Shown: piece by piece, positions 1 to 64,000 of the stretch
Position numbering within the stretch: position 1 is the first letter of the stretch
Layout of the letters: each line of letters starts with the position of its first letter
The notes under the pieces: model-generated
Databases searched by the model: none
Seen by the model: the letters and a program-made list of their open reading frames with translations, nothing else
What the model was told of the DNA's origin: nothing
Assembly (NCBI RefSeq): GCF_014304815.1
Contig: NZ_CP047958.1
Coordinates: 620,001 to 684,000 of the forward strand
Length of the DNA: 64,000 nucleotides
Reading direction: 5' to 3'
Source: Synechococcus sp. MIT S9220
GTDB lineage: Bacteria > Cyanobacteriota > Cyanobacteriia > PCC-6307 > Cyanobiaceae
Translations under genes and position numbers: made by a program

Positions 1-515
1 GGTCTGTCGTTGAGGTAAGACTCCAGATGTTGACTTGCTTCCGAGTCGCTGCCGAGGGGTGGCAGTCGCTCGCCCATGGCGACTCGAGCTACCAGATTCC
101 ACTCCTGTGGGATGCCGTCGATGTTCACAACAGGTACGGCTTCAAGCTTGCAGGATTCGCTGCTGCGAAAGCTGTGTTCAGTGCCATGGCGTCTTGCACG
201 CAGCCAGAGCTCGCTCTCCTGATTGCGAACTTGCAGGTAACGCAGCTCAGCGGCTCGGAGGCCATAGGTGGCCATCAACTGGAATGCGAAGCCATAGCGG
301 CGACCCATCGTTGATTGCGGCAAGGCAGCAAGCAGCTCCAGGATTTCCGAATCCTGCAAGGCATAGATGCTGCTTTTGGGCTGGCTGTTTTTGGGTTGCT
401 TGCTCAATGCCCCTGTCCTCGTTGCCTGGTGCAAGCTGATGGCGTGGATTGGATCGCTGTTTGGAGCATGTGGCTGAGCCCAGTCATATCTGGATGCAGG
501 GTCGCCGATGTTCAG
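1..515 (-). CDS. tyrosine-recombinase-like protein, 3' part cut by the window edge
   Basis: An open frame runs on the minus strand from just after a TGA (516-518) to base 1 without a stop. It contains residues GRRYGFAFQLMATYGLRAAE, whose GLRAAEL resembles box I of tyrosine recombinases, carrying the first catalytic Arg. A segment ISLHQATRTGALS lies upstream. The later His-x-x-Arg and Tyr boxes would fall outside the window. The start is unclear: TTG at 434 or 407, or ATG at 308; no ATG lies further upstream. The gene could be an intact recombinase with a rare start codon or a remnant that has lost its N-terminus. The family call rests on one box and is tentative. Confidence 0.5.
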   Translation of the reverse strand, partial: MNIGDPASRYDWAQPHAPNSDPIHAISLHQATRTGALSKQPKNSQPKSSIYALQDSEILELLAALPQSTMGRRYGFAFQLMATYGLRAAELRYLQVRNQESELWLRARRHGTEHSFRSSESCKLEAVPVVNIDGIPQEWNLVARVAMGERLPPLGSDSEASQHLESYLNDR

Positions 516-571
516 TCACCTCTTCAGAGGTGGGCCTCAACAGGATGGCTCTGTCCATGCATGAAGTCACC

Positions 572-949
572 ATGAATCAGCCTGTTCCGGTGAGACTCTC
601 GGCGCTGCTGACGCTGGCTGCCCTGTTGCCAATCACGACAACTCCTTTGTTGGCGCATGAGTATCGCGGTGATCACGGTCGCGACTACTACGTCCGTCGT
701 GCTTATGACAATGGTCATCACTACGACAACAGACGTGAGTATCTGTATCGACCGAATGGTGTGGCTCGGCGCGCTGCATGGGAGGAACCCAACGCAGATA
801 CCAACAGTTGCGTTGAGGGCAGCGTGATCGGCGGTCTACTCGGAGCCGGTCTCGGTGCTGCCCTGTCGCGTGGCAATGGGCGTTGGTTCGGTGTGCCGGT
901 TGGGGGTGCCGCTGGTGCTCTGATTGGTTGTCAGGTCGACGGCGGTTGA
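572..949 (+). CDS. small exported glycine-zipper protein
   Basis: The protein has 125 residues. The start chosen is the ATG at 572, which gives a clear signal peptide (MNQPVPVR, then a hydrophobic stretch ending near PLLAHEY). The middle is rich in Tyr, His, Arg and Asp. The C-terminus is a glycine zipper (VIGGLLGAGLGAALSRG, then VGGAAGALIGC), the kind of repeat seen in outer-membrane or periplasmic 2TM glycine-zipper proteins. Its TGA overlaps the ATG of the next gene by one base (TGATG), so translation of the two is probably coupled. Family members are linked to the cell envelope; no specific role can be read here. Confidence 0.7.
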   Translation: MNQPVPVRLSALLTLAALLPITTTPLLAHEYRGDHGRDYYVRRAYDNGHHYDNRREYLYRPNGVARRAAWEEPNADTNSCVEGSVIGGLLGAGLGAALSRGNGRWFGVPVGGAAGALIGCQVDGG

Positions 950-1320
950 TGACGGCTCCACGGCGCAACGCGTTTGATCAGCGGGTGAGAGTTGTGGTTG
1001 CCTTCATTCCTGAGGGGCGCCTGTCCACGTATGGCCAGGTCGCGGACTGGATTGGTGCCTATGGCTGTGCACGCCAGGTGGGTTGGGCCCTGCGCCGTTT
1101 ATGTCTGCCGTCGCGCATTCCCTGGCAGCGTGTGGTCAATGCCCAAGGCCGTATTTCGATGAGCCTGAGTCGCGAGGGATCCGACTGGATGCAGCGGGAG
1201 CTTCTGATCGCTGAGGGGATTCCTGTGGATCAAGAAGGCCGTTTGCCCCTCAAAAGGTTCCTGTGGTCACCTGATGAAGGGCAGCTCGCTGAGATGGGTC
1301 AGTTGCTCAGGGCGCTGTAG
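949..1320 (+). CDS. alkyltransferase-like (ATL) DNA-repair protein
   Basis: This 123-residue protein has the fold signature of the DNA-binding half of O6-alkylguanine-DNA alkyltransferases: PEGRLSTYGQVADW near residues 21-34, VGWALR near 44-49, then IPWQRVVNAQGRIS at 57-70. True alkyltransferases carry PCHR at that place. Here it reads PWQR (58-61), so the alkyl-acceptor Cys is replaced by Trp, the hallmark of ATL proteins. In characterised ATLs such proteins bind O6-alkylguanine and route it to nucleotide excision repair rather than repairing it directly. The ATG overlaps the stop of the upstream gene by one base. Confidence 0.85.
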   Translation: MTAPRRNAFDQRVRVVVAFIPEGRLSTYGQVADWIGAYGCARQVGWALRRLCLPSRIPWQRVVNAQGRISMSLSREGSDWMQRELLIAEGIPVDQEGRLPLKRFLWSPDEGQLAEMGQLLRAL

Positions 1321-2078
1321 GCCACGGTGACCACCAAACGCGTGACTTCGATCACGCCTGCGATCACGAACACCGTTGCAACTCGGGTGGCCCAGCGTGG
1401 TGGCTGATTGCCTCTCCAGCTGTTGGAGATTCGCATCAACTGGAGCTTGGCGGAGGCAGGAAACGCGATTCTGCTGGCGCGCCCAGTCGCCAGTTGATTG
1501 CCAAGCCTGGAGCCTGTTCCGATGGCTTTGTCGCTATAGGCGTAACCCAGAGAGACTGCGGCAGTGCGGTTGAAGGCCGACTGGGCTGATCCAGGTTGGT
1601 TTTGCCAGGAGCGCACGAACGGAACGCCGTGCTCTCCGAAGGCTTGGCTGTATTCCTCTGAATCAATCAGAGAGTCCACAAGCGCATCGTGTCCGGCTGC
1701 TGCCTGAATCTGAATGGATTCGGACACTTCGCTTTGGTCATGAGGCGGCCTGCCCAGCAGATGTTTGAAATCCAGTTCGATGGTTCGCTGGGGAGAGCAG
1801 GAATCGTAAAAGTTTTTGCGATAGAAGTCCGACTTGGCGAGGCCTCGGATGAACTCCTGCACGCTGATCCGTCCATCGCGCAATTCAGCCTCAAGGGAGA
1901 TTGAGCGCTCACAATCCATGACATGTGCATTGCCATAAACATGCTTGTAGGCCTCTTGAATCGCCGTATCGACATCTGCTGCTTCTGCAGAACCTGAAAA
2001 CCCGGACCGCAGTTTTACGGGTTGCTTGGTTGCACGTTCACCGCCGAATTGTGTCGCGACAGAGGTGGACGAAAGCAT
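1299..2078 (-). CDS. phycobilisome rod-linker protein with C-terminal membrane helix
   Basis: From the ATG at 2078 the protein has 259 residues (a TTG at 2108 would add ten). Residues about 41-150 form a phycobilisome linker domain: EAYKHVYGNAHVM, LRDGRISVQEFIRGLAKSDF, ELDFKHLLGRPP and DSLIDSEEYSQAFG. The GNAHVM element is like that of phycoerythrin rod linkers (CpeC/MpeC type). There is no CpcD-type C-terminal domain. Instead, after a basic stretch, the tail has one hydrophobic helix (VATVFVIAGVIEVTRLVVTVAY). Membrane-tailed linkers are known from CpcL/CpcG2, which attach rods directly to thylakoid photosystems; by analogy this protein may anchor rods or assembly intermediates to the membrane. 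It overlaps the end of the ATL gene by 22 bases, convergently. Confidence 0.8.
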   Translation of the reverse strand: MLSSTSVATQFGGERATKQPVKLRSGFSGSAEAADVDTAIQEAYKHVYGNAHVMDCERSISLEAELRDGRISVQEFIRGLAKSDFYRKNFYDSCSPQRTIELDFKHLLGRPPHDQSEVSESIQIQAAAGHDALVDSLIDSEEYSQAFGEHGVPFVRSWQNQPGSAQSAFNRTAAVSLGYAYSDKAIGTGSRLGNQLATGRASRIAFPASAKLQLMRISNSWRGNQPPRWATRVATVFVIAGVIEVTRLVVTVAYSALSN

Positions 2079-2383
2079 GGCAATTTTTGGACGTGACCTT
2101 GGTATCAAAGAGAGTCTTGAGCGGAACTAAGATTGGATTCAGTGATTCTTATGTTTTCGCAAATAAACAAGATCTTTTTTCAAATTGATCGACGTTTTTA
2201 GTGAAATTAGATTTCTTTTTTGAGCGATTTTCAGTATCTCTGCTATTGCGTTGATTTCGTTTGGCGGCTTGTGGGCTTGCCTTTGAAGCCTGTTGTCTCA
2301 GGCTGAGTGCTGCCTTGTTGTTGGCGCATGACCCCAGGCTCTGGAGGTTGCTGGCCGATGATTGAAGCCAGCGAAGCCCATCT

Positions 2384-3727
2384 ATGGCTCAACCTGCTGA
2401 TCCGTCTTCCCGAGATGCTCTGCTCTCTCGTCGTGTTGCCTGGGATGTGCTTGAGGCGGTTGCAGCAGGGGCTTACGCGGACGTCGCTCTGGAGCGGGCT
2501 CTGCGGCGCCGGCCTCTGAATGCTCTCGATCGTGGATTTGTCACGGAGCTGTCCTATGGCGCGATTCGCTGGCGGCAGTGGCTGGATGGCTGGCTGGATC
2601 GCTTGGGCAAGGTGCCTGCCCGCAAGCAGCCACCACGTTTGCGTTGGCTGCTTCACATCGGCCTTTACCAGTTGCTGCGGATGGAGCGCATTCCTGCCTC
2701 GGCTGCCGTGAATACCACCGTGGAACTGGCCAAGCAGGGCAAGTTGGCGCGTTTGGCACCGGTGGTGAATGGACTGTTGCGTTCAGCCTTGCGAGCCCGT
2801 GAGGCTGGCGAAGCGTTGGCTCTGCCTGCGGAGCCGGCGGCTGCTCTGGCCCAGGAGCAGTCGCTGCCGTTGTGGCTCAGCCGTGGACTGTTTCAGTGGT
2901 GTGGCCCAGAACAGGCGGAGCGCGTTGCCAGAGCTTTCAATCAGGTTCCGCCCCTCGATCTGCGCGTGAATCGCCTGCGTTCAACGCCCGATCGTGCCGA
3001 AGCCCTGTTCGCCGAACGCGGCATTGCAACAGCTGCGATCGCCGGTTGCCCGGATGGACTTCAGGTGCTGGAGCCATCCGGTGATCTGCGCCAGTGGCCT
3101 GGTTTCAGCGAAGGCCATTGGTGCGTCCAGGATCGTGCGGCTCAGTGGGTGGTTCCGTTGCTGGATCCATGCCCTGGTCAGCGCGTGCTGGACGCTTGTG
3201 CTGCCCCAGGTGGCAAAGCCACTCATTTGGCCGAGTTGATGGGAGATGAGGGAGAGATCTGGGCTGTGGACCGTTCACCCGGTCGCTTGCAGCGGGTGGC
3301 CGCCAATGCGGCACGGCTGGGCTGCAGCAGTATTCAGGCACTGGCGTCCGATGCGTCGCAGCTCGCCCAGGAGCGACCGGAGTGGAGAGGGCGATTTGAC
3401 CGGATTCTTGTGGATGCACCCTGTTCAGGTCTAGGCACGTTGGCGCGCCATCCCGATGCTCGCTGGAGAGTCACCGAGGAGTCGGTGGCTGACTTGCTGA
3501 AGCTGCAGATCGAGCTCCTGGATGGTCTTCGATCGTTGCTGGCACCGGGTGGACGTCTGGTTTACGCGACCTGCACGATCCACCCCTCAGAAAACACTGA
3601 ACAGATCCACGGCTGGCTGCAGGACCATCCTGATCTCGTGCTCAACTCAGAGCAGCAGCGCTGGCCTGATCCCAGTGGGGGCGATGGCTTTTATGCCGCA
3701 GTGATCACTGCACCGGCAGCGGCATGA
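2384..3727 (+). CDS. rsmB: 16S rRNA (cytosine-967-C5) methyltransferase RsmB
   Basis: The protein has 447 residues, the usual length. An N-terminal NusB-like RNA-binding domain (about 10-140) is followed by a Rossmann methyltransferase. The SAM motif is LDACAAPGGK (269-278). The two cysteines of RNA m5C methylases are in DAPCSGLG (Cys347) and YATCTIHPSE (Cys397, the expected nucleophile). It would methylate C967 of 16S rRNA using S-adenosylmethionine. It stands alone on the plus strand, and its last 23 bases overlap the 3' end of the PBP gene on the other strand. Confidence 0.95.
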   Translation: MAQPADPSSRDALLSRRVAWDVLEAVAAGAYADVALERALRRRPLNALDRGFVTELSYGAIRWRQWLDGWLDRLGKVPARKQPPRLRWLLHIGLYQLLRMERIPASAAVNTTVELAKQGKLARLAPVVNGLLRSALRAREAGEALALPAEPAAALAQEQSLPLWLSRGLFQWCGPEQAERVARAFNQVPPLDLRVNRLRSTPDRAEALFAERGIATAAIAGCPDGLQVLEPSGDLRQWPGFSEGHWCVQDRAAQWVVPLLDPCPGQRVLDACAAPGGKATHLAELMGDEGEIWAVDRSPGRLQRVAANAARLGCSSIQALASDASQLAQERPEWRGRFDRILVDAPCSGLGTLARHPDARWRVTEESVADLLKLQIELLDGLRSLLAPGGRLVYATCTIHPSENTEQIHGWLQDHPDLVLNSEQQRWPDPSGGDGFYAAVITAPAAA

Positions 3728-5714
3728 AGTTTTCATCCACAGGTGGCCCCCCGGGTGGAGCGATGTAGCGCCTAGGGGGTGTGGCTGGCTTGTCGGTTGT
3801 CGGTTCTTCGCCGCTGCTGAACGGCTGGTCCCCATTTTCATCGGTGGCTGTGGCGCCCGTTGTGGTGCGGCTTTGCCTTTGCGGACCTGTGAAGGGGCGG
3901 TTGAGGACTGGTTTAGGAGGGAAATTCTGAACGTTGTAGCTGCCCTTCACTTGGGTCATGAATTGCTTCCAGGCCCAGGCGGCCTCGCCGCTGCTGCTGT
4001 TGGTTTCGGCGTTGTTGTCATAGCCGAACCAGACAGCGGTGGTGAGTTGTGGAATTGAGCCAATGAACCACAGGTCTCGGGCTCCTTCGGAGGTGCCGGT
4101 TTTGCCAGCCACAGGGCGATCATCAAGCCGTGCTGCAGCACCCGTTCCTCCTGTCACCACCCGTTGCAGCATCCAGTTCATGGCATCGGCCACCTCGCTG
4201 TCGAGGGCCCGACGGCCTTTCTCGCCATCGATGCGCCTGCTCCAGAGAACGTTGCCTTCCGGGCCGCGGATTTCTTCGAAGGCCATGGGTTTGACGTACA
4301 CCCCGCGATTGGCCACGGCGGCATAGGCGGTCGTCATCTCGAGCACGGTCTGCTCATAGGCACCGATGGCCATCGGGTAGTACTTGCCAAGAGGGCGCTC
4401 GTTGCCAATGCCCAGCTTGTTGGCGGTGCCGATGATCGCTTCGAAGCCGACTTTGTCCTGAAGCTGCACGGCCACCGTATTGAGCGAATTCTTGAGGGCG
4501 TCAGCCAGTGAGATCTTGCCGAAGTATTTGTTGTTGAAATTCTTGGGGCAGTAGCCCGACCAGCAGCGAGGAGCATCCATAAAGATGTCTTCCGGTTTCA
4601 CTCCCGAACTGAGGGCGGCGGCATAAGGAAACAGCTTGAAGGTGGATCCCGGCGAGCGCAGGCCCTGGGTTGCTCTGTTGAATTGACTGCTGCTGAAGTT
4701 CTTGCCACCCACCATCACTCGCACCAGGCCCGTTCCTGGTTCCATCGACACGATCACCCCTTCGGTGTTGAACGGGGCAAACTTCCTCACCACTTGCTGG
4801 GCTTTCTTCTGCCAGTCGAGATTGAGGCTGGTGCGGATCTTCAGACCTCCAACTTCAATCTGCTCAGGGGTCAGCAGCTGCGGCAATTGCTGAGCCACCC
4901 AGCTGGTGAAGTACGGCGCTGAGCTGTTGAAATATTTGGGAATGGCTGGTTTGAGATCGAGCGGGCTGTTGCGAGCCTGCTCGGCTTCGCTGGCGGTGAT
5001 GAATCCAGCCTGTTGCATCCGATTCAGCACGATGCTGCGTCGCTCCAGGGCCAGGTCAGGGTTCACCAGCGGTGAATACACCGATGGAGCAGGGGGAAGG
5101 CCGGCAATCAGTGCGGCTTCCTGCAGGTTGAGTTGATTCGGTGTCTTGGAGAAATACACCCAAGCGGCATCGGAGAGCCCGTAGGCGCTGGCTCCGAGAT
5201 ACACATAATTCAGGTACTGCTCGAGAATCTGCTCCTTGCTGAGCTGGCGTTCGAGTTTGTAGGCCAGGGCAGCTTCTTTGAGCTTGCGCGTGATCGTGCG
5301 GTCCTGACTGAGGAACACCGTTCGTGCCAGTTGCTGGGTGATCGTGCTGGCGCCTTCTCGCACGGCTCCCTGGCGCACGTTGCGCACCAGAGCCCGGCCG
5401 ATTCCCCAGATATCAACACCGTTGTGCTCGTAGAAGCGTCGATCTTCCGCGGCGATGAACGCCTGCTTCACCAGCAAAGGCATCTCCCCGGGTTTGATTT
5501 TTTCGCGGGTCGCAGGTCCCAGCTTCTGGATCACCGCGCCATCACTGGCCAGCAGGGTGATCGTGCCGGGTCGATTGAAACGGCTGATGCCGCGTGCATC
5601 GGGGAGCGTGGCGTCGAAAGCACTGACAACGGCGGATTGCGCCAGAGCCACACCACTGCCGATCACAAGGGCTGAACCGCCGATCAGAATCCAATGACGA
5701 CGGGTGCGAATCAC
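3705..5714 (-). CDS. class A penicillin-binding protein (1A family)
   Basis: This 669-residue bifunctional peptidoglycan synthase has an N-terminal membrane anchor (WILIGGSALVIGSGVAL). The glycosyltransferase domain (GT51) has its catalytic Glu in AAEDRRFYEHNG (Glu90) and GASTITQQLAR at 121-131. The transpeptidase domain has all three motifs: SPGSTFK (Ser357, Lys360), SLN (410-412) and KTG (538-540). The tail is Pro-rich and probably periplasmic. The start is GTG at 5714; it overlaps the stop of the upstream chlG by four bases (GTGA), so the two are co-transcribed although their functions are unrelated. Confidence 0.95.
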   Translation of the reverse strand: MIRTRRHWILIGGSALVIGSGVALAQSAVVSAFDATLPDARGISRFNRPGTITLLASDGAVIQKLGPATREKIKPGEMPLLVKQAFIAAEDRRFYEHNGVDIWGIGRALVRNVRQGAVREGASTITQQLARTVFLSQDRTITRKLKEAALAYKLERQLSKEQILEQYLNYVYLGASAYGLSDAAWVYFSKTPNQLNLQEAALIAGLPPAPSVYSPLVNPDLALERRSIVLNRMQQAGFITASEAEQARNSPLDLKPAIPKYFNSSAPYFTSWVAQQLPQLLTPEQIEVGGLKIRTSLNLDWQKKAQQVVRKFAPFNTEGVIVSMEPGTGLVRVMVGGKNFSSSQFNRATQGLRSPGSTFKLFPYAAALSSGVKPEDIFMDAPRCWSGYCPKNFNNKYFGKISLADALKNSLNTVAVQLQDKVGFEAIIGTANKLGIGNERPLGKYYPMAIGAYEQTVLEMTTAYAAVANRGVYVKPMAFEEIRGPEGNVLWSRRIDGEKGRRALDSEVADAMNWMLQRVVTGGTGAAARLDDRPVAGKTGTSEGARDLWFIGSIPQLTTAVWFGYDNNAETNSSSGEAAWAWKQFMTQVKGSYNVQNFPPKPVLNRPFTGPQRQSRTTTGATATDENGDQPFSSGEEPTTDKPATPPRRYIAPPGGPPVDENFMPLPVQ

Positions 5715-6664
5715 ATGCCTTGGGTCAGAGGGCTGTGACCAATCGCTAAGGCGGTGACCAGCATTCCCAGCACCAGAAAGGGTTGCGCGCTCGCCTGATA
5801 TTTCACGTCATAGGCCACGGGATCGCGCAGCAGCCAGATGTCCTGAAAGGTGATCTGGGGCACGATCAGCAGAACAAGAAGAACAGCAGCAAAATGCTGC
5901 CCGATCGCGATCAGCACCGCAACCATCAGCAGCTGAAACAGATCAATCATCCCAGCGCTGATCCAGCTTGCGGGGCCAATTCCGAATGCAACCGGAAGTG
6001 ACTGAAGCCCGAGGGCACGATCACCTTCCACACTTTTGAAGTCGTTCACCACGGCGATCCCCAACCCTGCAAGGCTGTAGGCCAGGGTGAGCAGAGCGGT
6101 CGCCCAAGTGAGTTGACCGAAGAGTGCCTGGCCTGCCCACCAGGGAAGCGCGATGTAACTGGCGCCCAGGGCGTAGTTACCAAGCCAGCCGTTTTGTTTG
6201 AGCTTGAGGGGAGGAGCGGAATAGATGTAGCTGACGAAAGACCCGCCGATAGCCAGCAGAAAGAGCACAGGGGTGGTGTGCTGGGCCCATTGGTCAAGAC
6301 CCCAGGCCACAGCTAGTCCGCTCAGCAGCAACACCCAGATCTGCAGCCTGACCTGTCCCAGTGAGATCGCGCCGGATGGGATCGGCCGGTAGGGCTCATT
6401 GATCGCGTCGATGTCGCGGTCGTAGTAGTCGTTGATGGTTTGGGTGTAACCCGCCAGTAGGGGGCCACTCATCAGCATGCAGGCGATGGCGGCGAGCACG
6501 TGATCAAGACGCCATTCGTAGTTCCCACTTGCCGCAGCGCCGCAGACAACGCCCCAAATCAAGGGGATCCAGGTGACCGGCTTCATCAGCTGCAGACGCA
6601 GCTTCCAAATGTTGGTGGTGCCACTGGCACCCTTCATGCCGAGCAGCTGTCGGGCGTCACTCAC
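5711..6664 (-). CDS. chlG: chlorophyll a synthase ChlG
   Basis: A 317-residue polytopic UbiA-family prenyltransferase. It esterifies chlorophyllide a with phytyl or geranylgeranyl diphosphate in the thylakoid membrane, the last step of chlorophyll a synthesis. The diagnostic Asp-rich motif is NDYYDRDIDAINEPYRPIPS (about 87-106), followed by about eight hydrophobic helices. The start is GTG at 6664. The gene sits 11 bases downstream of petP and overlaps the PBP gene by four bases, forming a petP-chlG-pbp run on the minus strand. Confidence 0.95.
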   Translation of the reverse strand: MSDARQLLGMKGASGTTNIWKLRLQLMKPVTWIPLIWGVVCGAAASGNYEWRLDHVLAAIACMLMSGPLLAGYTQTINDYYDRDIDAINEPYRPIPSGAISLGQVRLQIWVLLLSGLAVAWGLDQWAQHTTPVLFLLAIGGSFVSYIYSAPPLKLKQNGWLGNYALGASYIALPWWAGQALFGQLTWATALLTLAYSLAGLGIAVVNDFKSVEGDRALGLQSLPVAFGIGPASWISAGMIDLFQLLMVAVLIAIGQHFAAVLLVLLIVPQITFQDIWLLRDPVAYDVKYQASAQPFLVLGMLVTALAIGHSPLTQGM

Positions 6665-6675
6665 GGAATCAGGCC

Positions 6676-6948
6676 TCAGGCAGCGACGATCTCGTCTTCA
6701 AAGAACCAGGAGCTGGATCCATCGCTCAGCTCGACGACCACTCCAATGCCTTTGCCATCGACCGTACGGAATTCAGTAACGGTGCCGAAGGCATCACTTT
6801 TCAGGAGGTCAACCATGCCCTGGGGAATGCGATCACGAACCCGGGTGACGCGAACTTTGCTCCCAACCTCAATGGACTCGAGTTTCGGTGTTGGAAGAGG
6901 TTCTGAGCCGGTTAATCGTTTGATCAGATTGAGAACATTTCCCAGCAT
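6676..6948 (-). CDS. petP: PetP-like cytochrome b6f subunit (DUF2862)
   Basis: The protein has 90 residues from the ATG at 6948 (a TTG at 6957 would add three). The core reads VGSKVRVTRVRDRIPQGMVD, then GTVTEF, GIGVVVELSDG and WFFEDEIV, the pattern of the small SH3-like DUF2862 family. In cyanobacteria this family includes PetP, a peripheral cytosolic subunit of the cytochrome b6f complex that affects electron flow. An N-terminal extension of about 25 residues precedes the core. Placement just upstream of chlG fits a photosynthetic role. Confidence 0.8.
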   Translation of the reverse strand: MLGNVLNLIKRLTGSEPLPTPKLESIEVGSKVRVTRVRDRIPQGMVDLLKSDAFGTVTEFRTVDGKGIGVVVELSDGSSSWFFEDEIVAA

Positions 6949-7001
6949 GACCTGCAAGGCTTGGAAAGACGTTGCACCTTAACAGCCGTGTATCGAATGC
7001 C

Positions 7002-7781
7002 ATGGTCGCCCTGCGCTTGATTCCCTGTCTTGATGTCGCCAAGGGGCGCGTGGTGAAGGGGGTGAATTTCGTCGGACTTCGCGATGCGGGAGATCCTGTC
7101 GAGCTGGCCTGCCGTTACAGCCAGGCCGGTGCTGACGAACTGGTGTTTCTGGATATCGCGGCCAGTCATGAGGGCCGAGCCACCCTGGTGGAGATGGTCC
7201 GCAGAACATCGGAGCAGGTCACCATTCCCTTCACCGTTGGCGGTGGCATTGCTTCGGTAGAGGGCATTACCGAGCTCCTGCGGGCTGGAGCTGACAAGGT
7301 CAGCCTCAATTCCTCAGCAGTGCGAAGGCCGGAGCTGGTGAAGGAAGGAGCGGACCTCTTCGGTTGTCAATGCATCGTGGTGGCGATTGATGCTCGCCGC
7401 AGGGAGGCAGGCGGCTGGGATGTGTATGTGAAGGGTGGCCGTGAGAACACTGGCCTGGATGTGATCGCCTGGGCACGCCGAGTGGCTGAACTCGGAGCCG
7501 GTGAAATCCTGCTCACCTCCATGGATGGTGATGGCACCCAGGCGGGATATGACCTCGAGCTCACGCGGGCGGTTGCACAAGCCGTACCTGTGCCTGTGAT
7601 TGCTTCCGGCGGCGCTGGTTGCCTTGATCACATCGCTGCGGCACTCGATGAAGGCCCGGATGGCGGACAGGCATCTGCTGCACTATTGGCATCCCTGCTT
7701 CATGACGGAATCCTCACCGTTGAGTCGATCAAGGCCGATTTGCTCAGCCGAGGCCTGATGATCCGGCCCCTTGAGGCTTGA
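7002..7781 (+). CDS. hisF: imidazole glycerol phosphate synthase, cyclase subunit HisF
   Basis: A 259-residue TIM barrel starting at the ATG at 7002 ([16 protein letters not shown]). The first catalytic Asp is in IPCLDV (Asp11) and the second in [11 protein letters not shown]. The phosphate-binding glycines are in GGGIAS and in IASGGAG. With HisH it uses ammonia and PRFAR to make imidazole glycerol phosphate and AICAR in histidine synthesis. It is divergent from petP with about 50 bases between them. Confidence 0.97.
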
Positions 7782-7828
7782 CTTCTCTTAATGTGTAAAG
7801 AAGTGTTCTGCGCGGTTGGATTCCCTTA

Positions 7829-8086
7829 GTGCATCTCCTGCTTTCCACGATTGAGGCACTGACGGTTTCTTCAGTTCACCCACTGATCCCAACGAGCTGG
7901 GTGCTGCCTCTTGGCATTCTTTTGGTGTTCGTGGTGGTCGCCCTTGTGGGCTGGGCACTTCAGTTGATGCAAGCCGCCATGGATCAGGGCGAGTTTTCGC
8001 TCATGTTGGCTGGCTGCATGGTGTGCTCAGCCGCCGTCGGACTCGCCACTGTGATGGTGATGACTCTGAGCGACCTGCCGCTTTGA
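7829..8086 (+). CDS. small hypothetical membrane protein
   Basis: Eighty-five residues from a GTG start at 7829. Two strong hydrophobic helices are visible: LPLGILLVFVVVALVGWAL and LMLAGCMVCSAAVGLATVMVM, separated by a short polar loop (QAAMDQGEFS). No known domain is recognised. It lies 47 bases after hisF, and its stop overlaps the TTG start of the methyltransferase gene by four bases (TTGA), so it is probably translated together with that gene. Function unknown. Confidence 0.65.
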   Translation: MHLLLSTIEALTVSSVHPLIPTSWVLPLGILLVFVVVALVGWALQLMQAAMDQGEFSLMLAGCMVCSAAVGLATVMVMTLSDLPL

Positions 8087-8784
8087 AGCCCGGCGATGCT
8101 GAAGCCGTTGAACAGTTGTTCAACGATGCTGCGCCCAGTTACGACAAGCTCAACGATTGGCTCAGTCTTGGGCTGCATCGCCAATGGAAGCGAGAGATGG
8201 TGCTGCAGCTCTCACCAAAGCCGGGAGAGCAATGGTTGGATCTTTGTTGCGGAACGGGTGATTTAGCCCTCTCTTTGGCACGCCGTTTGCGACCTGGAGG
8301 GAGTGTGGTTGGTGTGGACGCGGCCGCTGCACCTCTGGCGATTGCGGCCCAACGATCAGCGTGCGAACCCTGGCTGCCGGTGCAATGGCAACAGGGTGAT
8401 GCTCTGAACCTGGAGATGCCTGATGCCTGTGCCGATGGGGTGTTGATGGCTTATGGATTACGAAATCTTGCTGACCCAGCGGCAGGTCTCAGGGAGCTTC
8501 GGCGCGTGCTGCGTGAAGGAGGCCGGGCCGGTCTGCTGGATTTCAACCGACTGCCCTCTGGCACTGCTGCGGCACTGTTCCAACGCACTTACCTGCGCAG
8601 AGTGGTGGTTCCCATTGCATCTCGGGCCGGTCTTGCTGAGCACTACGCCTATTTAGAGGAGAGCCTCAAGCGTTTTCCTGATGGAGCCGCTCAGCAGCAG
8701 CTGGCTCTCGATGCCGGTTTCCGCGAAGCGTGCCATCGCCCAGTGGCAGCAGGCCTGATGGGCCTTCTCACAGTTTGGGCCTGA
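8083..8784 (+). CDS. menG: demethylmenaquinone/phylloquinone C-methyltransferase (UbiE/MenG)
   Basis: The protein has 233 residues when started at the TTG at 8083, which begins the family-typical KPGDAEAVEQLFNDAAPSYD. The class I methyltransferase motif is DLCCGTGDLALSLA, with GVDAA as motif II and GLRNLADPAAGLRELRRVL further on. In cyanobacteria this family methylates the demethyl precursor of phylloquinone, the photosystem I quinone. An upstream ATG at 8023 in the same frame lies inside the previous gene and is unlikely. Confidence 0.9.
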   Translation: MKPGDAEAVEQLFNDAAPSYDKLNDWLSLGLHRQWKREMVLQLSPKPGEQWLDLCCGTGDLALSLARRLRPGGSVVGVDAAAAPLAIAAQRSACEPWLPVQWQQGDALNLEMPDACADGVLMAYGLRNLADPAAGLRELRRVLREGGRAGLLDFNRLPSGTAAALFQRTYLRRVVVPIASRAGLAEHYAYLEESLKRFPDGAAQQQLALDAGFREACHRPVAAGLMGLLTVWA

Positions 8785-8869
8785 GCCATTCATCTTTCGA
8801 AGTGCCTCGCTTGCGACAGGTGAGACCGATGAACTATGAAGGAATGATTAAGAAGCGGGGGAGAAACGC

Positions 8870-9217
8870 ATGGCCTTTCCATTGCCGTCTCTGCTGTCCT
8901 CCATTGAGGATTTGCTGGATGAAGTCCAGTGGCTGGACGGGATGATCCTGGTTACCGACTCACAAAAGGCCACTTTCGTTTCGTTCTCTCAAGTGGATCC
9001 GGTTCTGCGCCGTCTGCGCTCTCGCCCAAGGGGTGCGGAGGTGGCCGAAAAGCTCTGTATGTCGCTGCTGGAGACCCACGGCAAAGGCGCCAGCAAACCC
9101 GTTCTGGTTTTTCAGGGTGATGGCAGTTTCTGGCTGGGCACCATGGGCCCGGGACGCAGTCATCCCCATCGCCATCACGCGATCGCCCATCTGCGTCGCT
9201 GCCTTTCCCTGAGCTGA
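8870..9217 (+). CDS. conserved-looking hypothetical protein
   Basis: A 115-residue soluble protein starting at ATG 8870. Visible elements are an amphipathic N-terminus ([20 protein letters not shown]), a strand-rich middle ([14 protein letters not shown]), an Arg-rich helix ([18 protein letters not shown]) and a His-rich C-terminus ([14 protein letters not shown]). No catalytic motif is recognised. It sits between menG and glyQ on the same strand, 85 bases after menG. Codon use matches its neighbours, which supports a real gene. Function unknown. Confidence 0.65.
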
Positions 9218-9270
9218 GCTGTCCAGGCGGCTCTGGCGCGAGAATGCATTGGATTGGCTCCAGCGCACGG

Positions 9271-10179
9271 ATGCATTTTCAGGACATCATCAGCACTCTC
9301 AACCGGTTCTGGTCCGAGCAGGGGTGTCTGCTGTTGCAGCCCTACGACACGGAAAAGGGCGCAGGAACCATGAGTCCGCACACGGTGTTGCGAGCGATCG
9401 GACCGGAGCCCTGGGCCGTGGCTTATCCCGAGCCTTGCCGTCGCCCCACCGATGGTCGTTACGGCGATAATCCCAATCGAGCACAGCATTATTTCCAGTA
9501 CCAGGTGCTGATCAAGCCTTCGCCGGATGGCATCCAGGAGACCTACCTCGCCTCATTGGAAGCGATGGGGATCCGTGCTGCTGATCACGACATCCGCTTC
9601 GTGGAAGACAACTGGGAGTCACCGACCCTCGGCGCCTGGGGCGTGGGCTGGGAGGTGTGGCTCGATGGCATGGAGGTGACCCAGTTCACCTATTTCCAGC
9701 AGTGCGGCGGCATCGATTGCAAGCCGGTGTCGATTGAGATCACCTATGGGCTTGAGCGTTTGGCGATGTATTTGCAGAACGTTGAAAGCATCTGGGATCT
9801 GAGCTGGAATGCCGACCGCAGTTATGGCGATATCTGGCTTCCTTTTGAAAAAGGACAGTGCCATTTCAACTTTGAGGCCTCCAACCCTGAGCGCCTCAAG
9901 CAGTTGTTCGCGATCTATGAAGCGGAAGCTGCTGATCTCATTGAAAGCAATCTGCCTGCGCCCGCCCTGGATTTTGTGCTCAAGTGCAGCCACACCTTCA
10001 ACTTGCTTGAAGCTCGAGGGGTGATCTCGGTGACGGAGCGCACGGCCACCATCGGTCGGATCAGAAACCTGGCCCGCAAGGTTGCCGAGGCTTGGCTGGC
10101 TGAGCGGGAGGCGCTGGGGTTCCCATTGCTGAAGCAACCCGCTGCTGCTGCTGCTGCCGTAGCAGCCACCGCCGTCTGA
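9271..10179 (+). CDS. glyQ: glycyl-tRNA synthetase alpha subunit
   Basis: About 302 residues from the ATG at 9271 ([14 protein letters not shown]); an ATG at 9244 would add nine. Class II synthetase features of the bacterial alpha-2 beta-2 enzyme are clear: [59 protein letters not shown] and [14 protein letters not shown]. It carries the glycine activation site; the beta subunit (glyS) is not in this window. The C-terminus ends in an Ala/Val-rich tail from a short run of GCT codons, probably dispensable. Confidence 0.96.
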
Positions 10180-10218
10180 TCACGGGGGGAACTCTCGCAA
10201 CAACTCCGATCCTGCTGA

Positions 10219-12171
10219 ATGAAACCGGTGTTCAGTGCCGGGTTGTTGCTGTTCATGGCCTGCATGGGGGCGACCTCTGTTCGCTCCCCAGTGCAGTGGC
10301 TGAGTCTGGTGGCGCTTCTGGTCGGCGGACTGGTTGCCTGGGGGCGAGCCAGTCATTGGCCGAGAAAGGTCATGGCGGGTCTCGCTTTGATGCTCTGTCT
10401 GGTTAGCGCTCGCTGTGGAACTGGGGTCATGCCCCAGCCCCAGCCAGGAGATCCCAGCCTGTTCATTCCTCGTGATGGCACGTCACTTGCGGTGCGCCTC
10501 GTGGGCCGCATCCATGCTGACGGTGCTGTGACCAACGGTCGCTGCCGGTCTCTGCTGGATGTCAGCAGCCTTAATGGCCAGTTCAGTCGAGGCCGAACGG
10601 AGCTCACCATCGACCCGTGCACGACACCTTTATTGACTGGGTCATGGCTCGAACTTGAGGGCGAACTGCGCCGCCCTCAACCTGGCTCGCACCCGCTATT
10701 GGCCCGTGGTGATGAGCGACTGGCTTTGCAACGAACGTGGAGTCGTCTGCGCACCGATGCCATGCACGTGTTGCGGCAGGACTGGACTCCTCTGGCTGAT
10801 GCACGCCGCACGATTGCTGAGCGTTTCACTGATCTTGCCGGGGAGCAGTCGGGAGGTTTGCTCGCGGCTCTGGTGCTCGGAGCTGCTCAGGTGTCCTTGC
10901 CGCAAAGCCTGCGCGAGGGATTCCGGGTGGCTGGCTTATCGCATGCTCTGGCGGCATCCGGATTTCATCTCTCCGTGCTGTTGGGCAGCGCACTCGCTTG
11001 CACCAGGACCTTGCCTGCCGCCTTGAGGCTTGCTGCGGGGAGTGGAGCCATGGCGTTGTTTCTTGCCCTTGCGGGCGCGCAGCCATCCGTGGTTCGCGCA
11101 GTGTTGATGGGTGCTGCGGCACTGCTGATTCGTGAGAGCGGACATCGCAGTCGCCCGCTGGGGGTGCTCCTGGTCACCCTGGTGCTCATGCTGCTGGTGC
11201 ATCCAGCCTGGGGGCGTTCCGTCGGCTTTCAGCTCAGTGCAGCGGCGACGGTTGGCCTGATGATTTCGGCGGGCCCCCTGGAGCAATGGATCGTTCAGAA
11301 CTGGCCCCAGCAATTGCAACGACTGGCTCCGGCGCTTTCGATTCCCCTTGCTGCTCTGTTCTGGACCCTGCCGTTGCAATTGCTGTATTTCGGAGCAGCG
11401 CCGCTTTACGCCTTGCTCAGCAACCTGCTTGCTGCTCCGTTGTTAGCTCCACTCACCCTGGCCGCTATGGCACTGGCAGTGATGGTGTTGCTGTTGCCGG
11501 CTGCTCTGAGCGCTGCTCTGTTGCCTTGGTTGATCTGGCCTGTGCAGCAGTTGAGTTGGTGGCTGATCATTTTGGTGAATTGGATCAGTCAGTGGCCAGG
11601 GGCTCAGCTGCTCACAGGGCCGGTGCATCCCCTGCTTGTGTTGTTGTTTGCGCTGGGGCTGCTCCCTTGGCTACTGCCTGCTCAGCAGCGCTGGCGTGGC
11701 CTTTCGCTGCTGTGGCTTCTGTTGGCGGTATGCCTGCAGGTTCACTTGCAGCTGCGGGACGACTTGATTCGTGTGGAGCAGTGGGGTCGTCAGTGGTTGG
11801 TGTTGCGCCACCGAGGTCGGGCGGCCCTGTTGAGCAGCCATGGTGATGACCTCAGTTGCAGAATCGCGACGCGACTGAGTCATGGGCTCGGCCATCAACG
11901 GCTGGATTGGATTGCGGTCCTCGATCCGGTGGGTACGGATCAGCAGGTGTGTTGGAACGCATTGGCGCGCACGCTTCAAGTGGAACAGAGAGGCCGGCTC
12001 CCTCTGACGCCAGGGCAGCGTCTCCAGAGCGATGGACTGAGTGTTGGCGTCGCTGACCAGCGGGGTCGCATGTTGAACGTCCGCTTTGGAACTCAATTTC
12101 AACGACTGCGTCGCAGTGATCTTCGTCCCCAATCGGCTGAGTGCTCAGGGTGTGAGAAGGCTGCCTACTAA
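10219..12171 (+). CDS. comEC: ComEC/Rec2-type DNA uptake channel protein
   Basis: A 650-residue polytopic inner-membrane protein. The N-terminal helices and a DUF4131-type soluble domain (about 70-180) precede the ComEC core with its signature GLSHALAASGFHLSVL (about 236-251), followed by many membrane helices to about residue 500. In competent bacteria ComEC carries single-stranded DNA across the inner membrane. The C-terminal soluble part (about 515-650) occupies the place of the usual metallo-beta-lactamase domain but shows no HxHxDH metal motif, so that domain seems degenerate. It lies 40 bases after glyQ. Confidence 0.88.
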   Translation: MKPVFSAGLLLFMACMGATSVRSPVQWLSLVALLVGGLVAWGRASHWPRKVMAGLALMLCLVSARCGTGVMPQPQPGDPSLFIPRDGTSLAVRLVGRIHADGAVTNGRCRSLLDVSSLNGQFSRGRTELTIDPCTTPLLTGSWLELEGELRRPQPGSHPLLARGDERLALQRTWSRLRTDAMHVLRQDWTPLADARRTIAERFTDLAGEQSGGLLAALVLGAAQVSLPQSLREGFRVAGLSHALAASGFHLSVLLGSALACTRTLPAALRLAAGSGAMALFLALAGAQPSVVRAVLMGAAALLIRESGHRSRPLGVLLVTLVLMLLVHPAWGRSVGFQLSAAATVGLMISAGPLEQWIVQNWPQQLQRLAPALSIPLAALFWTLPLQLLYFGAAPLYALLSNLLAAPLLAPLTLAAMALAVMVLLLPAALSAALLPWLIWPVQQLSWWLIILVNWISQWPGAQLLTGPVHPLLVLLFALGLLPWLLPAQQRWRGLSLLWLLLAVCLQVHLQLRDDLIRVEQWGRQWLVLRHRGRAALLSSHGDDLSCRIATRLSHGLGHQRLDWIAVLDPVGTDQQVCWNALARTLQVEQRGRLPLTPGQRLQSDGLSVGVADQRGRMLNVRFGTQFQRLRRSDLRPQSAECSGCEKAAY

Positions 12172-12195
12172 AGTGGGAAAGCGCTTCAAGCGCTT

Positions 12196-12282
12196 GGAGA
12201 GGTGGCAGAGTCCGGTTGAATGCGCACGACTCGAAATCGTGTAGGGGTAACACCCTCGTGGGTTCGAATCCCACCCTCTCCG
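12196..12282 (+). tRNA. tRNA-Ser (CGA)
   Basis: An 87-base class II tRNA. Acceptor GGAGAGG pairs with CCTCTCC and G is the discriminator. The anticodon stem CACGA/TCGTG holds loop CTCGAAA, giving anticodon CGA. A long variable arm precedes the T arm (GTGGGTTCGAATCCCAC). CCA is not encoded. It is followed by an AT-rich variable segment with integrase remains, so it is a plausible integration site. Confidence 0.95.
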
Positions 12283-12680
12283 TTTTCAGCAAGTGCAGAG
12301 AAAACCCGTATCGTCCCAAACCCTTTTGCGGTCGAGGAATGTTCTAGTTCTTCCTAGTCCTGGATAGTCTCGCCGAACACCAGGATGTATCCCGATTGTG
12401 TGGGTGGAAATCTTGTCTCAGTCAAGAACTTTGCCATAAAAGATCTTTCTTAGTCCTATTTGGAACCTAGTTAGAAGTTGACACTCCTCATTTTGATCAC
12501 TCAGAAAGAAAGTTGACGGGTCAAGCATTAAGAGAGGGTGCGACATCTGTGGGGTTGGAACCTAAGGCGTTTGATTTTGATTAGGAACATGGCGCTGATC
12601 CTTGAGTTTTGTTCCCTTTACCCGTTGATCATGGCCCTTCTCAATGTCTACTCTTCACTTGGTAGTAGGGATTTGCTCTG
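12283..12680 (+). other. non-coding gap after tRNA-Ser
   Basis: No convincing gene is seen in either strand of this 398-base stretch. It is AT-rich compared with the comEC side and marks the start of the variable segment. A TTGACA hexamer lies near 12479 but without a convincing -10 partner. Confidence 0.5.
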
Positions 12681-13028
12681 ATGAGTCTGCGTGTCGCTTT
12701 CGTTCTTGCTGGTGCGATCTCGGTGATGGGAATGCCTAATTCCGCAAACCAGATGTTTCGTGCTGGAGGCAGTAGTGGGACTGCTTGCCCTTCTGGGTCG
12801 CAATACAAGGGCGGCGGGTTCTGTAAGGCGAGTAACCCTGGTGATCAGTTTTTCCCTGCTGGAGGCAGCAGTGGAAATGCTTGTCCTTCTGGGTCGCAAT
12901 ACAAGGGCAGCAGGTTCTGTAAAGCGAATAATCCTGGTGATCAGTTCTTTCCTGCTGGTGGGAGCGGCAGGACCTCTTGTCCTGGTGGATCCCAGTACAA
13001 GGGCAGTGGATTTTGCATGGCGAAGTGA
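12681..13028 (+). CDS. secreted cysteine-pair tandem-repeat protein
   Basis: A 115-residue protein with an N-terminal signal peptide (MSLRVAFVLAGAISVMGM, probable cleavage near SANQ). The rest is three copies of a 32-residue unit (24-55, 56-87, 88-115), each with the pattern AGGSxxxxCPxGSQYKGxxFC. Each unit has two Cys 12 apart (36/48, 68/80, 100/112), suggesting one disulfide per unit. Gly, Ser and Lys are abundant, and Asn-Pro-Gly-Asp links the repeats. I do not recognise the family. It is exported and probably a small disulfide-stabilised surface or extracellular protein. It lies between tRNA-Ser and integrase remains. Confidence 0.7.
   Translation: MSLRVAFVLAGAISVMGMPNSANQMFRAGGSSGTACPSGSQYKGGGFCKASNPGDQFFPAGGSSGNACPSGSQYKGSRFCKANNPGDQFFPAGGSGRTSCPGGSQYKGSGFCMAK
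12750..13025 (+). repeat. three tandem 96-bp coding repeats
   Basis: Unit starts are 12750, 12846 and 12942; the third is cut at the C-terminus. The units are close at the DNA level as well as the protein level, which indicates recent duplication or homogenisation. Each unit encodes one CPxGSQYKG block with two cysteines. Confidence 0.8.
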
Positions 13029-13215
13029 TCGCCTCAAACCAGTCGATACCCACCTCGGATGAGTTCGAATCGTTTCCCATGCGTGCGCTTGGTCACATCA
13101 GGCATCAGGCTTCGCATTCGCATCCTTTGTTTGCGCTCTATTGCTAAGAGGATTTGTCTTGGTTGGGTCTGCTTAGAAATCAGGAAGACCTGAGGAACAC
13201 CTGCCTTTGGAGAGG

Positions 13216-13572
13216 ACAGAGTTCTCACGGGTAGGAGTGGGAAGTATCGCCCTCCCCCTAAACCCGTCCTCTATTACTAACCACCTCAAGAATCTTGGAT
13301 ACTCAGGCGTCCTGGTTGGTCATGGAGTGCGCTCCATCTCTTTGACAGAAGGACAGCAGGTTCTGTAGTTCCCTGACGAAGTGATCCAACGTCAGATGGC
13401 ACACGTCTTTGGCGACAAGGTGAGGCCTGCGTACGACCAATCTCAGATGCTTGATGAGTGAAGGAAGTTCATGTTCGATTGGTGTGATGCTCTGCTCACT
13501 CTGGGAATGAAGGTCTTATGCATCAAAGGGGGGTCGCTTAAAACGTCCAAGAGGTTTAGATATGCCTGAAAC
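13216..13572 (+). pseudogene. P4-type phage integrase, 3' remnant with two in-frame stops
   Basis: One frame reads SSITNHLKNLGYSGVLVGHG, continuing VRSISLTEG, then a TAG (13366-13368), then DEVIQRQMAHVFGDKVRPAYD, a TGA (13459-13461), then RKFMFDWCDALLTLGM. This matches the C-terminal catalytic part of P4-like tyrosine integrases: the HxxR box is in GHGVRS, followed by the conserved AH, and the Tyr nucleophile is in PAYDQ. The N-terminal two thirds are missing and both stops interrupt conserved sequence, so the gene is dead. P4-type integrases commonly use tRNA genes, and tRNA-Ser lies about 1 kb upstream. Confidence 0.85.
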
Positions 13573-13723
13573 GATGAAACCGGAAGTTCAGTTGTTACGT
13601 CTGCCTCAGATCAAGGAAATCACTTGTCTCTCTAAATCCTCCCTCTATCTCCTGATGGATGAGGGGGAGTTCCTGAAACAGACTTCGTTGGGTGCTCGTT
13701 CCGTTGCCAGGATTCACGCTTAG
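13562..13723 (+). pseudogene. AlpA-like prophage regulator, truncated
   Basis: A 53-residue frame starting MPETMKPEVQLLRLPQIKEI, with a MerR/excisionase-like helix-turn-helix (CLSKSSLYLLMDEGEFLKQT) and LGARSVARIHA before a TAG. AlpA proteins normally continue with about ten more residues including a Trp-rich segment, so this copy is cut short. It directly follows the integrase remnant, overlapping its end, as in P4-like satellites and integrative islands where AlpA controls excision. Probably non-functional, though the HTH is intact. Confidence 0.75.
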
Positions 13724-13822
13724 GCTTAGGAAAGGTGCGCTCTGAATGTCTCTACTGCTTTTGCCGGACTCCATAGATTATTCGCTGAAATCGTCCTCAA
13801 AGATGACAAATTGAAAAACAGT

Positions 13823-15034
13823 TCACCTATTGAAGTGGATATCTAGTGATCTGCGTGCAATTTCACTGGTAAGAATCTTGTTGCCTAATCGATTCAGGTG
13901 GCAGCAGCTATCTGAGTAAACAGGCTCGTTTACATTCTTGAATATGTTTCTTGCGTCAAGAATATGATGGAGAGGTATTCCGAACTTTTCGAGATCTATA
14001 CGGCTAAAGGCGGTTCCGACTATTTCATAGTGTGGCTCTGAAGCGATTTCTTTTCTCTCTTCTGGGGTCATCGGCTTGGACCCAGCTAGATACTGGCTAG
14101 GCTGTATTACCTCAAGGTAGGTAGAATCGTTGGCTTTGGATATATGGTATGCAGCCATTGATGATTTTTGCCAGTTCAAAATAGCATTTTTCAGCGCATT
14201 GTTTTCGTCTCTATGGCTGCCTCTATCAAACTGCATGAGAGATATGAATGCAGGCCACTCCAGTTCGTTGTTTCCCCTGCCCTCTATAAAGTCTCTCTGG
14301 CATCTTATTGATAAAAGCTGTATCAAGGCAAGCCTCATCGCCCAAGGCGATTGCTCGCACCTTTCTACAACTCCTGCTCCATTTGCGATAACTTTTGAAG
14401 CCATCCTCAATCTATTGGGATGATGAGTAGGGACAATGGGATTAATTCCTTCCTTGTAGAAGTAGTTCATGGGACCATCTATTTCATTGTGGCCCGCTAC
14501 ATTTATAACAATGTCGAATTTCCACCCCATTGCATATAGTGCGTTTGCAGTTTGTGTCTGGATAGGCTGCTTTCCTCCGCCTCTAGCAGCATTGAATATT
14601 GCGATATCATCATTTTTACCTCTAGATGCAAGTTCGTTCCTGAATGCAGTAGTAATTGCATTCCCATCTTCCAGGAAATTTGCGACTGAGCCTCCTAGGA
14701 TTAGGATCTTAATGCGGTTTATTGCTTCGGCTTGATTGAAAGTGCTTCTGAAGCCCCACAGCTTATCCTCTTCGCATAAATCATAATATCCAAAGACTGG
14801 ATGAGGGTATATGCAGTTTGATGACGTGGTGGCATTAGTTTTACCTACTATTCCATTTAATCCATCCACTAATCCATCTTTTGATCCAGCCTGTGCAATT
14901 GCTTTCCTTTCGCTTCTGGTTAGTCCAAGCGAACCGTATCTATGTAAGATTATGGCTCGTGAAGCTGCCTCAACAAGGAGAATCGATAAAGCTGCATTGA
15001 CTAGTAGAACCTTCAGGATGGATTTTCTAATCAC
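13823..15034 (-). CDS. membrane-anchored SGNH/GDSL-like hydrolase
   Basis: The protein has 403 residues from a GTG at 15034. An N-terminal helix (ILKVLLVNAALSILLVEAA) anchors it. The SGNH blocks are visible: ILGGSVANF with the nucleophile Ser near 116, a Gly-rich block (AARGGGKQP, about 149-157), NVAGHNE (Asn and His region, about 178-184), and a C-terminal Asp/His pair in DSCCHLN (375-381). Such enzymes act on esters, often removing or moving acetyl groups on sugars. Proximity to glycosyltransferase and sugar-transferase genes suggests polysaccharide modification at the outer face of the membrane. The gene is AT-rich relative to the core. Confidence 0.75.
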   Translation of the reverse strand: MIRKSILKVLLVNAALSILLVEAASRAIILHRYGSLGLTRSERKAIAQAGSKDGLVDGLNGIVGKTNATTSSNCIYPHPVFGYYDLCEEDKLWGFRSTFNQAEAINRIKILILGGSVANFLEDGNAITTAFRNELASRGKNDDIAIFNAARGGGKQPIQTQTANALYAMGWKFDIVINVAGHNEIDGPMNYFYKEGINPIVPTHHPNRLRMASKVIANGAGVVERCEQSPWAMRLALIQLLSIRCQRDFIEGRGNNELEWPAFISLMQFDRGSHRDENNALKNAILNWQKSSMAAYHISKANDSTYLEVIQPSQYLAGSKPMTPEERKEIASEPHYEIVGTAFSRIDLEKFGIPLHHILDARNIFKNVNEPVYSDSCCHLNRLGNKILTSEIARRSLDIHFNR

Positions 15035-15372
15035 GGAATTCTGCGGGCAGTCTATTGAGGATTAATCTGAATGGCACCTTAAGGTGTCTTGTGCTTTATT
15101 TAATTGGTTTCCAGATTAGCACTAGTGTCCCTGGACGGTTTCCGAGCAATTTTTCATCTGCACTTCCTCCCATTGATTAGGACGTAGTCCTCTTGAATCT
15201 TTTCCTATAGGCATTCCTTCGTTCTCAACCTAAATCTCTTTGGGATTTCTTTCGGCATCGCTTCGTGAATACTATCTACTTTGATATTGACATCAACTGC
15301 ATTTTTTCTTGCTTTCGGTTCTGATTTAAGTACTGAAGGGAAAGCTTGTATGTGTTGCAACTTGTAGTGCAT
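15035..15372. other. non-coding gap between SGNH hydrolase and glycosyltransferase
   Basis: No gene is supported in this 338-base stretch. A short hairpin (GGCACC-TTAA-GGTGTC, 15073-15088, one G-U pair) lies just upstream of the SGNH hydrolase start and could be a 5'-leader structure or a weak terminator. The rest is AT-rich without visible structure. Confidence 0.4.
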
Positions 15373-16647
15373 TTATCTTGTTTTTCGCAGACAGTATTTG
15401 GTTGCGCTTTTGATGCTTGTCCTTAGGACGCCATTGACTCTTCTGTAATTCAGTTTTGTTATGGCCTTGAGAGTGCTGCTGTTGAAGCCAGGGTAAATAA
15501 TGCTGTCCGCAGTTATTTCGCATTTCTCTGTTTGAAGAACTCTGATCCATTTCCACGTAGCTGCTTCTGAATTCAGAGAAAACAATTTTGCAACTGCTAT
15601 TGATCTGGATTGTAGTTCTTTATACTGATCGGTATTTGAGCAGGCTCTTCGAATTGTTCCAACGATTTGGCTGGGTCTCTGGATTGCTAATTCAGGAAAA
15701 TACTGCATGGCTTCATGCATTCCATAATCTCCGGATGCGATAACTGGTGTGCCAAGCGCCATGCATTCAAAAGTCGCTGCGCCAAATGATTCGCGAATGC
15801 CAGTTGGGTTTTGAAGAGCAAGATGTGATGATGTGATGATTTCATCTTTCTCCAGGCCAAGGTTGCCATGAAATCTGCAATGACCTTCGGCAATATCGGA
15901 CTCTGGTATGTGCTTCAAAATTTGGTTTGCGTAACTAGGGCTTGCGGGTACTAGCTGATGAACATCATTCCAAGAGTTGTAGGTCAATGCTGAACCGATT
16001 ACATTCAGCTGAGCATTTGGGAATACTTTTTTTAATCTTTTCCATTGTTTGGCAATGTGAAGCAGGCCTTTGTCTGGAACTAGTGCGCCCAGGTGGACCA
16101 GTCGAAGAGGGAAGTCTTGTCTTGTTTCTATTGAACTCTCTATGTTGGCTTTGTTTGCTGGCGAAAAAATGTTTTGTATGATTATGCATCTTGGGTAAAA
16201 TCTGCAATTGGATGAGTGCTGATAAGATCCTTGGTTTATGTATGCCAAGAAATCTGCTTGTCGAAGCTTGTGCTTGAAATGAAAGGGGTGATGTAGCCAG
16301 CAAAATACTCTATTGGATATGAGTTTCAGCTCTGCAAGCTTGCATGTTTCCAGGAGTAATGCGGTTATTATTGCGCGAGAGCCGGTCTCTTGTGGGCTGC
16401 TTAGGAATTGACAAAAATACTCTAAGCTCGAGAAGCTGACTTGTTTTAAGTTTTGACTTGCATTTAAAATGTTGATTGGAGAATAGTTGACTAAATAGAT
16501 GGTCCATTGTGGCTTCGCTCTTGCCAGCCTTGAGGCAAGTAGGACTGTGACGTGCTGTGTGCCTCCGATTCCGGGGTTGTGCTCTGTGTTGAGGTCAAAT
16601 GTTTTGCATGAGGCTGAATAAGAAAAGACCGGCAGATAAATCTTCAT
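15373..16647 (-). CDS. glycosyltransferase family 4/1
   Basis: The protein has 424 residues from the ATG at 16647 (MKIYLPVFSYSA). The N-terminal GT-B domain has GIGGTQHVTVLLASRLA; the C-terminal domain has LVHLGALVPDKGLLHIAKQW and the nucleotide-sugar E-x7-E motif in ESFGAATFECMALGTPVIAS. It probably transfers a sugar to a surface polysaccharide intermediate. The donor cannot be read from sequence. It lies in the AT-rich island, 338 bases upstream of the SGNH hydrolase and on the same strand. Confidence 0.8.
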   Translation of the reverse strand: MKIYLPVFSYSASCKTFDLNTEHNPGIGGTQHVTVLLASRLARAKPQWTIYLVNYSPINILNASQNLKQVSFSSLEYFCQFLSSPQETGSRAIITALLLETCKLAELKLISNRVFCWLHHPFHFKHKLRQADFLAYINQGSYQHSSNCRFYPRCIIIQNIFSPANKANIESSIETRQDFPLRLVHLGALVPDKGLLHIAKQWKRLKKVFPNAQLNVIGSALTYNSWNDVHQLVPASPSYANQILKHIPESDIAEGHCRFHGNLGLEKDEIITSSHLALQNPTGIRESFGAATFECMALGTPVIASGDYGMHEAMQYFPELAIQRPSQIVGTIRRACSNTDQYKELQSRSIAVAKLFSLNSEAATWKWIRVLQTEKCEITADSIIYPGFNSSTLKAITKLNYRRVNGVLRTSIKSATKYCLRKTR

Positions 16648-16801
16648 CGTCAAATTGCTTGATTAAAGTACTTTAGCAGTTAGCCCCTGATTTGCGCTTC
16701 TAATGCAGGGTGGAATGAGATATTTTCGTGATGGCGGATTGATTTTGTAAGTATTGCTCTCCTTGATGCTGTTGCCTCTTTAGGTGCTCGATTTTGCTCT
16801 C

Positions 16802-17059
16802 TTATGAGTGGAATAGCAGCACCAATCCTTCCTTGACCTGGTGGAACTCCCTCTCCTCTCTACTCAAATCCAGGCCGACCTCTAGGCCTTCGCTGACTGC
16901 TTGATCGAAGGGAGGGGTGTTCGGGGGCTTTTCCTCTCTCCACAGTGCGGCGATTCCCACGGCTGTGGCATGCCAGTGGAAGTGATCGGTTTCTCCAATG
17001 GAGGCTTCCTGGAGAGCTTCCTCTAGGAGGCCGTTGAGAGCAGTGCTGGTGGTTGCCAT
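16802..17059 (-). CDS. small acidic hypothetical protein
   Basis: An 85-residue soluble protein from ATG 17059 (MATTSTALNGLLEEALQEAS). It is rich in Glu, His and Leu, with HFHWHATAVGIAALWREEK in the middle and GLEVGLDLSREEREFHQVKE near the end; no known motif is seen. GC content is nearer to the core than to the adjacent island. Probably a real small gene of unknown function. Confidence 0.5.
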   Translation of the reverse strand: MATTSTALNGLLEEALQEASIGETDHFHWHATAVGIAALWREEKPPNTPPFDQAVSEGLEVGLDLSREEREFHQVKEGLVLLFHS

Positions 17060-17340
17060 ACCTCAAGCTTCGGGAGTGGGGCGTGAGACGGCAATCGCCT
17101 GAGAGACTTCTTGATCAATCTTCTGCGCTTTTAGGCGCATCTGGATGTCACCGGTTGGGCCGCGATGTGCTTGTATGCCGTTGCGGTTACTGGCACTTTG
17201 CAGCTGACGAATGCTTGGCCTTCAGGTTGATTGGTCTGATATGGGAGGGGTATTCCGTGGTTGATACTCCTCGTCAGACCCTCCTCTCAGCATCTGCATC
17301 GGCACTGCGCCTTCGCCCATCACGTCGTCACCTGAAGTTG

Positions 17341-18015
17341 ATGACAGCTCCGCCTTCGGAGCTTCCTACTAGCACCATTGTTGGTGCTCAGAGCAAGCTT
17401 GGCCGATCGCTCAAGCGCTCTGGTGACCTTGCGTTTTCAGCGGCAGTGCTTGGACTGGGCTTTCCGCTATTTCTGCTGCTGGCTGTGTTGGTGAAGCTCA
17501 GCTCACCGGGCCCAGTGTTTTATGTGCAGAAACGGGTCGGCCGCGGCTATCAACGCTTTGGGTGCATCAAATTCCGCACGATGCGGCCTGATGCTGATGC
17601 CGTTCTGGCTCAGGTGTTGCAGCGTTCACCAGAGTTGCGCGCTGAATTTGAAAGAGATTTCAAACTGCGTAACGATCCACGCATCACGCCAATCGGCAGG
17701 TTTCTCCGTCGCTCAAGTCTTGATGAGCTGCCACAGTTTTTGAATGTTCTGCGTGGTCAGATGAGTGTGGTCGGACCACGGCCGATTGTGAACGAAGAGA
17801 TCTTTCGCTATGGCGACTACATGGATGAAGTTCTGGCGGTCCGGCCTGGTTTGACTGGCCTCTGGCAAGTGAGCGGCAGAAATAATCTCAGCTATGACAA
17901 GCGGGTCAGGCTTGATCTGGCTTACGCCCGCGGACGTTCATTCTTGCTTGACATGGCCATCATCCTGCGCACGTTCGGTGTGTTGTTGCTGCCAATGGAT
18001 CGTGGTGCTTACTGA
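17341..18015 (+). CDS. bacterial sugar transferase (exopolysaccharide-initiating phosphotransferase)
   Basis: The protein has 224 residues from ATG 17341. One membrane helix (LAFSAAVLGLGFPLFLLLAVLV) is followed by the catalytic domain of the WcaJ/WbaP family: SSPGPVFYVQKRVGRG, FGCIKFRTM, RSSLDELPQFLNVLRGQMSV, VGPRP and RPGLTGLWQVSGR. It would load the first sugar-1-phosphate onto undecaprenyl phosphate and so start repeat-unit assembly. The frame stays open upstream to 17053 (96 more codons; a GTG at 17260 is another possible start), but that part does not look like the family. Its end overlaps cbiB by seven bases. Confidence 0.9.
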   Translation: MTAPPSELPTSTIVGAQSKLGRSLKRSGDLAFSAAVLGLGFPLFLLLAVLVKLSSPGPVFYVQKRVGRGYQRFGCIKFRTMRPDADAVLAQVLQRSPELRAEFERDFKLRNDPRITPIGRFLRRSSLDELPQFLNVLRGQMSVVGPRPIVNEEIFRYGDYMDEVLAVRPGLTGLWQVSGRNNLSYDKRVRLDLAYARGRSFLLDMAIILRTFGVLLLPMDRGAY

Positions 18016-19013
18016 GCACGCACTTGCAGGCTCCAGCTCAACATGGCTGCCATCAAGATCCAAAGCAGTTCAAGTCGTCTAGTCAGCTCCAGGATTCTGC
18101 TGATCCCTCGCGGGTCTGCAGTGGGCTGATCAGCTCCAAGCAGTGGTTTATCCACCCAACGATCGCCGTAACGGTTCCTGCCGCCTAGTTGCACGCCTGC
18201 ACAGTGCGCATAGATCGCTTCTGAGCGTCCTGCATTCGGTGAAGCATCGAGCTGGCCTTCGCATTCAGCCGATCTGATCAGAGCTGGCCACTGGCGCCAG
18301 GGCATGCTGACCAGCGGCAGGCTCAGCATCACTAAGCGGCAGGGCAGCCAGGTCAGCAGGTCATCGAGTCGTGCGCCTGCCGTGCCCAGCCAGCGCAGCG
18401 TTCCTCTGCGGTACCCGAGCATGGAATCCAGGGTGCTGGCCGCCTTGAATCCCCAGGCCAGGGCTAGTGGCCCTGGCGCGTCGCTCAATCCAAGGCTCCA
18501 GAGAGCTGCACCCGCCAACATCCAGAACAGCGGTGCGAACAGCCCGTCCACCGCATTCTCACTGGCGGTTTCGGCGGTGGCGCGCAGGATCTCGTCTCGA
18601 CTGAGTGAGGTCGTGTCGCGGCCCACAATCCAGCTGAGCTGCTCTCGTGCCGTTGAGAGACTGCCTCTCTCTTCGCGGGGGAGGGTTGCGATCACATTCA
18701 GCACGCTTTTTTCAAGGCTTTTGGCTGCCAGAGCACTGGCAAGGCCAGCGACCAGTGCCAGCACAGCGACGTTCTGGAGTATGCCGTCCGTTTCCAGGGC
18801 CATCCGTTCGATCAACCAACCGATGCTGGCGCTGCCAAGCGTGAGAACCAGCGTGATGGCTAGTCCACCCAGACGCAGCCACCGCGGGTGCCCACCGCTC
18901 CAATGTTCAACGCTGCGCCGCAGTGTGCTGATACAACGGCCCATCCACACCACAGGGTGTGGGGACCAGAGGGGATCGCCGATCAGCCGGTCGAGACCGG
19001 CCGCGGCAATCAC
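18009..19013 (-). CDS. cbiB: adenosylcobinamide-phosphate synthase CbiB/CobD
   Basis: A 334-residue polytopic membrane protein from GTG 19013. The family hallmark DRLIGDPLWSPHPVVWMGR is at the N-terminus, with SWIVGRDTTSLS and ATAETASENAVDGLFAPLFW in the middle and GYRRGTLRWLG further on. It attaches aminopropanol phosphate to adenosylcobyric acid in (pseudo)cobalamin synthesis. It lies just downstream of ilvC on the same strand (28 bases), so it may be read from the ilvC promoter. Confidence 0.92.
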   Translation of the reverse strand: MIAAAGLDRLIGDPLWSPHPVVWMGRCISTLRRSVEHWSGGHPRWLRLGGLAITLVLTLGSASIGWLIERMALETDGILQNVAVLALVAGLASALAAKSLEKSVLNVIATLPREERGSLSTAREQLSWIVGRDTTSLSRDEILRATAETASENAVDGLFAPLFWMLAGAALWSLGLSDAPGPLALAWGFKAASTLDSMLGYRRGTLRWLGTAGARLDDLLTWLPCRLVMLSLPLVSMPWRQWPALIRSAECEGQLDASPNAGRSEAIYAHCAGVQLGGRNRYGDRWVDKPLLGADQPTADPRGISRILELTRRLELLWILMAAMLSWSLQVRAQ

Positions 19014-19041
19014 CAGGAGAAAGGGCTGAATGATGCCCTGA

Positions 19042-20073
<1,032 letters not shown>

Positions 20074-20093
20074 TTACGCAAGTGCCGGATCGA

Positions 20094-20696
20094 TCAGGCC
20101 TCGTTGGGGTGGGCGATCACTCGGTCGATCAGTCCATAGTTTTTGGCCTCCTCGCTGCTGAGGAAGTAATCGCGGTCAGTGTCCTTCTCGATTTTCTCGA
20201 AGCTCTGGCCGCTCATGTCAGCCATCGAGCGGTTGAGCATCTCCTTCATGCGCAGAATCTCGCGCGCTTCAATTTCGATGTCGCTGGCCTGCCTTTGGGC
20301 AGTTCCGCCCAGAGGCTGGTGAATCATGATCCGGCTGTGGGGAAGGGCCAATCGCTTGCCTTTGGTGCCCGCCGCCAGCAGGAAGGCTCCCATCGACGCC
20401 GCAAGACCTACGCAGATGGTGACCACGTCGCTCTTGACGTATTGCATGGTGTCGTAAATCGCCAGCCCTGCCGTGACCGATCCGCCCGGGGAGTTGATGT
20501 ACAGATAGATCGGCTTGCTGCTGTCCTCGGAGTCGAGATAAAGCATCTGGGCAACCAGGCTGTTGGCGACTGCGTCATTGACCTCGGAACCGAGGAAGAG
20601 GATTCGCTCCACTCCTAATCGGGTGTAGATGTCTACCCAGCGCTCCATCTGGCTGCCAGGGAGGCGGTAGGGCACGCTGGGGGTTCCGATCGGCAT
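20094..20696 (-). CDS. clpP: ATP-dependent Clp protease subunit ClpP3
   Basis: A 200-residue ClpP with a complete triad: Ser101 in GLAASMGAF, His126 in MIHQPLGG and Asp176 in DRDYFLS. It lies 53 bases downstream of the clpR homologue. In cyanobacteria ClpP3 and ClpR form one mixed heptameric ring type and their genes are adjacent, which is why I call this clpP3. It degrades proteins together with a Clp ATPase such as ClpC. Confidence 0.93.
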
Positions 20697-20749
20697 GAGT
20701 CCTGGTGGGGTGAAGAGAAAGCAGTGAAACGTGAGGGAGGAGGCCCGGA

Positions 20750-21421
20750 TCAGCCGGCCGGAACGGGAGCTGGAAGCTCTTTGCGACTGGAGAGAACGCG
20801 ATCAATCAGCCCGTAGTCCTTGGCCTGGTCTGGAGTGAGGTAACTCATGCGATCGGAATCCTTCGAGAGTTCCTCCACGCTGCGGCCGGTGTTTGTCGAC
20901 AGGATTTCAAGCATCGCTCGCTTGTTGTGCAGCACTTCCTTGGCACGGATCTGAATGTCCGTTGCCTGGCCTTGGGCTCCGCTGCGGGGTTGATGCAGCA
21001 CGATCGAGGCGTGGGGCAGGGCAGCGCGGTGTCCCTTGGTTCCGGCAGACAAAATCACAGCTGCTGTGCCCATCGCCTGACCGATGCAGATGGTGTGGAC
21101 CGGCGGTTTCACGTAGCGGAGGGTGTCGCAGATCGCGAAAGCTTCCGTTTCAAAGCCGATGGCATCACCGGTGTACCAGCTGGTACCCGTTGAATTGATA
21201 TAGAAGTAAATCGGTTTGTCAGGGTTATCAAATTCCAGGAAAAGAAGCTGAGCAATGATCAGTTCAGTGACATCGAGTCCGACCTGACGTTTGGTGTCGT
21301 CATCGGAAAAGAGCGGTAGTCCCAAATAGACAATGCGCTCCTTGAGCAGCAATGACGGCAGATCCGGGGGCGGAGTCCGCATCACCGACGAATCGCCGTA
21401 ATAAGGAGCTGATGTGGTCAT
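20750..21421 (-). CDS. clpR: ClpR, catalytically inactive ClpP paralogue
   Basis: The protein has 223 residues. It aligns with ClpP, but the active-site segment reads [13 protein letters not shown], placing Gly (about 118) where the nucleophilic Ser should be. The His (VLHQPRSG) and Asp (SDRMSYL) positions remain. Missing Ser with the rest of the fold kept is the definition of ClpR, a structural partner of ClpP3. The N-terminus is longer than in ClpP. The clpR-clpP3 order fits a two-gene operon. Confidence 0.93.
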
Positions 21422-21450
21422 CCGCGTCGGGCTGCCGTGGTCGGTGGAGC

Positions 21451-22605
21451 CTAGCGGGACTCTGGGGTTGGACGCTCATTGCGTCGGTTTTTGCGGGGCG
21501 GTTTTGCTCCAGGAATGCTCTTGCTGGTGGCGGTTGTTTCGCCGTCTTTGTCGAGCCGACCGAACACCATCCGGCCGCTTGGATTTTGTAAGGCTCCCGT
21601 GATCACCACGGCCCGTCGTTCACCAATTGCAGCTCGTGCGTTTTCAATCACCACCATCGTGCCGTCTTCCAAGTAGGCCACTCCCTGGTGTTCCTCCTTG
21701 CCTTCGCGAACGATCTTCAGGTTGAGTTCATCCCCGGGTTGCACTTCAGGGCGCAGGGCGATCACCAGTTCGCTGAGGTTCATCACCTTGAGCTCCTTCA
21801 CCCGCGCCACCTGAGCCAGGTTGAAGTCCGCCGTCACCAGCGTGCCGCCGGTGTCTTCCGTGAGCTGCAGCAGGCGATCATCGGTGCCTGCCCCGTCGTA
21901 GCGGGTTGTGTTGATCACCAAACGTTTGTCGTAGGTCTCGCGCAGCGCATTGAGCAGCTTCAGGCCACGTCGACCCTTGCCGCGTTTCTCGATGTTGTTG
22001 GAATCGGCGAGTTGCTGCATTTCGTTGATCACCGTCTGGGCCACGATCACCTTCCCCTCCAGCAGTCCGCAGCCGATCATTCCCTGAATACGGCCGTCAA
22101 TGATCACGCTGGTATCGAGGATTTTGGCTGTGGCCGGCGTGAGCACACCATCCGCCACCAGCAGGGCCTCCGTGGAGGTTGGGTTGAACAGCCTCAGCAG
22201 CGTCCGTCCATGCACCTCGGCGAGGTTGTAGCCCAGCACGCCGAAAAACACGTTGCTGAGAATCGCTGCTAGGGGTTTCACTAGAGAGCTGGCGCCGGCA
22301 AGAGGCAGCAACAGAATCGGTGCCAGCAGCAGGTTGGCCACCAGCAGGCCAAGGATCAGTCCAACAGCCCGGCTCACCAGGAGATCGGTGGGCATGGTGC
22401 GCACCTGATTCATCAGTCGCTGCCGCAGCCGTCGGAACACCACCCCGGCCACCAGGCCGATGACCGCACCGCCGGCGCTCAGGCCCAAACGGACCTGCTG
22501 GGCGTTGGTGTCATCGAGCAATTCCTGCGGGAGCAGATGCACGCCCATCCAGCCGGTGGCCGTCCCGGAGATCAGGAACAGGATGATGATGAGCGCTTCG
22601 ACCAT
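21451..22605 (-). CDS. PIN/TRAM-domain membrane protein (YacL-like)
   Basis: The protein has 384 residues. Four N-terminal helices (about 1-115) are followed by a PIN nuclease-like domain beginning ILDTSVIIDGRIQGM, with conserved acidic residues in INEMQQLAD and LVTADFNLAQVA. A TRAM RNA-binding domain follows (about 295-350, VQPGDELNLKIVREGKEEHQ). The tail is basic. The architecture matches YacL-type proteins; the role is uncertain, possibly RNA cleavage at the membrane. It lies just upstream of clpR on the same strand. Confidence 0.88.
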   Translation of the reverse strand: MVEALIIILFLISGTATGWMGVHLLPQELLDDTNAQQVRLGLSAGGAVIGLVAGVVFRRLRQRLMNQVRTMPTDLLVSRAVGLILGLLVANLLLAPILLLPLAGASSLVKPLAAILSNVFFGVLGYNLAEVHGRTLLRLFNPTSTEALLVADGVLTPATAKILDTSVIIDGRIQGMIGCGLLEGKVIVAQTVINEMQQLADSNNIEKRGKGRRGLKLLNALRETYDKRLVINTTRYDGAGTDDRLLQLTEDTGGTLVTADFNLAQVARVKELKVMNLSELVIALRPEVQPGDELNLKIVREGKEEHQGVAYLEDGTMVVIENARAAIGERRAVVITGALQNPSGRMVFGRLDKDGETTATSKSIPGAKPPRKNRRNERPTPESR

Positions 22606-22676
22606 GAGGTTGGGTTCTCACTGCCCAGTCCAGTTGCAGGCAGCATGCACCATTCTCACTCTCCTGGCTCGGGCTG

Positions 22677-23939
22677 ATGACCGCACCCGCGCCCCGCAGC
22701 GCTTACATCCATATTCCGTTTTGCCATCGGCGCTGCTTCTACTGCGATTTCGCGGTGGTGCCGTTGGGAGACAAGGCGGATGCCCAAGGTGGGCCTGGGA
22801 GTCGCTCAATCGAGACCTATCTCGGCCAGCTGCTGCAGGAAATCGAGTGTTCTCCAATCGGGCCGCCTTTGGCCACCGTCTACATCGGAGGAGGCACACC
22901 CTCGCTGCTGGCCCCTGAACAGGTGGGGCGTGTGCTCAATGCTCTGAGGGTGCGTTTCGGCTTGCAGAGCGGATCTGAGATCACCCTGGAAATGGACCCC
23001 GCCAGCTTTGAGCGGATGGATCTCGAGGCTTTGCTGCGCTGCGGTGTGAATCGGGTGAGTCTGGGTGGTCAGAGTTTTGATGACCAGGTTTTGGCAGCCC
23101 TCGGTCGCCGTCATCGCCGCTCGGATCTGCTGGAAGCCTGTGAATGGCTCCATGGAGCGGTTCTAAACGGTGCTCTGCGGAGCTGGAGCCTTGATCTGAT
23201 TCGCAATTTGCCTGATCAGAGCGACGACGCTTGGGCCGTTCAGCTGGAGCGTGCAGTTGCGATGGGTGCTCCTCATCTCTCCATTTATGACCTCAGCCTG
23301 GAACCTGGCACGGTGTTCTCAAAGCTGGAGCAACGCGGTGAGCTGGAGTTGCCCGATGAGGACGGCGCTGCCGATCGGATTGCCGCCACCAGTGATCGCC
23401 TGGCTAGGGCTGGCTACTGCCGCTACGAAATCTCCAATTTCTCCAGGCCAGGCCATGCCTCCAGGCATAACCGTGTGTACTGGAGCGGAGCCGGTTGGTG
23501 GGCTTTTGGTTTGGGCGCCACCAGTGCACCCTGGGGTGAGCGCTTCGCGAGGCCGCGCACCCGTGAGGCCTATGGACAATGGCTCGACCAGCAGCAGAGG
23601 GACGGTCCGCATTCGTCTTTGCTGAAGGGGTTGGCCCTGCCGATGAGCCTGGAGGACCGTCTGCTCGTGGGGCTCAGGCGACATGAAGGCGTTGACCTGC
23701 TGGAACAAGCCCTGAGTTGCGGCTGGTCATTGCAAGCTTGCAGCCGCTGGCTGCCTCAACTGGAGGATCGCTGGGCAGGATTTCTCGCAACAGATCTGCT
23801 GCGCAGGCGCGGCACTCGCTGGCAGCTCACCGATCCTCTGGGGATGGCTGTCAGCAATGCGGTTCTGGTGGAGCTGGTGGAGTGGTGGGAGGAGCTGAGT
23901 GCTGACGCTGATCATCCAACCAGCTGCTCAAAGCCTTGA
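22677..23939 (+). CDS. hemW: radical SAM protein HemW (HemN-like)
   Basis: The protein has 420 residues. The radical SAM cysteines are in [12 protein letters not shown] (Cys16, 20, 23), followed by [10 protein letters not shown] and LEMDPASF. The extra N-terminal Cys of true HemN is absent and the C-terminal domain is HemW-like ([17 protein letters not shown]). HemW family proteins bind heme and deliver it to target proteins rather than oxidising coproporphyrinogen. It is divergent from the PIN/TRAM gene, and its last 89 bases overlap the 3' end of panB on the other strand. Confidence 0.88.
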
Positions 23940-24669
23940 CCCCAAGGCCTCGACCATCCATCCGAGCTTGGCTGAAGGGTGGTTGTGAGCGGGTGAGCCC
24001 AAGTAGGTCGGCGGTCACGCTCACTTGCCCATCGCAGTCATTCCCTGCTCCGATGCCGATCACCGGGATGGCCAGACGCCGCCTCACCTGGCTTGCGAGT
24101 TCGGAGGGAACGTGCTCGAGCACCATCGCAAAACACCCCACCGACTCCAGTTCCGAAGCTTGCTGTAAGAGGCGTTCCTGGCTGCGTGGATCCCTGGCCT
24201 GACGGCGGTAGCCAAGGCTGTGGACCGCTTGAGGCAACAACCCCAGGTGCCCCATGACAGGGATTCCCGTGCGAACTAAGCGTTCAATGACCGCCAACAC
24301 CTCGGGTTCGGCGCCCTCAAGCTTCACTCCCGCTGCATCGGATTGTTTGATCAGGCTTCCTGCTGCGGCCACCGCGCGATCCAAGCCGCACTGGTAGCTA
24401 AGGAAGGGAAGGTCGGTGATCACCAGCGGTTGTTGGGCCAACGGCTTGCTCAAACCGCGGCAGACCGCCTGTGTGTGCAGCAGCATCTGCTCCAACGTGA
24501 CGGGAAGGGTTGTGCTGTGACCGAGGCTGACCATGGCGAGTGAATCCCCCACCAGCACCACATCAGCGCCGGCGTCCTCCACGAGGGAGGCGCTCAGAGC
24601 ATCCCAGGCGGTGAGCATGGTGATCGGTTGGCCGGTCTGCTTGAACCGGATCAGGTCAGAGGCGCGCAA
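23851..24669 (-). CDS. panB: 3-methyl-2-oxobutanoate hydroxymethyltransferase
   Basis: A 272-residue protein from TTG 24669, which gives the expected [20 protein letters not shown] start; no ATG lies upstream. Metal- and substrate-binding parts are [20 protein letters not shown] and [17 protein letters not shown], with GHLGLLPQ and [12 protein letters not shown] further on. It makes ketopantoate in pantothenate/CoA synthesis. The Pro-rich last 30 residues are coded over the end of hemW, so this extension is constrained on both strands. Confidence 0.93.
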
Positions 24670-24710
24670 CCGCTTTCTCGAATCAGCGGACTTCCATTGC
24701 TAACATCGCA

Positions 24711-24810
24711 GGTGACTCGGACCTATGCGGTTCAGACGCCCAAACTTGGTCAGAACCGGAAGGCAGCAGCCACACGGGATGCTCTGGACAGGCGTGGACT
24801 CCGGGTCACC
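24711..24810 (+). ncRNA. ffs: signal recognition particle 4.5S RNA
   Basis: The 100-base segment folds end to end: GGTGACTCGGAC at the 5' side faces GACTCCGGGTCACC at the 3' side. The apical part holds the universally conserved SRP core (TTGGTCAGAACCGGAAGG, then CAGCAGCC) including the GGAA tetraloop. With Ffh it targets membrane proteins for co-translational insertion. It is divergent from panB and convergent with ftsZ. Confidence 0.93.
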
Positions 24811-24822
24811 ACATTGCAATAG

Positions 24823-24846
24823 CCGACTCCGGAAAACCAGAGTCGG
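24823..24846. terminator. hairpin between ffs and ftsZ, possible two-way terminator
   Basis: CCGACTC (24823-24829) pairs with GAGTCGG (24840-24846) around a ten-base loop. It sits in the convergent gap 13 bases after ffs and 30 bases beyond the ftsZ stop. There is no U-run on either side, so it is at best a weak intrinsic terminator. Confidence 0.4.
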
Positions 24847-24875
24847 GCAACACATTCAGTGCACTGCAATCTGAG

Positions 24876-26036
24876 TCAGTTGTTCTGGCCGCCATCCTGG
24901 CGTTGCTGACGCTGTCTCAGGAATTCAGGAATGCGAGCACCGGAATCCTGAGATTCAGCGGGGCTGAACGCTGAGGTGGCAGCACGCGGGACGCTTCTCT
25001 CGGTGCGATAAGGCTGACCATTCTCAAACCCTGTGGCGATGACGGTCACGTGGATCTCTCCTTCCAGACGTTCATCCACCACCGCTCCAACAATGATGTT
25101 GGCCTCGGGATCCACCACGTCGTAGATCACTTCGGAGGCGCTGGTCATGTCCTCAAGGGTCATGTCGCGGCCACCGCTGATGTTGATCACACAACCCTTG
25201 GCACCATCGATCCGGGCAGCCTCCAGCAGAGGGCTGTTGATCGCGGTCTGGGCGGCTTCGATCGCACGCGATCGGCCGGATCCGACGCCAATGCCAAGCA
25301 GGGCAGTGCCGGCTTCCGTCATCACCGAGCGCACATCAGCGAAGTCAACATTCACCAGGCCTGGACAGGTGATGATGTCGGTGATGCCCTTCACACCCAT
25401 GCGCAGAACATCATCTGCGCTGCGGAAGGCTTCCTGAAGAGGTGCACTGCCAATCGCATCACGTAGACGGTCGTTGGGAATCACGATCAAGGTGTCCACA
25501 TGCTCGGCCAGCCGGGCGATGCCCTCATCGGCCTGGCGCATGCGACGACGGCCCTCAAAGCCGAAGGGCTTGGTGACAATGCCAACCGTCAGGGCGCCAC
25601 TTTCCTTGGCGACCTCGGCGACCACGGGCGCCGCACCGGTTCCCGTGCCCCCACCCATGCCGGCTGCGATAAAGACAAGATCCGCACCCTGAAGGGCCTG
25701 CTGCAGGTCAGCGCGGGATTCTTCAGCTGCTTTCTGACCGATGCTGGGATTACCGCCGGCCCCGAGGCCACGTGTCAGGGTCTGCCCGAGCTGAACGCGA
25801 TGTTCTGACGATGATTGCAGCAGGGCTTGTGCATCGGTGTTCAGAACTCTGTAAGCAACCCCTTCAAGGTCACTTTGAATCATGCGGTTTACCGCATTGC
25901 TGCCGCCGCCACCAACGCCGATGACTTCAATTCGGGCGGATTGAGAGGGAAGAATTCCTGCTGAATCAGGAGAAGGGGACATTTGACCGCTCACCATCTC
26001 CATCGCCGTCGTCGAACCATTGAGGTGCGTGTGCAT
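24876..26036 (-). CDS. ftsZ: cell division protein FtsZ
   Basis: About 386 residues from the ATG at 26036 (MHTHLNGS); a TTG at 26069 and an ATG at 26003 are alternatives. The tubulin-like GTPase has [18 protein letters not shown], the signature [16 protein letters not shown], the catalytic T7 loop in [11 protein letters not shown], and the C-terminal conserved peptide [11 protein letters not shown]. It assembles the division ring. It follows ftsQ in the order ddl-hyp-ftsQ-ftsZ. Confidence 0.96.
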
Positions 26037-26108
26037 TATGTCCCTGCGAGCCACGATCGCCGAATTCAAATAACACTCGTTGTGGTTTCAGCACGCTGCA
26101 ACCTCTGG

Positions 26109-26954
26109 TCAGGGTTTGCTCGTTTTCTGTTTCGGATCCGCTTTCAACTGCAATTCGGGTTTGGAAGGGTCTGAAAGATCGATGCCGCTGCTGGCTTTGC
26201 CTCGCAGGGTTTCGGGAAGACTTTTTGACAGCAGGGCGATGGTGCTGAGCTGTTGATCCAGCAGCCGTTCATTGGAGCCCAGCCGCACCAGACCCAGCGT
26301 TTGCGTGCGCAGGCTGAGATCACCATCTGGGGCGATATGGATCACCGTCAACGGACTGCCCAATAGATCTCGTTTGTCCAGCACCGTCGCAATCATCGAA
26401 CGCCGGCTGGGAATCCACCCCTCCACTCGCACCGCACTGGCGGGGGCTTCCCCTTGGCGCGCAACGGTGAGTGGCATCCAATGGCCTTCAACGTCGACCA
26501 TGCCCTGTTCCTTGCCGCGGGCCCCCATGCGGCTGGCCGCCGCGATTGGACGACGATCCTTCAGCTCGATCTCCAGCCCAGGTGGGACAAGACGGCGCTG
26601 CACTGACACGGACTGCACCGGGAGTTCGGCCAGCAATCGACGCTCGAGTCGTCCTGGTTCCAAGGTGATTAAGGGTCTTGGGAAGCGCAGGCCGGCTGCT
26701 TTGACCACCGCATCACTGCCGAGGCGATCGCTGCCTCGGACTGTCAGCTGCTGCTGCGAGCGCAAACTCCAGCCGGCACTGAGCAGAACCCAGATCAGTC
26801 CGCTTGAGACTCCGCCAAACAGCAAGATGCGCCAGCTCTGAATCAACCGCTCCTGGCGTTTTTCCTGGCGCAGCCTGCGACGACGTTCGACGCCCGGAGG
26901 AAGGGGAGCGCTGCTGTTGCTTCTGTCCTGTTTGTTGAGTTTCGAGCGGGCCAT
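26109..26954 (-). CDS. ftsQ: FtsQ-type division protein with POTRA domain
   Basis: A 281-residue protein from ATG 26954. The basic cytoplasmic N-terminus (PGVERRRRLRQEKRQERL) leads to one membrane helix (ILLFGGVSSGLIWVLLSAGW), then a POTRA-like domain (LTVRGSDRLGSDAVVKAAGL) and the FtsQ domain (VSVQRRLVPPGLEIELKDRR). It would link the early and late parts of the divisome. Its start overlaps the stop of the upstream small gene by one base, and ftsZ follows 73 bases on. Confidence 0.88.
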   Translation of the reverse strand: MARSKLNKQDRSNSSAPLPPGVERRRRLRQEKRQERLIQSWRILLFGGVSSGLIWVLLSAGWSLRSQQQLTVRGSDRLGSDAVVKAAGLRFPRPLITLEPGRLERRLLAELPVQSVSVQRRLVPPGLEIELKDRRPIAAASRMGARGKEQGMVDVEGHWMPLTVARQGEAPASAVRVEGWIPSRRSMIATVLDKRDLLGSPLTVIHIAPDGDLSLRTQTLGLVRLGSNERLLDQQLSTIALLSKSLPETLRGKASSGIDLSDPSKPELQLKADPKQKTSKP

Positions 26955-27364
26955 CACAGGTCGCAACGAGCCTTCGCCATCAACTGATTCATCCAGCGGC
27001 GGGCCCGTTCCGCATCCGAGAAGGGCACGTCCATCTGTTGGCCTTCCCCGATCAGCCTCAAGCGGCAGCGACCCTGCGACTCATGGGCCAGCGGCGCATC
27101 ACCCGAGGAGAGCGACATCAACTCCACCAATTCCAGTGTCTTGATCACAAAGCGACCTTCATCCTTGAAGCTGCCGGCATGGAAACTGCTCCAGCACAGC
27201 TCACCGTTCTTCAGTCGTGCTGCGCCGCAGCCATCGAGTTTGGCCAGCTCGGATGATTCGCTCCAGACCCGAAACAGATTCTGGCGTCGTCGTTCCAGCC
27301 AGCCCAAGGACGCCAGCAGCACGAACACCAGCAGCAGCGGGAACCAGAGCAAACCGTGCATCAT
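26954..27364 (-). CDS. small membrane protein in the ddl-ftsQ operon
   Basis: The protein has 136 residues from ATG 27364 (MMHGLLWFPLLLVFVLLASL). One N-terminal helix is followed by a basic segment (ERRRQNLFRVW) and a soluble domain with two Cys (GCGAARLKNGELCW) and a C-terminal RCDL. No known domain is recognised. It starts 26 bases after ddl and its TGA overlaps the ftsQ ATG, so it is part of the division/cell-wall operon and may act at the envelope; the job is unknown. Confidence 0.7.
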   Translation of the reverse strand: MMHGLLWFPLLLVFVLLASLGWLERRRQNLFRVWSESSELAKLDGCGAARLKNGELCWSSFHAGSFKDEGRFVIKTLELVELMSLSSGDAPLAHESQGRCRLRLIGEGQQMDVPFSDAERARRWMNQLMAKARCDL

Positions 27365-27389
27365 CGCGGCAGCAGCGGAGGCAGAAGGC

Positions 27390-28451
27390 TCATTCTTGCG
27401 CTGTAGCCACCAGCTCCGCCACCAGCTGTGGCAAAGGAATACCGGAGGCTTCCCAGAGAGTGGGATACATGCTCTGAGAGGTGAAGCCCGGCAGTGTATT
27501 GATCTCATTCAGCCAGATCTGCCCATTCGCTTCGTCGTAGAAGACATCCACACGTGCCTGTCCGTAGGCGTGAACGGCGCGGCAGGCAGCAATGGCCATG
27601 GCCTGAATCCGTTGGCTGACGGCATCGGGCAGGGGTGCCGGGATCAGCGTTTGACTGCGTCCTTCGGTGTATTTGGTCTCGTAGTCGTACCAATCGGCGT
27701 CGAACCGCACCTCACCCACCACGGAAGCCTTCAGATGCGTACGTCCAAGGACGGCACATTCCAGCTCCCTAGCTTTGACGCCCTGTTCCACCACCAAGCG
27801 TGGATCGAGTTCCGCTGCCAGTCGCAGGCCTGCTAGGAGTTCATCGCGATTGCGCACCTTGCTGATGCCCACGGATGAGCCGAGGTTGGCGGGCTTCACA
27901 AAGCAGGGATAGCCAAGCTCCTTCTCCAGCCTGATCAGCACACGCTCCAGCTGTTCTGGATTGTTGAGGTCTGCCGCGTTGACTTCGATGTGAGCAACCT
28001 GGGAGAGGCCGGCGTCGGCAAAGGCTGCTTTCATCATCAGCTTGTCCATGCCCACGGCGGATCCGAGTACGCCTGAACCCACGAAGGGTTGTTGCATCAG
28101 CGTGAACAGACCTTGCACCGTGCCGTCCTCTCCGTTGGGTCCGTGCAAAACGGGATACCAGACATCGATTTGATCGGGATCCAGCGGCAACTGGCGCAGT
28201 CCTCGTGTTGGCAGTGGTTGAGGCAGCTGGTCATCGGCCAGCGCTGCCATCTGTTGCAGCACCCTTTGGGCAATGGTGTCCGGCCACCAGCGCCCCTCAC
28301 GGTCGATGTAGAGGGGGGTCACCTGGAACCTCTCCCGATTGCTGGGGTCGCCCAGGGCTTTGATCACCGTTGAGGCCGACCGGATTGAAACGTCGTGTTC
28401 CCCGGAAGCACCTCCGAACACCACGCCAACGCGGAGAGGGGAAGTCGGCAT
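27390..28451 (-). CDS. ddl: D-alanine--D-alanine ligase
   Basis: A 353-residue ATP-grasp enzyme. [20 protein letters not shown] opens the N-terminal domain, [13 protein letters not shown] contains the D-Ala-binding acidic region, [16 protein letters not shown] is the ATP-grasp lysine region, and the Mg site is in [19 protein letters not shown]. It makes the D-Ala-D-Ala dipeptide of peptidoglycan and heads the wall/division run ending in ftsZ. Confidence 0.97.
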
Positions 28452-28490
28452 GGGGGGAAGATCTGTAAGAAGGTCTGCGCCGCAAACGTA

Positions 28491-29942
28491 TCAGCCGTGC
28501 ACGGGAGTGCCACTGAGAGAGAACGAACGCACCGCATTGATCCGAACCTGAACCAGGTCGCCCGGCTGATAGTTCCGGCCATCGGCGCCCACTGCACTGA
28601 AAAACGTCAGGCGGTTCGTGCGCGTTCGTCCCATCAGCTGCGTGGGGTCCTTGGGATTGATGCCCTCGGCCAGCACCTCTTCGATCTGGCCGGCATAGCG
28701 GTCGTTGCGCTCCTTGGCGCAGCGCTCCACCAGGGCATTGATTTCCTGAAGGCGTGCCACCTTCACGTCCTCGGGAAGCTGGTTCTCCCAGTTCGCAGCT
28801 GGGGTGTTGGGCCGTGGTGAATAGGCGGCCGTGTTTACCAGGTCAAAGCAGATCTCCTCGATCAGCTGCAGGGTTCGTCTGAACTGGGCGTCGGTTTCGC
28901 CGGGGAACGCAACGATCACATCGGCGCTGAGTGAGGCCTCAGGCATGCGTTCACGGATGTAGTCGATGATCTTGCGATAACGCTCGATGGTGTATCCGCG
29001 CGCCATGGCCTGCAGCACGTCGTTGTCTCCGCTCTGGAAGGGGATATGGAAGTGTTCGCAGAGCTTGGGCAGATCGGCGCAGGCATCAATCAAACGCCTG
29101 GTGAAGTAACGGGGATGGCTGGTGGCGAAACGGATCCGTTCAATTCCCTCAACGTCATGAACGTGATAAAGCAGGTCGGTGAGTGTGTTCTTGCGCCGTC
29201 CTTCGGCAGTAATGCCAGGGAGATCGCGGCCATAAGCATCAATGTTTTGACCCAGCAGGGTGATTTCCCGGTACCCCTGCGCGGCCAGACCTTCCATTTC
29301 CAGCCTGATCGCATCCGGTAGGCGCGACTGTTCCTTGCCACGCACGGAGGGCACAACGCAGTAGGTGCAGCGTTCGTTGCAGCCATAGATCACGTTGACC
29401 CAGCCGCAGATGCTGCTGTCGCGGCGCGCGGTGGTGATGTCTTCAAGAATGTGGTGCTCTTCAGTCGCCACCACCTGCTGACCGCTGTCAACTTGCTGCA
29501 ACAGGGTTTCCAGCCGATTGGCGTGTTGCGGGCCCATCACCAGATCCAGTTCGGGCACGCGCCGCAGCAGTGATTCACCTTCCTGTTGGGCAACGCAGCC
29601 CGCGACCACAAGTTTGAGATGGGGGTTGATGCGTTTCCGGCGTGCCTGGCGCCCGAGGTAGCTGTAGACCTTTTGCTCCGCGTTGTCGCGGATCGTGCAG
29701 GTGTTGTAGAGCACCAGATCGGCGTCCAGCTCGGCCGTGGCCTCCCGATACCCCATCGACTCCAGGATGCCGGCCATTCTCTCGGAATCAGCCTTGTTCA
29801 TCTGGCAGCCGAAGGTGGTGATCCAGTAACTGCCCCGCTCCAGGCCTGGCACTTGAGCGGTTGAGGGAGAGGCGGTAACGGTCAAGGCGGAGGGCCGTCC
29901 GATGGACCGCCGACGAGGGAACCTTCCTTCAGTGTGGTTCAC
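28491..29942 (-). CDS. miaB: tRNA-2-methylthio-N6-(dimethylallyl)adenosine synthase MiaB
   Basis: The protein has 483 residues from GTG 29942; a later TTG near 29885 is possible because the first 30 residues are not conserved-looking. The N-terminal cluster cysteines are in [26 protein letters not shown] and VVAGCVAQQ. The radical SAM motif is [16 protein letters not shown], and the TRAM domain closes the protein ([14 protein letters not shown]). It adds a methylthio group to i6A37 of tRNAs. Confidence 0.95.
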
Positions 29943-29982
29943 AAACGTCCTGTGTCACTTTGAAGTTCGGTGCGCACGTTGC

Positions 29983-31071
29983 ATGGGCTGGTCTCTGCGT
30001 CGGTTTCCGCTCACCAAGGCGGTTCCTCTGGCGATCAGCCGAGGCACCACATCAGCTGTGGAACGGCTTGAACTGTGCATTAGCCATAACGGGATCACCG
30101 GTCGGGGTGAAACCGGTGGTTTAGACACCGGTCACCGCTCCTATGGATTGGACGGCATCGAGGCTGAACTCCAGGGTGCGCTGCCCGCTCTCAACAGGCT
30201 TGATCCTGCCGATCGAAGCGTTGTTGATCCGCTGCTGAGCAGCCTCTCCCCACCGGCGCGTTGTGCTGTGGATCTCGTGCTCTTGGATTGGTGGGGTCAG
30301 TTCTTGCAGCAACCGATCTGGCGATTGTTCGGCCTGGATGGACGCTGCGCTGTGGCCACCAGCGTCACCCTGGGCCTGGCTTCGGTGGAGGGTGTGCAGC
30401 AGCGGCTCCATCGCTGGTGGACGCAACTGCCCGCCACCCGTATCAAGCTCAAGCTGGGCAGTCCTGAAGGCCTCGACCATGACAAGGCACTGCTGCGGGC
30501 GGTGGCGTCGATGCTTCAAACCCGCAGACAGCAGACCGGCGAGGCCCATGAGCTTCAGGTCGATGCCAATGGTGGCTGGACCGTGCAGCAAGCCAGGGAG
30601 ATGCAAGCAGAGCTCGTGGCTGCTGATGTAGTTCTGCTGGAGCAGCCTGTCGCTGCAAGCCTCGATCCTCAGGAGGATCTGCAGGGTTTTGCGGCGTTGC
30701 GAGAGCACTGCAGCATGCCGCTTGTTGCCGACGAAAGCTGCTGGGATCTGAAGGATCTGCTGCGCTTGGCCCCTCATGTGGATGGGGTCAATCTCAAATT
30801 GCTCAAAACCGGTGGATTAACGGAGGCCTTGTTGATGGCCAGAGTCGCTGAGCGATTGAACCTGGATCTGATGGTGGGCTGTTACTCAGACAGCACACTG
30901 CTCAATGGAGCGGCATGCCAGCTGTTGCCGTTGATCCGCTGGCCAGACCTCGACAGTCATCTGAATCTTGTGGACGATCCTTATCTCGGGCTTCCGCTTG
31001 ATCAAGACAGACTGTCTCCCCCGATTTCCGCTGGGTTGGGAATCAGCAGCAAAGCGGTGGGTTCAGGCTGA
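29983..31071 (+). CDS. enolase-superfamily epimerase (Ala-Glu epimerase or DgcA-like)
   Basis: The protein has 362 residues from ATG 29983. The muconate-lactonising-enzyme-type barrel has the acid/base Lys in IKLKLG (Lys155/157), metal ligands Asp194 (VDANGGW), Glu220 (LLEQPV) and Asp250 (ADESCW), and the opposite Lys in NLKLLKTGG (272/275). This is the set expected of L-Ala-D/L-Glu epimerases used in murein peptide recycling. DgcA, reported to racemise N-acetyl-D-glutamate, is an enolase-type enzyme of the same sort. A DUF1611 gene, the family of its partner DgcN, lies 1 kb downstream on the same strand, which raises the second possibility. Confidence 0.85.
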   Translation: MGWSLRRFPLTKAVPLAISRGTTSAVERLELCISHNGITGRGETGGLDTGHRSYGLDGIEAELQGALPALNRLDPADRSVVDPLLSSLSPPARCAVDLVLLDWWGQFLQQPIWRLFGLDGRCAVATSVTLGLASVEGVQQRLHRWWTQLPATRIKLKLGSPEGLDHDKALLRAVASMLQTRRQQTGEAHELQVDANGGWTVQQAREMQAELVAADVVLLEQPVAASLDPQEDLQGFAALREHCSMPLVADESCWDLKDLLRLAPHVDGVNLKLLKTGGLTEALLMARVAERLNLDLMVGCYSDSTLLNGAACQLLPLIRWPDLDSHLNLVDDPYLGLPLDQDRLSPPISAGLGISSKAVGSG

Positions 31072-31209
31072 TTGGCTGGCCTCTTGTTCCGCTAGCTCAC
31101 GCAGATAACGACGTCTCTGGGGCGACTCGTAGCCAGTGATTTGATAGGCCTTGGCAGGTTTGCCAGACCTTCTCCACTCCCGATGGGGAGCGATCTCTCT
31201 TCGATTCAT
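31063..31209 (-). CDS. 48-residue basic hypothetical protein
   Basis: A short frame from ATG 31209: it begins MNRREIAPHREWRRSGK and ends RRRYLRELAEQEASQSA. It is strongly basic with a YQITGYESPQ centre and no membrane segment. Its stop overlaps the last bases of the epimerase gene on the other strand (convergent). The regular codon use and the sharp end against the neighbouring stop suggest a real small gene, possibly nucleic-acid or ribosome binding; this is inference. Confidence 0.45.
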   Translation of the reverse strand: MNRREIAPHREWRRSGKPAKAYQITGYESPQRRRYLRELAEQEASQSA

Positions 31210-32095
31210 TTGAATTCGACTTATCGGTTCTCGCGCAGTGGACCCTTCTGGGCTCTTCGGCGTTTAATGATTATTGCATGGTTTTCAAAATCATGCATCG
31301 AAGACTGTTCTGCGCAGCCTGATGGACCGCCGATTTAGCTCGAGGTTTCCTGGAAGTTGTGGAGCATTTTCCAGCTCAACTTCGGTCCACAATTAGCTGT
31401 TCTATCTCCTTGATCTGCATGCGCAGTGCCATGAAGGTTGGTCCCTGCATGCTGTTCAGGGGATCGTCTGCAGCATCGTCGTTTCGCTTTTCAGTCGAGG
31501 TTTAATTGCCGCAATCTCAAATGGATCACCACGATGAAATTGTGTACTTCCGAAAGCACTGGCTGATTCACTCGTGAAGTGTGCTTCAGGCTTCAAAAAA
31601 GCTGTTCAGAAGCCAGCGAAATGCAGCAGTGTCTCCAATGTGGCCAGGCCAAGCAGGAATGTGGCGCCGAAAAAACTTGCCTCTTTCAGTCCTTTGGACA
31701 TGAGTCGTGCCCCCGGAAAAACGCAGCCTTCTGAAGAGAACATTAATCAGCACAGCTGCTCGAGATTGAGCAAAACACAAAAATATTTTTTGCTTATCAA
31801 TGACAATCAAGTTTCTACAGTGTTCTGTGTCATTGGTCTCCAAAAGCCTGCTTTTGCGGCTGCTAGCGACACAAAAAATCGTGACTTTTCATTGAGTTGA
31901 TGATTTTTTGTTGCGTGGTCGCGTTGTGCGTCAGGTCAGTGATCGGAGTTCCTTGCCGTTGATTCACGCTTCAGGGTCGGTCTTCGCTTGCTGGGCGCGC
32001 ATGCTGGTGGGCGTTGCTAGATCCATGGTCACTGCTGTGGCCGCGATCACTTGAGTTTTGAATCCATCACTCAGTGCCCTTCAGGCTTTGCTGCC
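31210..32095. other. long gap between epimerase and DUF1611 genes, with one micro-ORF
   Basis: About 0.9 kb without a normal-size gene. Apart from a 31-codon minus-strand frame (31606-31701) I see no supported coding region; longer frames on both strands (for example 31574-31900 plus) read as low-complexity noise. The stretch is more AT-rich than its flanks. It would hold the promoter of the DUF1611 gene. Confidence 0.4.
31606..31701 (-). CDS. 31-residue single-helix membrane micro-protein (candidate)
   Basis: The frame from ATG 31701 reads MSKGLKEASFFGATFLLGLA, followed by TLETLLHFAGF and a stop. A short basic head precedes one continuous hydrophobic helix, the layout of small photosystem, b6f or NDH subunits and other thylakoid micro-proteins. 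I cannot assign it to any known subunit. It stands alone in an otherwise empty 0.9 kb gap. Confidence 0.35.
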   Translation of the reverse strand: MSKGLKEASFFGATFLLGLATLETLLHFAGF

Positions 32096-33166
32096 ATGCC
32101 TCTGGTGCTGATGCAGCACGGGGGGTTGGCGTCGCTCACTGGCAAGACCGGATTGGCGATGCTTCGCCATCGACCTGGTCCGATCGTGGCTGTGATTGAT
32201 CCTGAGCATGCTGGAGAGCGGCTGGACCATGTCACAGGCATTGCCAGGCCAGTGCCCTTGGTGCGCGATCTGGCGGAGGCGCTCCCCTACGGACCAACGG
32301 TTGCTGTCGTTGGTCTGGCGCCATCAGGAGGGGGTTTGCCCGACGCTATGCGGACCGATGTGTTGGCGGCACTCGATGCCGGCCTGTCTATCGCCAGTGG
32401 TCTGCACAGCTATCTGAACGATGACCAGGAGCTGCAAGCAGCGTTGCAACCCGGTTGCTGGATCTGGGACCTGCGCCGTGAGCCGGCCGGACTCGGCGTG
32501 GGCAAAGCTCGCGCTGCGGCGCTCCCCTGTCAGCGCATTTTGGCCGTGGGAACGGACATGGCTGTCGGCAAGATGAGCGCCTGTTTGGCTGTGCACGAGG
32601 CCGCCACTCGGGCAGGAGTTCCCTCCGCTTTCGTGGGGACCGGTCAGGCAGGGATCCTGATCAGTGGCCAGGGGGTCCCTCTGGATGCGGTTCGGGTTGA
32701 TTTCGCTGCTGGTGCTGTGGAAGCCGCGGTGCTGTCAGCGGCGAAAACTCTGCCGCCCAAGGGTCTGCTGCTCGTGGAGGGTCAGGGATCGCTCTGCCAT
32801 CCCGGTTCCACGGCCACCCTGCCCTTATTGAGGGGAAGTCAGCCAACGGCGCTGATGATGGTGCATCGCGCTCAGCAGTCCACGATTGATCGGCTGCCGG
32901 ACATCCCGCTGCCTTCTCTGGAGGAGCTGGTGGTGATCTGCGAAGCGCTAGCAGCGATCGGCCGCCCTGCCGGCAGCCCTGCCGCTCCCAGGGTGCGGGC
33001 ATTGGCACTGAACACAGCCCGGCTGGATGATCAGCAGGCGTTGAAGGTTGTCGAGCAGGTGGGCGAGCGTCTCGGGATTGTTTGCAGGGATCCCATCCGG
33101 CATGGAGCCGATGATCTGCTTCAGGCATTGATGAGCCCTGAAACAGAACACCTGTTCAAAGGTTGA
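32096..33166 (+). CDS. DUF1611 family protein, DgcN-like (D-glutamate N-acetyltransferase candidate)
   Basis: The protein has 356 residues from ATG 32096; a TTG at 32051 would add 15. N-terminal MPLVLMQHGGLASLTGKTGL and the C-terminal P-loop-like GTDMAVGKMS (about 152-161) are characteristic of DUF1611, with LLVEGQGSLCHPGS and ALMMVHRA further on. The DUF1611 protein DgcN of marine bacteria is reported to N-acetylate D-glutamate before racemisation by DgcA. An enolase-type epimerase lies upstream. The pairing supports, but does not prove, that function here. The gene is convergent with tRNA-His. Confidence 0.8.
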   Translation: MPLVLMQHGGLASLTGKTGLAMLRHRPGPIVAVIDPEHAGERLDHVTGIARPVPLVRDLAEALPYGPTVAVVGLAPSGGGLPDAMRTDVLAALDAGLSIASGLHSYLNDDQELQAALQPGCWIWDLRREPAGLGVGKARAAALPCQRILAVGTDMAVGKMSACLAVHEAATRAGVPSAFVGTGQAGILISGQGVPLDAVRVDFAAGAVEAAVLSAAKTLPPKGLLLVEGQGSLCHPGSTATLPLLRGSQPTALMMVHRAQQSTIDRLPDIPLPSLEELVVICEALAAIGRPAGSPAAPRVRALALNTARLDDQQALKVVEQVGERLGIVCRDPIRHGADDLLQALMSPETEHLFKG

Positions 33167-33169
33167 AAG

Positions 33170-33243
33170 GGCGAGCGAGGGGATTCGAACCCCCGAATAG
33201 CGGCGCCACAAGCCGCTGCCTTAACCACTTGGCGACGCCCGCC
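33170..33243 (-). tRNA. tRNA-His (GTG)
   Basis: A 74-base tRNA on the minus strand. The eight-pair acceptor includes the extra G-1 opposite C73 typical of tRNA-His. Anticodon stem GCGGC/GCCGC holds loop TTGTGGC, giving GTG. T arm: GGGGGTTCGAATCCCC. It lies between the DUF1611 and DUF4359 genes, antisense to both. Confidence 0.95.
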
Positions 33244-33286
33244 GCGTCAGTAAGAATCTATCAATTCGCCCTGCAGTGACACCCAC

Positions 33287-33715
33287 ATGTCTTCGCCTCG
33301 TTGGCGCTGGCCTTCAGCAACGGTGGCTGCAGCTGTGCTGGTGGTGGCAGGAAGCTGTGTTGCTCTGTTCGTGACCAATCCCACCAGGGACGATTACCAG
33401 GACTTTGCCGGGGAAACATTGGTGACTCTGGCCACCAAGGAGGTCTGTGAGCGTCAGACCTTGCCGATGGTGCTGCGGCTTTGGATCAGTGATTGTCCTC
33501 GCTTGATCGCCGATCAAGAGCCGGCGCTGGCCTTGCTGGCCGACCAGTTCACCCGTCGCTGGAACCTCGGGCTGGCCAGTGTGTATGTCACGACTGTGGG
33601 GGGTCAGAACCTCTTGCCCGCCTTGCGATTGCCGCGCTACTCCGTGACCAGCCTCGGACTTGCAGGCCAGTTTTGGGTGCTCAACGCTCATTCGGATGCC
33701 GGCAAGCTCGAATGA
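33287..33715 (+). CDS. DUF4359-type anchored protein
   Basis: The protein has 142 residues. An N-terminal helix (ATVAAAVLVVAGSCVALFVTN) is followed by NPTRDDYQDFAGETLVTLAT, with paired Cys (EVCERQT and SDCPRLI), then a Gln/Arg-rich middle and a strand-rich end (NLLPALRLPRYSVTSLGLAG). The pattern fits the cyanobacterial DUF4359 family, probably on the periplasmic or lumenal face. Its stop overlaps the start of the amidohydrolase by four bases (ATGA), so they share a transcript. Function unknown. Confidence 0.75.
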   Translation: MSSPRWRWPSATVAAAVLVVAGSCVALFVTNPTRDDYQDFAGETLVTLATKEVCERQTLPMVLRLWISDCPRLIADQEPALALLADQFTRRWNLGLASVYVTTVGGQNLLPALRLPRYSVTSLGLAGQFWVLNAHSDAGKLE

Positions 33716-34959
33716 GCACAGCAGGGTTTTCGTTGGCATCCGGTGAGCTAAGAGCACGTTGTCCGCGCTCTTTGCTCGATCTGGGCTCTGATCCGTCGCC
33801 AACGGCTGATGTGGATGGGCTGATTCCCGTGGTCCTGTCCTGGTCTGGCAGCAGGATCCAGTCGGTGAAAGCCACATCGGAGGCCACGGGGCTGGTGCTA
33901 CCCCGACTGGTGGAACCCCATGCCCATCTGGATAAGGCGTTCTCCTGGAACGAGTACCCCAATCCAGCTGGGACTTATTCAGGAGCCTTGGCGGCCAACT
34001 TCAGGGAACACGAGACCCGCTCGGCCGAGCGGGTTCAGCAGCGTGCGGAACGTGCTTTGCAACTGGCTTGGGACCATGGCCTGAGGGCCGTGCGCAGTCA
34101 CATCGACAGCCTCGGGCCTGGTGCGGACTGCAGCTGGGAGGTGTTGTCGGCTCTGAGAGCTCGGTGGCGTGAGCGCATCGAGCTGCAACTTGTTGCGCTG
34201 GTGCCAGTGGAGCACTGGTCGACGCCAGAGGGTGAACACCTGGCGGCTGAGGTGGCCCAGGCCCAGGGCGTGATCGGCGGTGTTCTTGCTCCTCCCTGTC
34301 GAGGTCGAGCGACGCGCCAGGCCCTGCGCCGACTGCTGGAGCTTGCCGATCAACATGGCTGCCCTGTGGATCTGCATATCGATGAAGCGGCCTCCCATCC
34401 GGCGGCTGGGGTGCGACAGCTGCTGCGTGTGCTCGAGAGCATGAGCCTGTCTGTTCCTGTCACTTGCAGCCATGCCAGCAGCCTGTCGCTGCTGTCAGCG
34501 GGTTCATTGCAGCGGTTAGCTACCCGTATGGCCCGTCAGAACCTGCAGGTGGTGGCGTTGCCGCTCACCAATGGCTGGTTGCTGGGTCATCGAGACAACG
34601 AGACGCCTTTGCGCCGGCCGTTGGCACCGATTCGGCAGCTGCAGCGCGCAGGTGTTTCCGTCGCTGTGGGTGGTGACAACGTTCAAGATCCCTGGTTCCC
34701 AGGAGGGCGGCTCGATCCTCTGGCTCTGATCGCCATGTGTCTCCCCCTGGCCCAACTTGCCCCCTGGGATGACCATGGGATGAAGCCGTTCGGCACCGAT
34801 GCGGCTCGGCTGATGGGCCTTGCCTGGGACGGGTGCCTGCGGGCCGGAGCACCGGCGGATCTGATTCATCTGCCCGAGGCTGGCTGGCCTGAGTTGCTGG
34901 CGATGGCTTGTCCACGCCGGGTTCTTGCCGGTGGACATTGGGTGCAGGATTGGTCGTAA
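33712..34959 (+). CDS. cytosine-deaminase-like amidohydrolase
   Basis: A 415-residue metal-dependent hydrolase from ATG 33712. The HxH motif is in VEPHAHLDKAFSW (His70, His72), with further ligands in DLHIDEAA, TCSHASSLS and the Asp in VGGDNVQDPWFPGG. This spacing is that of CodA-type enzymes acting on cyclic amides or deaminating heterocycles. The substrate cannot be read. The gene overlaps DUF4359 and is followed after 18 bases by a FAD oxidase, suggesting a small catabolic unit. Confidence 0.85.
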   Translation: MSTAGFSLASGELRARCPRSLLDLGSDPSPTADVDGLIPVVLSWSGSRIQSVKATSEATGLVLPRLVEPHAHLDKAFSWNEYPNPAGTYSGALAANFREHETRSAERVQQRAERALQLAWDHGLRAVRSHIDSLGPGADCSWEVLSALRARWRERIELQLVALVPVEHWSTPEGEHLAAEVAQAQGVIGGVLAPPCRGRATRQALRRLLELADQHGCPVDLHIDEAASHPAAGVRQLLRVLESMSLSVPVTCSHASSLSLLSAGSLQRLATRMARQNLQVVALPLTNGWLLGHRDNETPLRRPLAPIRQLQRAGVSVAVGGDNVQDPWFPGGRLDPLALIAMCLPLAQLAPWDDHGMKPFGTDAARLMGLAWDGCLRAGAPADLIHLPEAGWPELLAMACPRRVLAGGHWVQDWS

Positions 34960-34977
34960 CGCCTTTCAGACCGACCA

Positions 34978-36309
34978 ATGCTTCCTGATGCCCTGCGAAC
35001 TGAGCTGGCAGCAGTCCCTGGCCTCAGGTTGTTGTCGCAGCCGGAGGAACTGGAACGGTTGTCTCGTGATGCCTACGACTACTCGCCGGTGCTGTCGCAG
35101 CGGTTGGCTCACTGCCGTGCAGAGCTTGTGGTGAGGCCGGACAGCGTGGAGGCGGTTGTTCGCGTGGCGGCAGCCTGCCGGCGTCATGCCGTACCTCTGA
35201 CCCTGCGTGGATCAGGCACGGGCAATTACGGCCAGTCCGTGCCGCTGGAATCTGGGGTGGTGATGGTGATGACCCAGCTCAGGGCCGTGCGCTCCATTGA
35301 TCAGGTCAGCGGCGTTGCCGAGGTTGAGTGCGGATGCCTGCTGAAAGATCTCAACCGGGAGCTGGCCGGTTTTGGCCGGCAGTTACGTCTGATGCCAAGC
35401 ACCTGGCGCAGCGCCACGATCGGTGGATTCATTGCCGGTGGTTCCGGTGGAATCGGCTCCGTGCGCTGGGGCTTTCTTCGCGATCCGGGGCACCTGCTCG
35501 GACTGGAAGTGGTAACCATGGAGCAGGAGCCGCGGGTCCTTCAGCTCGATGCCAGCGATGCCGAGGCGTTGAACCATGCCTACGGCACCAATGGCATCAT
35601 CACGGCACTGCGGTTGGCCACGGCACTGCATGTTGATTGGCAGGAAGTGGTTGTGGATTGTCCCGACTGGGCGACGGCAGTGGAGCTGGCAAGACGTTGC
35701 AGTTCAGCAGCGATTGACCTGCATCTCTGCACCGTTCTTGAGGCAGCGGTGGTTGAGTTGCTGCCGAAGTGGGATCTGCCTCAGCGCCGTTCTGATCGCT
35801 TATTGCTGCTGGTGGCTCCCGATGCGGTGAGCACGGTTCAGCGGCTGGCGGCAGATATGGGGGCTGTTCTGACCCATCTCGGGGCGGAGTCCGACCGCCA
35901 AGGCAATGGTCTGCGAGAGCTGAGCTGGAATCACACGACGCTGCACCTGCGCCAGCGCGATCCTGACTGGACCTACCTACAGATGCTGCTGCCCCAACCG
36001 GAGATCGACTGTTTGAGCACACTCAAGCAGGCCTGGGGTGATGATCTGCTCTGGCATCTGGAGGCTGTCAGGCAGCAGGGCGTTCAGCGGCTTGCATCAC
36101 TTCCACTGGTGCGCTGGCGCGGCGTTGAAGCACTGGAGCGATTGATGCAGGAGTGTCGAGATCTTGGCGCACTGATCTTCAATCCGCATGTGCTCACCGT
36201 GGAAGGTGGTGGCCTTGGTGTGGTGGATGGGGATCAGGTGGCCACCAAGCACCGTTACGACCCAGCCGGACTGCTCAATCCGGGAAAACTTGGGGGGTTC
36301 AGCAGTTGA
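34978..36309 (+). CDS. GlcD-like FAD-binding oxidase
   Basis: A 443-residue PCMH-type flavoprotein: VVRPDSVEAVVRVAAACRRH, then LTLRGSGTGNYGQSVPLESG for the FAD pyrophosphate, PSTWRSATIGGFIAGGSGGI, and a C-terminal FAD-linked oxidase domain ending NPHVLTVEGGGLG. Family members oxidise 2-hydroxy acids such as glycolate or D-lactate. It follows the amidohydrolase closely and may oxidise a product of the same pathway. Its last 11 bases overlap the pentapeptide gene on the other strand. Confidence 0.85.
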   Translation: MLPDALRTELAAVPGLRLLSQPEELERLSRDAYDYSPVLSQRLAHCRAELVVRPDSVEAVVRVAAACRRHAVPLTLRGSGTGNYGQSVPLESGVVMVMTQLRAVRSIDQVSGVAEVECGCLLKDLNRELAGFGRQLRLMPSTWRSATIGGFIAGGSGGIGSVRWGFLRDPGHLLGLEVVTMEQEPRVLQLDASDAEALNHAYGTNGIITALRLATALHVDWQEVVVDCPDWATAVELARRCSSAAIDLHLCTVLEAAVVELLPKWDLPQRRSDRLLLLVAPDAVSTVQRLAADMGAVLTHLGAESDRQGNGLRELSWNHTTLHLRQRDPDWTYLQMLLPQPEIDCLSTLKQAWGDDLLWHLEAVRQQGVQRLASLPLVRWRGVEALERLMQECRDLGALIFNPHVLTVEGGGLGVVDGDQVATKHRYDPAGLLNPGKLGGFSS

Positions 36310-36826
36310 GGCTGTCGCGGGTGGAGACACCCGTGCTGGAATTGACGCCTTCAGCAACCTGGCAGAGCCGGCGCTGATCATCCCGGTCCAGCAGCGCGTC
36401 GCTGAAGTCAGCGCCCTCCACATCGGCTCCTGCAAAACTGCTGCCGGCAGCGATCACACCGATCAGCAGAGCATCGCGCAGATCCGTGCGCGTGAAGTCG
36501 GCCCGGTCCATCAGCGAATCGCTGAGATCGGCTCCATGAAAATCAGCCTCTGCAAAAGCTCCCTGCGTGAAGATCGCCCCATGCAGGTTGGCTCCGCTGA
36601 AATCAGCGCCGCGTCCCACGGCGCCTGCGAAGGAGGTGTTGGTGAGTTGCTGGTCGTGAAAGTCAGCATCGCTCTGATTGGTGAGTGTGTAATCCACTCG
36701 GTCTTGAAACAGAGCCCTGTCCTGAAGTCCCACCCCAGCAGAGGTATCGAGGGCCAGAACAGTCAACGGCGTCAGCCAGGTCATCACCAGGGTGAGTGCG
36801 GCAAGCACCTTCAGCAGCGATTTCAT
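36299..36826 (-). CDS. exported pentapeptide-repeat protein
   Basis: A 175-residue protein from ATG 36826. The signal peptide (LLKVLAALTLVMTWLTPLTVLA) predicts export to the lumen or periplasm. From about residue 50 a right-handed beta-helix of A(D/N)LXX repeats is seen: GADFSGANLHGAIFTQGAFA, then EADFHGADLSDSL, RADFTRTDLRDALL and GADVEGADFSDALL. Cyanobacterial thylakoid lumens hold several such proteins of unclear role. It lies downstream of folC on the same strand. Confidence 0.85.
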   Translation of the reverse strand: MKSLLKVLAALTLVMTWLTPLTVLALDTSAGVGLQDRALFQDRVDYTLTNQSDADFHDQQLTNTSFAGAVGRGADFSGANLHGAIFTQGAFAEADFHGADLSDSLMDRADFTRTDLRDALLIGVIAAGSSFAGADVEGADFSDALLDRDDQRRLCQVAEGVNSSTGVSTRDSLNC

Positions 36827-36849
36827 GGTTCCAGCGAGTGGCTTGACGT

Positions 36850-38085
36850 TCACTCTGCCTCCAATGTGCCGTTTTCCATTAACTGGCCGATCAGGTAAAG
36901 CGATCCTGCGATCACCGGGGCGGATGCGGGCCAACCCTGATCAAGCAGCTGATTGAGTGCATCCAGAGCAGTCTCAGCTGACTTCAGTTGTTGGGCCTGC
37001 AGCGGCAGCGCTGGCTTCAGTTGCCCCAAGCTCCAGCTGCGATGCCCAGGCACCGGAACAATCCAGGCCTCATCAAGAGGGCCGAGCAGCTGTTGAAGCA
37101 TCTCCGGTGCCTGTTTCTGCGCCTGGATCGCCAGGATCCAGATCTGCCGGCTGCCAGCGGATGACCAACCGCAGCGCTCTCGTGCTAGCTCGATGGCAGC
37201 AGGTGGATTGTGGGCTCCGTCCACCCGCAGCCTCATGCCCCTCCAGCGCATCCACTGCAAGCGCCCGGGCCAGCGTGCCGCTGCAAAACCTTCACGAATG
37301 GCTCGGCTTGAGATCACCTCATTGCGTGTGCTCATCCACTGCAGTGCAGCTGCAGCAACGGCCCCATTGCGTTTCTGCAAGGCCCCTGAAAGACCCAGGT
37401 TCCAGCTTTCATCCAGTGCATCGACCCACTGCAGGGTGCCTTGCACCTCGTTGACTCGTTGCTCGAGCACCGCAGATACCTCGGGTTCTTGGGTTGCACT
37501 GATCACATGGGCACCCTCACCAATGGCTGCGGCTTTCTCTGCTGCAATGGCTTGAAGGCTGGGGCCCAGATGCTCGCGATGGTCCATGCCGATCGACGCC
37601 ACTGCGATCAGAGGCCGCCAACTGTGGGCTGTGGTGGCATCCAGTCGGCCTCCCAGTCCTGCTTCCAGAACGAGCCAGTCGGGCCTCTGGGCTTCGAAGT
37701 GAATCAGCGCGCTGCAGATCAGTTGCTCGAATGGAGTGAGGCGGCATTGTTCGGTCAGTGGTTGCAACTGCTCGAGCGTCTGACGCAAGGCCGTGATCGA
37801 GATCAACTGGTTGTTGACGCGGATGCGTTCACACCAACTCACCAGATGGGGCGATGTGGTGAGGCCTGAGCACAAACCGGCTGCCATCAATCCGTAGTGG
37901 ATGAGGCAGGCGATGGACCCCTTGCCATTGGTGCCGACGACCTGAACGGCAGGAATCGACCGAGCCGGTTGATGTAGATGCTCCAGAGCGATCATCATCC
38001 TGTCCAGCGACAGGTCCATGCCACGGACGTCAAAGCCCGGCAACAGATCACTCAGTTCATGGGGGGGATTTCCCTGTGGCGTCAC
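36850..38085 (-). CDS. folC: folylpolyglutamate/dihydrofolate synthase
   Basis: A 411-residue Mur-ligase-fold enzyme from GTG 38085. The P-loop is VVGTNGKGSIACLIH, with TSPHLVSWCERIRVN, LVLEAGLGGRLDATTA and RVDGAHNPPAA further on. It adds glutamate to folates. The start immediately follows the argD stop, so the two genes are co-transcribed. Confidence 0.94.
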   Translation of the reverse strand: MTPQGNPPHELSDLLPGFDVRGMDLSLDRMMIALEHLHQPARSIPAVQVVGTNGKGSIACLIHYGLMAAGLCSGLTTSPHLVSWCERIRVNNQLISITALRQTLEQLQPLTEQCRLTPFEQLICSALIHFEAQRPDWLVLEAGLGGRLDATTAHSWRPLIAVASIGMDHREHLGPSLQAIAAEKAAAIGEGAHVISATQEPEVSAVLEQRVNEVQGTLQWVDALDESWNLGLSGALQKRNGAVAAAALQWMSTRNEVISSRAIREGFAAARWPGRLQWMRWRGMRLRVDGAHNPPAAIELARERCGWSSAGSRQIWILAIQAQKQAPEMLQQLLGPLDEAWIVPVPGHRSWSLGQLKPALPLQAQQLKSAETALDALNQLLDQGWPASAPVIAGSLYLIGQLMENGTLEAE

Positions 38086-39306
38086 TCAGCTCACACGGTT
38101 CAGGGCGCGTTCCAGGCGTGTGAGGAGGACCTGGATCTCTCGGGCATTGATCACCAGAGCGGGCACCATTCGCACCACCTGAGCACCGGCGGGCACCACC
38201 AGCAACTGCTCCTCCAGAGCTGCTTTCACAACGTCCACCGCAGTGATCCCGCAGTCTTCCTTGAAGACCAGGCCCTGAAGCAGCCCCCAACCACGCGATC
38301 CCTCTAAACAATTGGGGAAATGGTCCACGAGCCTGTTGAGTCCCTCATGCAGCTGGGCGCCCCGCTCGCGCACATTGCGCAGCAGATTGCGCCTTTCGAT
38401 TTCGCTGGCCACCGTCAGACAAGCCTGGCAAGCGAAAGGGTTGCCGCCGAAGGTGCTGGCGTGGTCGCCCGGTTCAAAAAGATCAGCGTTGTGGCGCACC
38501 ATCAGCGCGCCGACGGCATGTCCGCCTCCTAGGCCTTTGGCCAGGGTGAGGGCATCGGGACGAACACCGAGCTGCTCATAACCCCAGAGCGTGCCGGTGC
38601 GGCCCATCCCCACCTGCACTTCATCGAAGATCAGCAGGATGTTGCGTTGATCGCAGTGCTCACGGATCGCCTGCATCACCTCGGGATCACCGGGATTCAC
38701 GCCTCCTTCGCCTTGAAGAGGCTCGATCAGCACCGCGGCCACGCGTGGACCGTTCTGTTCCAGGCGCTCGAGCAGCTGTTCGAAATCCGCGAGATCGTTG
38801 TATCGGAAGAATTCGAAGCCTTCCACCATGGGTTCAAAACCTTGGTGGTATCTGGGTTGTCCTGTGGCGCTGACCGCGGCCAGCGTGCGTCCATGGAAGC
38901 TGGCCGCAGCAGTGATGATCACCGGCCGTTCAATTCCCCGGCGCAGATGACCATGTTTGCGGGCCAGTTTGATCGCCGCTTCGTTGGCTTCAGCCCCTGA
39001 ATTGCAGAAAAACACACTGTCTGCGCAGCTGTTATTCACCAGCCACTTGGCCAGCGCTTCCTGCTCTGGAATTCGGTAGAGATTGGAAACGTGCTGCAGC
39101 TTGCGCAGCTGCCCGGTGAGAGCCTTGCGCATCGCTCTGTTGCTGTGCCCCAGAGTGCAGGTGGCAATGCCGGCAACGGCATCGAGGTGGCGACGGCTTT
39201 TGTCATCCCAGACCCAACAACCCTTGCCGCGCTGGAGGGAGAGCGCGAAGCGGTTGTAGGTACCCATCACCGCATCGGAAGGGGGCACTGGCGCTGGCTC
39301 CACCAT
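38086..39306 (-). CDS. argD: acetylornithine aminotransferase
   Basis: A 406-residue class III PLP aminotransferase from ATG 39306. Visible are VWDDKSRRHLDAVAGIATCT, NSGAEANEAAIKLARK, IFDEVQVGMGRTG and the PLP lysine in LTLAKGLGGGHAVGALM. It makes N-acetylornithine in arginine synthesis and may also serve lysine synthesis. It is followed directly by folC. Confidence 0.93.
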   Translation of the reverse strand: MVEPAPVPPSDAVMGTYNRFALSLQRGKGCWVWDDKSRRHLDAVAGIATCTLGHSNRAMRKALTGQLRKLQHVSNLYRIPEQEALAKWLVNNSCADSVFFCNSGAEANEAAIKLARKHGHLRRGIERPVIITAAASFHGRTLAAVSATGQPRYHQGFEPMVEGFEFFRYNDLADFEQLLERLEQNGPRVAAVLIEPLQGEGGVNPGDPEVMQAIREHCDQRNILLIFDEVQVGMGRTGTLWGYEQLGVRPDALTLAKGLGGGHAVGALMVRHNADLFEPGDHASTFGGNPFACQACLTVASEIERRNLLRNVRERGAQLHEGLNRLVDHFPNCLEGSRGWGLLQGLVFKEDCGITAVDVVKAALEEQLLVVPAGAQVVRMVPALVINAREIQVLLTRLERALNRVS

Positions 39307-39418
39307 GGATCGTTCAGGGTTGTTGCCCGGAGGACATCAATGACTCACGCATTCTCTCGCAGAGTCCTGCCGCGTTAGCAGTGATCAGATCAATCCTGTC
39401 GGAGACCTTGAGGATCAA

Positions 39419-39500
39419 TAGGAGCGGTCGGACTTGAACCGACAAACCCGAAGGCGGCGCATTTTGAGTGCGCTGCGTCTACCAATTCCGCCACGCTCCC
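39419..39500 (-). tRNA. tRNA-Leu (CAA)
   Basis: An 82-base class II tRNA on the minus strand. Acceptor GGGAGCG pairs with CGCTCCT (one G-U) and A is the discriminator. The anticodon stem GCGCA/TGCGC with loop CTCAAAA gives CAA. Variable arm: CCTTCGGG; T arm: GTCGGTTCAAGTCCGAC. Confidence 0.94.
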
Positions 39501-39538
39501 ACTTTTTCACTTTAGGCGATGCAGTTCAGAGCAGCGTC

Positions 39539-40837
39539 TTAGGAACAGTGACGTTCCAACTTCGCACCGCTGGCCGTGAGTTTCGCTTCAATGTCGGCGT
39601 AGCCCCGGTCGAGGTGGTTCAGACCACTCACTTGCGTTCTGCCCTTGGCCACCAGGCCTGCAAGCACCATGGCGGCTGAGGCGCGCAGATCGGTTCCATT
39701 CACAGGAGCTCCACTGAGGGAGGGAACACCTTCGACGACAGCGGCGTTGCCTTGAACACGGATGGCTGCACCCATGCGCTGCAGCTCCGCGACATGCTGC
39801 ATGCGGTTCTCGTAGATCTTTTCAGTGATCACGCTGGTGCCTTGGGCTGTCGCCAGCAAGGCCATGAATGGTGCCTGCAGATCGGTTGGGAAACCTGGGA
39901 AAGGCTGGGTGGTGATGTCAATGCCTTTGATGGTGCCTGGGGTGATGACGATGCCATCGCCATCGAACTCGAGAACGCAACCACAGTCGCGCAATTTCTG
40001 AAGCACCGAGTTGAGGTGATCAGGAACAACTGGGGCGATGCGCAGTGTTGAGCGCGTGATTGCGGCAGCCAGCAGGAAGGTGCCTGCTTCGATCCTGTCG
40101 GGAATCACCGTGTAGTCGCAACCGTGCAGCCGCTCCACGCCTTCAACGGTGATGGATGGACCGCCGGCTCCGCTGATGCGAGCTCCCATGGCATTCAGTA
40201 GGTTGGCGAGGTCCTGAACCTCAGGCTCCTGCGCTGCGTTCTCAATCACGCTGGTGCCTTTTGCCAGGCTTGCAGCCATCAGGATCGTTTCCGTGGCGCC
40301 GACGCTCGGGCAGTCGAGAACAATCGAGGCCCCTTTCAGACGTTTGCGATCGCCAGGAACCGTGGCCGAGACCACGCCATGTTCAACAGTCACCACGGCT
40401 CCAAGTGCTTTCAGTCCGCGGATGTGCTCCACCACAGGGCGTGCACCAATGCGACAGCCACCAGGTAGAGGAACCTTGGCGTGGCCCATGCGAGCGAGAA
40501 TTGAACCGATTGCGAAGAAGCTGGCTCTGAGCCCGTTGACGAGTTCGTAGGGCGGTTCTGCGCTGGTGAGGTCGGAAGCCTGAAGTTGGATGGTTTCACT
40601 GCTGCGCCGGACCTTTACTCCCATGGAAACCAGGATGCTCTCCATGCCATCGATATCAGTCAGAGGAGGCACGTTGCTGAGGGTCAGCGTGTCTTCCGTC
40701 AGTAGGGCAGCTGTCATCAGCACCAGGGCGGAATTTTTGGCGCCGCTCACTCGGAGCTCGCCTTGCAGTCTGTTGCCGCCTTGGATCTCAAGATGGGGCT
40801 TGAGATTGTCTTGAGACGCGGGCGCCGCGGCTGTCAT
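39539..40837 (-). CDS. murA: UDP-N-acetylglucosamine 1-carboxyvinyltransferase
   Basis: A 432-residue EPSP-synthase-fold enzyme from ATG 40837. [19 protein letters not shown] carries the substrate Lys, and the PEP-reactive Cys is Cys128 in [15 protein letters not shown], the fosfomycin target. It performs the first committed step of peptidoglycan synthesis. It stands alone between two tRNA-Leu genes. Confidence 0.97.
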
Positions 40838-40884
40838 CCCTGTTATTTCCTGCCGAATTATTATTTTGACGGCTACGCCTGAGA

Positions 40885-40896
40885 CCGTCTAGACGG
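40885..40896. promoter_or_regulatory. perfect 12-bp palindrome upstream of murA
   Basis: CCGTCTAGACGG lies about 48 bases upstream of the murA start and 86 bases before tRNA-Leu(CAG). A second small hairpin (GTCGC-TTA-GCGAC) lies closer to the tRNA, near 40964. Either could be an operator or a processing structure; no factor is recognised. Confidence 0.3.
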
Positions 40897-40981
40897 CCGG
40901 CCTCCAAACTGTCTTGACGTTCGAAGCAACAGCTGAGTGCCGATGTCGTATGTTTCAAGGGTCGCTTAGCGACACACGCCA

Positions 40982-41065
40982 GCGGATGTGGCGGAATTGG
41001 TAGACGCGCTAGTTTCAGGTACTAGTGGCAGCAATGTCGTGGGAGTTCAAGTCTCCCCATCCGCA
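40982..41065 (+). tRNA. tRNA-Leu (CAG)
   Basis: An 84-base class II tRNA. Acceptor GCGGATG pairs with CATCCGC and A is the discriminator. The anticodon stem CTAGT/ACTAG with loop TTCAGGT gives CAG. T arm: GGGAGTTCAAGTCTCCC. It is followed by a gene-poor stretch and then the AT-rich polysaccharide island, so it may mark an integration point. Confidence 0.95.
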
Positions 41066-41351
41066 TAACGAATGATCAAGAAACCTGATCAGTAGTGAAG
41101 AGTTGTATCCGTTAATCACTGGGGGCAGGTGGTGGCTTATTGAGAAACAGAGGTGGCCCTCTTACCAGTTAATTAATGGTCATTCATGTCCCTGGATGTG
41201 GTGCTTAGTGGACGCGATAGTGAAGCGTCTTGAGCTGTCTTTGAGCGCCTTGCTTGTTCATCAGTAGTCATGCCTGGTCGCAACTCCTGCCTGATCGGGA
41301 TCAAGTGACGACAGCTACATAGCCTGGGCTTATCATTTGGCCTTATTGGAT

Positions 41352-41591
41352 ATGCCTCGTCTGCCCGTGTCCAAGTCATTGGTTGTCTTGGGTGGTGTTG
41401 TGTCCTTGGTTCAGATGGGCTGGCCGCTTGGCCCCATCAGTGAGCAGTCCAGGAGATGGAACGTGCGTGTGGATGACGTTGTTGAGTACAACGAGAAGGC
41501 ATGGATGACATGGACAGAATCTGATCGTACGGCTGATGCTGTTCTTAACTCCAACGGGCAGCTAACAGAAAAGGCAACAAGCTGGGCGTAA
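41352..41591 (+). CDS. small exported hypothetical protein
   Basis: Seventy-nine residues from ATG 41352. The N-terminus (MPRLPVSKSLVVLGGVVSLV) looks like a signal peptide or anchor. The rest is polar with RRWNVRVDDVVEYNEKAWMT and DRTADAVLNSNGQLTE. No family is recognised. About 290 bases on the tRNA side and 250 bases on the other side are without genes. Moderate support only. Confidence 0.4.
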   Translation: MPRLPVSKSLVVLGGVVSLVQMGWPLGPISEQSRRWNVRVDDVVEYNEKAWMTWTESDRTADAVLNSNGQLTEKATSWA

Positions 41592-41841
41592 ATACAGATA
41601 CGGATTCGTAACACACCTAATGATTGATACTCAAAGGCCTCAATCAGATCTCAGTTCCTGTCATCTAGTGATGCAGGCTAGTGGGAGGATCTGCCCCCAG
41701 GCAATCCCGGGACTACGCCCCACCTGATGGTGCTGAATGACCCATACCAGGTCCTATTTTTACCCAGGCGGTAAAGCAAAGGGGGCGGATTGACTGGCTG
41801 ATATCCACGTATCCCATCATAAATTTATCCCAAAATCCAGT

Positions 41842-43341
41842 CTATAAAATGTTTCCGCTAAGGTTTTGTTTTGACTTATATTCACTTAGCTTTGTTGTTA
41901 GAAAATTGAGCGCAAAGCTTACAATTATCCAAGGAAGTATGACCTTGAAAAGGGTCAAAATATCTCCGATCCATGATGCACCAGTTCCAATGACGAATAA
42001 AATACCTGCTGGCAATGGCCACAAAAAAGGATATGTTGACGTTAAAAACAAAGTTCCTGTCCATATTAACATAATGAACATCGCAAAAATAATATTGAAA
42101 AAGATAATTCCAGAAAACCCTCCTGCAACTAAGGGCTCTAAAAAAGGTGTTTCCATCATGTCGATTACCCAATTATCCTGAACTGACTTGGAAACTCCTG
42201 GGATGTTTTTTCCATTTTTCCCTACTGCTAACCAATCACCAATTAATTTTTCAGAGCGTTGATCACCCCAGGCTTTAAAATAAGGCTTTAGGAAGCCTGG
42301 AAGAGGTTTGTAAAATTCGACTAATATCCAGTTAAAATTATGCCAGCTTGGATTTCTATTCTGAATACCAAGGGGCACAGACAATGCTGCAGCACCCGCT
42401 TTATTATAAGAGAGGTCAGCTACTGCCGAGGAAAACAAATTATGGGGTTGTATACCAGTTAGAAAAGCATGAGCTGACCCTAGGAAGTAATCAGATTTGC
42501 TCTCAAATTGACTTGGAGAAAGTCTTGTGTATCTTAGCCCTGAAGGAATAGAATAACCAACAAAAAGTAATAAAACTAAGATCAAAACAATCCTCTTATT
42601 TCTGAATTTTGCCAATAGGATAGATCCGTAAAAAGTCACCGCAAGTAAGCTCAAAAATCGTTGCCTAAGCGCAAGAAATGCCAATAACTGAAGTATCGCA
42701 ACTATAGTAAAAATTTTAAAGTTTTTTCTAGTGCTTTTGGATTGGGCGATTCCTTCAATATTTTTCCAACCTGAAAAGATCAGTGGACATGCTTCAACTA
42801 AAAATATACCTTTACCGAACCAACGTATTATCGGCGGGATTGTTTTGTACCACGCCCCATCGTTAGCAGTTATTGTTCCTATTACTGGAGATATCCAAAT
42901 GGCTAGTCCCAGTATCAAAGCACTGACGCCAATGAGAGCTAAGGGCGGATAATTTTCTTCTTTTCCTTCAAACAATGAAACTCGAATTTGATTTGACTTT
43001 ATCTTCCACAAAGCCAAGCTAATTATCAATAAAAATGCTAATAATGAAATATACCCAATAATTCCGGCCAGCATCCCCTGTGCAAAAAATAATTTATCAA
43101 TGACCCATGGGTAAAGATTCTGGTGATCACTCTTTATGAATATAGGGAAAATATTGATTGGACCAAAGAATAAGAGCCAGTGAATTTGAATAGCGACGAT
43201 AACTGGAAGTAGCCTACTGTTTCTAACAGCTTTACCTAAGAAAGATGTTTTGTTTTTCCAGGAAAAGTAAAATCCTATGTTGGCGCTGACGCTTACTAAA
43301 ATATATAATAGTGACAGCCAGTTTTCAGCAAAGTAGGACAT
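41842..43341 (-). CDS. Wzy-like polysaccharide polymerase (membrane protein)
   Basis: About 499 residues from ATG 43341, which lies just after the flippase stop; a TTG at 43398 would overlap that gene. Around ten to twelve hydrophobic helices are seen, with a long hydrophilic loop in the second half (about 270-410) containing RYTRLSPSQFESKSDYFLG and RNPSWHNFNWILVEFYKP. Many helices plus one large periplasmic loop is the usual layout of O-antigen/EPS polymerases, which diverge too far for motif assignment. The position in a run with a flippase and glycosyltransferases supports it. Confidence 0.65.
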   Translation of the reverse strand: MSYFAENWLSLLYILVSVSANIGFYFSWKNKTSFLGKAVRNSRLLPVIVAIQIHWLLFFGPINIFPIFIKSDHQNLYPWVIDKLFFAQGMLAGIIGYISLLAFLLIISLALWKIKSNQIRVSLFEGKEENYPPLALIGVSALILGLAIWISPVIGTITANDGAWYKTIPPIIRWFGKGIFLVEACPLIFSGWKNIEGIAQSKSTRKNFKIFTIVAILQLLAFLALRQRFLSLLAVTFYGSILLAKFRNKRIVLILVLLLFVGYSIPSGLRYTRLSPSQFESKSDYFLGSAHAFLTGIQPHNLFSSAVADLSYNKAGAAALSVPLGIQNRNPSWHNFNWILVEFYKPLPGFLKPYFKAWGDQRSEKLIGDWLAVGKNGKNIPGVSKSVQDNWVIDMMETPFLEPLVAGGFSGIIFFNIIFAMFIMLIWTGTLFLTSTYPFLWPLPAGILFVIGTGASWIGDILTLFKVILPWIIVSFALNFLTTKLSEYKSKQNLSGNIL

Positions 43342-43352
43342 AAAGTTTATTG

Positions 43353-44594
43353 TTAGAGCTGAAAAATTGAGGATGTACTTATATATTTGACTCTGCAAAT
43401 AAGCATGGTAACTTCTGAAGTAAGCAGAATCAAAGAGAAGCCTATAGGCGTGTTTGGCTCAAGTATTGCTAACAATGACCACACTACCATGAGAGGGATC
43501 CAGTTATCTATAAGGCTTGGCACTAATTGATTCAGAGACCTCAGTAAAGTCGCTATGGGTTGTTGTAATTGTCGCAAGAACTGAACTAACAGTAGACAAA
43601 TAAAAAGCAGCATATCCAAAGGATATTGTTTTCCCATCCATGCTGGATAAACTATTGGGAATGAAAAAACCATTGCTGGTATCAGTAAGACTATGTATGT
43701 CTGCGTATTTTTAGATACTCTCCAGCAAGATGCAATTTTATCCTTCGAGCGTAACATTTCGGGGTATTTAGGTTCCATTAATGCATTGCTGAATTGACCC
43801 AAAAATCCTGCAGCAGTTCGATGAGTGCTAAATATTGCCAAGGCTGATTGACTCACTAATGTTGCCATGACTAGTGAGATACTATTTTGCAGGACAGGAG
43901 TAGGAAGTTGAGATGGACAAAGTATTAAGGTTCGGCTAAGTAGCTTTTTACTAGTCCAATCAGAGATCTCATTTGCTTTCCAGATTTGCTTCTGAGGAAA
44001 TAGTCTTGTAAGCAGTGCAAACTGAAGTAATCCTTGAAGAATTCTGATGAAGCTAGCAATCACCAAGGCTACACCTAGACTTTTCCCTAAAAGAATGGAC
44101 AAATATGCAGGAAGAAAAAGAAAACTTTGATCAAGTGCTCCCAATACAAAACTTAAGTTCAGTTGACTGTCGCTAAATAGTCTTTTACTCATTGCTCCAG
44201 TTATTGGACTAATTATTAGCCGTATAGACGCATAGATAACAATTATCCAATTATTGATTGAATGTTTTTGAATCAATAGCAAAGGCACTAATAAAATCAG
44301 TAATAAACTAATGTAAAGTGAGGCTTTGGCTGATGACAAGTAAATCTCATTTCGAGTTCTTTTGTCTGGCTCCTTGAGTAATTCATATCCAGCTATATCT
44401 GCAAGAATGCTTGGAAATGCCAGTAATAAATTAATTCCAGCTTCAATAGCGAGAAGTTCACCTAAAAGTGATGGGGACCAGCTTCTTCCAACCAAGCCAA
44501 GAAATAAAATGCTTTGTGCAGAGTTGAAAATTACTGTGGTTAAGTTAACAATAGAAGTATTTAAGTCTCTGAACCAAGAGAATAGGCTTTTCAT
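43353..44594 (-). CDS. Wzx-like polysaccharide flippase
   Basis: A 413-residue protein with about twelve hydrophobic helices spread over the whole length and short polar loops. The N-terminal half is like MOP-superfamily exporters (FNSAQSILFLGLVGRSWSPS), with HRTAAGFLGQFSNALMEPKY at mid-length. It would move lipid-linked repeat units across the inner membrane. It starts four bases after the end of the glycosyltransferase gene upstream in transcription. Confidence 0.7.
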   Translation of the reverse strand: MKSLFSWFRDLNTSIVNLTTVIFNSAQSILFLGLVGRSWSPSLLGELLAIEAGINLLLAFPSILADIAGYELLKEPDKRTRNEIYLSSAKASLYISLLLILLVPLLLIQKHSINNWIIVIYASIRLIISPITGAMSKRLFSDSQLNLSFVLGALDQSFLFLPAYLSILLGKSLGVALVIASFIRILQGLLQFALLTRLFPQKQIWKANEISDWTSKKLLSRTLILCPSQLPTPVLQNSISLVMATLVSQSALAIFSTHRTAAGFLGQFSNALMEPKYPEMLRSKDKIASCWRVSKNTQTYIVLLIPAMVFSFPIVYPAWMGKQYPLDMLLFICLLLVQFLRQLQQPIATLLRSLNQLVPSLIDNWIPLMVVWSLLAILEPNTPIGFSLILLTSEVTMLICRVKYISTSSIFQL

Positions 44595-44598
44595 CTTG

Positions 44599-45771
44599 CT
44601 ACAAATGTTTGATTCTTTCTATGAGAATGTTTGGGAAGTCCTCTGTTTTAGGTAGAAGTGATATATCAAATAACGCCTGAGAGTTTTTTCCTCTCTTTGC
44701 CGCGAGCAGGCAAGATCTCAATTGTGTATATGAACCAGGGCTAAAGCTTTTAATAGGTGCCCCTAATTCGCTTAAATCTTTAACGCAGCCAGCGAGACTA
44801 GACGCTACAACATTGCACCTCATTGCCAAAGCTTCGTTAATTACTAAGCCCCATGTTTCCTTATCGTTAGAGGGCAAAATTAGTGTATCACTTGCTGCAT
44901 ATGCTTGGCAAATTTTTGACTGATTCATGAATCCCAGATGATGAAAATTGTGCCCCAGTACTTGATTCATTCGTCTTAACCACTCTCTCTCGAGCGGACC
45001 AGCGCCAACACTAATAAAATGAACGTTATTTTCTTGTAGTTCTTGGCAGTTGCAAAATGCTTTTGGTATGCAGAAAATATCTTTTTCTTTACTGTATCTG
45101 CCTGCATAGATGAAAACCATTGCATCATAGTTAATGCCTAGCAATTGCCTTAATTCTGTTCTGTACTTGTGATATTTTTTGGACTCATGTTGCAGTAAAT
45201 TTGTGTCAGGAGAGTAATTGACTATTTGAAGCCTATTGCATTTAACCCCCCTTTTTTCACAATGAATTCTGCCATGCGATGTGATTGGGAAAATGCACTT
45301 TGACTTGCTATATAGAGAACGAAGAAGAAGATCTCTGAAGAAACTTATAAGCCAGTTCCTTTGTTTAACCTGGTCCGTGGCTTCTGTTCTGATAAATATA
45401 TTCTTACCGGTCCAGCCGCATATAATTCCTGCTAGAAGTGTTAATGCAGGTGCGTGGTTAAAGAATAGGATAGCACTGGGCGTGTATGTATTTATTTTTT
45501 TGAGTAGTCTCGGCAAATGAGAAAGCCCTCTCAATCCTTCGACCTTCGTTAGTGGCTTATCCGTTAAAAACTCATAGTCAAAACCTTTTAGAATTTGATT
45601 ATCCCATTCAAGCTCTACACCAAACCCAGGATCTATAGCTTTACTCGCTTTTTGTTTAAATGCATTCTGAGGGCTGATATATAATACTTTGGTGTCAACT
45701 GACTTGCTGATCAGTCTTAGTTGTGGAGATACGTATTGGATTGGATGTGTACTAACAACTAGTAATTTCAC
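44599..45771 (-). CDS. glycosyltransferase family 4 (second of a tandem pair)
   Basis: The protein has 390 residues from GTG 45771, where GTGA overlaps the stop of the upstream gene by four bases; a GTG at 45846 would give a 79-base overlap and a non-conserved head. It starts VKLLVVSTHPIQYVSPQLRL. The C-terminal domain has YAGRYSKEKDI, a GAGPLEREW element and the ETWGLVINEALAMRCNVVAS motif (E-x7-E type). Several blocks are shared with the neighbouring transferase, so the two are paralogues. Confidence 0.78.
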   Translation of the reverse strand: MKLLVVSTHPIQYVSPQLRLISKSVDTKVLYISPQNAFKQKASKAIDPGFGVELEWDNQILKGFDYEFLTDKPLTKVEGLRGLSHLPRLLKKINTYTPSAILFFNHAPALTLLAGIICGWTGKNIFIRTEATDQVKQRNWLISFFRDLLLRSLYSKSKCIFPITSHGRIHCEKRGVKCNRLQIVNYSPDTNLLQHESKKYHKYRTELRQLLGINYDAMVFIYAGRYSKEKDIFCIPKAFCNCQELQENNVHFISVGAGPLEREWLRRMNQVLGHNFHHLGFMNQSKICQAYAASDTLILPSNDKETWGLVINEALAMRCNVVASSLAGCVKDLSELGAPIKSFSPGSYTQLRSCLLAAKRGKNSQALFDISLLPKTEDFPNILIERIKHL

Positions 45772-46940
45772 TGGATGATATCCAAAACTGCTGTTGTCAG
45801 ATCTGATATGAATGGTGTTGGTTGATTTCTTTTTGTCCAAGGCCACATTGCTAATGCCTCTTTAAGTTTTGCTGCAAGCATTCTGCTTTGTCCAGCTGGA
45901 AAGACCCATCCAGCGGAACTAGATGAGACCAGGTCATGACGACATCCAACGTTATCGCTCACTATTACTTTAACCCCTTGGCTTAGTGCTTCGTTCACTA
46001 CAAGACCCCACACCTCACCTTGTACTGAAGGCAAAATAAGTAGGTCAATCAATTGATAGAAAGCAGGCATTTCTGTTTGATTAAGAAACCCTTCGCTTTG
46101 ACATTGTATGCAAGCTTTCTTGCATTGGCTCATGAACTCACTGAACAAAGGCCCTGTTCCTGCAGTTTTAATACGGATCATATTTCTTTCTTTTATTGAT
46201 AGATGCGTTATCGCTTCAATTATCGTTAGCGGGTCTTTCACTGGAGTAAATTTTCCTACAAAGCCAATATTTATAATGTCTTTTCTGTCGTACTGCATAT
46301 CATTCTTGTAAGTCAAATTCTTTATCGGCTTGATAACTTTTTTGTCTACCGCATAGACTGCAGTGCTTAACTTTTGGGGGCATACTCCTAGCCTTATGTA
46401 GTGGTCATACGACTCACTGCCTATAGGGAAAAAGTGATATACAAATTTATAATAAAAGCTTAGTATTATATCTCTTGCAAGGCCTTTGGGTTTGCTTCTT
46501 TGGAGAGCGCTATCTGATGTATCAGCTCGTAATAGTATTTTCTTTTTCGCTAAAATAAGCATTAATGAACAGGCTGCGATATAGAAGGGTGAATATGCAA
46601 AAATAAAAACATAATCTGGATCGTATTTAATAATTTGCAGGCATGTTTTAATTGCTAATCCAAGAGAGCCAATTTGATTTAAGTCAGTCAAGCTTTTTCT
46701 GGATGATGTATACCATTGGTAGCCTTCAAGTATATTGCAATCCCACTTAATGCTTATGCCAAAATCTGGATCATACGATTTCCCTTGTGCGCCATGTAGG
46801 CATCCAAAAAATACCTTGCTTTCGATTTTAGATAATTCCCCTAGCTCCCTAAAAAATGGAGCAAAATATTGAACTGGATGAGTACACAAAATAGCCACCT
46901 TTTTGCTTCTGGCCTCTGAGTTTGATCTCGATCTTTTCAT
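45768..46940 (-). CDS. glycosyltransferase family 4 (first of a tandem pair)
   Basis: The protein has 390 residues from ATG 46940; the frame is open to 47018 (first M of a longer form). Near the N-terminus KKVAILCTHPVQYFAPFFRE parallels the neighbour. The C-terminal domain has FVGKFTPVKDPLTIIEAI, AGTGPLFSEF and GEVWGLVVNEALSQGVKVIV. Shared blocks (THPxQY, DPxFGxxxxWDxxIL, WGLVxNEAL, GCxxDL) indicate tandem duplication. It probably adds a sugar to the EPS repeat unit. Confidence 0.78.
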   Translation of the reverse strand: MKRSRSNSEARSKKVAILCTHPVQYFAPFFRELGELSKIESKVFFGCLHGAQGKSYDPDFGISIKWDCNILEGYQWYTSSRKSLTDLNQIGSLGLAIKTCLQIIKYDPDYVFIFAYSPFYIAACSLMLILAKKKILLRADTSDSALQRSKPKGLARDIILSFYYKFVYHFFPIGSESYDHYIRLGVCPQKLSTAVYAVDKKVIKPIKNLTYKNDMQYDRKDIINIGFVGKFTPVKDPLTIIEAITHLSIKERNMIRIKTAGTGPLFSEFMSQCKKACIQCQSEGFLNQTEMPAFYQLIDLLILPSVQGEVWGLVVNEALSQGVKVIVSDNVGCRHDLVSSSSAGWVFPAGQSRMLAAKLKEALAMWPWTKRNQPTPFISDLTTAVLDIIQ

Positions 46941-47039
46941 TGTTATGTCAACTTCAATTAGTTTGAGTTTTTCATTGGTCCTGTGCAAGTGAGCTGCATA
47001 TCCATAGCAATATAACATTGCCGATACATACTCTGGTTC

Positions 47040-48551
47040 TCAGGCTTGATTGTCAAGTTTTAAGACCAGCTTTTTTAGGAAAATGGTAATTCCTGCTGTT
47101 ACTACTGATATTGCAATGAGTTTGATGATTAATTTTGGAAAGCCAAAAATAAAAAATTCAGTATTGTAGCTGGCTGAACCATTCAATATAAATAAGGGAG
47201 TTGAAGCAAGCATATACCCATAAATAGGAGGTACTCTGCAGGTTGCATTTGTTATGAGGCTTTCTAGTGCCTTAGCACTTATTCCCATCAACAAAAACCA
47301 TAGCCCAACTGCTTGTAAGCTACCACGTTGAAATAAATCAGCATATAAATTAAGCGTCTCCCCTTTGGATATTTCTGTTTGCGAAAATCCAAGAAGTAAA
47401 ATGTTTTTGTTCCATCTATTTTTATCGCTTATTTGTGAAACTCCGCCATCATTGGAGTTAGTCTTTGTTTCCCATATATCATGAAATCCTATATTGGACT
47501 CGGCATGATCTATACACCTTTCAATTTCTTTGCTTTCTCGACTTTCTCTATTGGCTTGACTATACTTTTCACTTCTAAGCAGTTCTTTGCAAGTTGATTG
47601 ATCTAAAAATGCTGCGTCGGAAAACTCGTTTCTTCTGTTATGAGTGACTAATGATTCTACATTTACTCTGAAATCGGTTGATGCTGCTATTGTTTTTATA
47701 CCATAGATTGGATCGTCTCTGAAAAATGTTGCTTTTGATCTAGCGATTCTTAGTGTTTCGCCGGCTGGTATCAGGATAAGAAGCGTACAAAGCGCTATTG
47801 CTGATATCTTAAGTATTTGATTTTTTTTAAATTTTTTAAATATTACTGCTCCGCAGAACAGGCAGCTGAGATGAGCTAGCAGAATGCTGCGACTGCCAGT
47901 TTTGACGTCGATACATAAAATCAGAAAGAGAAACAATGTGGTTGTAATTTTTTCTTTTTTGCCAGAATTTTCGTGGCTGTGGGTGAGTGCTGCAATGGAA
48001 GCAAAAACGAACGCATTTGAACTCACTTCTCTGATCATGCTTGCAGTAATTGCTTTTGAGATTATTCCTTCCTGTAAATATGAACTGAATCTTGTATGAG
48101 CCTCAAAAAAAATACCTGCTATTGATGTGCTGATAGCTATGAAGCCAAGTTCGTTGGCGTGAGTGCGAGCAGCATTCTTGATTTGTATCCTGGTTCGCTT
48201 GATTCTTTTTGAAATATGTTTCTGGTTGTCTTTTCTTACTGTCTTGACTATTGCCTTGCTGTAGGTGAATATCCCAATACTAAATAGTATTATTCCTATT
48301 GAGATTGCTTCTGTTTGCCTTCCCAAGGATAGGTTTGCCAGTGATCTTGAATGGAATGGACTGACTCCATATATTGATTTTGCAATGGCTGGTATGGCTA
48401 TGAATGCGCAGTTTGATGCAATCCAAAGAGCTCCAAAGGGGACTAGTGTGTAGTTAAAATTCTTTTCTCTATTCTTTTCCGCCATCCAAATTATTATTGA
48501 TCCCGCTAGGCATGCGGCGGTGATCGTTATTGCGTTTCCCATGTCTGTCAT
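47040..48551 (-). CDS. polytopic membrane protein, polymerase/O-antigen-ligase-like
   Basis: The protein has 503 residues with about ten hydrophobic helices. A Ser/Arg-rich element (DVKTGSRSILLAHLSCLFCG) is of the kind seen in Wzy/WaaL proteins, and a large hydrophilic loop (about 290-390) is full of charged residues (SQANRESRESKEIERCIDHA). It is the first gene of the island run. Two such proteins in one cassette may be a polymerase plus a ligase, or two polymerases. Confidence 0.62.
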   Translation of the reverse strand: MTDMGNAITITAACLAGSIIIWMAEKNREKNFNYTLVPFGALWIASNCAFIAIPAIAKSIYGVSPFHSRSLANLSLGRQTEAISIGIILFSIGIFTYSKAIVKTVRKDNQKHISKRIKRTRIQIKNAARTHANELGFIAISTSIAGIFFEAHTRFSSYLQEGIISKAITASMIREVSSNAFVFASIAALTHSHENSGKKEKITTTLFLFLILCIDVKTGSRSILLAHLSCLFCGAVIFKKFKKNQILKISAIALCTLLILIPAGETLRIARSKATFFRDDPIYGIKTIAASTDFRVNVESLVTHNRRNEFSDAAFLDQSTCKELLRSEKYSQANRESRESKEIERCIDHAESNIGFHDIWETKTNSNDGGVSQISDKNRWNKNILLLGFSQTEISKGETLNLYADLFQRGSLQAVGLWFLLMGISAKALESLITNATCRVPPIYGYMLASTPLFILNGSASYNTEFFIFGFPKLIIKLIAISVVTAGITIFLKKLVLKLDNQA

Positions 48552-49366
48552 TTGTTTAATGATTGATTGCTGTCTTTAGAGGTTTTGAATAAAAGATCCG
48601 CCGCAATTTGCTGGGATCATTTTCAGTCCTGCATTGGTTCAGTTGCCTAGTTGTTTTGCATGCATGAGTCACGCTCCCCACCAGTGGTTGCGGTACTCAG
48701 CTTTCATTAGTTCGTTAATCTCAAGAGTGACCCGCTCGTGTTCGCTAAATATTTTATTTTAGTGCTCAAGCATCATTTTGCCAAGTCGCACTTGTGGCCT
48801 CAGGGTTTAAGCGAATAAGCAGTGCCATTCTCAATCGCTCATGGACTTGTAATAGCTCTAATATCCTGGTCTGCCATTTTCTCAATAGTCTATATAACTT
48901 GTTGTGGTATTAATAAGTAGTTCAGCTATTCCAATCCATATTGGTTTTAACGAATTCTCGATGTGTCTACAGTCGTGTCAAGGCCGAGCCCAAGCTTAAT
49001 CATTTGCTTGCGTAGGGCAACATTCACGAAGGATGCCCTCGATAGATATCGGTGCCTTTGCTTGGCACCATTTTTAGCAGCTTGATGTAACGGGCTGAAT
49101 AACTTTTGCAACTTCTTCAGTTTGGGATGAGCGCTCTTGAGGCTTTTTTGCATCAATTTCTAAGGCGCCTCCTGAAAGTTGAATTTTGCATCTGCGGGAT
49201 CAACTGCAAATGCATCTGCTTCGTAGACTCGGCTTAGATTCTGCTTTGAAACGGTTTTCCCCTACGTTGATGTCTACATGACACGGAGGTTACAGCTGCA
49301 ATTTGCCAAGCGTTAAAATCTTCCTGTTCAAACTATCTTGTTGCCAACAGGCTTACACCCCTATCC
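48552..49366. other. gene-poor stretch at the right edge of the island
   Basis: About 0.8 kb with no well-supported gene. The only candidate is a 69-codon basic frame on the minus strand (48947-49156). The composition moves from AT-rich back to core-like toward 49.3 kb, so the island boundary lies here. Confidence 0.45.
48947..49153 (-). CDS. doubtful small basic protein
   Basis: Sixty-eight residues from ATG 49153, very rich in Lys and Arg (HPKLKKLQKLFSPLHQAAKN, then GAKQRHRYLSRASF). No motif is seen and there is no operon partner. It could be a remnant or a chance frame. Confidence 0.25.
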   Translation of the reverse strand: MQKSLKSAHPKLKKLQKLFSPLHQAAKNGAKQRHRYLSRASFVNVALRKQMIKLGLGLDTTVDTSRIR

Positions 49367-49615
49367 ATGATTGTTCTGAAGATCTCCAACTCATCAGAGG
49401 TTGTGGCGTCCAAAGTTGGCAAGTTTCTGGAAGCGCTGACTCCTGACAACGTCGATCAGGCCGCTGTTGAAGACCAGGTCATCAAGAAGCTGGTGGAGAA
49501 CCTTTCAGCTGAGGGGATCAAGGGTGAGATTGCCTCCGTTAACGGTGTTGATATAGAAGGAGCCGAACTCATTCTCCACAATGGGTTGAAAGTCCGGAAG
49601 CATGCCAGTTTCTGA
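49367..49615 (+). CDS. small conserved-looking hypothetical protein
   Basis: Eighty-two residues from ATG 49367. An alpha/beta pattern is visible: MIVLKISNSSEVVASKVGKF, then an acidic helix (NVDQAAVEDQVIKKLVENL) and strands (KGEIASVNGVDIEGAELILH). No known family is assigned. Its stop overlaps the start of the rRNA methylase by 14 bases, so it is translated in the same unit. GC and codon use are core-like. Confidence 0.65.
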   Translation: MIVLKISNSSEVVASKVGKFLEALTPDNVDQAAVEDQVIKKLVENLSAEGIKGEIASVNGVDIEGAELILHNGLKVRKHASF

Positions 49616-50492
49616 GGTGAATCAGCTTCAGGATTCCGGCGTCGATCTGATCACCAGTCGTCGCAATCCTCTTGTTCGGCGTCTTCGCTCTCTGGCGGCG
49701 TCCTCAGGGCGTCAGCAGGACGGACATCTTCTGCTCGAAGGCACGCATCAACTGCAAGAGCTGCTGTCTTTGCCGCGTCGGCCGACCATGCCAATCAAGG
49801 TGATTGCGACGCCAGCCTGGCTGGACTCTCATGCGGATCTGATCGATCTCTCGGCGGCTGACATCGATCTGCAGCCGATGGCTGATGAAGCCCTCAGAGC
49901 AGCTCTCTCCACGGTCAACCCCGATGGGGTGGCCTGTCTCTGGCCTGTCGACCAGCTACCGGAGTCTGCAGAAGCCCCATCGTTTGTGTTGGCCCTTGAT
50001 CGTGTGCAGGATCCCGGCAACGTCGGCACCTTGCTGCGCACCGCGCTGGCTGCCGATGTTGAGGAGGTCTGGCTTGCTGCAGGTGCTGACCCCTTGGCTC
50101 CGAAAGTGGTGCGCTCAGCCGTTGGAGCAGTGCTGCGACTACCGCTCAGACGGTTGGGGCCTACGGATGTGGTTGGTGTCGAGCAGTTGACCGACAAGCT
50201 CAGCGCAGCCCGTGATCGTGGTCTTCAGGTGGTGGCGGCGCTGGTGCCTGACTCAGGAACTGGGATGCCGGTGATTCCTTACTGGCAGCTGGACTGGTGC
50301 CGTCCCACCGTGTTGGTGCTCGGTAATGAGGCAGCAGGTCTTCATCCAGCCCTGCAGGCCTGCTGCAGCCATGGGGTCACGCTTCCCCACAGCAGTCAGG
50401 TTGAGTCTCTCAATGTCGCCTCAGCAGCCGTTCCTCTCCTTTTGGAACGTCGACGGGCGACAATGACGGCCTCCTTGCAGCTGTCCGGGTGA
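49602..50492 (+). CDS. TrmH/SpoU-family RNA 2'-O-methyltransferase
   Basis: A 296-residue protein. The N-terminal substrate-binding part (ITSRRNPLVRRLRSLAASSG, LLLEGTHQLQELL) is followed by the SPOUT knot domain: LALDRVQDPGNVGTLLRTAL, VLVLGNEAAGLHP and VESLNVASAAVPLLLERRR. It methylates a ribose, most likely in 23S rRNA or tRNA. It overlaps its neighbours on both sides (14 and 4 bases). Confidence 0.9.
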   Translation: MPVSEVNQLQDSGVDLITSRRNPLVRRLRSLAASSGRQQDGHLLLEGTHQLQELLSLPRRPTMPIKVIATPAWLDSHADLIDLSAADIDLQPMADEALRAALSTVNPDGVACLWPVDQLPESAEAPSFVLALDRVQDPGNVGTLLRTALAADVEEVWLAAGADPLAPKVVRSAVGAVLRLPLRRLGPTDVVGVEQLTDKLSAARDRGLQVVAALVPDSGTGMPVIPYWQLDWCRPTVLVLGNEAAGLHPALQACCSHGVTLPHSSQVESLNVASAAVPLLLERRRATMTASLQLSG

Positions 50493-51937
50493 GCGACGCC
50501 AGTTTCGACTTCGATGTGATCGTGATCGGTGCCGGTTATGGCGGTTTCGATGCGGCCAAACATGCCGCTGATCACGGACTGAAGGTGGCGATCATCGAGT
50601 CTCGCGATATGGGCGGGACCTGCGTGAATCGTGGCTGTGTTCCGTCTAAAGCCCTGTTGGCAGCCTCCGGCCGGGTGCGAGAGCTTGCCGATGCCAAGCA
50701 TCTCTCCAGCTTTGGTATCCACGCGGCACCTGTTCGCTTTGAGCGCCAAAAGATCGCTGATCACGCCAATGAACTGGTGGCCACGATCCGCAGCAACCTC
50801 ACCAAGACGCTTGAGAGGGCTGGTGTCACGATCATCCGTGGTCAGGGACGCCTGGATGCCCCACAGAGGGTGGGAGTCCGTGAAATCAGCGGTGTCGACA
50901 GGGTTCTCTCGGCTCGTGATGTGATCCTCGCCACCGGTTCTGATCCCTTTGTTCCGCCTGGTATCGAGACGGATGGACGCAGTGTGTTTACCAGTGATGA
51001 GGCCGTGAACCTGGAATGGCTTCCACGCTGGATCGCCATCATCGGTAGTGGATACATCGGCCTGGAATTCGCCGATGTTTACACCGCGCTCGGATGTGAG
51101 GTGACCATGATTGAGGCCCTAGATCGGGTGATGCCCACCTTCGATCCAGATATCGCCAAGCTTGCTGCGCGCAAGCTGATCGACGGTCGTGACATCGATG
51201 CCCGTTCAGGCGTTCTGGCCAAGTCGATCAAGCCTGGTTCCCCCGCAGTGATCGAACTGGTTGATATGCAGACCCGTGAACCCGTTGAGACTCTGGAGGT
51301 TGATGCGGTGCTGGTTGCTACGGGCAGGGTGCCGAGCAGCAAAGGTCTCAACCTTGAGGCCTTGGGTGTTGAAACCAACCGCGGATTTGTGCCCATCGAC
51401 GACGGCATGCGAGTGCTCTCTGGCGGTCAGCCCGTACCCCACCTCTGGGCTGTCGGCGATGTGACCGGCAAGCTGATGCTGGCCCATACCGCCGCTGCTC
51501 AGGGCACGGTGGCTGTCGACAATATCCTCGGCCACACCCGTGAGATCGACTACCGCAGTATTCCTGCAGCCACGTTTACGCACCCTGAAATCAGCTCAGT
51601 GGGGCTGAGCGAAGCCGATGCCAAGCAGCAGTCTGCTGATCAGGGGTTCGAGCTCGGCGTGGTTCGCAGCTATTTCAAGGCCAATTCCAAGGCTCTGGCT
51701 GAACTGGAAAGTGATGGCCTGATGAAATTGCTTTTTAACAAGGTCACTGGTGAGGTGCTTGGTGCCCATATCTATGGACTGCATGCCGCTGACCTGATTC
51801 AGGAGGTCTCCAATGCGGTGGCCCGTCGTCAGAGTGTGCGTCAGCTGGCCACCGAAGTGCACACTCATCCGACCCTCAGCGAAGTGGTTGAAGTGGCCTA
51901 CAAGCAGGCTGCCGCTTCTCTCACCGCCGCTGCCTGA
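50489..51937 (+). CDS. lpdA: dihydrolipoyl dehydrogenase (E3)
   Basis: The protein has 482 residues from GTG 50489 (GTGA overlap with the upstream stop). The FAD motif is VIVIGAGYGGFDAA, the redox disulfide is GGTCVNRGCVPSK (Cys45, Cys50), the NAD motif is IAIIGSGYIGLEFA, and the C-terminal catalytic His-Glu is in VHTHPTLSEVVE. It re-oxidises lipoamide for the pyruvate dehydrogenase complex, whose E1-alpha gene is also in this window (61059-62162), and possibly the glycine cleavage system. Confidence 0.95.
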   Translation: MSDASFDFDVIVIGAGYGGFDAAKHAADHGLKVAIIESRDMGGTCVNRGCVPSKALLAASGRVRELADAKHLSSFGIHAAPVRFERQKIADHANELVATIRSNLTKTLERAGVTIIRGQGRLDAPQRVGVREISGVDRVLSARDVILATGSDPFVPPGIETDGRSVFTSDEAVNLEWLPRWIAIIGSGYIGLEFADVYTALGCEVTMIEALDRVMPTFDPDIAKLAARKLIDGRDIDARSGVLAKSIKPGSPAVIELVDMQTREPVETLEVDAVLVATGRVPSSKGLNLEALGVETNRGFVPIDDGMRVLSGGQPVPHLWAVGDVTGKLMLAHTAAAQGTVAVDNILGHTREIDYRSIPAATFTHPEISSVGLSEADAKQQSADQGFELGVVRSYFKANSKALAELESDGLMKLLFNKVTGEVLGAHIYGLHAADLIQEVSNAVARRQSVRQLATEVHTHPTLSEVVEVAYKQAAASLTAAA

Positions 51938-51958
51938 TCACCTCCCACGTTTGCCGCT

Positions 51959-52843
51959 ATGGAGTTTCGTCGCCGTCCACCCAATCCCAAGGTTCAGGTA
52001 GCTCATCTCGAATATGCCATCCCTCATGAGGAGAGTGAGCCCCGCAACATCCTCGAAAAGATCGTCTGGGAGAAAGACAAGGAAATTGAAGTCGCGCGTC
52101 AGCGCATGCCCTTGGCGCAGCTGAAAGCACGTGTTGCTGAACTCCCCAAGGCAAGAGATTTTCTGGCCACGTTGCGATCGGCACCTGTTCTGCCGGCTGT
52201 GATCGCTGAGGTTAAAAAGGCCAGTCCCAGTAAGGGTGTGATCCGTGAGGATTTCGATCCCGTTGCGATCGCACGTTCTTATGTGTCCGGTGGTGCCAGC
52301 TGCCTGTCCGTGTTGACGGACAAGACCTTTTTCCAGGGTGGTTTCGATGTGCTGGTCGCCGTCCGCGAGGCCGTGGATGTGCCTTTGCTCTGCAAAGACT
52401 TCATCCTCAGTCCACATCAGCTCTATCAGGCGCGTGCGGCCGGTGCTGATGCAGCACTGTTAATCGCTGGAATTCTTTCGGATCAGGATCTGTCGTATCT
52501 GCGCAAAGTAGCCGCGGCGATCGGACTCACGGTTCTGGTGGAAGTGCACGACGCGCAAGAACTGCAGCGGGTTCTGGCTCTTGGCGGTTTCCCATTGATT
52601 GGAGTCAACAACAGGGATCTCACCAGTTTTGAGACCGACCTCTCCACCACAGAGCAACTGGCCGAACAGTTTGCAGACGAACTCAAAGCCCAGGGCGCGC
52701 TGCTGGTGAGTGAGTCGGGTCTGTTCGCTCGAGCTGATCTCGATCGCGTTCAGGCCGCAGGTGCTGCTGCGGTGTTGGTAGGTGAAGCCTTGATGCGTCA
52801 GCAGGATGTGGAGCAGGGTCTGCGCACGTTGATGTCCGGCTGA
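51959..52843 (+). CDS. trpC: indole-3-glycerol phosphate synthase
   Basis: A 294-residue TIM barrel with a 50-residue N-terminal extension. Active-site segments: [61 protein letters not shown] and [12 protein letters not shown]. It makes indole glycerol phosphate in tryptophan synthesis. It lies 21 bases after lpdA on the same strand. Confidence 0.96.
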
Positions 52844-52844
52844 G

Positions 52845-53222
52845 TCAGGTCCCTTCGCTGGACCGACCTGTCGGTGGGATCACAGCAGTCACTTCACCGA
52901 TCACTTGCTCCAAGGCCACCTGCCCAAACTGGCGGCTGTCTGTGTTGGCTGTTGGATTATCGCCTCTGAGCTCTAGCCAGCCATCGTTCGACTGCCAGAC
53001 GCGCTTTGTGATCACCAGATTGAGGTCGCTTGGGTGATGGCAGACCACAACGGTCCCCGGTGATGGCGATCTGCCGTCATGGGGCCGCAGCTTCACCAGC
53101 ATCCGTTGCTTGGGTTGAAGAGCGGGGAGCATCGAGTCTCCCTCCACCTGGAACAGCCTGCGTCGCCCCAAAAAAAACAGCAGCAGATCCTTTAGACCCG
53201 CTGCTGGAAGTGGAGTGTTCAC
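52845..53222 (-). CDS. sodX: nickel-type superoxide dismutase maturation protease
   Basis: A 125-residue S24/S26-type peptidase from GTG 53222. The nucleophile Ser is in VEGDSMLPALQP, and the Lys is expected near NLVITKRVWQ. GDNPTANTDSRQFGQV is the signal-peptidase-like C-terminal box. It removes the N-terminal leader of SodN to expose the Ni-binding His. The start overlaps the sodN stop by four bases. Confidence 0.92.
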   Translation of the reverse strand: MNTPLPAAGLKDLLLFFLGRRRLFQVEGDSMLPALQPKQRMLVKLRPHDGRSPSPGTVVVCHHPSDLNLVITKRVWQSNDGWLELRGDNPTANTDSRQFGQVALEQVIGEVTAVIPPTGRSSEGT

Positions 53223-53722
53223 AGTGGTTCACCCAGTAGGTGATGCACTCTGGAGGCGGTGACCCAGGCGTCGTTGCGGCCTTTGGACTGCCAGAACATG
53301 CCATGGATTTTTTCAACGGCTGCCATCAGCTCCTCTGCCTTGCCCTGATCGATGTTGACCTTGCAGGCGCTGCAGAGTTTTGCTGCTTTCCAGAAGGTGT
53401 CGTGCAGGTCGGGGAACGTGGCGAGGTGATCGGGCTTGAAGTAGTCCGTCCAGAGGATCATCAGCTCTTTCTTGGCCTTGGTTGCTTCCTCTTCCTTGAT
53501 CGCCACGTAGCGCGAAAACGTGTTGTTGTAATGCGCGAGAGCTGACGCGTCGCCTGCTGCAGGCGCTTCGATGGCCTTGAGCTTTTTGGTCATTGAGAGA
53601 ACAGCTTCCGCTGCAACACGCGCTGAAGCAGGGTCGTAGACCCCACAAGGACCATCGCAGTGGGCTTGTGCTGCTTCAGCAGGTAGTGCGCGAAAGATGG
53701 CTGAGAGTGCCGAGCGGAACAT
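53219..53722 (-). CDS. sodN: nickel superoxide dismutase
   Basis: A 167-residue precursor. A 20-residue leader (MFRSALSAIFRALPAEAAQA) precedes the mature N-terminus HCDGPCGVYDP, the Ni hook (His21, Cys22, Cys26 of the precursor). The rest is a four-helix bundle (ASALAHYNNTFSRYVAIKEE, ILWTDYFKPDHL). It destroys superoxide without iron, useful in the Fe-poor open ocean. It is followed by its maturation protease gene. Confidence 0.97.
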   Translation of the reverse strand: MFRSALSAIFRALPAEAAQAHCDGPCGVYDPASARVAAEAVLSMTKKLKAIEAPAAGDASALAHYNNTFSRYVAIKEEEATKAKKELMILWTDYFKPDHLATFPDLHDTFWKAAKLCSACKVNIDQGKAEELMAAVEKIHGMFWQSKGRNDAWVTASRVHHLLGEPL

Positions 53723-53765
53723 GTGGGTTGATGGTCAACTGCCGTCCGCTCAGCCTAACTGGCGC

Positions 53766-54368
53766 TCAAGACTTGATGTCGAGCAGCTCGACATCAAAAA
53801 TCAGCGTTGCGTTCGGCGGAATGACGCCGCCGGCCCCTCGGGTGCCGTAACCGAGCTCAGGTGGGATCACCAGCTTGCGCTTGCCTCCCACTTTCATGCC
53901 CTGGACACCTTCATCCCAACCTTTAATCACTTGGCCGCGTCCCAGGGGGAACGTGAAGGGCTTACCGCGGTCATAGCTGGCATCGAATTGTTTGCCGTTC
54001 TCGAGCGTTCCTCGGTAGTGCACCACAACGGTCTGACCGGCGACGGCTTCAGGGCCGCTGCCGACCTCGATGTCGGTGATGCGCAGGCCGCTGGCCAGGA
54101 TCTGGGTTTTATCGGCGCTCATGGGGCCTCCGAGTGCCGAGGCGTCGGCTTGGTTGGAATCGGGGGCCATGGCGAAAAGAGTGGGATTGGTCTCATCGGG
54201 ATCCAGTTCCATCGGACTGGATGCGCTGTTCAGACCAGCGGTCTGAACGATGGCAGCTTGCGCTGCCGGAGCTGCTGCGATCACGGTGGAAGGAGCCACG
54301 ATCTGACTGACGAGAGCCACGATCAGGCAGGCCACGCAGACAGCAGAACTGATCAGAATGTCGCGCAC
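53766..54368 (-). CDS. FKBP-type peptidyl-prolyl isomerase, exported
   Basis: The protein has 200 residues from GTG 54368. An N-terminal helix ([20 protein letters not shown]) and an Ala-rich linker precede an FKBP domain (about 90-200): [60 protein letters not shown]. It speeds proline isomerisation during folding in the lumen or periplasm. It lies just downstream in transcription from the phasin-like gene (36 bases). Confidence 0.93.
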
Positions 54369-54404
54369 TGGAGGTCCGTTCGTTCCTGCTGATTCTGGCA
54401 GGGC

Positions 54405-54734
54405 TCACTCCTGTCGATCGCGTTGGCGCAGCTGTTGCTCGAGTCGGTCGATACGACCGCGCAATTCATCGAGCTCCTTCTGGCTGGCGAGACCGAGATC
54501 TTGGAGCAAGTTGTCGCGGTTGCGTTCGAGGTTGCGCCCCATCTGCTGCTCCAGTTCCGGTGTTTCACCTCGCAAAGCCTTCAGCACGTCATCCACAAGT
54601 GCGGAGGCATGAGTTGCATCGAGGCGTCCACTGCTCACCCATTCCTGGGTCACGTAACGGAGACGGTCAGCCACCAGGGTGGTGGTTCCGAGACCTCGGA
54701 GCAACAGCTGCTGAAGAGGGTTGGCGGTCTCCAT
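54405..54734 (-). CDS. phasin-like coiled-coil protein
   Basis: A 109-residue helical protein: METANPLQQLLLRGLGTTTL, then a helix VADRLRYVTQEWVSSGRLDA, and a C-terminal coiled coil (LASQKELDELRGRIDRLEQQ, ending LRQRDRQE). The pattern fits the small PHA-granule/phasin-like family that is widespread even in cells without polyhydroxyalkanoate. The role here is unknown. It is divergent from lnt. Confidence 0.65.
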   Translation of the reverse strand: METANPLQQLLLRGLGTTTLVADRLRYVTQEWVSSGRLDATHASALVDDVLKALRGETPELEQQMGRNLERNRDNLLQDLGLASQKELDELRGRIDRLEQQLRQRDRQE

Positions 54735-54775
54735 CGAGAATCGCAGTCAGTCTGAATTCAGGATGACGGCATCCA

Positions 54776-56302
54776 ATGGTGCTGACCATGGGCAATGACC
54801 GATCCCTGTCCTTGCTCAGGGGACTGAGCGGAGGAGCTCTGGCAGGACTCGGCCTGTGTTTTTCAGGCCCGTGGTGGATGGTCCCTGCCCTGGCGTTGCT
54901 GTGGTCGGTCGTTCGATCACCTCTGGCTGCGGCGCTCTGGGCTGCAGTGGCGATTGCCATCAGCCATCGCTGGTTGATTGCCTTGCATCCGTTGACCTGG
55001 CTGGGAGTGCCGGCACCCCTGAGTCTTCCCCTTGCCCTGCTGGTCTGGTTGGCCTGTGTTCTGTCTGCAGCACTGCTTGTGGCGGGATGGAGTCTGTTGG
55101 CGCGCTGGCTGCCTGGTCGCGGCGGCTTTCTGCAGGCCTTGATTTTGTCCCTGGTCTGGGGCCTGAGCGAGACGCTTCTCGCCAGGGGGCCGCTCTTTTG
55201 GATTGGTGTTGGTGGCAGCGTTCTTCCAGCTGATCGCTGGCTTGCAGGTCTGGCCGGTTGGTTCGGTGCCGGAGGACTGGCCGTTGTTCAGCTGCTGCTG
55301 GGCTGGTGGCTCTGGCAGTTGTGGTGCGGGGTTCGCGTTGAAGCAGAGCAGCGCTGGCGGCTTCTGCGCTGGGGTGTTCTTGGCCTGGTGGTTGCCCATG
55401 GTCTTGGTGCCGTGGCCATCACGGGAGTTGCTCAGGGCACGAAGGACGACGAGGTGTTGCCAATGGCCCTGTGGCAAACGGCGATTCCCACCCGTGAGAA
55501 GTTCAGCGTTCGTCGACAGACAGAGCTGCCCTGGCGATTGCGTGAGGCCATGGAGAGCGCCGACCGAGACGGGGCCCAACTGCTGCTCGCTCCTGAGGGC
55601 ACGCTCCCCGTGAAGTTTGGGCTGGAACATGGTGGCGGAATTCCCCTGATCAGTGGTGGCTTCCGTTTCGTGGCGGGCCAGCAGCGCAGCTCGCTCCTGC
55701 TGATGACATCAGAGACAACAGGGCCGTCCAGCAGCATCGATAAGCATCGCCTGGTGCCGCTGGGGGAATGGGCTCCCTCCTTGCCCGGTCTTGCCGGCTT
55801 GTCGGCAGTTGGAGGCCTGCAGTCCGGTGAGCCCTCCAGGCTCTGGAGCTGGGGCGGCCCACCCGCGGCGGTGGCCATCTGTTACGAGATCAGCAATGGA
55901 ACCGCTCTGGCCGAGGCGGTGGCGAATGGCGCGCAATGGATCCTGGCAGCAGCCAATCTCGACCCTTATCCACTGCTCTTGCAGCGGCAGTTCCTGGCAC
56001 TGGCACAACTGCGCAGCCTGGAGACCGCCCGGCCCCTCGTTTCGGTTGCCAATACAGGCCCCACGGCTCTGATTGCCGATCGCGGACTCGTTGAGGCAAA
56101 ACTGCCTGCCATGCTCCCGGGGCTGCTGCCGGTTCGGGTGGAATCAGTGCAAGGCATGACCCTGTATGCGGTCTGGCGTGAGTGGCCGCTCTGGGTGATG
56201 GTCCTGGTCGCGTTCGGTGCTCTGCTTAAGACGAGGTCTGGATCAGGCCCCCTCCCAGCACGGACTCGCCTTCGTAGAACACCGCCGCCTGGCCAGGAGT
56301 GA
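54776..56302 (+). CDS. lnt: apolipoprotein N-acyltransferase
   Basis: The protein has 508 residues from ATG 54776; an ATG at 54788 is possible. About seven N-terminal helices are followed by a nitrilase-like periplasmic domain with the triad Glu274 ([10 protein letters not shown]), Lys323 ([13 protein letters not shown]) and Cys369 (VAICYEIS). A last helix near 480 follows. It acylates the N-terminus of lipoproteins. The 3' end overlaps mnmA on the other strand by 77 bases. Confidence 0.92.
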
Positions 56303-57395
56303 TCGAGAACTGAGGCTCGTCGAATCTCAGTCGGCAACGATGGGGACGTTGTCCAGCGATGTCGGCATCTGTGGCCTCGATGCAGGTGAGATCGGCCATC
56401 ACCGGGCCGCTGCGGTAACGAACCTGCACTTCCACTCTGCGGCTGAAGCCTGCAGCCGGCGGTGCGATCGAGACCCAATTAATGGCTCCCACCTCACAAC
56501 AGGCTCGACCTGCCTCAGCTCGGGGCGCCACCACCACACGATTCATCGCCGCATCCAGGCGCACGACATGCAGAGGTTCGCTCCATGCCACACCCAGTCC
56601 CTTGCGCTGGCCAATGGTGAAGTGCTCGATGCCATCGTGATGGCCCACAATCGTGCCGTCCTGAAGCACGATTTCTCCCTGTCGCGGTGGCAGATAGGCG
56701 TCGAGGAACGCACGCATGGAGCCGTGATGATCCGCAAGGCAGAGGTCCTGACTCTCCGGCTTCTCCGCAGTGCGCAGTCCATGGCGGCCCGCTTCCAGTC
56801 GGGTATCGGGTTTGGTGAGTTCGCCCAGTGGAAACACCACCCGGGAGAGCACATCCTGGTTGAGGTCGTAGAGGAAGTAGCTCTGATCCTTGCGGGTGTC
56901 CAGACCCCTTAAAAGTTTCCAGCGTCCTGTGGACTCATCCAGGCGTATGCGCGCGTAATGGCCGGTGGCAACCCGTTCAAGTCCCCGTTCCTGCCGTGCC
57001 CAGTCGAGCATCGGGCCGAATTTCACCGACCGGTTACAGCGCGAACAGGGCAGGGGTGTGATTCCAGCCTGATAGCCCTCGATCAAGCCTTCCACAATTT
57101 CGCGCGCGAAGTTGTCGCGCGAATCGACGATGTGATGGGGGACGCCCAGTTGCTCGCAGATTCCTGCCGCATCCACAAGGCCTTCGGCGCAACAGGCGCC
57201 TTTGCCGCTCATCAGCCAGAGCGTGAGCCCTTCAACCTCCCAGCCTGCCTCCACCATCAAGGCAGCGGTGAGAGAGCTGTCGACTCCACCAGATAGGCCC
57301 ACCGCTACTCGGTGCTCACCTGGCCAGGTCTGCAGACGCTCCAGGGCCTGGGCACCGGCTGACGTGGCGGCAATGCTGGGCGTCGTTGCCGACAT
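56226..57395 (-). CDS. mnmA: tRNA-specific 2-thiouridylase MnmA
   Basis: A 389-residue protein from ATG 57395. The PP-loop [15 protein letters not shown] (about 32-46) adenylates U34. One catalytic Cys is in the GACCAEG region or the DLC segment ([14 protein letters not shown]), the other in [29 protein letters not shown] is the tRNA-binding element. It makes 2-thiouridine at the wobble base of Lys, Glu and Gln tRNAs. Confidence 0.95.
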
Positions 57396-57435
57396 GGATG
57401 GGCGGGCATCAACGGGATTCTCTTTCCATAGTGAG

Positions 57436-59007
57436 GTGCCATGGGCCCCGGTAGTGATCTGGCCACCCGCTGATGCCGACCATCTCTTGGTCTCCGCTGA
57501 TCAGATGCTCACTCTGGAGCGGCAGTGGCTGGCCAGCGGTCTGCCGGTTGCGGCTCTGATGGAAACGGTGGGCCAGCGCATGGCTGACTGGTTTCTGGCG
57601 CGTCGGCCATTACTGGATTCCGGCGTGCTTGTGCTGGTGGGACCAGGCCACAACGGCGGAGACGGGCTGGTGGTGGCTCGCAAGTTGCTGGAGGCAAATG
57701 TGGATGTGAGGGTTTGGGCGCCCTTACCTCTGCGTCAGCCCCTCACTGAGGAGCATTGGCGCCATTTGCTTTGGCTTGGCGCTGCTCCCTTGCAGTCGTC
57801 TCCTGACCCTGCTGAACAGGGGCTCTGGATCGAGGCACTCTTTGGTCTGGGTCAGAAACGGCCATTGCCTGGCGATCTGGCTGATCTGCTCCAACGCAGA
57901 CAGTGTGAGGCGCCAGGGCGTTTGGTGAGCCTGGATCTTCCCGCGGGCCTGGACTCTGATTCTGGCTGCCCCATGCAAGGCGGCGCCGCGATTGCTGCGC
58001 ACACTCTCTGCGTGGGATTGATCAAGCGTGGACTCATTCAGGACGCGGCTTTAGAGCATGTGGGCCACCTGCACCGCATTGATCTGGCTGTGCCTGTGCG
58101 GCTCACTGAGTCGCTGTCATCACCGGCGGAGCTGCGCCTGCGGGCTGATGATCTTGCTGGACTTCCGCGTCCACCGGAGTTGCCGGCGGCGATGAAATAT
58201 CAGCGGGGGCGTTTGTTGCTCATTGCCGGCAGTGAGCGCTATCGAGGTGCAGCCCACCTGGCGCTGCGTGGCGCCCTGGCCTCTGGTGCCGGCAGTGTTG
58301 AGGCCTGTGTTCCCGAAAGCGTCGCAGAGCATCTCTGGCAGCAGGCGCCTGAGGTGGTTCTGAGGGCGGGTCTCTCGTCGGATCACCAAGGATCGCTGGA
58401 ATGGGGAGAGGCTTTGGCGCCGTGTGATCTGGCTCGCCTGGATGCCGTCTTGCTCGGGCCGGGTCTGGGAATGGTGCAGGGGTGCTGGCAGCGATGGGCG
58501 GAGCCCCTGTTGGACTTCGCCGGCCTGCTGGTGATTGATGCTGATGGCCTCAATCAGCTAGCCGCTGCTGAGGGTGGTTGGCGCTGGTTGTTGAAACGCT
58601 CCGGACCGACCTGGATCACGCCCCACGGCAGTGAATTTGAGCGCTTGTTCCCTGAATGCCTGCAGGACTCTCCGCTGCAGAAGGCCGCGGCAGCGGCGGA
58701 TTACTCGGGGGCCGTGGTGCTGCTGAAGGGTGCTCACAGCGTGATTGCTTCTCCTGGCGGCGACTTGAGGCAGCTCACAGACACTGATCCTCAGGTGGCT
58801 CGTACCGGCCTGGGTGATCTTCTGGCTGGTCACGCCACTGGCTGGGGTGCCCGCTGTCTGGCAGCTAAGGGAAACCTCAGTTTCGAAGACCTTGCCGCAT
58901 CTGCCTTGATGCACGCCGTTGCAGCTCGGCGATGCGATCAAAGCAGTGGTGCAATGGCGATTTCAGATCAATTAGCGAGTCTCACGCGTTTCATGTTGCG
59001 ATCTTGA
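57436..59007 (+). CDS. nnr: bifunctional NAD(P)H-hydrate epimerase/dehydratase
   Basis: About 523 residues if started at GTG 57436. The ATG at 57394 (537 residues) is the mirror of the mnmA ATG in one CATG, which would leave neither gene its own leader, so I prefer the GTG. The N-terminal NnrE domain has [20 protein letters not shown] and [14 protein letters not shown]. The C-terminal NnrD (carbohydrate-kinase-like) domain has [41 protein letters not shown] and [15 protein letters not shown]. It repairs hydrated nicotinamide cofactors. Confidence 0.93.
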
Positions 59008-59160
59008 CTTGATCTGCAATTGAGGTTGACTTTTTTGCATTTTTTACACGATTCGCTGGGTTTTGTGTCGTTTTCCACGCACGAATCTGAAGGGTTGCTG
59101 AAAACACATCGCTGATCGTGAAATTCATAGGAAAGTCACTCAACGAAAATATTCTTCCCC

Positions 59161-60102
59161 ATGGTCTCCGCGGCAGCAGGGGTTTCAGAAACCCAAAAAC
59201 GACGAAGTAGCGATCCGATCAGTTGGTACCTCGCCACGATTGGCAGGATTCCATTGCTGACTCCAGCTGAGGAGATTGAGCTGGGCAATCAGGTGCAGCA
59301 ACTGATGCAACTCACCGAGGATGGAACGATTTCATCTGACAGTGAGACGTTTTCAAACAAGCAGAAGCGCATGATCCGTGTGGGCCTGCGTGCCAAGCAG
59401 CGGATGATGAAAGCCAATCTGCGTTTGGTTGTCAGTGTTGCCAAGAAATATCAGGGAAAAGGTCTTGAACTCCTCGATCTGATTCAGGAGGGTTCCCTCG
59501 GCCTTGAGCGTGCTGTTGAGAAGTTTGACCCCACCCGTGGTTACAAATTTTCGACTTATGCCTTCTGGTGGATTCGCCAGAGCATGACGCGCGCCATTGC
59601 TTGTCAATCGCGCACCATCCGCTTGCCAGTGCATCTGAGTGAGCGCCTCACCACGATTCGCAAGGTGAGCCTTGATCTCGCCCACAAGCTCGGTGCGATG
59701 CCCAGTCGACTCGAGATTGCCGAGGCGATGGATATGCCGGTTGCAGAGCTCGATTCGCTGTTGAGGCAGTCGCTCACAACCAGCAGCCTGGATGCACCCG
59801 TGAATGGGGAGGAAGGTCGCAGCTTCCTGGGCGATCTCATTGCTGATGCTTCATTGGGAGAGCCGCTTGACAAGGTGGAGCAGCGGATTCATCACGAACA
59901 GCTCGGGCGCTGGATGAGTCATCTCAGTGATCAGGAGCAGCACGTTCTCACGCTGCGTTTCGGCTTGAACGGCCATGAGCGGCACACACTGGCCGAAATC
60001 GGTCGTCTGCTTGAGGTCTCGCGAGAGCGTGTTCGTCAGGTGGAGCTCAAGGCATTGCGCAAACTGCGTAACTTGACTCGCCGCGTTGCACCCAGCTTCT
60101 GA
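59161..60102 (+). CDS. group-2 sigma-70 factor
   Basis: The protein has 313 residues. Region 1.2 is DPISWYLATIGRIPLLTPAE; region 2 has ANLRLVVSVAKKYQGKGLEL, DLIQEGSLGLERAVEKFDP and KFSTYAFWWIRQSMTRAI; region 3 follows; region 4.2 has RHTLAEIGRLLEVSRERVRQ. It lacks the long region 1.1 of the main sigma factor, so it is a group-2 (alternative, non-essential) factor. Cyanobacteria use several for light, nutrient and stress responses. An AT-rich 150-base leader precedes it. Confidence 0.92.
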   Translation: MVSAAAGVSETQKRRSSDPISWYLATIGRIPLLTPAEEIELGNQVQQLMQLTEDGTISSDSETFSNKQKRMIRVGLRAKQRMMKANLRLVVSVAKKYQGKGLELLDLIQEGSLGLERAVEKFDPTRGYKFSTYAFWWIRQSMTRAIACQSRTIRLPVHLSERLTTIRKVSLDLAHKLGAMPSRLEIAEAMDMPVAELDSLLRQSLTTSSLDAPVNGEEGRSFLGDLIADASLGEPLDKVEQRIHHEQLGRWMSHLSDQEQHVLTLRFGLNGHERHTLAEIGRLLEVSRERVRQVELKALRKLRNLTRRVAPSF

Positions 60103-60132
60103 TTGTTCAGAGGTGAGTAGCCCTTTGAATCG

Positions 60133-61047
60133 TTGAAACCACCACTCGTTTATCACGAGGTTTACAGCGCCCCGCTACCCAGTAGTCATCGGTTCCCGAT
60201 GGCGAAGTTTCGCCAGCTCGACAGTTGTCTCAGGGAGACAGGGCTGGCCAGTGATGTTCAGATGCATCGACCACTTCCAGTTCCTCGTCGTTTGCTGGAA
60301 CTGGTTCATGACCGTGACTATCACGAAGCGTTTGCCAGGGACCGGCTGGATCGTCAGGCTCAGCGGCGTATCGGACTCCCTGTCACCACGCCTTTAGTGC
60401 AGCGCACGTTTCTTGCCGTTGGCGGTTCGTTGCTGACTGCCCAACTGGCTTTGAAGCATGGTCTGGCCTGCCACCTCGCGGGTGGGACGCACCACGCCTT
60501 TCCTGCTTACGGCAGTGGGTTCTGCATCTTCAATGATCTGGCGATCTGTGCGCGCACGTTGCTGGAGCAGGAAGGCCTCACGCAGATCATGGTGGTGGAT
60601 CTCGATGTGCACCAGGGCGATGCCACTGCGCTGATCTTTCAACACGAGCCACGGGTGTTCACCTTTTCAGCGCATGCTGCGTCTAATTTCCCTGCGCGTA
60701 AGCAGAGCAGCGATCTCGACCTGCCGATCAGCGATGGGGTGGAGGATCAGGAGTACCTCGCCTTGATTGGCGACCATCTGCCTGATCTGCTGGACCGGTT
60801 GAATCCGCAGATCGTGCTGTACAACGCCGGTGTTGATCCCCATCGCGATGATCGTCTGGGACGACTGGCCTTAACGGATGTCGGCCTGCTGCAAAGGGAT
60901 CATCTGGTGTTGGATGCCTGTCTGCGCCGCAAGATTCCTGTGGCCACTGTGATTGGCGGTGGATACGACGCCATGACGCCCTTGGTGAAGCGGCACGCCC
61001 TGGTTTTCAGGGCGGCAGCTGATCAGGCCCGTTTGCATGGGCTCTGA
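60133..61047 (+). CDS. histone-deacetylase-superfamily deacetylase
   Basis: The protein has 304 residues from TTG 60133. The zinc site and charge relay are visible: LAGGTHHAFPAYGSGFCIFN (tandem His), VVDLDVHQGDATALIF (Asp and His ligands), LYNAGVDPHRDD (Asp ligand) and VIGGGYDAM. Bacterial members deacetylate polyamines, acetoin-related compounds or proteins; the substrate is not evident. It lies 31 bases after the sigma factor and may share its transcript. Confidence 0.9.
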   Translation: MKPPLVYHEVYSAPLPSSHRFPMAKFRQLDSCLRETGLASDVQMHRPLPVPRRLLELVHDRDYHEAFARDRLDRQAQRRIGLPVTTPLVQRTFLAVGGSLLTAQLALKHGLACHLAGGTHHAFPAYGSGFCIFNDLAICARTLLEQEGLTQIMVVDLDVHQGDATALIFQHEPRVFTFSAHAASNFPARKQSSDLDLPISDGVEDQEYLALIGDHLPDLLDRLNPQIVLYNAGVDPHRDDRLGRLALTDVGLLQRDHLVLDACLRRKIPVATVIGGGYDAMTPLVKRHALVFRAAADQARLHGL

Positions 61048-61058
61048 TCAGCTTGATG

Positions 61059-62162
61059 TCAGTCTTCAGCCCAGATGTACCGCGTCAGCTCAGATCCATC
61101 AGGTTCGGGTGCACTGAGGGCGAAGTCGACACAGTCCTGCACGATGCCATCGATTTCCTTCTCGATCGCCCGCAGGTCCTCGCTGCTGGTCAGGCCGGAG
61201 CCGACGAGGTCGCGTTCAAGCGCTTTGAGTGGATCGCGTTTGGCCCAGAACTGTTTTTCTTCTTCGGCACGCAGTTCATCAGGGTCAGCCAGTGAATGGC
61301 CTCGGAATCGGTAGGTCAGGCACTCCAAAACCGTTGGTCCTTCACCAGCCCGGGCCCGTTCAACGGCCCTCTGGGCGGCGGCCCGAACGGCCAGAACGTC
61401 CATGCCGTCGACCTCTTCTCCGGCCATGCCGAAAGCACCGGCCTTACGCCAGATCTCTGGATCGCTGGTGGCACGGTCGTGGGCCATGCCGATGGCCCAT
61501 TTGTTGTTTTCGACCACAAAAATGATCGGCAGCTTCCAGAGCTGCGCCATGTTCAGGCACTCAAAGAACTGCCCGTTGTTGCAGGTGCCATCTCCGAAGA
61601 AGGCAGCTGTCACTGAATTGCTGCTGGGGTCACCAAGGGCATCCCGCTTGTAGCGGCTGGTGAATGCCGCGCCGAGGGCGACTGGAATGCCTTCGCCGAT
61701 GAAGGCAAAACCGCCCAGCAGGTGGTGTTCTCTGGAGAACAGGTGCATCGAGCCACCGCGTCCTTTGCTGCAACCGGTTTCCTTGCCGAACAGTTCGCTC
61801 ATCACCTCTCGGGCGGGAACGCCGGCACTCAGGGCATGAACGTGATCGCGATAGGTGCTGCAGAACCAGTCGTGTTGTCGCTTCATGGCACCGATCACAC
61901 CAGTGCTCACAGCCTCCTGACCGTTGTAGAGGTGCACGAAGCCAAACATCTTGCCGCGGTAGTACATCTCCGCGCACTTGTCCTCGAAGCGACGGCCGAG
62001 GGTCATGTCGCGAAACAGAGCCAGGCCGGTTTCCTTGTCCACGGTGGCCCTTTGGGCTGTCACCAGGGTTGAGAGCCGCTCTGCATGGGCCCCAAGCAAT
62101 GACTGTCCGTCGGCGGAGGAGGCGCTGCGTGACTCTGTGCCGATTGCGATGTCCTGACCCAT
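61059..62162 (-). CDS. pdhA: pyruvate dehydrogenase E1 component, alpha subunit
   Basis: The protein has 367 residues from ATG 62162 ([13 protein letters not shown]). The thiamine-diphosphate motif is [20 protein letters not shown] ending near VVENN, with [20 protein letters not shown] and [15 protein letters not shown] as other family blocks. It decarboxylates pyruvate in the acetyl-CoA-forming complex; the beta subunit is elsewhere and the E3 gene is lpdA in this window. Confidence 0.95.
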
Positions 62163-62262
62163 GGCACCACCTGTTTGACCACAGACTTTAAGGGTCCATG
62201 GCGGATCGATGGGCAAAACCCCAGACACTGCCTACAGTCTGCAGCCAATAGCTGCAACGCTG

Positions 62263-64000
62263 GTGGACCTGCCCATCGACCATTTCCGTCTGCTGGGGGT
62301 TAGTCCGACGGCGGAACCTGAGGCCGTGTTACGCACACTTCAGTTGCGCCTGGATCGCTGTCCCGATCAGGGGTTCACCCATGAGTCGCTCAATCAAAGA
62401 GCTGAGCTGCTCCGCTTATCAGCAGACCTGCTCACGGACCCTGAACGCCGTGGCCAGTACGAAGCCACGCTGCTGGAACTCGGTCAGGACCATCCGGGCG
62501 ACACGGCTGGTCTGGAACTGTCCTCCAACTTGGAGGTGGCCGGACTGATGCTCCTGTGGGAAGCGCATGCGCCCCATGAGGCTTTCCAGTTAGCCCGCCA
62601 GGCCTTGCAGCCGCCTCAAGCTCCTGCGCTGGGCAGTGGCAGGGAGTCGGATCTGGCCTTGCTGGCGGCTCTAGCAGTACGCGACGCTGCCGATCAGGAC
62701 CAGGAGCAGCGCCGCTACGAGTCAGCGGCCAACCTTCTGCAAGAGGGGATGCAGCTGCTTCAGCGGATGGGCAAGCTTCCCGAGCAGAGGCAGGTGCTGG
62801 AAACCGATCTCTCCAGGCTTCGTCCATTCCGAATCCTGGATCTGCTCAGTCGTGATCTGGCTGAGCAATCGGCGCGTCATGAAGGATTGACGATGTTGGA
62901 GAGCTTCATCAGCGATCGTGGTGGACTCGAAGGTCGTGCTCTCGAGGGGCTGGAGACAGCTGATCTGCCCGCCGGCATGGATCAGGGAGCCTTTGAGTTG
63001 TTTTTTCAGCAGATTCGCCGCTTCCTGACTGTGCAGGAGCAGGTGGATCTGTACGGACGCCTGCAGGACGCCGGCTCCGCCGATGCGTCCTTCCTGGTGG
63101 TGATGGCTCTTGCTGCTGCAGGTTTTTCCCAGCGCAAGCCTGAACGGGTTCAGGACGCCCGCACCCGTTTGGAGGAACTGAGTCTTGATGGCCTCGACAC
63201 CCAGCCGCTACTGGGATGTCTCGATCTGCTTCTTGGCGATGTGGATCGGGCCGAGCGTCATTTTGCAAGCAGTCCTGATCCTGCTCTCAAGACCTGGTTG
63301 ACAGCGCATCCTGGCGATGCCTTGGCTGCGCTCTGTGACTACTGCCGCACTTGGCTCGGACGAGATGTGCTGCCCGGCTATCGGGATGTGGATGCCGAAG
63401 CCATTGATTTGGAGGCTTGGTTTGCTGATCGCGATGTGCAGGCTTACGTCGAGAGGTTGGAGCGTCAGGCGCAACCAAGGGACTGGTCTTTCGGCGACTT
63501 GTCTCCTCTGACGGTGGATCCCGATGGAACACTTCCGCTGCCTTTGCTGGATTCCGAGTCTCCAATCGATGCCCCAGAGGACAGCGACGATGCGCCTGGA
63601 GGAGGTTTCGTCTGGCCGTCATTGCCTCGCCCAACACTGCCGTCTATGCCGCAGTTGCAATTCCCGCAGTTGCAATGGCCGGAGTTGCCACAGCCCAGTC
63701 GTTCGACCTGGATCGGATCCGGGGTGTTCCTGGCTGTGGTGCTGGTGATCGGGGTTTTCAGCGTGGTTGGTCTTCGCCGCGATGCCGAGCAGCCCCAGCT
63801 GGCCGGTGAACCATCGATTGATGCACCCGTGGATCAGCTGCCTCCAGCTGGGCAACAGCCGGGCTCTGCTGACAACTCCACCGAAGCGTCCGAGCAGGAG
63901 CCTGCTTCAGCTGCTCAGTCTGACGCTGATCCCGTGCTGCGTTCCGAGCGTCCCTCCGAAGCCCAGCTGGAGGCCTTGCTGCAGGCCTGGCTGGATCGCA
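62263..64000 (+). CDS. ftn2: Ftn2/ZipN-like cell division protein, 5' part (cut by window edge)
   Basis: An open frame from GTG 62263 runs off the window after about 579 codons. The N-terminus is a J-domain-like segment (IDHFRLLGVSPTAEPEAVLR, LTDPERRGQYE), then a long helical middle (RESDLALLAALAVRDAADQD), a Pro-rich linker with repeated QFPQLQWPELP-type units, and a membrane helix (GSGVFLAVVLVIGVFSVVGL). This order matches cyanobacterial Ftn2/ZipN and plant ARC6, which anchor FtsZ at the membrane. The expected C-terminal IMS domain would lie beyond the edge. It is divergent from pdhA with about 100 bases between. Confidence 0.88.
   Translation, partial: MDLPIDHFRLLGVSPTAEPEAVLRTLQLRLDRCPDQGFTHESLNQRAELLRLSADLLTDPERRGQYEATLLELGQDHPGDTAGLELSSNLEVAGLMLLWEAHAPHEAFQLARQALQPPQAPALGSGRESDLALLAALAVRDAADQDQEQRRYESAANLLQEGMQLLQRMGKLPEQRQVLETDLSRLRPFRILDLLSRDLAEQSARHEGLTMLESFISDRGGLEGRALEGLETADLPAGMDQGAFELFFQQIRRFLTVQEQVDLYGRLQDAGSADASFLVVMALAAAGFSQRKPERVQDARTRLEELSLDGLDTQPLLGCLDLLLGDVDRAERHFASSPDPALKTWLTAHPGDALAALCDYCRTWLGRDVLPGYRDVDAEAIDLEAWFADRDVQAYVERLERQAQPRDWSFGDLSPLTVDPDGTLPLPLLDSESPIDAPEDSDDAPGGGFVWPSLPRPTLPSMPQLQFPQLQWPELPQPSRSTWIGSGVFLAVVLVIGVFSVVGLRRDAEQPQLAGEPSIDAPVDQLPPAGQQPGSADNSTEASEQEPASAAQSDADPVLRSERPSEAQLEALLQAWLDR

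Follow-up and report, generated by a model that had tools for sequence, protein, structure and literature searches.

Two co-oriented genes, encoding an enolase-superfamily racemase/epimerase of 362 aa and a DUF1611 protein of 356 aa, lie 1,024 bp apart in Synechococcus sp. MIT S9220, within the 64,000-nucleotide stretch analyzed here (the window; Table 1). This confirms the single-strand arrangement and spacing of about 1 kb given in the first-pass annotation. In most cyanobacterial loci read, the racemase and DUF1611 genes adjoin, unlike in the window. Downstream, amidohydrolase and FAD-oxidase genes are separated from the pair by an opposite-strand tRNA-His gene.

Table 1. Features of the racemase–DUF1611 locus, in window coordinates
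Feature	Coordinates	Strand	Basis
Enolase-superfamily (MLE subgroup) racemase/epimerase, DgcA/dipeptide-epimerase related	29983..31071	+	Pfam, NCBIfam, catalytic set, model
DUF1611 protein (DUF1611_N + DUF1611_C P-loop), DgcN related	32096..33166	+	PF07755/PF17396, NCBIfam, model
GTDMAVGKMS Walker-A P-loop, DUF1611 residues 152–161	32549..32578	+	Row conservation
Small gap gene, 48 aa	31063..31209	-	Same frame in window and 4/4 relatives read
Small gap gene, 31 aa, hydrophobic	31606..31701	-	Same frame in window and 4/4 relatives read

The gap DNA is matched by eight genomes of the genus; the window's genome and four others were aligned and read, and short matches elsewhere in G362, G318, and G221 were left out. 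The 1-kb gap, raised earlier as a caution, is real, and it is explained by two small opposite-strand genes conserved in the window and the four close relatives. The 48-aa open reading frame overlaps the racemase stop by 9 bp. No known RNA was detected in the gap up to E 1, and no promoter or terminator pattern accounting for the gap rose above shuffled sequences. The two small genes lie inside the pair and are not counted toward its function.

The racemase matches Pfam MR_MLE_C (97 bits), and its AF2 model (pLDDT 95.7) has a dipeptide epimerase/racemase fold. Alignment with seven solved relatives located the full active-site set K155-x-K157, D194, E220, D250, and K272, as first proposed. An ISRG arginine (R20) is present in 35/35 rows of racemase alignment A5 and also in DgcA and Escherichia coli YcjG; 3iji, 3jva, 3q45, and 2zad are without it. 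By sequence, dipeptide epimerases are the nearest solved relatives, and 3iji (B. thetaiotaomicron), 3jva (E. faecalis), and 3q45 (C. hutchinsonii) share the catalytic set and a DxD motif (D322, D324) that is invariant in A5. The DxD motif binds the free amino group of a dipeptide; since DgcA carries it too, it decides nothing between DgcA and dipeptide epimerases. The model matched 3q45, 3jva, and 3iji with Z of 44.8, 43.4, and 42.8, and the N-succinyl-Arg/Lys racemase 2p88 (Z 44.2) tied with them, so the fold does not discriminate racemase type. The best NCBIfam model was DgcA (NF042940), at 155.7 bits versus about 85 for dipeptide epimerases; the L-Ala-D/L-Glu epimerase models NF041118 and NF011708 gave 85.5 and 84.7 bits against cut-offs of 500 and 343.

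Both DUF1611 domains were found in the partner protein (219 and 95 bits, Pfam). Its start is uncertain, as a TTG at 32051 lies upstream in the same open frame and the proteins of some relatives start several residues earlier. The P-loop reported at first pass was confirmed, and G152, D154, G158, and K159 are kept in at least 36 of 37 DUF1611 rows. All the family motifs (P-loop, TGQ, EGQ, K17, R127) are present, and 19 positions are kept in at least 36/37 rows, DgcN rows included. The predicted model aligned with DgcN (7xrj) over 325 residues (Z 37.6, rmsd 2.5, 34% identity). A cyanobacterial relative, the Anabaena DUF1611 protein Ava_3511 (2obn; 49% identity, Z 47.0), has a solved structure whose record title gives no function. 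The P-loop domain resembles BioD and Soj; a GNAT fold is absent from the structure-match rows, which is itself no evidence of absence. The C-terminal domain shares its fold with BioD (3mle; Z 13.2, rmsd 3.5, 176 aligned) and cobyrinic acid a,c-diamide synthase, which are SIMIBI P-loop enzymes, and gave Z 13.1 with 5ihp. Compared with BioD-type enzymes, the window protein has an additional N-terminal Rossmann-like domain and no sequence membership. Because its P-loop domain resembles these ATP-using enzymes, plain acetyl-CoA transfer is not obvious. The original DgcN/DgcA paper is reportedly that of Yu et al. (2023, ISME J), and the DgcN abstract is said to describe a GNAT acetyltransferase.

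The two families adjoin in the dgc operon of Pseudoalteromonas sp. CF6-2. The window DUF1611 protein and CF6-2 DgcN, a D-Glu N-acetyltransferase, have a common two-domain fold, P-loop, and TGQ and EGQ motifs, with 31% identity (35% to a Tritonibacter protein) and a different N-terminal stretch. It scored 221.1 bits against a DgcN cut-off of 480 (NF041892; CF6-2 DgcN, 493) and is excluded from the DgcN clade (4 rows, 100/100), falling in its own clade of 18 rows (support 100/99). Similarly, the racemase shares with DgcA, an N-acetyl-D-Glu racemase, the catalytic residues, the ISRG arginine, a DLD motif, and a DUF1611-type partner. It is 25% identical to CF6-2 DgcA, has YSDST in place of MVGSS in the 301–305 loop, and lies below the DgcA cut-off of 400 bits, which CF6-2 DgcA passes at 412. 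The DgcA/YcjG clade (5 rows, 100/100) excludes it, and it sits in its own DUF1611-linked clade (17 rows, 100/99). Gene order also differs, with the racemase first and DUF1611 second in the window and dgcN then dgcA in the dgcR-dgcN-dgcA operon. That operon has the LysR regulator DgcR beside the genes; the window instead has the 1-kb gap with two antisense genes, with no LysR protein among five neighboring genes (Pfam) and no DgcR seen. The first-pass label of a DgcA/DgcN-type pair thus stands in part. Co-inheritance, joint decay, the fold match to DgcN, and DgcA as the racemase's best NCBIfam model give strong support to a functional pair resembling DgcN/DgcA. Membership fails, as the scores are far below cut-offs, the clades are separate, the order is reversed, and DgcR was not seen; the pair is therefore regarded as a putative, divergent DgcN/DgcA-like D-to-L conversion module and not as a proven member.

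Co-occurrence was counted in 386 cyanobacterial genomes at E < 1e-50, without regard to phylogeny. Both genes occur in 119 genomes, neither in 265, the racemase only in one, and DUF1611 only in one (G211), which holds just a second DUF1611 subfamily beside its own racemase. Not counted under this cut-off were fragments in G266, PF07755 matches of only about E 1e-9 to 1e-3 that come largely from family f31, and low-scoring racemase matches in G047, G193, G346, and G320, the last with stops. The Synechococcus elongatus control genome also has a DUF1611 match. In the picocyanobacterial genus, the proposed co-occurrence check gave 24/31 genomes with both, 7/31 with neither, and 0 discordant. Occurrence of the racemase in genomes without DUF1611, named at first pass as evidence against the pair, was seen in 1 of 120 racemase-bearing genomes, so this refutation fails. 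The pair is not special to this picocyanobacterium and is spread across the phylum.

The pair is kept though unlinked in G011, where the genes are 2.4 Mb apart, and is on separate contigs in five drafts (G033, G045, G060, G185, and G289). Both genes have decayed together at three loci (G266, G405, and G402) where neighboring genes still match. Separate decay was found in G386, with one in-frame TAA in the racemase and DUF1611 intact, and in G174, with DUF1611 split by a stop and the racemase intact. Across several phyla, the racemase lies ≤150 bp from DUF1611 on the same strand in 59/80 loci, and at any distance in 64/80. Racemase and DUF1611 distance matrices agree (r 0.84, 0/2000 permutations), an agreement that shared species history alone could produce. 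This old pair is retained or lost as a unit in cyanobacteria, which makes a common role very likely. That they are unrelated chance neighbors, as the 1-kb gap with two antisense genes in this genome might suggest, is scarcely credible, being rejected by shared inheritance and decay and by the adjacency of the genes in several phyla.

Amidohydrolase and FAD-oxidase genes are downstream of the pair in 17/17 pair loci of the window's family and are absent after the pair in all other pair loci read. They are not supported as obligate partners, since both persist in the broken G266 and the amidohydrolase also in G402 and G405, and since the tRNA-His gene intervenes. The amidohydrolase, intact where the pair is broken, is the sole candidate deacylase among the five neighboring genes scanned. 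DUF1611-epimerase pairs elsewhere likewise have amidohydrolases nearby (L158, CF6-2, and, as a D-aminoacylase, Natrinema), so this one may be a deacylase. No transporter was found among five neighboring genes scanned in the window, and no recurrent pathway neighbors were found among 20 genes scanned (12 from pair loci, 8 from DUF1611-only loci). MutS-domain genes recur at two loci (L131 and L151). LdcA (PF02016) was uninformative as a co-occurring recycling partner because LdcA-family S66 is present in 355/386 genomes.

We lean toward the two proteins forming a single module whose two steps, with chemistry taken from DgcN/DgcA, would convert a D-glutamate-type compound to its L form. The DUF1611 protein would block the amino group by N-acylation (acetylation in DgcN), and the metal-dependent racemase would then invert the alpha carbon via an enolate. 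From characterized relatives, K157 and K272 presumably serve as the acid/base pair, D194, E220, and D250 as Mg ligands, and R20 as the anchor of the side-chain carboxylate. The N-acyl-L-glutamate might then lose its acyl group or enter arginine synthesis via ArgJ; ArgJ and MurI are both encoded in this genome. The likeliest D-Glu source in a photoautotroph would be its own or scavenged peptidoglycan. D-Glu as the substrate, wall recycling as the purpose, and the ocean salvage raised at first pass are all inferences.

It is doubtful that the racemase instead recycles wall peptides as a murein L-Ala-D/L-Glu epimerase, with DUF1611 using ATP to ligate, cap, or activate that dipeptide or its product. 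Consistent with such a role are the dipeptide epimerases as nearest solved relatives (3iji with L-Ala-D-Glu), the invariant DxD motif, the BioD-like DUF1611_C, a gene for an M14 carboxypeptidase three positions ahead of dgcN at the CF6-2 dgc locus, and an OppC-type permease gene downstream at one DUF1611-only cyanobacterial locus (L096). E. coli YcjG (1jpd; named L-Ala-D/L-Glu epimerase in the PDB) nests inside the DgcA clade, which also favors it, and the CF6-2 record names its DgcA "L-Ala-D/L-Glu epimerase DgcA." The first-pass split between DgcA and murein epimerases is therefore not a clean dichotomy. However, E. coli (one of 14 control genomes, with an S66 match) is without a DUF1611 match, 0/20 of the scanned neighbor genes encode LdcA, NlpC/P60, or M14 peptidase, and LdcA-family S66 has no match at E ≤ 1e-8 in pair-bearing G177 and G332. 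Use of another acidic amino acid, or a biosynthetic direction toward N-acyl-glutamate (e.g., arginine priming) or a D-compound, is unlikely. Wide retention in autotrophs fits housekeeping better than dissolved D-Glu use, and both ArgJ and the second DUF1611 subfamily with its ornithine-racemase-like partner agree with it, but no arg gene is among the neighbors scanned, and absence from 265/386 genomes makes the pair dispensable.

This second DUF1611 subfamily is paired in 13/13 loci with an unrelated PLP-type, ornithine-racemase-like enzyme, a sign that the DUF1611 family may follow a general rule. Tentatively, DUF1611 proteins could be general partners of amino-acid racemases, BioD-like and ATP- or acyl-CoA-using, that make racemization one-way for at least two unrelated folds, that of the enolase superfamily and the PLP alanine-racemase type. 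Cyanobacteria carry both, and the enolase version might be an old, widely kept, unrecognized D-amino-acid salvage module. DgcN/DgcA is a known bacterial route from D-glutamate to usable L-glutamate (PMC10845958, PMC12363236). Trench genomes are reported to carry dgcN in 32 class-level clades (PMC12363236), and PMC3605383 mentions cyanobacterial epimerase (AEE) genes. Neither DUF1611 pair was described in titles and abstract openings retrieved for DUF1611, Synechococcus D-amino acids, dgcN with cyanobacteria, and ornithine racemase clusters, a set largely outside the subscription literature. A COG3367 search found no mention, and for N-acetyl-D-glutamate/dgcN none was relevant by title among the matches listed. 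A one-genome hint thus becomes a testable module across a phylum (119/386 sampled cyanobacterial genomes), and 2obn gains a strong functional lead. Should D-Glu prove to be the substrate, D-amino-acid turnover would involve primary producers.

The enolase-superfamily racemase and the DUF1611 protein (see table) are encoded in a single-contig picocyanobacterial genome of 2.42 Mb; among named organisms, the DUF1611 gene has its best matches in Synechococcus sp. Their top NCBIfam models are DgcA (N-acetyl-D-Glu racemase; 155.7 bits, cut-off 400) and DgcN (D-Glu N-acetyltransferase; 221 bits, cut-off 480), respectively. The racemase scores 85 bits with both L-Ala-D/L-Glu epimerase (AEE) models. 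The complete racemase active site described in the first-pass annotation was recovered by alignment (K155/K157, D194, E220, D250, and K272), and the pair itself is real and conserved across genomes.

Features of the racemase–DUF1611 locus and of related loci
Feature	Position or loci	Strand	Details
Racemase	29983-31071	+	Pfam MR_MLE_C
Small gene, 48 aa	31063-31209	-	Arginine-rich, conserved; overlaps racemase stop
Small gene, 31 aa	31606-31701	-	Hydrophobic, conserved
DUF1611 protein	32096-33166	+	Pfam DUF1611_N and DUF1611_C
DUF4359 gene, cytosine-deaminase-like amidohydrolase, glcD-like FAD oxidase	33287-36309	+	
Second DUF1611	L038, L044, L046, L048, L064, L078, L160-L166		Directly upstream of PLP fold-III racemase (ornithine-racemase-like)

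Co-occurrence was counted, ignoring phylogeny, in one draw of 386 cyanobacterial genomes used for both searches (E < 1e-50): 119 encode both genes, 265 neither, one DUF1611 only, and one the racemase only. The DUF1611-only genome (G211) carries just the other DUF1611 subfamily. The racemase without DUF1611, which the first-pass annotation had named as counter-evidence, is confined to G053, with a listed contamination of 9%. Of the 31 genomes in the genus, 24 carry both genes and 7 carry neither; three of these seven assemblies are 70–80% complete and four are 99% complete. Both genes are also retained 2.4 Mb apart on one contig in G011 and on different contigs in five drafts. Three loci have both genes broken with neighboring genes still matching. 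In G266 (L071, 6775-7350), a deletion brings the first third of the racemase (127 aa) up against the last fifth of DUF1611 (71 aa) between matching flanks; G405 holds both genes as fragments, and in G402 a retained gap is flanked by almost nothing of either. Three genomes speak against strict joint decay: G386 (one in-frame TAA in the racemase, DUF1611 intact), G394 (TGA in a fragmentary racemase, assembly 58% complete), and G174 (DUF1611 split by a stop, racemase intact). Either recent loss or a sequencing error could account for these stops. The two genes are almost certainly functionally linked.

A wider scan of bacterial and archaeal genomes gave at least 585 loci, and the best 80 were analyzed, among them Bacteroidota, Planctomycetota, Verrucomicrobiota, Armatimonadota, and Pseudomonadota. 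A racemase lies near DUF1611 in 64 of these 80, always on the same strand: racemase first within 150 bp in 58, DUF1611 first within 150 bp in one, and 292–1,183 bp apart in five. The surroundings of the other 16 loci, eight of them cyanobacterial, contain no racemase. Racemase and DUF1611 distances correlate across 55 loci (r = 0.84, reached by 0 of 2,000 permutations), although a common species history would be enough to give such agreement.

Forty loci centered on DUF1611 genes were retrieved from 35 cyanobacterial genomes. The racemase is present in 34, usually as the gene immediately preceding DUF1611 on the same strand; the six exceptions are G011 and five loci whose DUF1611 belongs to the second subfamily. 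The two genes adjoin in G288, the nearest relative among these loci. The 1,024-bp gap in the window has full-length counterparts in G391 and G405 and partial ones in G402 and G406, and all four share its two minus-strand frames. Because the genes adjoin in relatives and the small frames are shared, the gap, which the first-pass annotation had listed as a caution, is no sign of unrelated genes; it is a local interruption of an otherwise adjacent pair. DUF1611, separated here from the racemase, may need its own promoter; a pattern scan found none within the gap. DNA matching the 48-aa gene occurs in G362 and G318 on contigs other than the pair's. A strongly conserved stretch (~31770-31910) lies upstream of the 31-aa gene, and both are retained even after pair decay.

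In the characterized strain, Pseudoalteromonas sp. CF6-2, dgcR-dgcN-dgcA form one run. The proposed DgcA/DgcN-type identity agrees with the top models and with the predicted DUF1611 structure (pLDDT 94.5), which matches DgcN (7xrj) with Z 37.6, but both scores are below cut-off and both proteins fall outside the proteobacterial DgcN and DgcA clades, among cyanobacterial, Bacteroidota, and other sequences. A DgcN/DgcA-like reading is the best available, with membership unproven. The dipeptide epimerase YcjG of Escherichia coli nests in the DgcA clade, so phylogeny alone does not separate N-acetyl-Glu racemases from dipeptide epimerases. The arginine of an ISRG motif is present in all 35 aligned racemases, DgcA, and YcjG. 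It is missing from the Enterococcus faecalis, Cytophaga hutchinsonii, Thermotoga maritima, and Bacteroides thetaiotaomicron epimerases, and in Bacillus subtilis AEE an arginine lies one position further on. This arginine is read as a mark of glutamate-type substrates; its role would be in binding, as in AEE structures. An exception is the B. thetaiotaomicron enzyme (3iji), which was solved with L-Ala-D-Glu and lacks it.

The modeled DUF1611 C-terminal domain shares its fold with BioD, Soj, and cobyrinic acid a,c-diamide synthase, at Z scores near 13. At least 36 of the 37 proteins compared keep G152, D154, G158, K159, T182-Q184, and E228-Q230. Together, these suggest nucleotide or phosphate binding. 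DgcN is reportedly taken as a GNAT-type enzyme in the literature. The pair would, somewhat more probably than otherwise, N-acylate a D-glutamate-type substrate and then racemize it. Salvage of D-Glu from the ocean, as the first-pass annotation proposed, is a possible role. In the window's family, all 17 loci that have the pair also have the three downstream genes after it. Neither the amidohydrolase, a candidate deacylase, nor the FAD oxidase occurs in any other cyanobacterial locus read.

Some cyanobacteria encode a second DUF1611 protein with 28–35% identity to that of the window. In 13 of 13 loci examined (12 cyanobacterial genomes with a listed second DUF1611 and one Vibrio plasmid), the next gene downstream encodes a homolog of one PLP-dependent racemase family. 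Ala_racemase_N was found in all six partners scanned with Pfam, and ornithine racemase Orr was the top NCBIfam model in the three scanned (295–395 bits, cut-off 480). Of two haloarchaeal relatives of this subfamily, L075 shows neither racemase type in the 11 kb that were read; L076 encodes an epimerase of the enolase type. On this latter Natrinema plasmid (3057-6865), a D-aminoacylase, DUF1611, and the dipeptide epimerase lie in a row, and the epimerase lacks the ISRG arginine. The DUF1611 partner rule thus covers two unrelated racemase folds. PLP racemases require a free amino group, so in that pair DUF1611 would act after, not before, racemization.
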